The position numbers and the translations under genes are program-made. Positions 1-28,611 of a DNA stretch of 28,611 bases are shown here, piece by piece. Origin of the DNA: a virus; the IMG/VR virus record IMGVR_UViG_3300044678_000865, positions 1 to 28,611 of that record. One strand, 5' to 3'. Within the stretch, counting starts at the first letter, position 1. Every line of letters begins with the position of its first letter. The notes under the pieces were generated by a model. The model was not told where the DNA came from and did no database searches. It saw only the letters and a list, made by a program, of their open reading frames with translations.

Positions 1-304
1 TTTCAAAATCACTATGTGTCAAATCGGCGCCAGATAATCCCTCTCCGCTATAACTAAATGGTCGTATTTGGTATTTAGTACTTAATTTATTGCCATCAAA
101 CATGAATCTAGCTATTGGTTTTGATTTCATATCTTGAAATCCAGCAGTACTCATATCAGCCCAACGGGTTGCTGATATTTGTTGTTCCTCATTTGGGGTC
201 ATGTATTGCGTTTTTAATATTGCAGAAACATTTGATAATGGTGTAAAATGATATATATCGCCTACTTGTTTTGCATCATTCAATAAATCTCGTAATCGTA
301 TCAT
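1..304 (-). CDS. Accessory protein, N-terminal 101 residues; possible ADP-ribosyltransferase-like fold; truncated by window edge
   Basis: This ORF opens with ATG at 304 and runs off the left edge, so the C-terminus is missing. It starts MIRLRDLLND, almost the same first ten residues as the gene at 532-1077. An IYHFTPLSNVSAIL segment (residues 17-30) follows, then ISATRWADM (43-51) and RFMFDGNKLSTKYQIRPF (66-83). A Y-H-x-T motif followed later by S-x-T-R resembles small phage proteins of the 'YHFT...ISxTR' type. The opening H-x-T also recalls DarT/KptA-like ADP-ribosyltransferase folds, but this is only an inference and the catalytic glutamate region would lie off the window. The start is 4 nt downstream of an ATATTTAT motif and only 1 nt after the stop of the upstream gene. 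No Shine-Dalgarno is visible. The leading peptide could be a capsid-targeting sequence (see findings). Confidence 0.75.
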   Translation of the reverse strand, partial: MIRLRDLLNDAKQVGDIYHFTPLSNVSAILKTQYMTPNEEQQISATRWADMSTAGFQDMKSKPIARFMFDGNKLSTKYQIRPFSYSGEGLSGADLTHSDFE

Positions 305-318
305 ATTAATAAATATCT
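276..318 (-). repeat. Leader/N-terminus duplication, copy 1
   Basis: A 43-bp block matches 1049-1091 at 42 of 43 positions. It covers the end of the upstream gene, the ATATTTAT motif, the start codon and the first nine codons (MIRLRDLLN) of the gene at 1-304. It is a dispersed direct repeat with the other copy about 770 bp away, at the equivalent place in a gene that is otherwise unrelated in sequence. Confidence 0.95.
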
Positions 319-527
319 TTCAATGCAGTATTGCCCTTTTCATGTTGTGGTTCATACGGACAATGTTTACAACCATTTCCACAGCAAGTACCTCTTCTTT
401 TGTGATATGATTCGGTCATTACTCGAAGACCACTTTCATTGTAGTAAAAGTCTGTAGGAAGGAGCTTGCTTCCAAACTCCTTCACAAACTGTTGTTGTAT
501 CCAATCTTTCGATGCTGATTGTATCAT
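306..527 (-). CDS. DUF5522-like small cysteine-rich protein (73 aa)
   Basis: The protein is 73 residues with the signature SGLRVMTESYHKRRGTCCGN (32-51) continuing into GCKHCPY. The cluster C-C-x-x-x-C-x-x-C-P-Y is typical of DUF5522 proteins, which are short bacterial proteins of unknown function, and the cysteines could bind a metal. The whole protein is essentially this domain. It sits 4 nt after the stop of the 181-aa gene and its own TAA overlaps the repeated leader block of the next gene, so the three genes are probably cotranscribed. No biochemical role is known for the family and I do not assign one. Its presence in a phage suggests acquisition from a cellular genome, which is an inference. 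Confidence 0.85.
   Translation of the reverse strand: MIQSASKDWIQQQFVKEFGSKLLPTDFYYNESGLRVMTESYHKRRGTCCGNGCKHCPYEPQHEKGNTALKDIY
309..316 (-). promoter_or_regulatory. ATATTTAT motif (site a)
   Basis: The coding strand reads GATATTTATTAATATG, which places the octamer 4 nt before the ATG of the 1-304 gene and overlapping the TAA of the DUF5522-like gene. It is one of ten intergenic copies. If it is a promoter, the mRNA would be leaderless or nearly so. Confidence 0.45.
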
Positions 528-531
528 AATA

Positions 532-1077
532 TTACATGTTTGGGTTATTTGGTGTATCTATACCAGTAAAATCATATTTTGGTGCATTTGTAGATATATC
601 ATCTGGATTAAATCCTTCGTTTCTAGCACCATCTTTAAACCATTGCGGCAATTGTCCTATTTTTGATTTTATAAATGTTTTCCCATTATCAAACCAATCT
701 GGAAAATTTGTATAGTACCCGCCAATTTTGTTATATTCAAATTCGATTTGATTTTCATTTGTTATTTTAAGTGATTTTGATACGCCAGGAAATTGATTTG
801 CCGTAAAATCTATACCATATCCGTTAATAATAGAAAAAATATGCGAATCACCATCTCCTGATTTCCCTGGATATTTTTTTATATCTATAGGAGGAGCTAA
901 TAATATTACATCTGGTTCGAATCCTTTATTTGACTTAACCCATTTAACAAATTCATATGTTGATCTTTTACAATCATGTGATGTATTATATGATGTAGAT
1001 TTCATAAATTCTTTAGCAAGATTATTTACATCTATGCTATTTTCAACTTCATTTAATAAATCTCGTAATCGTATCAT
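532..1077 (-). CDS. Accessory protein with cysteine-peptidase-like Cys/His/Asp motif and capsid-targeting-like N-terminus (181 aa)
   Basis: The 181-residue protein begins MIRLRDLLNEVENSID. A DCKRSTYEFVKWV segment (Cys36) is followed by GDGDSHIFSIINGYGIDFTA (residues 74-93), which supplies His79 and Asp90, and then NQF with Gln95. A Cys, then a G-D-S-H-hydrophobic strand, then hydrophobic-D-[FW]-T-x-x-Q-F is the pattern of transglutaminase/papain-like cysteine proteases and deamidases in toxins and virion proteins. The C-terminal third (IGGYYTNFPDWF and onward) is unfamiliar. The L-L-N-E tail of the leading peptide fits the L/I-x-E cleavage rule of T4 prohead protease. The start is fixed by the ATG at 1077; the next Met is residue 25, inside the conserved part. 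The function is inferred from motif spacing alone. Confidence 0.8.
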   Translation of the reverse strand: MIRLRDLLNEVENSIDVNNLAKEFMKSTSYNTSHDCKRSTYEFVKWVKSNKGFEPDVILLAPPIDIKKYPGKSGDGDSHIFSIINGYGIDFTANQFPGVSKSLKITNENQIEFEYNKIGGYYTNFPDWFDNGKTFIKSKIGQLPQWFKDGARNEGFNPDDISTNAPKYDFTGIDTPNNPNM

Positions 1078-1091
1078 ATTAATAAATATCT
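1049..1091 (-). repeat. Leader/N-terminus duplication, copy 2
   Basis: This is the partner of 276-318, with one mismatch in 43. It spans the ATATTTAT motif, the start codon and codons 1-9 of the 181-aa gene, and lies directly after the ribonucleotide reductase stop codon. Confidence 0.95.
1082..1089 (-). promoter_or_regulatory. ATATTTAT motif (site b)
   Basis: This is the same octamer 4 nt upstream of the ATG of the 181-aa gene and 7 nt downstream of the ribonucleotide reductase stop. It is part of the repeated leader block. Confidence 0.45.
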
Positions 1092-1096
1092 AAATA

Positions 1097-2953
1097 TTAT
1101 TTTATCTCACAAGCTCCGCCTGCACAAGCTAATTCTCCTGATAAATCAGTGTTATCATCAAGTTCAATTACTTGTGTCAAGTCGATGTTTGTTAATGATT
1201 CTAACATTTCTTCATATTTTTCTTGCGTAATATCTTCAAATGGAGCCTGTGTATATGTTCCGCCATCATATGGTAATACTGATAATCCGTTGTAGTGGTC
1301 TCTGTTTTCCCACATCCATTCTCCTGCCAATTCCCATTCGTCTGCTTTCAAAGAAACCGTTGCAGATACATTGTGAGTATTGTTTCCGCTACGATGTCCT
1401 GGCTTCACCCATTCTAAATGAACCTTTTTAATACGATCCAATAATTGGAATGGTGATTCTGTTCTCATAATAGCTCCTTCTGGTGCCTTTTGTGGAATTG
1501 AAATAACTGCAGTATCGTGTGGACGAAAATATTCATCTTCAACAAGTTCCGGATGATATTCTGCTAAATATGTGTAAATGGCTTCATTTTTTCCAACACG
1601 AATTCTTCTTACATAATAATCATTGTGCCAAGCATGAATACCAGATGATGTACCTAATGTTAATGATGTTGTTCCTGCTGGTTTAACTGTGGTTGTACGA
1701 GCCGATTTATTAATACCAATAAGTCCTGCTACTCGTTCATTTTCTTGTTTAACAAGTTTAGCAGCTTCTTTCATGTTATAACCTAATACTGTACCAGAAC
1801 CGATACCCGTCATTGATACGCCAATTAACGCATCTTTTTCAGTTGTGCGTTTCCATACTGCACGAAGATAATGAAAATCTGTATATCCTGCTTGTAATGT
1901 TCCAATGAATGCCGCGGCCTTTACTCGAGCATTTAAATCTTCTTGTGATTCAATATCCGATGCATTTACTTCACATAGGTTACAAAATTGGAATGGTCGA
2001 AGTGCAATTTCGCAACATGGATTAGTTCCCCAATCTTTGTCATTGCTTAAATAAATTCCAGGTTCTCCTGCATTTGATAATTCAACACGTTTCCACAAAT
2101 CCATAAAGAATTCTCGAGTAACTTTGTGACGAATCAATACAGCCGAATTATTTGCTCGACCTCGTTGTGGATTTGTTTCCCACCAATTGCCTGATTTACA
2201 TGCAATCATTTCTTCATCATCTGCACTAAACAAAGAAATAAGAGCTGCTCTACGAATACCACCTGCTAATACTGCATCGGCAACGTGACATACCATATCA
2301 TGTACTTCAATTGGAGAAAGTTTATCGCCATCTTCTTTGGCATCCAAAATTCCTTGAAGTTTAATCAAACATTCTTTTAATGGTTGAGGTCCTGGAGCTT
2401 TTCCTCCTGATGTTACTAATCTTGCTCCTTTAGCTCTAATATCTGAAAAATCAAATGAATATGATGAGCCACCTTCAAAATAAGATTTAACTAATACTTT
2501 AACTGCATCTGCCCAACCTTCAATTGAATCTGCAATTAAATAACGACGTGTCTTTTTTGGATTTGGTTTGCGAATTTCTGGTAAAGCATCAACATGATGT
2601 TTCTGTACAGAATATCCAACGCCCGTTCCACCTAGCAATAAAAACATTGCCTCAGCAAAAGCACGATAATCATCTATAGGAAGATATGCACAATTGTAAA
2701 TTCGATTAGGAGAGATTTCAATTGGTTTGCCACCAAATTGCAAACTACGCATTGATGGTAATACTTTTTTGTCGTAAACAAATTGATATGCCGTTTCAAT
2801 TTCTTCCCGCAATGCTGGATACTTTTTGATGTGCATATTCATGTTTCTTGTAACTAATTCTTCCCAAGATTCTCTGCGATTGAGTTCGGGAAGATACTTG
2901 GCATACTTCATGTATACCGTAATTTCACTTAAGATTTGATTTGAAATCTCCAT
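1097..2953 (-). CDS. nrdJ: Class II (adenosylcobalamin-dependent) ribonucleoside-triphosphate reductase
   Basis: This enzyme would reduce ribonucleoside triphosphates to deoxynucleotides for phage DNA synthesis in the cytoplasm, using adenosylcobalamin to make the thiyl radical. At 618 aa it lacks an N-terminal ATP-cone. Features are PSMRSLQFGG (66-75), NCAYLPIDD with Cys88 as the likely redox partner, LLLGGTGVGYSVQ (105-117), and the active-site loop NPCCEIALRPFQFCNLCEV (311-329) with thiyl Cys313 or Cys314, Glu315 and Cys324. The C-terminal tail CAGGACEIK carries the shuttle pair Cys610/Cys615. Single-subunit layout and C-terminal cysteines fit the Lactobacillus-type RTPR rather than the NrdA/NrdB pair of T4. 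A strong AAGGAG Shine-Dalgarno precedes the ATG. The gene is separated from the replication operon by an intrinsic terminator and so probably has its own transcription signal. Confidence 0.93.
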   Translation of the reverse strand: MEISNQILSEITVYMKYAKYLPELNRRESWEELVTRNMNMHIKKYPALREEIETAYQFVYDKKVLPSMRSLQFGGKPIEISPNRIYNCAYLPIDDYRAFAEAMFLLLGGTGVGYSVQKHHVDALPEIRKPNPKKTRRYLIADSIEGWADAVKVLVKSYFEGGSSYSFDFSDIRAKGARLVTSGGKAPGPQPLKECLIKLQGILDAKEDGDKLSPIEVHDMVCHVADAVLAGGIRRAALISLFSADDEEMIACKSGNWWETNPQRGRANNSAVLIRHKVTREFFMDLWKRVELSNAGEPGIYLSNDKDWGTNPCCEIALRPFQFCNLCEVNASDIESQEDLNARVKAAAFIGTLQAGYTDFHYLRAVWKRTTEKDALIGVSMTGIGSGTVLGYNMKEAAKLVKQENERVAGLIGINKSARTTTVKPAGTTSLTLGTSSGIHAWHNDYYVRRIRVGKNEAIYTYLAEYHPELVEDEYFRPHDTAVISIPQKAPEGAIMRTESPFQLLDRIKKVHLEWVKPGHRSGNNTHNVSATVSLKADEWELAGEWMWENRDHYNGLSVLPYDGGTYTQAPFEDITQEKYEEMLESLTNIDLTQVIELDDNTDLSGELACAGGACEIK

Positions 2954-2998
2954 TGTTGTAATCTCCTTAGATGTTTATTAACTTAAATTTTTTAGATG

Positions 2999-3023
2999 AA
3001 AAAAGGAAGGAGTTATCCTTCCC
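2999..3023 (-). terminator. Intrinsic terminator after the helicase gene
   Basis: On the minus strand GGAAGGA, a TAAC loop and TCCTTCC form a 7-bp perfect stem followed by six T residues. It lies between the helicase stop (3048) and the ribonucleotide reductase start (2953), so it closes the replication operon. Confidence 0.85.
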
Positions 3024-3035
3024 ATATTCTTTTAT

Positions 3036-3043
3036 ATAAATAT
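3036..3043 (-). promoter_or_regulatory. ATATTTAT motif (site c)
   Basis: The octamer lies 4 nt after the helicase stop codon and just ahead of the terminator hairpin at 2999-3023. As a promoter for the ribonucleotide reductase gene it would transcribe straight into that hairpin, which weakens the promoter reading here or implies read-through or attenuation. Confidence 0.3.
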
Positions 3044-3047
3044 CATT

Positions 3048-4403
3048 TTATCCCAAAGTTCCGCCCAGATCTTTAAACTTTTGTGCTAAATTTTTCTTAA
3101 CTAAATTCTCACCTGTTTTCATGATTTGTGTGGTTTGTTTGCCTTGAGTTGTTTGTGGTTCAAAGAATTGAAATTGTCCATTATTAGTATTGATTTTACT
3201 TGGCAATGTAATACCATCTGGACCAAAACGATTCTTAATAACATGTCCTCTACCAGTTCCTGACATTTTATCCTCTACCTTTCTTGACAAAGACATTAAA
3301 AAGTCAGCAACCATTACTTTTCCATATGATGATGCAATTTTGTCTGCTTCAATAATATCTTCTTCTAATGCACTACGTCCCGCTTGCGATGCAGTCCATA
3401 CTGGTATTTTATATTCTCCCGCCATACCACGAAGTTCTTCATATAAATCTTCCAATGCTTCGTGTTTGTCTTTCTTTGTATTTACTTTAAGCAAGTCACC
3501 GTAATCCACAATGATTAAATCTGGTGTTTTGCTTTGCATAATAGTTTTTTCAATATGTGCCTTCAATGCCATTACTCCAACTGATTTGGTTGGAAAATAC
3601 TTAACAATCAATTCACCACGTAAAGATTTCATTTTTTCTTCAACTGTTTCTTGATGATGTTTAAGTGTCTGTGCATTGATTCCTGTTAATACTGAATCAT
3701 ATCGTTGACCTACATAATTTTCATTGAGCTCTAATGTATAATGAATAACAGTCTTTCCAGCTTTAACTGCATTGGCACCAATATTGATAAGCATCCAAGA
3801 TTTACCAATACCTGCAGGAGCCATTACTACTCCTAATTCTCCTGGAGCTAAACCGCCATCCATTAAATCATCAATAACATCCCACCCCGTAGTAATTGTA
3901 TGCCGTGCAGCTTCATTGTATCGTGCAGCTACATTATTAATATAGTCCAAACCAATATCAGTATCAGCACCAGCTTTCATGGCACTATCCATTTTAGATT
4001 TAATTTCATCATAGTTACCCATTTTGAGTAACGAAACCGAATCCATTATAGCTCGTTTAATTTCCTGATTCTTGCAAAATTTAAGAATTTCATCTTTTAC
4101 AAAAGAAAGGTCATCTGACTCCATGTATCGAAATACTTCTTTCAATTGTTCTAATACTGCAGTTTTTAAGATGTCATTTTCAATCTCTGTTATTTTGACT
4201 TTGAGTACATCTTTTGATGGCGGAGCTTTGTATTGTTTGAAATGTTCCAATACAACTTCTAATAGCCAACTGTTTGCATCAGATTCAAAATATTCTGCTT
4301 GTATTATATCTGCAATTTGCTGTAAAAATATTCTGTCTGTGAATAATGCTGCTATAACTTTTACTTGAAAGCCATAACCATATTCGGAAAGTTTGTCGGT
4401 CAT
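3048..4403 (-). CDS. gp41: Replicative DNA helicase, DnaB/T4 gp41 type
   Basis: This is a hexameric 5'-3' helicase at the replication fork, predicted to act with the phage polymerase and ssDNA-binding protein. The 451-aa protein has an N-terminal helical region (1-150) and a RecA-type ATPase core. Walker A is APAGIGKS (195-202), the catalytic Glu is in HYTLELNE (221-228), Walker B is LIIVDYGDLL with Asp300, and a TASQAGR segment matches the DnaB sensor/H3 motif. A late basic GRGHVIKNRFGP segment fits the arginine-finger and DNA-loop region. The length fits T4 gp41 (about 475 aa). No separate primase (gp61-like) gene is seen in the window. It is the last gene of the replication operon, 35 nt after the nuclease gene, and is followed by a terminator. 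Confidence 0.92.
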   Translation of the reverse strand: MTDKLSEYGYGFQVKVIAALFTDRIFLQQIADIIQAEYFESDANSWLLEVVLEHFKQYKAPPSKDVLKVKITEIENDILKTAVLEQLKEVFRYMESDDLSFVKDEILKFCKNQEIKRAIMDSVSLLKMGNYDEIKSKMDSAMKAGADTDIGLDYINNVAARYNEAARHTITTGWDVIDDLMDGGLAPGELGVVMAPAGIGKSWMLINIGANAVKAGKTVIHYTLELNENYVGQRYDSVLTGINAQTLKHHQETVEEKMKSLRGELIVKYFPTKSVGVMALKAHIEKTIMQSKTPDLIIVDYGDLLKVNTKKDKHEALEDLYEELRGMAGEYKIPVWTASQAGRSALEEDIIEADKIASSYGKVMVADFLMSLSRKVEDKMSGTGRGHVIKNRFGPDGITLPSKINTNNGQFQFFEPQTTQGKQTTQIMKTGENLVKKNLAQKFKDLGGTLG

Positions 4404-4438
4404 ATAACCAATATATAAAAAACTATGTTAAATTCAAA

Positions 4439-5506
4439 TTATTTATGTGTCTGTTTTGCAAATGCATTTAAAGACAACCAAGTATTAGTTAACCAATCGG
4501 GTAAATTTTTCATGATAGACCACATCTTATCTTGATAGAATAATCTTTGAAATTCGGCACGATTTAATTCTGGTATAGGTTGTTCCATAATACCTCGAAT
4601 TTTACTAGCAGTCGATGCCGGTATATCAAGAAGCTTGATATTCATTAATTGATAATTTTGTTCAATGATGCGACTATTATCTAAAATCTTTTGATATGAT
4701 TTAGATTCTTTAAGTGATGCCGAGCTTTTGTCAAACAATTGTTGCGTTGTATATGGCGTTGCATTGGCTAATTCTGGAACAAGTTTCAATATAGTCTTTG
4801 GACCGATTCCATTAACGCCCGGAATGTTATCTGAAGCATCTCCCGTAAATGATCTATAAATAACCATATTAGCAGGATGCACTCCAAATTCTTCTTGCAC
4901 TGTATCTACATTATACATTTTCTTTTTAATTGGAGACCAAACCTGAATTCGATCATCAACCAATTGATAAAAGTCTCTATCCGTAGATACAATGGTAATC
5001 TTTTTGCATTCCGTTTCATACATCTGTGCAATATATGCAATTGTATCATCGGCTTCAATTCCATCCATTGAAATAAAGGTTACAGGTAAATTGTCTAGAT
5101 ATGATATCAATCTTGAAAATTGATGTCGCATTGACTCCTGTTCTTGTTCCAATGTAGATTCGTGATGATCGTGACGTCGCAATTTAGTTTTATTTGCCCT
5201 ATTTGCTTTGTAATCACCATAGATTCGTTTTCTTCGAGCAGAACCCCCGCGGCCATCGAATACAATAATGCATCGAGTAGGTTTAAAATCGCGAACGGTT
5301 TTACCAACTGAATATAAAAATCCAGTAATGCCACCGATATGATCGCCATCTTCATTATATGCGGGAGTTGCGCCGAAGCTTCGAATGAAAGTGTTTAGCC
5401 CGTCAAACACCATGAGATGATCATTGACACTCGACGGACTAGAACTCCTTTCTTGTTGTAACTCTTTGAATAATTGTTGATACTTATTCTTCATCATACG
5501 TTTCAT
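4439..5506 (-). CDS. 5'-3' exonuclease / RNase H-type flap nuclease (FEN family)
   Basis: This protein probably removes RNA primers and 5' flaps during lagging-strand synthesis, as T4 Rnh does. The 355-aa protein shows the metal-binding acidic set of the 5'-nuclease family: LMVFDGLNTF (Asp35), CIIVFDGRGGSARR, GIEADDTIAY and VSTDRDFYQLV. A helix-three-turn-helix DNA-binding segment then reads FTGDASDNIPGVNGIGPKT. The arch region contains YGDYKANRANK. The start overlaps the 3' end of the recombinase gene by 23 bp. Several closely spaced Met codons (residues 1, 4, 5) make the exact start uncertain, and the conserved domain begins only near residue 30. The assignment to the family is firm; the specific T4 Rnh role is inferred from the neighbours. 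Confidence 0.9.
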   Translation of the reverse strand: MKRMMKNKYQQLFKELQQERSSSPSSVNDHLMVFDGLNTFIRSFGATPAYNEDGDHIGGITGFLYSVGKTVRDFKPTRCIIVFDGRGGSARRKRIYGDYKANRANKTKLRRHDHHESTLEQEQESMRHQFSRLISYLDNLPVTFISMDGIEADDTIAYIAQMYETECKKITIVSTDRDFYQLVDDRIQVWSPIKKKMYNVDTVQEEFGVHPANMVIYRSFTGDASDNIPGVNGIGPKTILKLVPELANATPYTTQQLFDKSSASLKESKSYQKILDNSRIIEQNYQLMNIKLLDIPASTASKIRGIMEQPIPELNRAEFQRLFYQDKMWSIMKNLPDWLTNTWLSLNAFAKQTHK

Positions 5507-6644
5507 CAGTAATGATTACGTCATCAATACCACCGTCAATACCGGCCTGATATTTGAAAATATAAGCATCGCATATTCTTTGATATAACCTTTCCTTTGC
5601 TTCTGGGTTTGAAATAACCTTTTCCACAAAGTCTTTGCTTTGAAATTTAATTTCGCCATGTGCTTCACCAGTTTCTATATCTACGTCTTCCATAGTATAC
5701 CATGCACCTGATTGTTTAACGATATCAAAATTCTTCATGATGTTCAACCAACCACCAAAATTGTCAATTCCGGAATCATAATAGATTTCATAATTGACTT
5801 TGCGATGTGGTGGACCCATACGATTCTTTACCACTTGTACTTCTGTTTTGCTACCCACAACTTGTTCAACGCCATTTACTTTGGCTTTAATCATTCCTGT
5901 GTTCTTTAAACGCAATCTAACCGAAGCATGAAATGGAATTGCCTTACCACCTGCAGTTGTCCATTGGTCACCAAAAGACACGCCCATTTTGGTACGAAGT
6001 TGATTGGTAAATATGAGACAAATTCGCTCTCTTGCAATCCAATTAGTAACTTTTCGCATTGCCTTTGATAAAATGATTGATTTGCTTGTTGCATAACCAT
6101 CCTTATCATATTCAGCTGACATTTCAATTTTTGTAGATGCACCCATGATTGAATCCACTACAATCGTAACTAAACGATCTTTATCTGATTTTCGAACTCC
6201 TTCTACAATTGTTTCAATAGTTTCAAATATTTCTTCAATTGTTTCTAATGGAACATATAGCATTGTTTTTAAATCAACACCAATAGCCGTCAAAAATTCA
6301 GAACTTGTAGCAGATTCCGTATCAATATAAACAGCCAATCCACCTTTCTTTTGTGTTTCTGCTAATGTGTGTGCAGCTAACAATGATTTACCGGAGGCTT
6401 CTAATCCAGTAATTTCAGTGATTCGCCCAACAGGAAATCCTCCATGGGCACGATTTGAAATTGCTAAATCGAGCATCGAGCAACCAGATGATACCCACTC
6501 TGATACATTGCTTGGAGAATCATCATCGCCATCTAAAAAGAACGCAGTTTTAAGATTTTGTCCTTTGAATTGCTTGTTGATACTGTCTGCCAATGTAGAT
6601 GCTAGAGCATCTTCTATTTCCAGTTTACTTTTACTCTTTGCCAT
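5484..6644 (-). CDS. uvsX: RecA/UvsX-type recombinase
   Basis: This is an ATP-dependent strand-exchange protein for recombination-dependent replication and repair. The 386-aa sequence has Walker A GLEASGKS (80-87), YIDTES with the conserved catalytic Glu110, Walker B VTIVVDS (Asp164) and the TNQLRTK motif (213-219) leading into loop L2 with FGDQWTTAGGKA. The start is supported by an AAGGAG Shine-Dalgarno 6 nt upstream, right after the ssDNA-binding protein stop. The acidic C-terminus (DDVIITDETYDEE) is typical of RecA proteins. The gene order ssDNA-binding protein, recombinase, flap nuclease and helicase makes a compact replication/recombination module. Confidence 0.93.
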   Translation of the reverse strand: MAKSKSKLEIEDALASTLADSINKQFKGQNLKTAFFLDGDDDSPSNVSEWVSSGCSMLDLAISNRAHGGFPVGRITEITGLEASGKSLLAAHTLAETQKKGGLAVYIDTESATSSEFLTAIGVDLKTMLYVPLETIEEIFETIETIVEGVRKSDKDRLVTIVVDSIMGASTKIEMSAEYDKDGYATSKSIILSKAMRKVTNWIARERICLIFTNQLRTKMGVSFGDQWTTAGGKAIPFHASVRLRLKNTGMIKAKVNGVEQVVGSKTEVQVVKNRMGPPHRKVNYEIYYDSGIDNFGGWLNIMKNFDIVKQSGAWYTMEDVDIETGEAHGEIKFQSKDFVEKVISNPEAKERLYQRICDAYIFKYQAGIDGGIDDVIITDETYDEE

Positions 6645-6657
6645 TAAAACTCCTTAA

Positions 6658-7425
6658 TTAATTGTTGAATAAGTCATCGAATGCAGATGCAACATTATCA
6701 ACTTTTTTAGTAGCAGCCGGTTTAGAAGCTTTTGCTGGTGCTTCTTCTTCTTCATCTGAATCAACATCTGAATCTGCATTTTCTGGATTCATCCACTCTG
6801 CCAATGCCTTTTCAAGTTCTTGATAAGATGGCTCTGGAAATAAATCAGTAATCTCAGGTTGATTCATGATTTTTTGTGCTATTTCTTTGTCTTCTGTTGC
6901 TGGTTGCGTATTCGGTTTAACACGAATAGCTGTTTTAGGAAATGCTCCGCCTTCTGCTGGTGTAAATTCTACGTCAATATCACGTCCATTCATTAGATCT
7001 GTAATGTCACCATAATCGGCATCTGAAATGATTGAAAGCAATTCCGTATAAATTGTTTTACCAAAGCCCCAAAATTTAACTCCTTCTGATTCTTTGCCGC
7101 GAATAATAACGGGAACATAAGTACGCATTTTAGGTTCAATTTTACGACCCATTAGCCAATCTTCTTTATCTCCTGTTTTCTTTAGCTTTTCGGCAAATTC
7201 AACGATTGGATCTTCATTACCAAATGTAATTGGAGATAACATGGATTTCTTTCCGATGTCATAATGAAAATACAATTCTAGGAACGGATTCTCTTTGCGA
7301 TGAACGTAAGGTACAATTCTTACTCGCGTTTTACCTGCTTCAGGTTTCCACAAATTTTGTTTTTTGTCATCAGATTTGTTTAACTGATTGAGTTTCGCTT
7401 TAATAGCGTCTAAATTCAAGGCCAT
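6658..7425 (-). CDS. gp32: Single-stranded DNA-binding protein, T4 gp32 type
   Basis: This protein coats single-stranded DNA and recruits replication and recombination partners. The 255-aa protein begins with a basic amphipathic N-terminus (LDAIKAKLNQLNK) like the gp32 cooperativity domain. An OB-fold core follows from residue 28, starting KPEAGKTRVRIVPYVH and continuing through PFLELYFHYD and VKFWGFGKTIYTELL. The tail is strongly acidic (DSDVDSDEEEE, then ASAFDDLFNN), the usual protein-interaction segment. The gp32 His/Cys zinc ligands are not visible. An AAAGGA Shine-Dalgarno precedes the ATG. The 111-nt upstream spacer is the longest in the window and very AT-rich, which would suit gp32-type autoregulation (inference). 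Confidence 0.9.
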   Translation of the reverse strand: MALNLDAIKAKLNQLNKSDDKKQNLWKPEAGKTRVRIVPYVHRKENPFLELYFHYDIGKKSMLSPITFGNEDPIVEFAEKLKKTGDKEDWLMGRKIEPKMRTYVPVIIRGKESEGVKFWGFGKTIYTELLSIISDADYGDITDLMNGRDIDVEFTPAEGGAFPKTAIRVKPNTQPATEDKEIAQKIMNQPEITDLFPEPSYQELEKALAEWMNPENADSDVDSDEEEEAPAKASKPAATKKVDNVASAFDDLFNN

Positions 7426-7536
7426 TGTTTAATTCCTTTTCTTTAAGTGGTTAATAAATAAAAATATTAATTAAATTATAATTAATTAATGTGTTAATTC
7501 AAAGTAAATCGTTAAAATTCTTTATATAAATAAATA
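7426..7536 (-). promoter_or_regulatory. AT-rich leader of the ssDNA-binding protein gene
   Basis: This is the longest gene-free stretch in the window. It has runs such as ATTAATTAATTATAATTTAA within 7451-7498 and an ATATTTAT motif at its far end. It resembles the unstructured AT-rich leader through which T4 gp32 represses its own mRNA, but no pseudoknot could be confirmed by eye. Confidence 0.35.
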
Positions 7537-7537
7537 T
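7530..7537 (-). promoter_or_regulatory. ATATTTAT motif (site d)
   Basis: The octamer shares one base with the TGA stop of the 128-aa gene and lies 104 nt upstream of the ssDNA-binding protein ATG. A second, overlapping TTATTTAT follows directly. Confidence 0.4.
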
Positions 7538-7923
7538 CAGTTCCAAGAAAATTTCTTGTAAAAAATCAAATCAATAACACGATATCCTTCATCATCTGTA
7601 AGTATGAATGCGTTTTGATATTTGCTCCAATCTAATCGATATGTTTTGTCTAAAACACCGTTATTCACTGCTTTGATAACTTCATTAAGTGCGTTAACTG
7701 TATATAAGGTATTGGTTTCTTTTTTGCGATGAATGCTTATCGTGTTCTGTCCGCGCTGCGTGCCGGCGTCTGCATTGTATGTGCAATATAAATTGTCTGT
7801 TGCTTCAGCATTGGAAAATACGAATATTCTGCGTTCTGGTATCGTGTAACTTTGTTGTATGTATTCGGTTACTATGTTTAAATCTGATTTATGTGCAAAT
7901 GTGCAAAGTAATTGTGTTTTCAC
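7537..7923 (-). CDS. Conserved hypothetical protein (128 aa) upstream of the ssDNA-binding protein gene
   Basis: I recognise this only as a small protein commonly seen beside the replication genes of environmental T4-like phages. It has a KTQLLCTFAHKSDLN start, a central FVFSNAEATDNLYCTYNAD strand, and the distinctive NTISIHRKKETNTLYTVNAL segment (80-99). The last third has LDWSKYQNAFIL. There is no signal peptide or membrane segment and no catalytic motif. It follows the 418-aa gene by 12 nt, so it is cotranscribed with the polymerase and precedes the ssDNA-binding protein gene after a 111-nt leader. A replication-linked or regulatory role is plausible from position only. Confidence 0.8.
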   Translation of the reverse strand: MKTQLLCTFAHKSDLNIVTEYIQQSYTIPERRIFVFSNAEATDNLYCTYNADAGTQRGQNTISIHRKKETNTLYTVNALNEVIKAVNNGVLDKTYRLDWSKYQNAFILTDDEGYRVIDLIFYKKFSWN

Positions 7924-7935
7924 TCGTCCTCATCC

Positions 7936-9192
7936 TTACGATTGTTGTTGTATAAATTCATATTTTGGATATACTGATTTTAAACCAAATACCCACATTC
8001 CTTGAGATAATCCTATAATACTCCAATCTGTTGCAACTGTTACAATTGGAACTCCTGGATTATTAACATCATATGCAATTAATCCTAATATTTCTTCAAA
8101 GAATTTATTTTTTGTAGTATTTAATAATTGGATCATAAAATTTGGATTTTTGATTAAATCATTATGTTTTAATTTATTAAACCAAATTGCTGCATTGTTT
8201 GTTTCATTACTAATTTGTTGTCCTATTTTAATAGAAACTTCAGATTGGTCGCCAGATCCTTGTTGTATTTTTTCAAAATCTTCCGATGTTATCCAATATG
8301 ATAATACTTGGTTTCCTGTTTTAATTGTTAATCTAGTATCTCGTATATCAGTATCTAAATCAGATTTCCAAAGTATTTGGTGAATTAATTGAAATCCACT
8401 GTACATTTGTGACCATCCACTTTTATAACTTATTTCCGTGCTAGCTACATTATCCATTAACGGAACAAATATTTTTTCAAGTACTTGAATCAATTCATTT
8501 AATTGTCGCCAAGAATGTGGATCTACTAGATCTTTTAATTCTTCAAATGAATCTCCCATTTCTGATAATGGTTTTACAATATCATTGAAAAAGTTTACGG
8601 TTTGTGTTAATAAGTCACCATCAACTGGCATACCGGATTTTGCGGGACGAAATGTTTTTCCTTCTGGCGCCTTACCCATTTCTCCAGATTTGGTTGGTCT
8701 AGGCAATTTACCAATTTCTTTAACTTCCCATTGGCCCACAGGCATAATGATATCATGAGATGCAGTACCACCTGGTTGCGAATCTTTTACTGCTAATAGT
8801 ATTTGAATTTCACCTTTACCCATTCCTGCAGCAGATTTACCAATTGGTAAGATATCATAAAATTTAGTAAATGCCTTATAACCGCCGGCCATAAACGATT
8901 CAATCGTATGTTGACGATAGTTTTTATCAAATTCTTGTTTTTCTTGTGGAGATAAATTTTCGTAACGATTTTGTATTTGTTGAGTTAAATCGTCTGATAA
9001 ATTTAATTGCGAAAATTCTATTTGTTCTGTTATTATGCCCTGAGCTTTATCAACTACAATTCTAGCTTCCAATGGCGTTAAATCAGTCATTTCTAAAATA
9101 ACATGATATAACAACTCATAATCTTTCGATCTAGTTGGATAACCTTTTGGTAATCTATAACTCCATTCTGTAAGTATTGAATCGATTGTCAT
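7936..9192 (-). CDS. Hypothetical protein with possible PD-(D/E)XK nuclease-like core (418 aa)
   Basis: The N-terminal part (MTIDSILTEWSYRLPKGYPT) is of a type found on various marine phage proteins and is followed by a helical region. The central segment GKGEIQILLAVKD (125-137), then SHDIIMP (145-151) and QWEVKEIG (154-161), gives Glu128, Asp147 and Glu156-x-Lys158. This spacing suits a PD-(D/E)XK nuclease fold. The C-terminal half (170-418) has no motif I know. The gene overlaps the polymerase gene by 4 nt and precedes the 128-aa gene, so it is expressed with replication functions, which would fit a nuclease. The alternative is a structural protein with a coincidental E-V-K motif. The ILTE at residues 6-9 also fits an L/I-x-E prohead-protease site, but this is weak. 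Confidence 0.75.
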   Translation of the reverse strand: MTIDSILTEWSYRLPKGYPTRSKDYELLYHVILEMTDLTPLEARIVVDKAQGIITEQIEFSQLNLSDDLTQQIQNRYENLSPQEKQEFDKNYRQHTIESFMAGGYKAFTKFYDILPIGKSAAGMGKGEIQILLAVKDSQPGGTASHDIIMPVGQWEVKEIGKLPRPTKSGEMGKAPEGKTFRPAKSGMPVDGDLLTQTVNFFNDIVKPLSEMGDSFEELKDLVDPHSWRQLNELIQVLEKIFVPLMDNVASTEISYKSGWSQMYSGFQLIHQILWKSDLDTDIRDTRLTIKTGNQVLSYWITSEDFEKIQQGSGDQSEVSIKIGQQISNETNNAAIWFNKLKHNDLIKNPNFMIQLLNTTKNKFFEEILGLIAYDVNNPGVPIVTVATDWSIIGLSQGMWVFGLKSVYPKYEFIQQQS

Positions 9193-10511
9193 AATGAGAT
9201 AGTTTTCATTTTATCATAAATATCGCCGACTTTACATTTTACCGGCAAATTTCCTTGTTCTAACATGTTTTTGAGCTGAGGCAAAAGATCCTTAGCTTCT
9301 GTATAATCTACATCAAATAAAATTGAGTCATATGTATATAGAATTATACAACTATTATAATTTTGTAATAACGTTTGTACTTGCTGCAATTTTCTTACGG
9401 ATACTTCGGTTTCAATGGCCTGCAAATAATAATTAAACAATTTGAATGCGGTCATGTTTTGCACTGCATCTTTGCATATACTTCGTTTTGTTATTGGAGT
9501 TTGTATGCATCCATTCCGTTTCCATTTATCCCATAACGTGTATACAAAATCATTGACTCGTTTAAAAAATGGAATTGTCAAAAATTCAGCATCAATACCT
9601 CCATATAACAATCGAAATGTTATGGCTTTGCTTTCTGCACGTTGTTCTTCAGTTAATTCTGCGGTATCAAAATAAAATCGTCCCAAATAATCATGTATGG
9701 ATGACTCTGGTAATTCATATCCAATAGCCGTAGCAATCAATCTAACGTGATATGAATCAAAGTCCATTTCAACTAATGCACCTCGTTCAAACCGACTACA
9801 AAATGCAGTTCTGGTGCCATCTTCTTTATTCATTGCCGCAAAATTGAATCCTCCAAATGCATTACTAGGTCGACCGGTCGTTGTATGATAATTGTATTGT
9901 GAATATACGCGGTCCACATGAATCAATTCTGGCATACGAAACTCTTCGGTAACTGCTAATCCTACGGATTCTATTTGCGCAAATACCTCCGGATATGTTG
10001 CATTGAATTGCAAATACGATTCTGTTAATTCTGCATTTACGCACATTGGCCATGCATAGTGACGAATCTTTTGACACATTGCCAAATGTTGCTGTAACGG
10101 AACAATGCTATTTACTGCCGGTAATGATTTATGTCGACGCCAATAAAATTGATGTGCAGTGGTTGGATAATGCGATTCATCATATGCTTCTGAATATGTA
10201 TACCACCACAACGTCTTAACATCCCATACGGCAGCATTTCCTCCCGTTTGTAGCCATTGCTTCTTGTCATGAACAAAGATATTCTCTAATGCCAAAAACT
10301 TCGGGACATGTTCAGTAAAGCCCCTTAGTTGTTCAGAATGCCGAAAAGGAATTATTCTTTCTAGATCATCTTCCGTATAAATGTATACAGCACATAACGT
10401 ATTTGCTGCAACATGAATTGTAGGACTACAGAATATTGGCACTAACAACGTTTTGCGTCCTTGTATGTAACGCAATGTGCTTAGTACATCTTCTTCAGTA
10501 TCCACAATCAT
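9189..10511 (-). CDS. Divergent family A DNA polymerase lacking a recognisable exonuclease motif
   Basis: The 440-aa protein carries polymerase I-type motifs. TTGRPSNAFGGFNFAAM (211-227) matches the GR...N segment. Motif A is VEMDFDSYHVRLIA (Asp250, Arg257), motif B is RAESKAITFRLLYGG (Lys295, Phe299, Tyr303), and motif C is LYTYDSILFDV (Asp395). Aligned to E. coli Pol I, the steric-gate Glu710 is His255 and the HDE of motif C is Tyr394-Asp395-Ser396. Residues 1-150 resemble a decayed 3'-5' exonuclease domain (for example VPIFCSPTIHVAANTL) without the D-x-E metal site. T4 relatives normally use a family B polymerase (gp43), which is not seen here but could lie outside the window. It overlaps the next gene by 4 nt and follows a 22-nt gap after the virion-type gene at 10534-11160. 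Confidence 0.82.
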   Translation of the reverse strand: MIVDTEEDVLSTLRYIQGRKTLLVPIFCSPTIHVAANTLCAVYIYTEDDLERIIPFRHSEQLRGFTEHVPKFLALENIFVHDKKQWLQTGGNAAVWDVKTLWWYTYSEAYDESHYPTTAHQFYWRRHKSLPAVNSIVPLQQHLAMCQKIRHYAWPMCVNAELTESYLQFNATYPEVFAQIESVGLAVTEEFRMPELIHVDRVYSQYNYHTTTGRPSNAFGGFNFAAMNKEDGTRTAFCSRFERGALVEMDFDSYHVRLIATAIGYELPESSIHDYLGRFYFDTAELTEEQRAESKAITFRLLYGGIDAEFLTIPFFKRVNDFVYTLWDKWKRNGCIQTPITKRSICKDAVQNMTAFKLFNYYLQAIETEVSVRKLQQVQTLLQNYNSCIILYTYDSILFDVDYTEAKDLLPQLKNMLEQGNLPVKCKVGDIYDKMKTISL

Positions 10512-10533
10512 ATATGAATAATAAGAAAAAAAT

Positions 10534-11160
10534 TTAAGAATTCAAACCGTTGATGTCTACTGGTACAACATAATCAGTATCTACATATAATTCTGCAGGA
10601 TTTGAAAATTTCGATGATATATTAGGTATAACATTACTAGCATTTTGTATTTGCTGTAAATTTTTTGATATAACTCCTAATGTTTTAACATTGCCATCAT
10701 TGATGTCGGTTAATGTTCCAGAAACAAACCATTTAACTGCGACAAACCGATATAAAATTGCTTCAAATCCATCTGTTACCAATTGATTATACAATGTTTG
10801 ATTGATTTCTATTATCCATGTTTCATTGATTTTTTGCACAAAATATCGATTGATATAACCTATTTTTAAGTCTGCAGGCGTTACAATTGGAATATGAGAT
10901 GCAATTCGTATATTGGATAATATTTTTATATCAGGACGAAGCTGTGAATACGCAAATGCATCTTCTTCAATTGGTTGAAATGGAATCAATGGTTTTGATA
11001 GCACGGAATTATACGTTGACTGCGTATATACTTCTCCGGTTAAATATTTGTGATATGCTCCTTTATATTCTTGTTTAGAATCAGTTAGCATCCATTCGTT
11101 ACCAAAGGTATACAAATATTCTTCAACTTCATCTGGCTGATAATATACTTTAAGTCGCAT
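10534..11160 (-). CDS. Conserved virion/baseplate-type protein (208 aa)
   Basis: The N-terminus MRLKVYYQPDEVEEYLYTFG followed by EWMLTD, EYKGAYHKYLTGEVYTQSTY and SKPLIPFQ matches a pattern I associate with proteins in environmental T4-like tail clusters ('YY...LYT.G.EW....EY.G.YHkY.TGEVYT'). The remainder includes a KIGYINRYFVQKINETWIIE segment. No enzymatic motif, signal peptide or membrane helix is present. It overlaps the hub-like gene by one base (TAATG), so translation is probably coupled, and it sits at the end of the baseplate block just before the polymerase. A baseplate or tail-accessory role is inferred from context. Confidence 0.75.
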   Translation of the reverse strand: MRLKVYYQPDEVEEYLYTFGNEWMLTDSKQEYKGAYHKYLTGEVYTQSTYNSVLSKPLIPFQPIEEDAFAYSQLRPDIKILSNIRIASHIPIVTPADLKIGYINRYFVQKINETWIIEINQTLYNQLVTDGFEAILYRFVAVKWFVSGTLTDINDGNVKTLGVISKNLQQIQNASNVIPNISSKFSNPAELYVDTDYVVPVDINGLNS

Positions 11161-13319
11161 TACTTATCCAATTTAGGTCGCATGATGCATTTAATTTCCG
11201 TCGTCCATTGTCCGTCTTGAGCTACATTATGCGTAATACTTATAATACTAAATACCGTATTGGCAGTATATTTTTTTGGCAATACATCAAATGTTAATAC
11301 ATCGCCATAACGAAATCCATTAACGCCTTCAATGGTAAATGAAACATCCCATGGGAATATAGGTGCAATTGCTGCTTGTGCTCGATCAAACTTTTTATAT
11401 GGATATTGAAGATATTTTACCATAGCTTCTTTTAATTTAGCTTGTAACGTTCTATCGGTAATACTTTTTCCGTATTCTGCTTTTTGCGTTTCAAATTCTT
11501 GTAAACGTTTTGTATGAGTTTGTGCATACAATGCTTCTGCTGCAGATAATTTTGCCGGATCATTAAATTGATACATTGCATTCATATATGGTGCAATATC
11601 ATCTTCTGATACTTTATCAGGAGCTTGATTTAAAACATATGACAATGTCGCAGCACTATCTGGCAACTTTGCTGACATTTTAAAATCTTGTACGATACTA
11701 CCATATGATTCTTCTTCATTTACTTTTACTTTAGCATGCATCGGAACATGATATGGTTTAACCACTGATAATGATTCTGGTTGTCCTAAGTATTTTTCAT
11801 CATAAAACAATAATACCGAATCGAGCCTTGGATGCGATATTAGTTTCATTTTTATAGCTCCAGCAGTAGCATCTTCAATACTTGTACTAATTTCTTTTAA
11901 TAAATCAGATATTGGATAACTTTTACTTGAGTTTTTTTCTAAGTTTTCAATAATTGTTTTAATCATTGACAAGTTTAAAAATATGCGAGGTGGAAATGCT
12001 CGATCGCTGCTTAAAAATCCAGGCCAATTGCCAAAATTAGTAGATTCAAAAAATACTTTTGTTCCATATGCTTCAGTAGACCGTTTGCGACCATTTGACG
12101 GTAATAATAAAACATCCCATGGGTTTACGGATACTATATTTGCATAATATGAGCTATTACAAATTTCACTATCACAAACAATTTCTGGTACTGCAACTGT
12201 GTTTTTTAATTTAGATACAACGTAACGATTAATAAATTTAATTAAACGATTCAATGTTATATATCGCTGATAAGTTTTTTGGTCATTTTTTGATTCAACT
12301 CCAGTAGTTGCAAAAGCATTACCAAATAAAATCCAATCATCTTGTTCTCCAGTAAGTACCGTAACATCGGAAGTTAATCTAGATTTGCCTTTAGCTAATG
12401 TTTCTGCTTCGCTAAACAATAAATCATAAAATGATTTGATTCCTGAACCTGTTGGAATTAAAACAGAATTTGCATACTCATCTGGATTAGTAATTGGATT
12501 AACAGTTGCCGTGCCATCTGAATTTTCTTTTACCGTGTCTGGATCAGTTAATGCAGTCACATCTGCTAAAACATTGCTCGTTCCGCGCATCGTTAAAGTT
12601 ACCGTTGCAGAATAATCAGAATTATATGATAAATCAAATGATGTAATTAAACCTTCAAATGAAACTCGATTCATTTTGCTAATTTCTTGTAATTTTGCGG
12701 CAATGTCAATTTTAGTTCCATACAATGATTTTAATTTTTCTTCGGTAGGTAAAACATTTTCTGATAATGTAAGGCCTGTAATTACAGAATTAAGTGGATA
12801 TTCAATATCAACTTTTACTTTGCGACCAGGTCGCATATATATCTCTTCAATTAAATCAATATCTCTACTAACATTTGGTACTTCTATAGTTACAGTAGCC
12901 GTATTTAATAATCCCATACTATGATCGCCTACTGAAATATCTGCTGCTGATATATATGGTGGCCATCGATTATTATTACTAACTGCAGTCGTATCTCGTA
13001 ATACTGGTGCAGGTACTTTACCAGTACCGCCTTCAAGAACCCAAGCTAATTCAGTTTTACTAATATTAAATGGCGATAAATAACCATATGGTCCAGTTGG
13101 CAAAAATTGATCATTTGTTGTATTTTCGCCAATAGAATGTTTTAAATCTGCTGCATATACATCTTTGCTATTAAATTCATATGCCGTTATTCGCACATTT
13201 GCAACTTTTGATAGCATATAATTTAAATCAGCCGTTGTTCGGCGGTGTCCGGCTAAGGCACGCGCGTTTAATTCTTGTTGCAAATTTGAATCTACCTGTG
13301 AATAAAATATTTCGCTCAT
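11160..13319 (-). CDS. Baseplate hub-like tail protein (719 aa)
   Basis: This is a large tail protein next to the LysM wedge protein and downstream of tape-measure and tube-cap candidates, the usual place for baseplate hub proteins such as T4 gp27/gp5. Its N-terminal region has alternating strands with phrases such as DHSMGLLNTATVTIEVPN, RPGRKVKVDIEYPLN and FEGLITSFDLSYNSDYSATV, which resemble hub and tail-spike-base domains. The C-terminal end (FTIEGVNGFRYGDVLTFDVL, then SIISITHNVAQDGQWTTEIK) is like the final strands of gpD/gp27-type hubs. No lysozyme motif is visible. It overlaps the upstream LysM gene by 4 nt. The hub assignment is an inference from context and strand patterns. Confidence 0.7.
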   Translation of the reverse strand: MSEIFYSQVDSNLQQELNARALAGHRRTTADLNYMLSKVANVRITAYEFNSKDVYAADLKHSIGENTTNDQFLPTGPYGYLSPFNISKTELAWVLEGGTGKVPAPVLRDTTAVSNNNRWPPYISAADISVGDHSMGLLNTATVTIEVPNVSRDIDLIEEIYMRPGRKVKVDIEYPLNSVITGLTLSENVLPTEEKLKSLYGTKIDIAAKLQEISKMNRVSFEGLITSFDLSYNSDYSATVTLTMRGTSNVLADVTALTDPDTVKENSDGTATVNPITNPDEYANSVLIPTGSGIKSFYDLLFSEAETLAKGKSRLTSDVTVLTGEQDDWILFGNAFATTGVESKNDQKTYQRYITLNRLIKFINRYVVSKLKNTVAVPEIVCDSEICNSSYYANIVSVNPWDVLLLPSNGRKRSTEAYGTKVFFESTNFGNWPGFLSSDRAFPPRIFLNLSMIKTIIENLEKNSSKSYPISDLLKEISTSIEDATAGAIKMKLISHPRLDSVLLFYDEKYLGQPESLSVVKPYHVPMHAKVKVNEEESYGSIVQDFKMSAKLPDSAATLSYVLNQAPDKVSEDDIAPYMNAMYQFNDPAKLSAAEALYAQTHTKRLQEFETQKAEYGKSITDRTLQAKLKEAMVKYLQYPYKKFDRAQAAIAPIFPWDVSFTIEGVNGFRYGDVLTFDVLPKKYTANTVFSIISITHNVAQDGQWTTEIKCIMRPKLDK

Positions 13320-13618
13320 CGTATATTATTTATTTGTATAGCTAATTCTTGAATGTTATCTGCAGATGGAATTCGCAATTTAGTATTTTCTGGAACCATT
13401 AATGAACCTTTACCTAAACCATTTACTGCAGCAATAAGCCACCACAGCTGCGGATCCGCATAAAAGTCATTAGCAATATTATCTAATCGATCTGATGTAG
13501 TTGTTTGAATGAATGTATCATTGTTATTAGTTTCGGGAACTGCATAAATCCATGTTTGTGCTCTACGTATGTTGCGCACATCTCGTATTTGTTTGGTTGA
13601 TTGATATCTACTACTCAT
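13316..13618 (-). CDS. LysM-containing baseplate wedge protein, T4 gp53 type (100 aa)
   Basis: The protein is 100 residues, with a LysM-like domain at about 37-85: TTSDRLDNIANDFYADPQLW (40-59), then WLIAAVNGL and MVPENTKLRIP. The D-x-L-D-x-I-A...Y-x-D...W-W-x-I-A-x-x-N order followed by G-x-x-L-R-I-P is characteristic of short phage LysM proteins at the baseplate or tail tip (T4 gp53, gpX of P2-like phages). In these proteins LysM acts in assembly rather than in cell-wall binding. It overlaps both neighbours by 1-4 nt, which suggests translational coupling in the baseplate operon. Confidence 0.85.
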   Translation of the reverse strand: MSSRYQSTKQIRDVRNIRRAQTWIYAVPETNNNDTFIQTTTSDRLDNIANDFYADPQLWWLIAAVNGLGKGSLMVPENTKLRIPSADNIQELAIQINNIR

Positions 13619-15510
13619 TATAATTCCTGTTGTTGATTTGTTGCTCCTGGCGCTGCGTTACCTGTTCTTATGGGACCTTTTTTTCGGAAATCATTTAACC
13701 AACCACCCTTAGATGTTGAAGAAGCTGCACCATTAATGTCAATATCATTTGTTGGCGCAAAGGTATAAAATGCGCCACCTTTTTGCGGCAAGTAATCAGT
13801 AATCATAGTCAATCCCATGCTAACATCAATTTTATGTGTTACTTGCTTCATTTCCGGATCTTCTTCTATGTTAATTTCCCATGTTGTATCACTATCAACA
13901 AATGTATATGATAAACTTTCAATAACAGCTGGCTGCGAAATAAAATAATCTCCAATAGTTACTCGGATCCATGGCCCTTTTAATGCAAATGAATCTGTGG
14001 TATATTCGGGGGCAGTATATCCAGCAAGTCCATTTAATTTTCGATAAATATACTTTAATTCATCACGATCTGTTGCATATACTGTAAATCCAAGATCAAC
14101 TGTACGAGAATAACCGCCGTAATGATAATTTGAATCTGCTCTACCTAATATATTTACTGGACTCCAACTTGGAGAAAATTGATCGCTTAAACTTGATAAA
14201 ATTGCTCGAAATACAATTACATCATCTGGACTATTTTGAGCGCCAGCATGTAATGATGGTCCTGTAAAAAAGAATTTTACAAAATCTTTAGTAGTTCCAT
14301 ACGGATTAACTCCTAAAATATCTGCAGTTTTGGCTGCAAAATTACCAAAATCTCCTGCAGTTTCTCCCGGTAACCATCTATAAATATCTTTCCATGTACG
14401 TTGTCCAAAATCAATTACTGTTACTCGGTCTCCACGAAACGGTGTAATTTTTTCAATAACATTTTTTGTTTGTGTAAGTACGCGACCAAGTTTTGCTTTA
14501 CCAGTACCTAATGTTGTTAGTTTGGCTTGTGCTCGTAATTCTTTAAAGTCCCAAGTAGATGCAACATTTGAACGCATAGTAAAATCATTTCGCATTGCTG
14601 TAGGCGAATCGTGAGACCCCCATCCATAAGTTGCATCTAAATTAAATACATTATATGGTCCTATAGTAGCTGCAAGTGCTGCATATGCACCAGCAGTTGC
14701 TGTTTCAGATCGTGTTTGTGCAGAAAAACCATCGATACGCCTGTCTAAAAGGGCTGCAGTTGTCTCACCAAACGATTTTCCTGTCAATGAAAATTTTCTA
14801 GTTCGAAAGTCAGGATATGGTACTGCAATGCCTTGTCCTCCGATTCCTATTTTATTATTTAATAAATTAAATGGAGCAGTGGCATATGTAGCATCAACAA
14901 GACCGGCTTGATTTAACAATGCATTGCTAATTGGAGAAACTGCAGAAATTCCACTTACGCCAATTGCAGCATTTACGCCCGATCTAATTCCCGTACCAAA
15001 TCCAATTTGTTTGTTTGTGTTTTGCGTTCCCGCCATTGTTTTTGAATTAACATTTGCATTTATTTCTGGAGCTTGTTGTGTACTATTTAATGGAATTAAA
15101 TACCCATCGGTACCAGCAGGAGTGTATGCATATGCTTCATATTCGGGTATTCGTGTAGGATCGGCAGAAAATTTTTGACCATATGTGCTAAATTGTGATA
15201 CAATGTCGTCACTATATCCTGTTAATTTTCCTGCAGTATCATATACCGGGGCTGATTTTGATCTTCTAGTTGCATTTAACGTTGGATTTTTTCCAGTTAT
15301 TAACGTTTCTTGCTCAGTGGCAATATCAAAACTAGAATATCCATTTCCCCAAGAGTATGATGGCGTAAATTGTGCATTTGAAGTTAATGTTGGGTTTTTT
15401 CCGGCAATTAATGTTTCTTGTTCTGTAGCAATATCAAAACTAGAAAAGCCGCCTCCCCATGCGTATGAAGGAGTAAATTGTGATTCATTACCAATGGTTG
15501 GATTAGGCAT
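13618..15510 (-). CDS. Baseplate / tail-tube-cap type protein with tandem N-terminal repeat (630 aa)
   Basis: This 630-aa protein follows the tape-measure candidate, the position of T4 gp48/gp54, which cap the baseplate and start the tube. The C-terminal region (about 420-600) contains DLGFTVYATDRDELKYIYRK, then GPWIRVTIGDYFISQPAVIE, WEINIEEDPEMKQVTHKIDV and GLTMITDYLPQ. Such strands suit a tube-initiator or baseplate fold. The first 80 residues are two copies of a 36-residue repeat (FTPSYxWGxGxSSFDIATEQ and onward). An AAAGGA Shine-Dalgarno precedes the ATG, and the start overlaps the tape-measure gene by 8 nt. I recognise the context better than the family. Confidence 0.72.
   Translation of the reverse strand: MPNPTIGNESQFTPSYAWGGGFSSFDIATEQETLIAGKNPTLTSNAQFTPSYSWGNGYSSFDIATEQETLITGKNPTLNATRRSKSAPVYDTAGKLTGYSDDIVSQFSTYGQKFSADPTRIPEYEAYAYTPAGTDGYLIPLNSTQQAPEINANVNSKTMAGTQNTNKQIGFGTGIRSGVNAAIGVSGISAVSPISNALLNQAGLVDATYATAPFNLLNNKIGIGGQGIAVPYPDFRTRKFSLTGKSFGETTAALLDRRIDGFSAQTRSETATAGAYAALAATIGPYNVFNLDATYGWGSHDSPTAMRNDFTMRSNVASTWDFKELRAQAKLTTLGTGKAKLGRVLTQTKNVIEKITPFRGDRVTVIDFGQRTWKDIYRWLPGETAGDFGNFAAKTADILGVNPYGTTKDFVKFFFTGPSLHAGAQNSPDDVIVFRAILSSLSDQFSPSWSPVNILGRADSNYHYGGYSRTVDLGFTVYATDRDELKYIYRKLNGLAGYTAPEYTTDSFALKGPWIRVTIGDYFISQPAVIESLSYTFVDSDTTWEINIEEDPEMKQVTHKIDVSMGLTMITDYLPQKGGAFYTFAPTNDIDINGAASSTSKGGWLNDFRKKGPIRTGNAAPGATNQQQEL
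15278..15493 (-). repeat. Two tandem copies of a 108-bp coding repeat
   Basis: Two in-frame units with a period of exactly 108 bp (36 codons) open the 630-aa gene. They encode QFTPSYAWGGGFSSFDIATE and QFTPSYSWGNGYSSFDIATE, each continuing QETLI(A/T)GKNPTL. Many differences are at third positions, so the duplication is not brand new. Confidence 0.9.
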
Positions 15511-17485
15511 ATCGTCCTTTGTTCATTGAATTACCAGAAAATGTTCTGTCGACATCAACTTTTATGTTAGCAGATTCTACTGCTTGTTTCATTTGAGCAG
15601 CCATATTAGATATTAAACGAGTCATAGTTTGTTCAAACCGAGAATCTCGTTTTTCCATCTGTGCAGCAAAACGATCAATGCCTCCAACATTGGTACCAGC
15701 TACGGTCATACCATCATTGACTTTAGTAAATTTATCACGCGGATTAAATGTAACAAATCCATCATTTACCATAACTGCATCATTAGCACCGCCGCCGCCG
15801 GTTACGGTTACTGCACTTGAATTAACCGTCATATTTTCAATTGGAGTGCCAGTAAATTTATCTGCAAATGATTTAATTGCATCAGCCGCAGCCGTAAATT
15901 TACCTCCGATGATTGGTATAGCTCCACCTAACGTAGTTAATTCTGCAGCAACGCTGGTAACCGATTTATTAAGTATTGCAGCGGACCCAACTACGTTATC
16001 TACTTGATTTTGAAAATTAAAAAATGTATCTGCACCTGATTTTAATCCTTCTTTTGTTGCACCAATTGCAACTTTATAATCACTTAATGCAGTTTTAATA
16101 CCGGCTATTGAATCAGTATACATTGATTTAAATGCACCTTTATCATATCCAGAAATGTTCATTTCTGCATCTTTAGTTGCAAATCTTGCAAGAATGCCTT
16201 TGGTTTCAATGTTACGAAGTGATTCGGCCATTTTATCTTGTGTGGTACGAGTATCATCTGCTTCCATGATTTCTGCCATATCATCTCGACTAGCACCCAG
16301 ATCTTGTAATTCTTTTTCTAAAGCTTCTCCAGTTAAATCGAATAATTTTTCAGCCCCCATCGATTTTAACAATTTGCGTTTTTGCACCATTTTTGCCATG
16401 GTACCTTCTTCAACGCCTAACGTTGTAGCCAATTGTTTACGTGCTAACATGTTATTTTCTAAAACATCACCTTGTGAATCCATGATTTGTTTCATGATGT
16501 CGGCTTGTTTATTCATGTCGCCTTGAATAGTAGCTTGTCTATATAAATTAGTTAAACTTTCACCTTGATTGTTGACTAAACGCTTTCCTGATAATAATTG
16601 ATATTCTAATTCATTTCCTACACTTGATTCGATATTTAATAACTCATCGCCCGTTTTAGCCATTTGTTCCATGGATAAACCTAATGCTTTGGATTTCATT
16701 ACTGCTAATCCTAAAGTTTTTGGCATTCTGCTATATTGCAATGAAGTTTCAGAACCAGCAGCTGCAATTTCTGCATCAATTGTACGTTGAACTCCTTTAA
16801 GTCCGGTTATTTGTTCGATAGCTTTAGCTTCATTTGCACGTAAAACTAATTGTTTTTCTAATTGTTCTGCAGTAACTTTACCAGTACTGGCAACGTCTCG
16901 GGATGCAATTCCGGCGTTCATATCCATGATTGCTTCTGCAGCTTCTTCTGATACCCCAACAATATCCGTTAAATAACGTTGTTGTTTAATTAGTGATTGA
17001 TTAAATTGGTTACCGCCTTTATCAGATACAATAAATCCGTTAGTTAAATTTCCTAGTTGTTTAATATATTTTTCTGTTTCTTCGCGACCGAAATTCAAAT
17101 CGATTGATAATGTATCAATTGCAAATCCCATATCTTGGGCAGCATCTTCAGTAATTCCATAAGATTTAATTAATTCATTATTTCTCGCAAAAACTTTAGT
17201 AATTTGTTCTACATTATCTAAAAATCCTTTATTTAAACCTTGTAACGTTCCAGTTAATTTATTAATACCGGTTGCTAAATTAGCAGAATCCGTTTGCATT
17301 GATAACATTGCTTGGGACTGCAGTTTAAATATATCAGTTATACTACCAACTTGAGATTCTAAATTTGAATATGCGCTAGATAAATCAGTTGTAAGTTGAC
17401 CTGCAGCTTCGCTTATTTTTTTAGGCATACCTAAACGAGGCTGTTGTTTAAGACGTTTAATTGTATGTAAGTAAGAGTTATGCAT
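15503..17485 (-). CDS. Probable tail tape-measure protein (660 aa)
   Basis: This protein would set tail length and occupy the tube lumen. The 660-aa sequence is largely helical and low in aromatics, with long Gln/Ala/Glu/Lys-rich stretches (residues 25-470), a hydrophobic Gly/Ala-rich segment near 520-560 (ELTTLGGAIPIIGGKFTAAA), and a C-terminal region ending SGNSMNKGRYA. It directly follows the gp26-like/86-aa pair and precedes the tube-cap candidate, the usual place for a tape measure (T4 gp29 is about 590 aa). The annotated ATG is only 6 nt after an ATATTTAT motif and has no Shine-Dalgarno; Met20 (MPKKISEAAG) is an alternative start. No lytic transglycosylase or peptidase motif is seen. 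Confidence 0.75.
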   Translation of the reverse strand: MHNSYLHTIKRLKQQPRLGMPKKISEAAGQLTTDLSSAYSNLESQVGSITDIFKLQSQAMLSMQTDSANLATGINKLTGTLQGLNKGFLDNVEQITKVFARNNELIKSYGITEDAAQDMGFAIDTLSIDLNFGREETEKYIKQLGNLTNGFIVSDKGGNQFNQSLIKQQRYLTDIVGVSEEAAEAIMDMNAGIASRDVASTGKVTAEQLEKQLVLRANEAKAIEQITGLKGVQRTIDAEIAAAGSETSLQYSRMPKTLGLAVMKSKALGLSMEQMAKTGDELLNIESSVGNELEYQLLSGKRLVNNQGESLTNLYRQATIQGDMNKQADIMKQIMDSQGDVLENNMLARKQLATTLGVEEGTMAKMVQKRKLLKSMGAEKLFDLTGEALEKELQDLGASRDDMAEIMEADDTRTTQDKMAESLRNIETKGILARFATKDAEMNISGYDKGAFKSMYTDSIAGIKTALSDYKVAIGATKEGLKSGADTFFNFQNQVDNVVGSAAILNKSVTSVAAELTTLGGAIPIIGGKFTAAADAIKSFADKFTGTPIENMTVNSSAVTVTGGGGANDAVMVNDGFVTFNPRDKFTKVNDGMTVAGTNVGGIDRFAAQMEKRDSRFEQTMTRLISNMAAQMKQAVESANIKVDVDRTFSGNSMNKGRYA

Positions 17486-17491
17486 ATATCA

Positions 17492-17499
17492 ATAAATAT
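17492..17499 (-). promoter_or_regulatory. ATATTTAT motif (site e)
   Basis: The coding strand reads CGATATTTATTGATATATG, which places the octamer 6 nt before the tape-measure ATG and 6 nt after the stop of the 86-aa gene. Confidence 0.45.
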
Positions 17500-17505
17500 C
17501 GTTAA

Positions 17506-17766
17506 TTACTTTTTTGAAGTCACAGGCCCGCGAGATACGTTACTTGTCGGTTTCGGATCTGGTTGCAATTTTTCATTGACTTTATTGATCCAAAATTTTC
17601 TTAAAAATATTGGCATTGTATAAACAGTATTCCAATCCCATCGGCCTTCGCCTGCCCAAATTAAATCAAACAATATGTTATGTAATGCTTTTCGATCGGA
17701 TGCATTAAAACCAAAAAAAGTTTGATCCAATTTGAAATTTAGATTTGAAGGTGCCTCCCTGTTCAC
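17506..17766 (-). CDS. Small tail-assembly protein overlapping the gp26-like gene; T4 gp51-like or frameshift extension
   Basis: This 86-codon frame overlaps the gp26-like gene by 62 nt in another frame. Its core, DLIWAGEGRWDWNTVYTMP (34-52) followed by IFLRKFWINKVNEKL, resembles the 'D-L-I/V-x-x-G-x-G-x-[FW]...Y-x-M-P...LR-x-F' motif of T4 gp51-type hub assembly proteins. The frame has no ATG before residue 51, so independent translation would need the GTG at 17766 (no clear Shine-Dalgarno) or a TTG. The alternative is expression by slippage on the T7 run at 17713-17719, giving a gp26-like fusion of about 320 aa. It lies just before the tape-measure gene, where lambda gpG/gpGT-type chaperones sit. 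The coding status is well supported; the mode of expression is open. Confidence 0.78.
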   Translation of the reverse strand: MNREAPSNLNFKLDQTFFGFNASDRKALHNILFDLIWAGEGRWDWNTVYTMPIFLRKFWINKVNEKLQPDPKPTSNVSRGPVTSKK

Positions 17767-18469
17767 CTTCGAATTCCAATTCTAAATTTACTCCCGGTGT
17801 ATTTGCTTGAACGAATTCTCGAAAACGTTTTGCATCTCGTGCTAAAAATTCATAGCGAATAAAATTTTCAATATCCGTTGCTGATCGTGATGCATTAATT
17901 TGTTTGATTAAACCTTGTAATGCACTAGAAATAGTTCGGTCATCGGTAATTTTTTTTGATTCTCGATTAGTTAAAAATGAAAATTTAAGTGTAAACTTAT
18001 CATTTACTTGATAATCAAATTCTCCATTTTGATCGGCTTGTAATTCAAATGGCAAAAAGGTTAATTTAGTTAAATCAGCAGTCCGCTCATATGTTTTGCC
18101 AGTTTCTGGATCTGTTACTTGTACAGGATATTCCGGACCATATGATAAAATACGAGCTTGAATAATTAATGCATCTTTATCTGCTTGTGCAATCGTGTCT
18201 GCATCAATTCCTGGCGTAATAATCAAACTTTCAATCAATTTATCTAAAACAATGCCTTCTCGTATATATGATAAATTAGTTAAAATATCTTCATCATATG
18301 CTGTCATGTATCGCATTTCAAGTTGTCCGTTTCGTAACGGGTGCGATTCGGGATAAATTTTACCTGCCGATGGCAATGAAATTATTTCTGTTGGAATTGT
18401 ATTGCGCTTGGTTTGTTCGTATTGTTGCTTAGCAAGTGCAATGATGTCTTGATTTGTTACTGATTTCAT
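17705..18469 (-). CDS. gp26: Baseplate protein / tail-assembly chaperone, T4 gp26 family (254 aa)
   Basis: The signature is SLPSAGKIYPESHPLRNGQL (31-50) followed by EMRYMTAYDEDILTNLSYIR (51-70) and LDKLIESLII, the typical start of T4 gp26-type baseplate proteins. The middle has NAxYGPEYPV-like strands (SYGPEYPVQVTDPETGKTY) and the end has FLARDAKRFREFVQANTPGV. The C-terminus FQIGSNFFWF resembles the family ending in a FFWP-type motif, so the zero-frame product is probably complete. An AAAGGATA-type Shine-Dalgarno lies 22 nt downstream of an ATATTTAT motif. The gene lies after the tube gene and its terminator and before the tape-measure gene; it may also feed a frameshifted fusion with the 86-aa frame. 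Confidence 0.87.
   Translation of the reverse strand: MKSVTNQDIIALAKQQYEQTKRNTIPTEIISLPSAGKIYPESHPLRNGQLEMRYMTAYDEDILTNLSYIREGIVLDKLIESLIITPGIDADTIAQADKDALIIQARILSYGPEYPVQVTDPETGKTYERTADLTKLTFLPFELQADQNGEFDYQVNDKFTLKFSFLTNRESKKITDDRTISSALQGLIKQINASRSATDIENFIRYEFLARDAKRFREFVQANTPGVNLELEFEGEQGGTFKSKFQIGSNFFWF
17713..17719 (-). other. Candidate slippery site: seven T residues in the gp26-like/86-aa overlap
   Basis: The zero frame reads AAC TTT TTT TGG TTT TAA and terminates two codons after the run. The 86-aa frame is read if the ribosome moves +1 or -2 on the run (TTT TTT GGT TTT AAT). Transcriptional slippage on the same homopolymer would also connect the frames. Confidence 0.5.
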
Positions 18470-18491
18470 TAATATCCTTTATAACTTTATT

Positions 18492-18499
18492 ATAAATAT
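18492..18499 (-). promoter_or_regulatory. ATATTTAT motif (site f), probable promoter of the gp26-like gene
   Basis: CATATTTATAATAAAG is followed after 22 nt by the ATG, with AAAGGA between. It lies just past the terminator of the tube gene, so a new promoter is needed here. Confidence 0.6.
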
Positions 18500-18510
18500 G
18501 TATGAACAAG

Positions 18511-18534
18511 AAAAATGGGGCTGTTATGCCCCAT
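18511..18534 (-). terminator. Intrinsic terminator after the tail tube gene
   Basis: On the minus strand ATGGGGC and GCCCCAT form a 7-bp stem around ATAACA, followed by a short T tract (TTTTC). It begins 12 nt after the tube stop codon. Confidence 0.85.
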
Positions 18535-18546
18535 AAATCATTAATA

Positions 18547-19077
18547 TTAGAAACTTAAGAATGCCCAATCGTAACGAAGAGTTAATTCAATAGTAACTAC
18601 ATCTTCCGTTGACCAATCCAATGATCCAAAGTTTGCATCAACAATATATGTTCCGTTTAAGATCCATTCTTCAATTACTTCACCTAATGGAGAAAGTTGT
18701 TTCAATCTTACTTCTTTTTTATAAAATGAAGAATACCCATCGCGGCCTGTTGCTGATTCATGATGTAAACGAATCCATTCCATTACTGCCTGTGCACCTG
18801 ATGGAACAATTGCATCATAAAGTGATACCGAAATTGTATTCCAAACAGATTTACCTTTAACATAACGCTGTACGTTAATATGATCTAAAGTAATTTCTCC
18901 GTTTGCAATACTAGGTTTTGCTGATGCTTTAATTAAATATGCAGGAACATCGCCAATTGACATGATAAATTGATGTTGTTTTTTTGGTTCCCATGAAAAT
19001 GCATTACTATAAAATCCTGCCGGGTTTTCTCCAGCATAATCCGTTAAGTTGCCATTTACTTGATCTTGTAGTGCCAT
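18547..19077 (-). CDS. gp19: Tail tube protein, T4 gp19 type (176 aa)
   Basis: This is the major structural subunit of the rigid inner tail tube. At 176 aa it is close to T4 gp19 (163 aa). Features are FSWEPKKQHQFIMSIGDVPA (28-47), then YLIKASAKPSI, LDHINVQRYVKGKSVWNTIS (64-83), VSLYDAIVPSGAQAVMEWIR (84-103), and the closing strand NGTYIVDANFGSLDWSTEDV with VTIELTLRYDWAFL. This is the standard tube fold order. The Shine-Dalgarno is AGGA. The gene lies directly downstream of the sheath but is transcriptionally separated by terminators on both sides, which would allow expression independent of the sheath. Confidence 0.93.
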   Translation of the reverse strand: MALQDQVNGNLTDYAGENPAGFYSNAFSWEPKKQHQFIMSIGDVPAYLIKASAKPSIANGEITLDHINVQRYVKGKSVWNTISVSLYDAIVPSGAQAVMEWIRLHHESATGRDGYSSFYKKEVRLKQLSPLGEVIEEWILNGTYIVDANFGSLDWSTEDVVTIELTLRYDWAFLSF

Positions 19078-19100
19078 GTTTTATCCTATTGTATTTTCTT

Positions 19101-19108
19101 ATAAATAT
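19101..19108 (-). promoter_or_regulatory. ATATTTAT motif (site g), probable promoter of the tube gene
   Basis: The octamer sits in CTTATATTTATAAG, a perfect 6-bp inverted repeat with a 2-nt centre, 23 nt upstream of the tube ATG and just past the sheath terminator. Confidence 0.6.
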
Positions 19109-19117
19109 AAGTACAGT

Positions 19118-19147
19118 AAAAAAGGTAGAACTTTCATCCTACCTTTT
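19118..19147 (-). terminator. Intrinsic terminator after the tail sheath gene
   Basis: On the minus strand AAAAGGTAG and CTACCTTTT form a 9-bp stem with a 10-nt loop, with six T residues running from the stem end. It lies 13 nt after the sheath stop codon. Confidence 0.85.
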
Positions 19148-19160
19148 AAACTATTTTTTA

Positions 19161-21659
19161 CTACTGCGTAAATGTCGCACCTGTTGATTGAATATTGAAA
19201 TCTAAAACAATAAATTCTGCAGTTCTGGTTGGTTGCAAAAATAATTGTCCGTATAAAATATTTCTATCAATTAAATCTGGTGTATTATTTGAAGCATCCA
19301 TTACTACACGGAAAACTGACAATCCTTGTTGTGCTCTTACTTGTTCTAAATAAGGATTAACAATTGCCAAGAATCTGTCTCGTGTCTGCGATGTATTTTG
19401 TTCAAATACCAAATAACGAGTTGATGATGCAATAAATTTCTTGATTGTAATCAATAATCGACGTACATTTACTCGGTCTAATGCACTTGGAAGAGACTGT
19501 AGTGTCTTTTGACCCCAAATCACTATACCTTCGTTAGGGAAGTTCGCAATAGGATTAACGCGAGCTTCATACAATGTATCTCGATCTGCTTGTGCTAAAG
19601 ATTGATATGTATCAATTACAGAATTTAAACTACCACGATTCAAACCAGCTGGTGCATACCATGGAGCTGCAACTGCATCATTGAATGCCAATGCGCCTGG
19701 AACAACAACTGAAGGTGGTACCCAAATTGGAACATTCTTGCTAGGATTAACAATTCGCACCCATGGCCAATATGTTGCAGTATAATTATCATCAATATTT
19801 TGTACTTGTGATGTTACGGTTGATATTGAATCAGTTAATGCATTTGAATCCATTACATAGAATGTATCTTGACGAGTTGTAGCCAAATCTCTAGCTGCAG
19901 TTGTCACCGCAGAATGCAAACTATCAATAACACCTGGGGTAAGCAACATATTAACATCATAATAATCTGTATTGCTTAACAATGTAAATGCTTTATTATA
20001 AGCTTTCGTACCCGTACTAGTTGAAGTTGAACAATCAAATCCAAATGTATTTGTAGAAGCAATATTGATTCCAGAATATTTAGGTAAATTTGGACGAGTA
20101 CCATCAAATCCGCCTTGGAATGGCATAATGAATTTTCTAGTAGTTAAAGCAACATTAGTTGTAAATGTAGACCCCGTCAATGCTGCTTGCAATGAACCAC
20201 TATATGCAGCGGTTAATGAAGGAAATCCTGCTTGTCCATCTTGATTTACATCACCTAAATAAAAATCTGAATTGCTACCAGTATTTGAACCTGATGTTGG
20301 AATTGGAGCTAAATAATTAATATTGTTTTGTGCGGTAAAATCAAATCCTAAATAATTCTTTGAACTATATTCAGATGCAACAACTTGCGATGTTTTATAT
20401 GTTGCTGCAGATAAATTCAATGTACCAGATACCATCGGTATTGGTGAATTAACAGCACGGAATCCAAATGGTACCAATGTTTTATCAATAGTTGAATTTG
20501 AAACTGCATCTGCTACTTCAACTCGAATATATTGTGAATTATTTGAATAATCGCCATTTACAAAAAGTTGTCCATTGTCATTTACTGTTTGATATCGATC
20601 TCCAATTATTCTTGCAATATATCTAGATGAATTTGGATTCAAATTGACATTAGTAAATGTTTCTACAACATCAGGAACTTTGTCGGTATCTTGAGATGAA
20701 TATGGAGAATTTGGAATACCTGGTGTAGGTGATAATGAATTTACTCTACGAATTTCTACTGTAAAGGCTCCATATCCTGCAGGATCGCCTGTTTCGGTTG
20801 ATAATCTAACATCTCGGATACCAATCTTTGTTTCATAATTTACTGATGTGCCATGTGACAATGTATGAAACTTAAATAAATTTTTAGTAAGCGAACCAAT
20901 TTTTTGCGATGTTACCCACGGCGTTGATGCTACATTGTAATCTTGTAAAAATTCATAATTTGAAATTTTTTCTAATGATATTGTAACATTGGCTAAATTT
21001 GCAAACAATGATGATGCAGCAAGATTTTCATATTGCACGTATACTGGATAATCTGTTGATTTAGGAGATGTTCCAAATACTTTTGAAATATAATTGTTTG
21101 CTGTAGATACAATTGATGCTGATATTGGAGTTGTTTCACTTACTAAGAATGAACCACCAAATCCAATTGCACTTGCGTCATTACCAGTTGCGACTGCATA
21201 TGAACCAGAAACTGTAATTGCAAATGACCCCGAAGTACTAGATGCTATTACTGAATCTTCGAATAGATTGGTTGCACCCGTTGTAGTTACTGCTTGAACT
21301 GGATGTAATATGTGTGTTACAACTTTTGTTGAACCTGATTGTGCAACAACTGCCAATCCACCATTAGTTAATTTATATCCATCTTCATACAATAAACGTG
21401 TTACGGTAATTACGTTACCATTACGTAAATAATCTTGAACTACATATGGAACGTATGAATCATCCGTAAATGATCCAAATTGTGCCGTAAACTGTCCAAA
21501 TGATGTGATTTGTGTAGGAACTAAAGCAGGCCCTTTTGTTGTTGGTCCTACAATTGCTGCTCCTATTTGCGCAATAGCTCCAGGTAAAAACGATTGATCA
21601 ATTTCATTCGTAAATACACCAGGAGAAACTATTCCAGCGCCTATTTGTCTTTCTGCCAT
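19161..21659 (-). CDS. gp18: Tail sheath protein, T4 gp18 type (832 aa)
   Basis: This is the contractile sheath subunit that drives the tube through the host envelope. The start AERQIGAGIVSPGVFTNEID (2-21) with QSFLPGAIAQIGAAIVGPTT and KGPALVPTQITSFGQFTAQF is the standard sheath N-terminus. The C-terminal half has the conserved fold elements: NEGIVIWGQKTLQSLPSALD, RVNVRRLLITIKKFIASSTR, YLVFEQNT, then the end FIVLDFNIQSTGATFTQ. At 832 aa it is longer than T4 gp18 (659 aa); the extra length is in the middle (about residues 100-560), where outer domains are inserted in other sheaths. An AGGAG Shine-Dalgarno precedes the start, 22 nt downstream of an ATATTTAT motif, and a terminator follows the stop. 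Confidence 0.95.
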   Translation of the reverse strand: MAERQIGAGIVSPGVFTNEIDQSFLPGAIAQIGAAIVGPTTKGPALVPTQITSFGQFTAQFGSFTDDSYVPYVVQDYLRNGNVITVTRLLYEDGYKLTNGGLAVVAQSGSTKVVTHILHPVQAVTTTGATNLFEDSVIASSTSGSFAITVSGSYAVATGNDASAIGFGGSFLVSETTPISASIVSTANNYISKVFGTSPKSTDYPVYVQYENLAASSLFANLANVTISLEKISNYEFLQDYNVASTPWVTSQKIGSLTKNLFKFHTLSHGTSVNYETKIGIRDVRLSTETGDPAGYGAFTVEIRRVNSLSPTPGIPNSPYSSQDTDKVPDVVETFTNVNLNPNSSRYIARIIGDRYQTVNDNGQLFVNGDYSNNSQYIRVEVADAVSNSTIDKTLVPFGFRAVNSPIPMVSGTLNLSAATYKTSQVVASEYSSKNYLGFDFTAQNNINYLAPIPTSGSNTGSNSDFYLGDVNQDGQAGFPSLTAAYSGSLQAALTGSTFTTNVALTTRKFIMPFQGGFDGTRPNLPKYSGINIASTNTFGFDCSTSTSTGTKAYNKAFTLLSNTDYYDVNMLLTPGVIDSLHSAVTTAARDLATTRQDTFYVMDSNALTDSISTVTSQVQNIDDNYTATYWPWVRIVNPSKNVPIWVPPSVVVPGALAFNDAVAAPWYAPAGLNRGSLNSVIDTYQSLAQADRDTLYEARVNPIANFPNEGIVIWGQKTLQSLPSALDRVNVRRLLITIKKFIASSTRYLVFEQNTSQTRDRFLAIVNPYLEQVRAQQGLSVFRVVMDASNNTPDLIDRNILYGQLFLQPTRTAEFIVLDFNIQSTGATFTQ

Positions 21660-21681
21660 TTATACTCCTATGATTTTTTTT

Positions 21682-21689
21682 ATAAATAT
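21682..21689 (-). promoter_or_regulatory. ATATTTAT motif (site h), probable promoter of the sheath gene
   Basis: CATATTTATAAAAAAAATC is followed by AGGAG and the sheath ATG, with 22 nt between octamer and ATG, the same spacing as for the tube and gp26-like genes. Confidence 0.6.
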
Positions 21690-21708
21690 GAATCCGCGAA
21701 CTCAAACC

Positions 21709-21978
21709 TTATGCGGTTGGAGTAAATGTTCCAGATTGAATATTGATTTCGCCTTCGCCGTAACGTTCGCGCATTTTGTCTAATAATTCTGATTCTTGTT
21801 TACGCAAATTATAAAATGTATTCATGCAACGAGTTTGTTCGTTTTGTAACATTTCTAATCGTTGTTGCGTTATGGTAATTTCAATTGCTAAGTTTCCTAA
21901 TTCTAAAGCATTGCTATTATAAGAATTTCGCAACTCCATAATTTCATCTAAATGCTCTTTATCTAGTTTTCGAGTCAT
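21709..21978 (-). CDS. Small coiled-coil protein upstream of the sheath gene (89 aa)
   Basis: The 89-aa protein is mostly one long helix. Heptad-like Leu/Ile spacing runs from DEHLDEIMELRNSY through LGNLAIEITITQQRLEMLQN to NLRKQESELLDKMRERYGEG (64-83), followed by a short tail (INIQSGTFTPTA). Small proteins of this style, with a YGEG-x-I-N ending, recur in environmental T4-like phages next to structural genes. Their function is not known to me; chaperone or assembly roles are only possibilities. An AAAGG Shine-Dalgarno is present. It ends 49 nt before the sheath ATG and shares no terminator with it, so read-through into the sheath gene is possible. Confidence 0.8.
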   Translation of the reverse strand: MTRKLDKEHLDEIMELRNSYNSNALELGNLAIEITITQQRLEMLQNEQTRCMNTFYNLRKQESELLDKMRERYGEGEINIQSGTFTPTA

Positions 21979-22016
21979 GGTAACCTTTTCTTGATATTAT
22001 AATGAAAATGTTTCAT

Positions 22017-22259
22017 TTATCCAAGCATTTCAGTTTTAGATATATCAATTGAAATTGCATCTACGGAAAGTATGTCTCCTTCTATAGTAAAATCTTCTCG
22101 TTTAGTAAGTGAAGTACCGCCAGGTACATTGGATACATCAATGTTTAATCCATAACATGCATCATCAACATACACGTTAATGATTAAATCAAATCCATCA
22201 ACCGTGTCAATGGCAGTTATTCGTTTACCGAATATAAATTGTTTTAGTGTTAGTTTCAT
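22017..22259 (-). CDS. Hypothetical protein (80 aa), mostly beta
   Basis: I do not recognise this protein. It is 80 aa with alternating hydrophobic strands (ITAIDTVDGFDLIINVYVDD, then ACYGLNIDVSNVP, DFTIEGDILSVDAISIDISK) and a net acidic charge, which suggests a small beta-barrel. It starts 6 nt after the delta-60 propeller gene and is followed by the coiled-coil gene, so it belongs to the fibre/sheath transcription block. A structural or assembly role is an inference from place only. The ATG at 22259 is preceded by CCCC and no clear Shine-Dalgarno. Confidence 0.65.
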   Translation of the reverse strand: MKLTLKQFIFGKRITAIDTVDGFDLIINVYVDDACYGLNIDVSNVPGGTSLTKREDFTIEGDILSVDAISIDISKTEMLG

Positions 22260-22265
22260 GGGGTT

Positions 22266-24566
22266 TTATGTTATTAAGTTTATAATTGAAGATACAGCGG
22301 CATTAAATCCTGTACCTGTTCCATTAAATACAACAGATCCTTGATTGAATGTGCTATCATATGCTGCCAATTGGTTCATTTTTACAATATTTCCAACTGC
22401 GTTACCATTGTATGTTGTACTTTGATTTCCAACATATATGTTATTGTTTTTATCCGTACTCAATGCTTGGACATATGCTGGACTTAATGGGTTTAGGTTA
22501 AATCCGGTAGTGGGTGCAAATGTTGTATCTTTTGTTCCGTTAGGAGTTAGTTTTATAATGCGCGGAGATGCAGATCCTGAATAAGTAGTAAATGATCCAT
22601 ATGCTATAATAGAATCATCTGCTAAAACTTTCAATGCTACGATACCATTTGCACCGAATCCCGTTCCAATGTTAAATGTAGTGTCCTTAGTGCCGTCAGT
22701 GTTTATTCGAACTATGTAGTTATTCGTTGAGCCTGAGTATATGCTGAAATTTCCGCCAACAATAATTTTTCCTGTGGATTGTATTCCAATTGCAAATACG
22801 GAGGTAGTGTTAAAGCCGCTTCCCATATTAAATGTGATGTCCTTAGTTCCATCAGTGTTTATTCTAACAATGCCGGCGTTTGAACTACCTGAATATGCTG
22901 TGGTCGCTCCTATTGCTATGATTTTTCCATCGGATTGGAGAGCTAGTTGATAGATGTTTCCAGTACTTCCTAGACCTACATTAAATGTAGTGTCTTTAGT
23001 ACCGTTAGTGTTGATGCGCACAATGCCACTATTTGTTGAACCCGAATATGTTGTAAATGTACCTGCAGCAATAATTTTTCCATCGGGTTGAACTTTCATA
23101 TCATATGCAGACCCATTAAGCCCCGTACCAGAAATAAATGTAGTATCTCTAGTACCATTGGTGTTTATTCTAGCAATTCGCACACTGCTAGAGCCGCTAT
23201 ATGATGTAAATGAAGGACCTGAAATAAGAAGTTTTCCATCAGATTGCGTTACCATGGAAGTAACATTATTGCCAGGTCCGATACCCACGTTAAACGTAGT
23301 ATCTACAGCACCGGTATTGTCTAATTTTACAAGATAGTTAATTGGTGGAGCTTGATATGTTGTATAATCTCCACCCATGTAGATATTGCTACCAGATATT
23401 AATACAGCTCGTACGGTTCCATTAAACCCTGCACTAGACTGTCCATTAAATGCAATGCTTCCGGAAATAAACGTACTGTCTATGGCTCCGCTAGGTGTTG
23501 TTTTTATAAAACGATTAACTGTAGATCCACTATATGTTGTAAAGGTACCTCCGAGATAAACATTTCCTGAGTTGTCTAAAGAAAATACATTTAAGACGCC
23601 AGCTGATGTACTACTAATTCCATTGCCTACAACATATGACGTATCGACTTGCCCGTTAGATAATACTCGAGCAAGACTAACTCTAGTACTACCACTTACT
23701 GATGTAAATGCACCATTTATTAGAATTTTTTGATCGGGTTGTATTTTTACAGCATATACCAAGCTGTTAATTGTTCCAGGATTAAATGTAGTATCTACGC
23801 TACCATTATCGTTTAATCTCGTAAGTCGTGTTACTGTGGACCCACTATATGTTGTTGCTCCATGTCCTACAACTATTTTACCATCCGATTGAATATCTAT
23901 TGAATATACTGTAAAGTTAGTAAGAAATCCAGCACCGGTATTGTATGTAGTATCTCGAGTTCCGTCAGTATTAATACGCAAACTACCCGTTCCTATTAAC
24001 GAACCCGAGTATTGTGTTATTGTTGTACCCCCTACTAGTATTTTACCGTCACTTTGAATAGCTACGCAATTTGCAGTATTATTAAGTCCCGTACCTATAT
24101 TAAATGTAGTATCATATGTTCCATCGGTGTTTAGTCGAACTATTCTATTTCTAATTGATCCAGAGTAAGTTGTAAAGGCTCCAACTGCTATGATTTTTCC
24201 ATCAGATTGTACTCTCATATCATTTACTGCTGCGCCAAATCCAACTCCCGTATTAAATGTAGTATCTCGCGTACCGTTGGTGTTTACTCTAACCATGTTA
24301 CCTACGGTTGATCCGCTGTATGAACTAAAACTCCCACCGAGTAATAGTTTACCATCGGATTGGGTAACCATGCAGTTTACAGTGGAGGAAGGTCCGGTGC
24401 CCATATTAAATGTAGTATCAATAGAACCAGATAAATCGGTTCGAATAAGTCGACTGTAAATTGGTTGACGATATGTTGTAAAATTACCGGCTACATATAG
24501 GTAATCCAACAGAGCCGGTGTGATTCCAGGTATAAATTGTTGTATAAATGCAAAAGGTGTAAACAT
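22266..24566 (-). CDS. Delta-60-repeat beta-propeller protein, probable host-contact fibre or adhesin (766 aa)
   Basis: From residue 23 the protein is built of about fourteen repeats of roughly 50 aa with the consensus TRDTTFNxGxG, then VQSDGKIIxGGxFTTYSGSx and IVRINTDG. This is the delta-60 repeat, which forms beta-propeller blades and is common in secreted adhesins of Bacteroidota and in some phage fibres. The repeats form two halves of 372 aa each (23-394 and 395-766) with matching landmarks, which suggests two seven-bladed propellers. There is no signal peptide or lytic motif. It follows the 277-aa fibre-like gene by 3 nt and precedes the small beta protein. Receptor binding or surface attachment is inferred from the repeat type and neighbours. 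Confidence 0.85.
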   Translation of the reverse strand: MFTPFAFIQQFIPGITPALLDYLYVAGNFTTYRQPIYSRLIRTDLSGSIDTTFNMGTGPSSTVNCMVTQSDGKLLLGGSFSSYSGSTVGNMVRVNTNGTRDTTFNTGVGFGAAVNDMRVQSDGKIIAVGAFTTYSGSIRNRIVRLNTDGTYDTTFNIGTGLNNTANCVAIQSDGKILVGGTTITQYSGSLIGTGSLRINTDGTRDTTYNTGAGFLTNFTVYSIDIQSDGKIVVGHGATTYSGSTVTRLTRLNDNGSVDTTFNPGTINSLVYAVKIQPDQKILINGAFTSVSGSTRVSLARVLSNGQVDTSYVVGNGISSTSAGVLNVFSLDNSGNVYLGGTFTTYSGSTVNRFIKTTPSGAIDSTFISGSIAFNGQSSAGFNGTVRAVLISGSNIYMGGDYTTYQAPPINYLVKLDNTGAVDTTFNVGIGPGNNVTSMVTQSDGKLLISGPSFTSYSGSSSVRIARINTNGTRDTTFISGTGLNGSAYDMKVQPDGKIIAAGTFTTYSGSTNSGIVRINTNGTKDTTFNVGLGSTGNIYQLALQSDGKIIAIGATTAYSGSSNAGIVRINTDGTKDITFNMGSGFNTTSVFAIGIQSTGKIIVGGNFSIYSGSTNNYIVRINTDGTKDTTFNIGTGFGANGIVALKVLADDSIIAYGSFTTYSGSASPRIIKLTPNGTKDTTFAPTTGFNLNPLSPAYVQALSTDKNNNIYVGNQSTTYNGNAVGNIVKMNQLAAYDSTFNQGSVVFNGTGTGFNAAVSSIINLIT
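22269..23384 (-). repeat. Second seven-blade unit of the propeller gene
   Basis: Residues 395-766 repeat the order of landmarks in residues 23-394: TTY(R/Q)xP near the start, FNxGxGP and (S/T)xMVTQSDGKLL next, and an xxFNG...GFNxxV block at the end. Confidence 0.7.
23385..24500 (-). repeat. First seven-blade unit of the propeller gene
   Basis: Residues 23-394, paired with 22269-23384. Seven repeats of about 50 aa, the last one longer and carrying an IAFNGQSSAGFNGTV insert that recurs in degenerate form at the protein end. Confidence 0.7.
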
Positions 24567-24569
24567 AAC

Positions 24570-25403
24570 TTATATCATATTTCTTACGGAACTTACATAA
24601 ACATTGGTTGAATCAAATGCAATCATTGTTACTATGTCAATGGCATTTGCTGCAGCCGTACCTGTATATAAAGAACCAGATGGTTGTTTTACTAAAGAAG
24701 GAAATGTAACTGTTCCTGTACCTAAAGATCCTTGTGTTACTAATATGTTAACGGTTTGACCCGGGTTTATGTTTGTTGGATTAATATTTGTTCCCGTACC
24801 ATTCGCTAATGTTAGTGTGAAAAAATTGTTTGTCGATAAATTAACAGATGCAGTATTTCCAGAAATGGATAATGGTAAAACTTGTCCTCGCAATGACCCG
24901 GTAATCTCAGTAGCACTATTAATTGATACTATGGTACCGGTATCTGTAATATTAGAGCTAGTTATATGTTCTCCTAAATCTCCACTAGAACCTTTAGTTA
25001 TTCGATTTGTCTCAATAGTAATTTCATTGCCAATGTTGTTAAATGTTTGCGGTCCCATTATCAAAACGGAACTAGTTGTGGGACCGCCGTTGGTTTCGTG
25101 CACAAATATCCATTGATTGTTTTGCGAATCAAAAAGCAATGATCCTGATCTAAATGGAGTTGATCCAGAATCAACTACCTCAATACCACCATATCGTAAT
25201 GGGGTGGTTGTATTAAGTTTAATAACATTGGTACTAACATTGAATTGTGATGATGTTATGTATTGTATAGATGAGGTAACGGCATTTAAACTAGTTACAT
25301 TTAATGTTCCATTAATGGTAAGATCTTGTGTAAGTGTTGGACCTACATATGATGCAGTTGCAGCTGTAAGTTTTAAACCATTTATTTGACTTATATTTGC
25401 CAT
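24570..25403 (-). CDS. Fibre-like virion protein (277 aa)
   Basis: This is a Thr/Ser/Asn-rich beta protein. The N-terminus MANISQINGLKLTAATASYV is followed by SIQYITSSQFNVSTNVIKLN, then LRYGGIEVVDSGS and SLLFDSQNNQWIFVHE, a segment common in environmental phage structural proteins. The end has ANAIDIVTMIAFDSTNVYVS. No enzymatic motif is visible. It lies between two fibre-type genes and overlaps no gene, with the ATG 12 nt after an ATATTTAT motif. The start of the next gene follows the TAA after 3 nt. It is probably a tail-fibre component or fibre-associated head decoration; the exact place in the virion cannot be told. Confidence 0.75.
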   Translation of the reverse strand: MANISQINGLKLTAATASYVGPTLTQDLTINGTLNVTSLNAVTSSIQYITSSQFNVSTNVIKLNTTTPLRYGGIEVVDSGSTPFRSGSLLFDSQNNQWIFVHETNGGPTTSSVLIMGPQTFNNIGNEITIETNRITKGSSGDLGEHITSSNITDTGTIVSINSATEITGSLRGQVLPLSISGNTASVNLSTNNFFTLTLANGTGTNINPTNINPGQTVNILVTQGSLGTGTVTFPSLVKQPSGSLYTGTAAANAIDIVTMIAFDSTNVYVSSVRNMI

Positions 25404-25415
25404 AGGATCTTTTTA

Positions 25416-25423
25416 ATAAATAT
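25416..25423 (-). promoter_or_regulatory. ATATTTAT motif (site i)
   Basis: TATATTTATTAAAAAGATCC lies between the 745-aa and 277-aa fibre genes, with the octamer 12 nt before the ATG of the latter. Confidence 0.45.
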
Positions 25424-25430
25424 AAACCGT

Positions 25431-27668
25431 TTATATTACGTACCATTCATTAGATGGTCTAAATTTCATTACCCAATATTCAGGAGTACCTGTGTTTTGA
25501 TAATAAGCATGGCCTAAAATTCTAACATATTGTCCGGCAGTTGTAGGTACATTTGTTGACATTGTATTTCCTGCACTTTCTCTAATATATATTGGTAATC
25601 CATGGTCGATAAGTTGAACCGAAGGTGTATCAGTATACGTACCATCATTTACTGTAATCGATCCTTCTAATATTATTCTAGCTCCGCCGCCCGTCGAGGC
25701 ACATATACCTAAAAGTTTAGAACAGTCTGCAGTTGCTTGGGTAACAGGATGCCATTTTCCGTCTGTTTCCAAATATACTAAATCAAATAGAGCCGCTGCC
25801 CCATCTAACTGTCCTGTTATTACTTCTCCTTCATAGTTAAATGTCGTTGCAGGTACATCTGAAAATGATTCTTGGGTGTTTGACCCAATAGATTTTCTTA
25901 GATACGTAGAAGCGTCTATTTTGTAGTTATTAGTAATAGCATCCCAACTTAAAACATCAAATCCACTTTGATCAGCTAATAACCTACTACTCCAATCAAT
26001 TGAATAATTAGTACCACTTGTATCATATGCTAGTCTATTTGCCCAGTCTATACTTTGAACTGATGTAGCGTCATATAATAACCTACTACCCCAAGCAATT
26101 GAATTAGCGGTACCTGTTGCATCAAATAAAGTCCTTCCACTCCAATTGACAGCAAATATACCCATATCATCAAATAACGTTCTACCATCAGCATCAAAGC
26201 TGCTAGTACCCATTACATCGTATATAGCTCTAGAAAAATTACCTATAGATATGGCATTAACATAATTTAATCCATCAAATGTTTGAGTTGTAAATGAACC
26301 AGTTACTCCCAATGAACCTGAAATTTGCGCATCACCATTGTATGGGAATGCAGGTGTACTTGGAGCATATGAAGCACTTAAAGCATTAGTTGCATAAGAA
26401 GCAGTTCCAAGTAAGCTTCCCGTAAATGAAGTTGAATTTATTGATGTTAATCCCGTTAATGATGTTGCAGTGTCGCCTAAATCTATATTAGTCGATCCAA
26501 TTGTGATGCTACTATTTGCTAACTGTGCATTTAATATACCTGCAGTTGCTGATAAATTAGATGTTGTTAATCCGGTAATAGTTCCGCCTAATACGATTGT
26601 GCCTGCACCGGTAATCGGGCCGCCCGTTAAAGTAATTCCAGATACAGAACCTGACGTATCTACTGATGTTACTGTTCCTCCGCCGGCTGCTAAATTGGTT
26701 GAAGCGCCGCCGCCACCTGTTGATATATCTAAATAAAATCCTCGAGCAGTACCCCCTTGTTCAAAAAATCTAAGTCTATTTTGAAATACATCAACTGTTA
26801 CACCACTACCTGTAAGAGATGTGTTAGTAGCAGCTTTTCCTAATAGAATTTCTCCACCCTCATCACCGACACCATAAAGTACGCTTAATGTTTGACCATT
26901 AAATGTTAAATTACCTTCGCCATTTAGTGTTCCGTTGCCATTAGCAGTTATTACTTGAGTATCTACGTCATTTGCAATAGCAGGTGCTATGTTTGCAGCT
27001 GTTGATGCAAATGATGAGCTTATTACATTTTGTATTGAAGATGTTGCAATTGGAATTGCTACGCCATTACTATTTCCAACCCAAGTAAAGCCTTGTTGTA
27101 TGTTTGGAACTTCATTGTAATATGCTGGACCGTTAATTACACCTGATCCGTTCGATGCATGAGACTTTTCAACATTGCCTAATTTTTGTATTAATACTCC
27201 AGATCCAGTTGGTCGAACATTTGTATATCCTCCACCTCCTGCAACATATATTGAATCGCCTGCTGCAAATGCAGATGTATTAACGTTGCCGATATATCCA
27301 TTAATGAGACCAACACCTTCTGCGCCAGCTATTAATGTTTCTCCTGCAATTACACCTGCCGGCATTCGAGTTGGATCTGCAGCATCTGCTGGCCAAACTC
27401 CTGCAAGATTTCCAGATGTACCTGATCCCGTAATATAGCATGGGGTTCCTTTTGCAATAGTTATGCCAGAAACGTTTTTTATTACTATTGCAGTATTTTC
27501 TACAGGAGCAAATGAAAGATTACCAGCTCCATCTGTTATAATTACTTGACCTACAGTGCCATCTATATCAGGATAGTTTAGTCCGCTAGCGGTAAAATTA
27601 GAAGTTACATTTAATGAATTTAACGCAGCATCAGAGCCAGACGTTATGACTTTTTTCCATGAGGGCAT
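25431..27668 (-). CDS. Long tail-fibre protein with short RxLYD-type repeats (745 aa)
   Basis: The start MPSWKKVITSGSDAALNSLN is a typical N-terminus of environmental phage fibres. Residues 60-165 (VIKNVSGITIAKGTPCYITG and onward) form a small beta domain also echoed near the C-terminus (FDLVYLETDGKWHPVTQATA). The centre has Gly/Thr-rich fibre strands and a STSFTGSLLGTASYATNALS segment. Residues 479-575 hold six short repeats of the R-x-L-[YF]-D-x-x-G-x-x-S-x-x-W type. An AAAGGA Shine-Dalgarno precedes the start, after a 90-nt GC-rich leader. No chaperone-type intramolecular peptidase motif is visible. A distal fibre or fibre-tip role is inferred from composition and neighbours. Confidence 0.83.
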   Translation of the reverse strand: MPSWKKVITSGSDAALNSLNVTSNFTASGLNYPDIDGTVGQVIITDGAGNLSFAPVENTAIVIKNVSGITIAKGTPCYITGSGTSGNLAGVWPADAADPTRMPAGVIAGETLIAGAEGVGLINGYIGNVNTSAFAAGDSIYVAGGGGYTNVRPTGSGVLIQKLGNVEKSHASNGSGVINGPAYYNEVPNIQQGFTWVGNSNGVAIPIATSSIQNVISSSFASTAANIAPAIANDVDTQVITANGNGTLNGEGNLTFNGQTLSVLYGVGDEGGEILLGKAATNTSLTGSGVTVDVFQNRLRFFEQGGTARGFYLDISTGGGGASTNLAAGGGTVTSVDTSGSVSGITLTGGPITGAGTIVLGGTITGLTTSNLSATAGILNAQLANSSITIGSTNIDLGDTATSLTGLTSINSTSFTGSLLGTASYATNALSASYAPSTPAFPYNGDAQISGSLGVTGSFTTQTFDGLNYVNAISIGNFSRAIYDVMGTSSFDADGRTLFDDMGIFAVNWSGRTLFDATGTANSIAWGSRLLYDATSVQSIDWANRLAYDTSGTNYSIDWSSRLLADQSGFDVLSWDAITNNYKIDASTYLRKSIGSNTQESFSDVPATTFNYEGEVITGQLDGAAALFDLVYLETDGKWHPVTQATADCSKLLGICASTGGGARIILEGSITVNDGTYTDTPSVQLIDHGLPIYIRESAGNTMSTNVPTTAGQYVRILGHAYYQNTGTPEYWVMKFRPSNEWYVI
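25943..26232 (-). repeat. Six short tandem repeats in the fibre protein
   Basis: Units of about 16 aa include RTLFDATGTANSIAWGS, RLLYDATSVQSIDWAN and RLAYDTSGTNYSIDWSS, preceded by RAIYDVMGTSSFDADG and RTLFDDMGIFAVNWSG and followed by RLLADQSGFDVLSWDA. The common core is R-x-[LI]-[YF]-D...S-[IV]-[DA]-W. Confidence 0.85.
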
Positions 27669-27751
27669 AGTATATTCCTTTCGTGTTGCGGTTGGTTACA
27701 TACACTTATGCCGTGCGTGTGCCCACTTCCTTGCGGCCTACAACATTTATA
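27669..27751 (-). promoter_or_regulatory. GC-rich leader of the 745-aa fibre gene
   Basis: The spacer holds a stretch (about 27678-27740) near 54% G+C by eye, against an AT-rich background. It contains complementary tetramers (GCCG/CGGC, GTGT/ACAC) and TGTTG/CAACA pairs that could fold in the mRNA. It ends with AAAGGAATATACT before the ATG. No known RNA family is recognised. Confidence 0.4.
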
Positions 27752-27759
27752 ATAAATAT
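27752..27759 (-). promoter_or_regulatory. ATATTTAT motif (site j)
   Basis: GATATTTATTATAAATG shares one base with the TGA of the 58-aa gene and lies 83 nt upstream of the 745-aa fibre ATG, ahead of the GC-rich leader. Confidence 0.45.
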
Positions 27760-27935
27760 CACTGTTTTAGATATTGCTCTTGTAGTTTCAATATGATGTT
27801 ATAAAATGTTTCTACATGTTCTCCGCGGATGGAAACATCTTTAAGTATTGTTAATAAAAATTCAATTTCTTGTTTTGTTAATTGAACGGTTGTTTCGGGG
27901 GCGGATTGTGATTTTAATTTGTCTAATATGCTCAT
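27759..27935 (-). CDS. Small hypothetical protein (58 aa), probably helical
   Basis: This is a complete 58-codon frame from ATG at 27935 to TGA, reading MSILDKLKSQSAPETTVQLT then KQEIEFLLTILKDVSIRGEH and VETFYNIILKLQEQYLKQ. The composition is that of a short two-helix protein, and the phrase LTKQEIEFLLxxL...KLQxQY looks like a small conserved phage protein I have no function for. It fills the gap between two fibre genes on the same strand, 13 nt after the upstream stop. There is no strong Shine-Dalgarno. It could be a fibre assembly factor, but that is position-based inference. Confidence 0.7.
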   Translation of the reverse strand: MSILDKLKSQSAPETTVQLTKQEIEFLLTILKDVSIRGEHVETFYNIILKLQEQYLKQ

Positions 27936-27948
27936 AACTTATTTAATT

Positions 27949-28611
27949 TTATACGTAAATGAAAATGTCTCCGGTGTTTGTATCAACGTGTATCGTTCCT
28001 TGACCTGCACCAGATCCTCCATAGATTGGTGCTGCACTAGGAGCAACTGCACTAGTTTCTACTGCACCCGCATAAACTGCCGGAACAAATGAATTGCCTG
28101 TTGCATTAAATGATGAAGTAAACCCCCAACGTGTTGTGCCACTATCATAACCATACAATTCGCCAATGTTTTGCGTACCTTGTTGTACTACAATACCACC
28201 ATCGCCCGTTGTATTAGACCCCGATGCAAACAATACAAAACGGTCGCCTACTAATAAATTTTGCGTGTTTTGAAATGATGCTGTACCTAATACAACTAAA
28301 TTACCCGTTAATGTTAATCCAACAAATGTAGGAGAGTCTCCCGTTTCTAAACCTAAATCTATAGTTGATCCAGCAACGCCGTTATTTGTAAGAAGTGCTT
28401 GACCTTGTCCAGGACTTGATAATACAGATGATGAAATTACCGTGCTACCCGCTAATATTTGTGCTTGTGTTACGGTACCACCTAACGCTGTTGCATTTCC
28501 AGCAATCGTTATGCTAGAATTGGTTAAACTTGCATTAGGAATTCCACCTAATGTAAACGTAATAGAATCAGCACCTGCATTACCTACAATGTTTAAACCT
28601 GCACCTGATGA
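27949..28611 (-). CDS. C-terminal 220 residues of a tail-fibre-type protein, truncated by window edge
   Basis: The frame is open from the right edge to the TAA at 27949 and encodes 220 residues with no stop. It therefore extends well beyond the TTG at 28233 that a minimal ORF would pick. The sequence is Gly/Ser/Thr-rich fibre material: ALGGTVTQAQILAGSTVISS, then TGNLVVLGTASFQNTQNLLV and GDRFVLFASGSNTTGDGGIV. It closes with IHVDTNTGDIFIYV. The middle has a GYDSGTTRWGFTSSFNATGN segment like those in environmental phage structural proteins. The N-terminus and any attachment domain lie outside the window. It is the first gene of the visible fibre cluster and is followed by the 58-aa gene. Confidence 0.85.
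   Translation of the reverse strand, partial: SSGAGLNIVGNAGADSITFTLGGIPNASLTNSSITIAGNATALGGTVTQAQILAGSTVISSSVLSSPGQGQALLTNNGVAGSTIDLGLETGDSPTFVGLTLTGNLVVLGTASFQNTQNLLVGDRFVLFASGSNTTGDGGIVVQQGTQNIGELYGYDSGTTRWGFTSSFNATGNSFVPAVYAGAVETSAVAPSAAPIYGGSGAGQGTIHVDTNTGDIFIYV

Follow-up and report, generated by a model that had tools for sequence, protein, structure and literature searches.

Does the gp26-like gene of this virus, together with the short open frame that overlaps its 3′ end, encode two independent proteins, or one protein and a longer version of it produced by programmed frameshifting? The window that raises this question, by which we mean the whole stretch of DNA analysed, comprises 28,611 nt (positions 1 to 28,611 of IMG/VR record IMGVR_UViG_3300044678_000865). 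In phage lambda, the tail assembly chaperones gpG and gpGT are two nested products of a gene located between the tail tube and tape measure genes (PMC5009743). The review by Atkins describes the G-T frameshift as conserved among the long-tailed phages, with T4 as the exception. Phage T4 has been the standing exception to the production of tail chaperones by frameshifting, and the answer given in 2022 by Vladimirov, Gautam and Davidson, as relayed by the citing papers PMC10885494 and PMC12846349, was that T4 gp26 and gp51 are chaperones made from separate genes. According to these citing papers, a short and a long gene take the place of the frameshift in some T4-like phages (PMC10885494), and poly-T signals for −1 shifting are known in T4-like chaperone genes (PMC12846349).

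The gene content and layout of the locus agreed with the initial annotation, which had suggested a programmed frameshift. The gp26-like gene (ORF1) does terminate two codons past a run of seven T residues (17713-17719), its 3′ end reading GGA TCA AAC TTT TTT TGG TTT TAA on the minus strand. The full open frame that contains the extension (ORF2) has 86 codons (17506-17766) and overlaps the end of ORF1 at an offset of +1 (equivalently −2). As had been described, it lacks an ATG before residue 51, which is its first methionine, and its would-be start is a GTG at 17766. The gene pair is flanked by a tail tube gene and a probable tape measure gene, the position typical of tail chaperones, and the fusion length of about 320 aa that had been predicted was also recovered. 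The coordinates of these features are listed in Table 1.

Table 1 Features of the gp26-like chaperone locus and its neighbours in the window
Feature	Position	Strand	Evidence or remarks
ORF1, gp26-like gene, zero-frame product, proposed short TAC-N	17705-18469	minus	254 aa; PF12322, PHROG 150, fold matches
ORF2 extension, proposed C-terminal part of TAC-NC, 68 codons	17506-17712	minus	GGT TTT AAT GCA ... stop; homologous +1 frame in 214/214 junctions
T-run shift motif TTT TTT TGG (YUU-U, UGG in the A site)	17711-17719	minus	Entropy of the third codon position falls to ~0 here in every group
TTT-C, second candidate +1 shift site (UUU to UUC)	17734-17737	minus	TTT in 61/61 non-redundant W loci
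RNA hairpin GAAGGTG-AACAGGGAGG-CACCTTC, GGGAGG in the loop	17747-17770; arms 17764-17770 and 17747-17753	minus	Conserved
ORF1 zero-frame stop codon TAA	17705-17707	minus	
Tail tube gene, upstream of ORF1	18547-19077	minus	PHROG 4542, 3.4e-22
Probable tape measure protein gene, downstream, 660 aa	15503-17485	minus	blastp 2e-11 to the annotated tape measure protein of immuto

ORF1 is a member of the Pfam family PF12322 (2.4e-8; 34.4 bits, with a cut-off of 24.5), in which both gp26 and gp51 of T4 fall, and it also matched PHROG 150 (3.6e-12). Its structure was predicted with a pLDDT of 93.8, and the top two solved matches to the predicted fold were YqbN (3klu; Z 6.1, rmsd 4.4, 86 residues aligned) and the HK97 chaperone (2ob9; Z 5.7, rmsd 8.3, 92 residues aligned), with Z values of a size that can arise by chance. 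Foldseek returned no match to the predicted structure under an E value of 0.001, and a sequence search of solved structures with the profiles of both frames yielded no relative. Meanwhile, ORF2 alone had no Pfam or PHROG match, its fold search gave no match, and its HMM did not match T4 gp51. Profile alignment with hhalign placed ORF2 weakly (P 0.046) on the C-terminal extension of gp51 (residues 205-252), which is suggestive of a relationship between ORF2 and the gp51 C-terminus. We infer that the locus encodes two tail assembly chaperones, TAC-N of 254 aa and TAC-NC of about 320 aa.

We searched IMG/VR with ORF1, ORF2 and their homologues from Microcystis phage Mel-JY01 and Flavobacterium phage immuto. 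Three groups of viral contigs were obtained, named W (the family of the window), M and I, and after the removal of identical junctions these were represented by 98, 64 and 52 junctions, respectively. Frames were assigned by scoring the ORF2 protein profile in all three frames relative to ORF1. For each of the 214 distinct junctions (98 of W, 64 of M and 52 of I), the top score was that of the +1 frame. The conservation of the ORF2 frame is well above chance, with a homologous extension at the same offset in every junction, and this comparison supports the frameshift reading: the offset is kept in every relative and the GTG is not conserved.

Across the three groups, the junction follows the motif NTT-YTT-T(GG/AT/AC) or a CTA variant of it. 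The motifs are CTTTTTTGG, TTTTTTTGG, ATTTTTTGG, CTTCTTTGG, ATTCTTTGG or TTTTTTTAT in W; TTTTTTTGG, CTTTTTTGG or TTTTTTTAC in M; and TTTCTTTGG, TTTTTTTGG, TTTCTATGG or TTTCTTTAC in I. Conservation of the T-run, which the initial annotation had proposed as a check, held for the shift motif but not for the homopolymer itself, which CTTCTTTGG and ATTCTTTGG show to be dispensable. The third codon positions of group M have an entropy of some 1.9 bits as far as codon −6, which drops to 1.2 at −3 and to exactly 0 at the two shift codons, as expected if these define the shift site. The +1 arrangement also occurs in cultivated phages, namely Microcystis phage Mel-JY01, Flavobacterium phage immuto, Bacillus phage SP-15, Listeria phage LIS04 and Streptococcus phage GXN1. 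The extension follows TTT-TTT-C in SP-15, TTT-TTT-A in LIS04 and TTC-TTT-C in GXN1, and in the 484-kb metagenomic phage LR756508 it follows TTT-CTA. When relatives of SP-15 were sought in IMG/VR, SP-15 itself was the only return. Since the tree nests W inside M, the T-run motif is, as judged from this phylogeny, the ancestral shift site of the family.

An assembly indel in the homopolymer, or inactivation of a fused gene, has a negligible probability even though a run of seven Ts is a typical error site, since the same seven Ts are present in four contigs from separate metagenomes that are 98-99% identical to the window, six W junctions with only three consecutive Ts (CTTCTTTGG, ATTCTTTGG) leave the offset unchanged, and all 214 relatives share that offset.

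It is highly improbable that ORF2 is reached through slippage of the polymerase on the T-run or through a −2 shift of the ribosome, both of which are compatible with TTTTTTT in the window. Slippage during transcription requires a long T-run, and none is found in CTTCTTTGG, ATTCTTTGG or TTCTTTCGT; these short-T variants, together with the four near-identical contigs with seven Ts, exclude it. A −2 slip with standard pairing is impossible in the three junctions that read TTT-CTA-TGG, and −2 re-pairing is likewise impossible in TTC-TTT-CGT of Streptococcus phage GXN1, where +1 re-pairing from UUU to UUC works. Re-pairing by +1 is feasible in all junction variants (UUU-U, CUU-U and UUU-C). Hence, +1 is preferred to −2 on the strength of the CTA and TTC-TTT-C variants, and of the two routes into the second frame that had been envisaged initially, the former is retained. 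No single codon accounts for all groups, as the shift would have to use the second codon of the motif in ATT-TTT-TGG and the first in TTT-CTA-TGG. A −2 shift would yield a fusion peptide with an extra Phe, SNFFFGFNASDR; otherwise the peptide would be SNFFGFNASDR.

That ORF2 is an ordinary overlapping gene with its own GTG, ATG or TTG start, one of the alternatives raised in the initial annotation, is very unlikely. Judged from W alone, a separate start is formally conceivable, since the +1 frame of each W junction contains at least one of these three codons; most W loci offer a GTG (−54) and a TTG (−18). However, none of these is universal. The GTG at −54 is missing from several W lineages, it is soon followed by an in-frame stop in one locus, likewise in another whose frame is open for ten codons only, and it sits within the stem of the hairpin described below. 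The TTG at −18 is replaced by TTA in four W lineages, and upstream of −18 the +1 frame of W displays no avoidance of stops. In M and I, 30 junctions have no ATG, GTG or TTG between the upstream +1 stop and codon 12 past the junction, which puts a start codon out of reach and excludes a separate start of ORF2 in those junctions. In ten junctions, the shift codons come immediately after a +1 stop.

Upstream of the shift codons, all W loci can form a stem of 5-10 bp, located about 28-51 nt away. In the great majority of W the stem is GAAGGTG...CACCTTC and encloses a purine-rich loop of 9-10 nt, and W loops contain the Shine-Dalgarno-like sequences GGAGG, GGGAG, GGGGA or AAGGA. Compensatory changes have produced the stems GAAGACG/CGTCTTC in L146-L157 and AAGGCG/CGCTTT in L095-L097, and two further loci retain the hairpin as a stem shifted by one codon. 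Among 58 aligned W sequences, 97.5% of stem cells are paired versus 95.0% in shuffles and 42-56% in slid controls, and 12 double changes were counted versus 1.8 in shuffles (0/500 shuffles). The native folding energy of the 61 W loci is −9.0 kcal/mol versus −3.2 kcal/mol when the same protein is recoded synonymously, with a mean z of −3.7 and values below −1 in 59 of the 61. The hairpin is limited to W, as upstream structure in M and I is weak or absent (z between −0.2 and −1.2), and no signal of RNA structure was found downstream (3′) of the junction in W, M or I. The conserved W hairpin, which the initial annotation did not mention, is probably part of the frameshift element, stimulating the shift or setting its rate.

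Two further observations concern this region. M and I loci (L169-L328) frequently display purine-rich, Shine-Dalgarno-like runs (AAGGAG, GAGGAGGG, GGGGAAGGAG) 25-35 nt upstream of the shift codons; these are not universal, being missing in three loci. A second W hairpin (GGUUU at −20 with AGACC at −4), proposed for the constrained third positions, was not supported, as it is paired in 85.5% versus 85.7% in shuffles.

Within W, the position of the +1 shift is less firmly established. In this sub-family the shift may take place at UUU-C, which follows the hairpin immediately and precedes the T-run codons by 18 nt, and the T-run would then be retained only because both frames encode Phe-Phe there; we regard this as a serious candidate, although somewhat short of an even chance. 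From codon −18 on, the +1 frame of W has 0 stops versus 28 expected under synonymous recoding, and upstream of −18 stops are about as numerous as expected (1 versus 2.3; 5 versus 4.9). The Phe at codon −18 is invariably encoded by TTT followed by C (61/61 W loci). The Leu at codon −12 is always CTT (18/18) though CTT makes up 8% of Leu codons, and the third base of the Asp/Asn codon at −3 is nearly always C. The +1 peptide L-x-Q-T is conserved in W, with interchange of TTG, TTA and CTG, and the 3′ end of the hairpin lies 10 nt upstream of the TTT-C codon. A simple reading would have translation in the +1 frame under way by about −15, so that UUU-C at −18 would be a shift site. On the other hand, the closest relatives outside W lack the UUU-C codon and shift at the final FF site, and the ancestral T-run motif is still intact in W. 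Few stops are expected just upstream of −18, which makes the boundary of selection on the +1 frame a soft one, and constraint at the RNA level could imitate stop avoidance.

More tentatively still, a shift at UUU-C might be pushed by the hairpin as it re-forms some 10 nt upstream, at the ribosome's trailing edge, and the Shine-Dalgarno-like loop would serve as a second stimulator. If true, this would be a new type of +1 signal, composed of a 5′ hairpin and a sense codon in the A site, with no 3′ structure. The two sites predict different tryptic peptides: FQIGSNFFGFNASDR for a shift on the T-run, and LDQTFFGFNASDR preceded by KFK for a shift at UUU-C.

Based on these comparisons, we consider it very probable that two proteins, a short chaperone and a +1-frameshifted long form, are expressed from this locus as a single unit, with the hairpin probably stimulatory in W. 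The majority of ribosomes would finish ORF1 at its stop and release the short chaperone of about 254 aa. A minority would slip +1 near the end of ORF1, the peptidyl-tRNA re-pairing from YUU (or UUU) to the overlapping UUU or UUC, skip one base and enter ORF2, which would add a C-terminal extension of about 68 aa for a total of about 320 aa. The lambda gpG/gpGT pair suggests, by analogy, a division of labour in which the short form coats the tape measure protein and the extension brings in tail tube subunits. The W hairpin, lying just upstream with its Shine-Dalgarno-like loop, would stimulate this shift or set its rate; it is a candidate upstream stimulator of +1 shifting that is open to testing.

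The likeness to gpG/gpGT of lambda and E/E′ of P2 is one of position between tail tube and tape measure. Those systems shift −1 at an XXXYYYZ heptamer, whereas the shift is +1 in all 214 junctions of the present locus, and ORF1 is a gp26-type protein of 254 aa with no demonstrated sequence similarity to their products. T4 gp26 and gp51 belong to the same family, PF12322, and the C-terminal extension of gp51 is placed like ORF2; however, T4 has two full genes and no frameshift, while the present locus has one gp26-like ORF and a frame that encodes the extension only. The idea, put forward initially, that gp26/gp51 represent the G/GT system in T4 agrees with the published view as given in the sources cited above, but it is not new, and T4 itself uses two genes.

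Parallels were also found among T4-like phages with −1 junctions. In cyanophage S-CAM8, Rhizobium phage RL2RES, Delftia phage PhiW-14 and Vibrio phage phi-Grn1, a homologous gp26 gene has an extension that would be entered at Phe-Phe (or Phe-Leu) near its end, at T-TTT-TTC or T-TTT-TTG, and in phage Mooltan a −1 extension follows ATT-TTC. In the first four the extension is in the −1 frame, whereas that of the window is in +1. The −1 extension is unannotated in S-CAM8 and Mooltan, and in RL2RES, PhiW-14 and phi-Grn1 the annotation covers only part of it or lists it as a small hypothetical gene. As the extension is omitted or cut in the annotated records examined, the long chaperone is missing from those proteomes. 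In the tree, a fully supported branch divides the members with +1 from those with −1 or separate genes; the one exception is LR756511. This long-branched, 595-kb jumbo phage has a −1 extension with T-TTT-TTC within the +1 branch, and its extension also has an ATG that overlaps the stop of ORF1.

In the +1 shift of prfB, which encodes release factor 2, the A site holds a stop codon and a Shine-Dalgarno element is found 3 nt upstream. The shift codon, CUU-U or UUU-U, is alike, but here the A site holds UGG (or UAU, UAC), and the Shine-Dalgarno-like sequence lies in the hairpin loop about 35 nt upstream. No Shine-Dalgarno sequence was found directly upstream of the shift site. The tail chaperone gene of halovirus HSTV-2, a myovirus, is also thought to use +1 (PMC5009743), but this is an archaeal virus, set beside the present locus by description only.

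No earlier description of a +1 branch of the gp26-type chaperone was found in the literature searched, with subscription journals outside its scope. This branch of the T4-type chaperone system, and the covarying W hairpin with its Shine-Dalgarno-like loop, thus appear to be new. Collectively, the sequences suggest that T4-related phages have three solutions for the same gene: two genes in T4 proper, a −1 shift in cyanophage and KVP40 types, and a +1 shift in a branch abundant in IMG/VR. Such a series is natural material for asking how the direction of frameshifting changes.

Other genes of the window, all on the minus strand, also deserve mention. The tail sheath protein (19161-21659) has 832 aa, with the Pfam sheath domains confined to its C-terminal third and no match in its large middle part. 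At 7936-10511, an ORF with a DNA polymerase A domain (9189-10511; PF00476, 5e-9) is overlapped by 4 bases by a downstream ORF of 418 aa without a Pfam match, and these are possibly a polymerase split over two genes, beside T4-like tail genes. Adjoining the tail genes, a protein of 766 aa (22266-24566) is made of DUF5122 beta-propeller repeats (PF17164, 5.6e-128) and possibly has a tail-associated or adhesion role.
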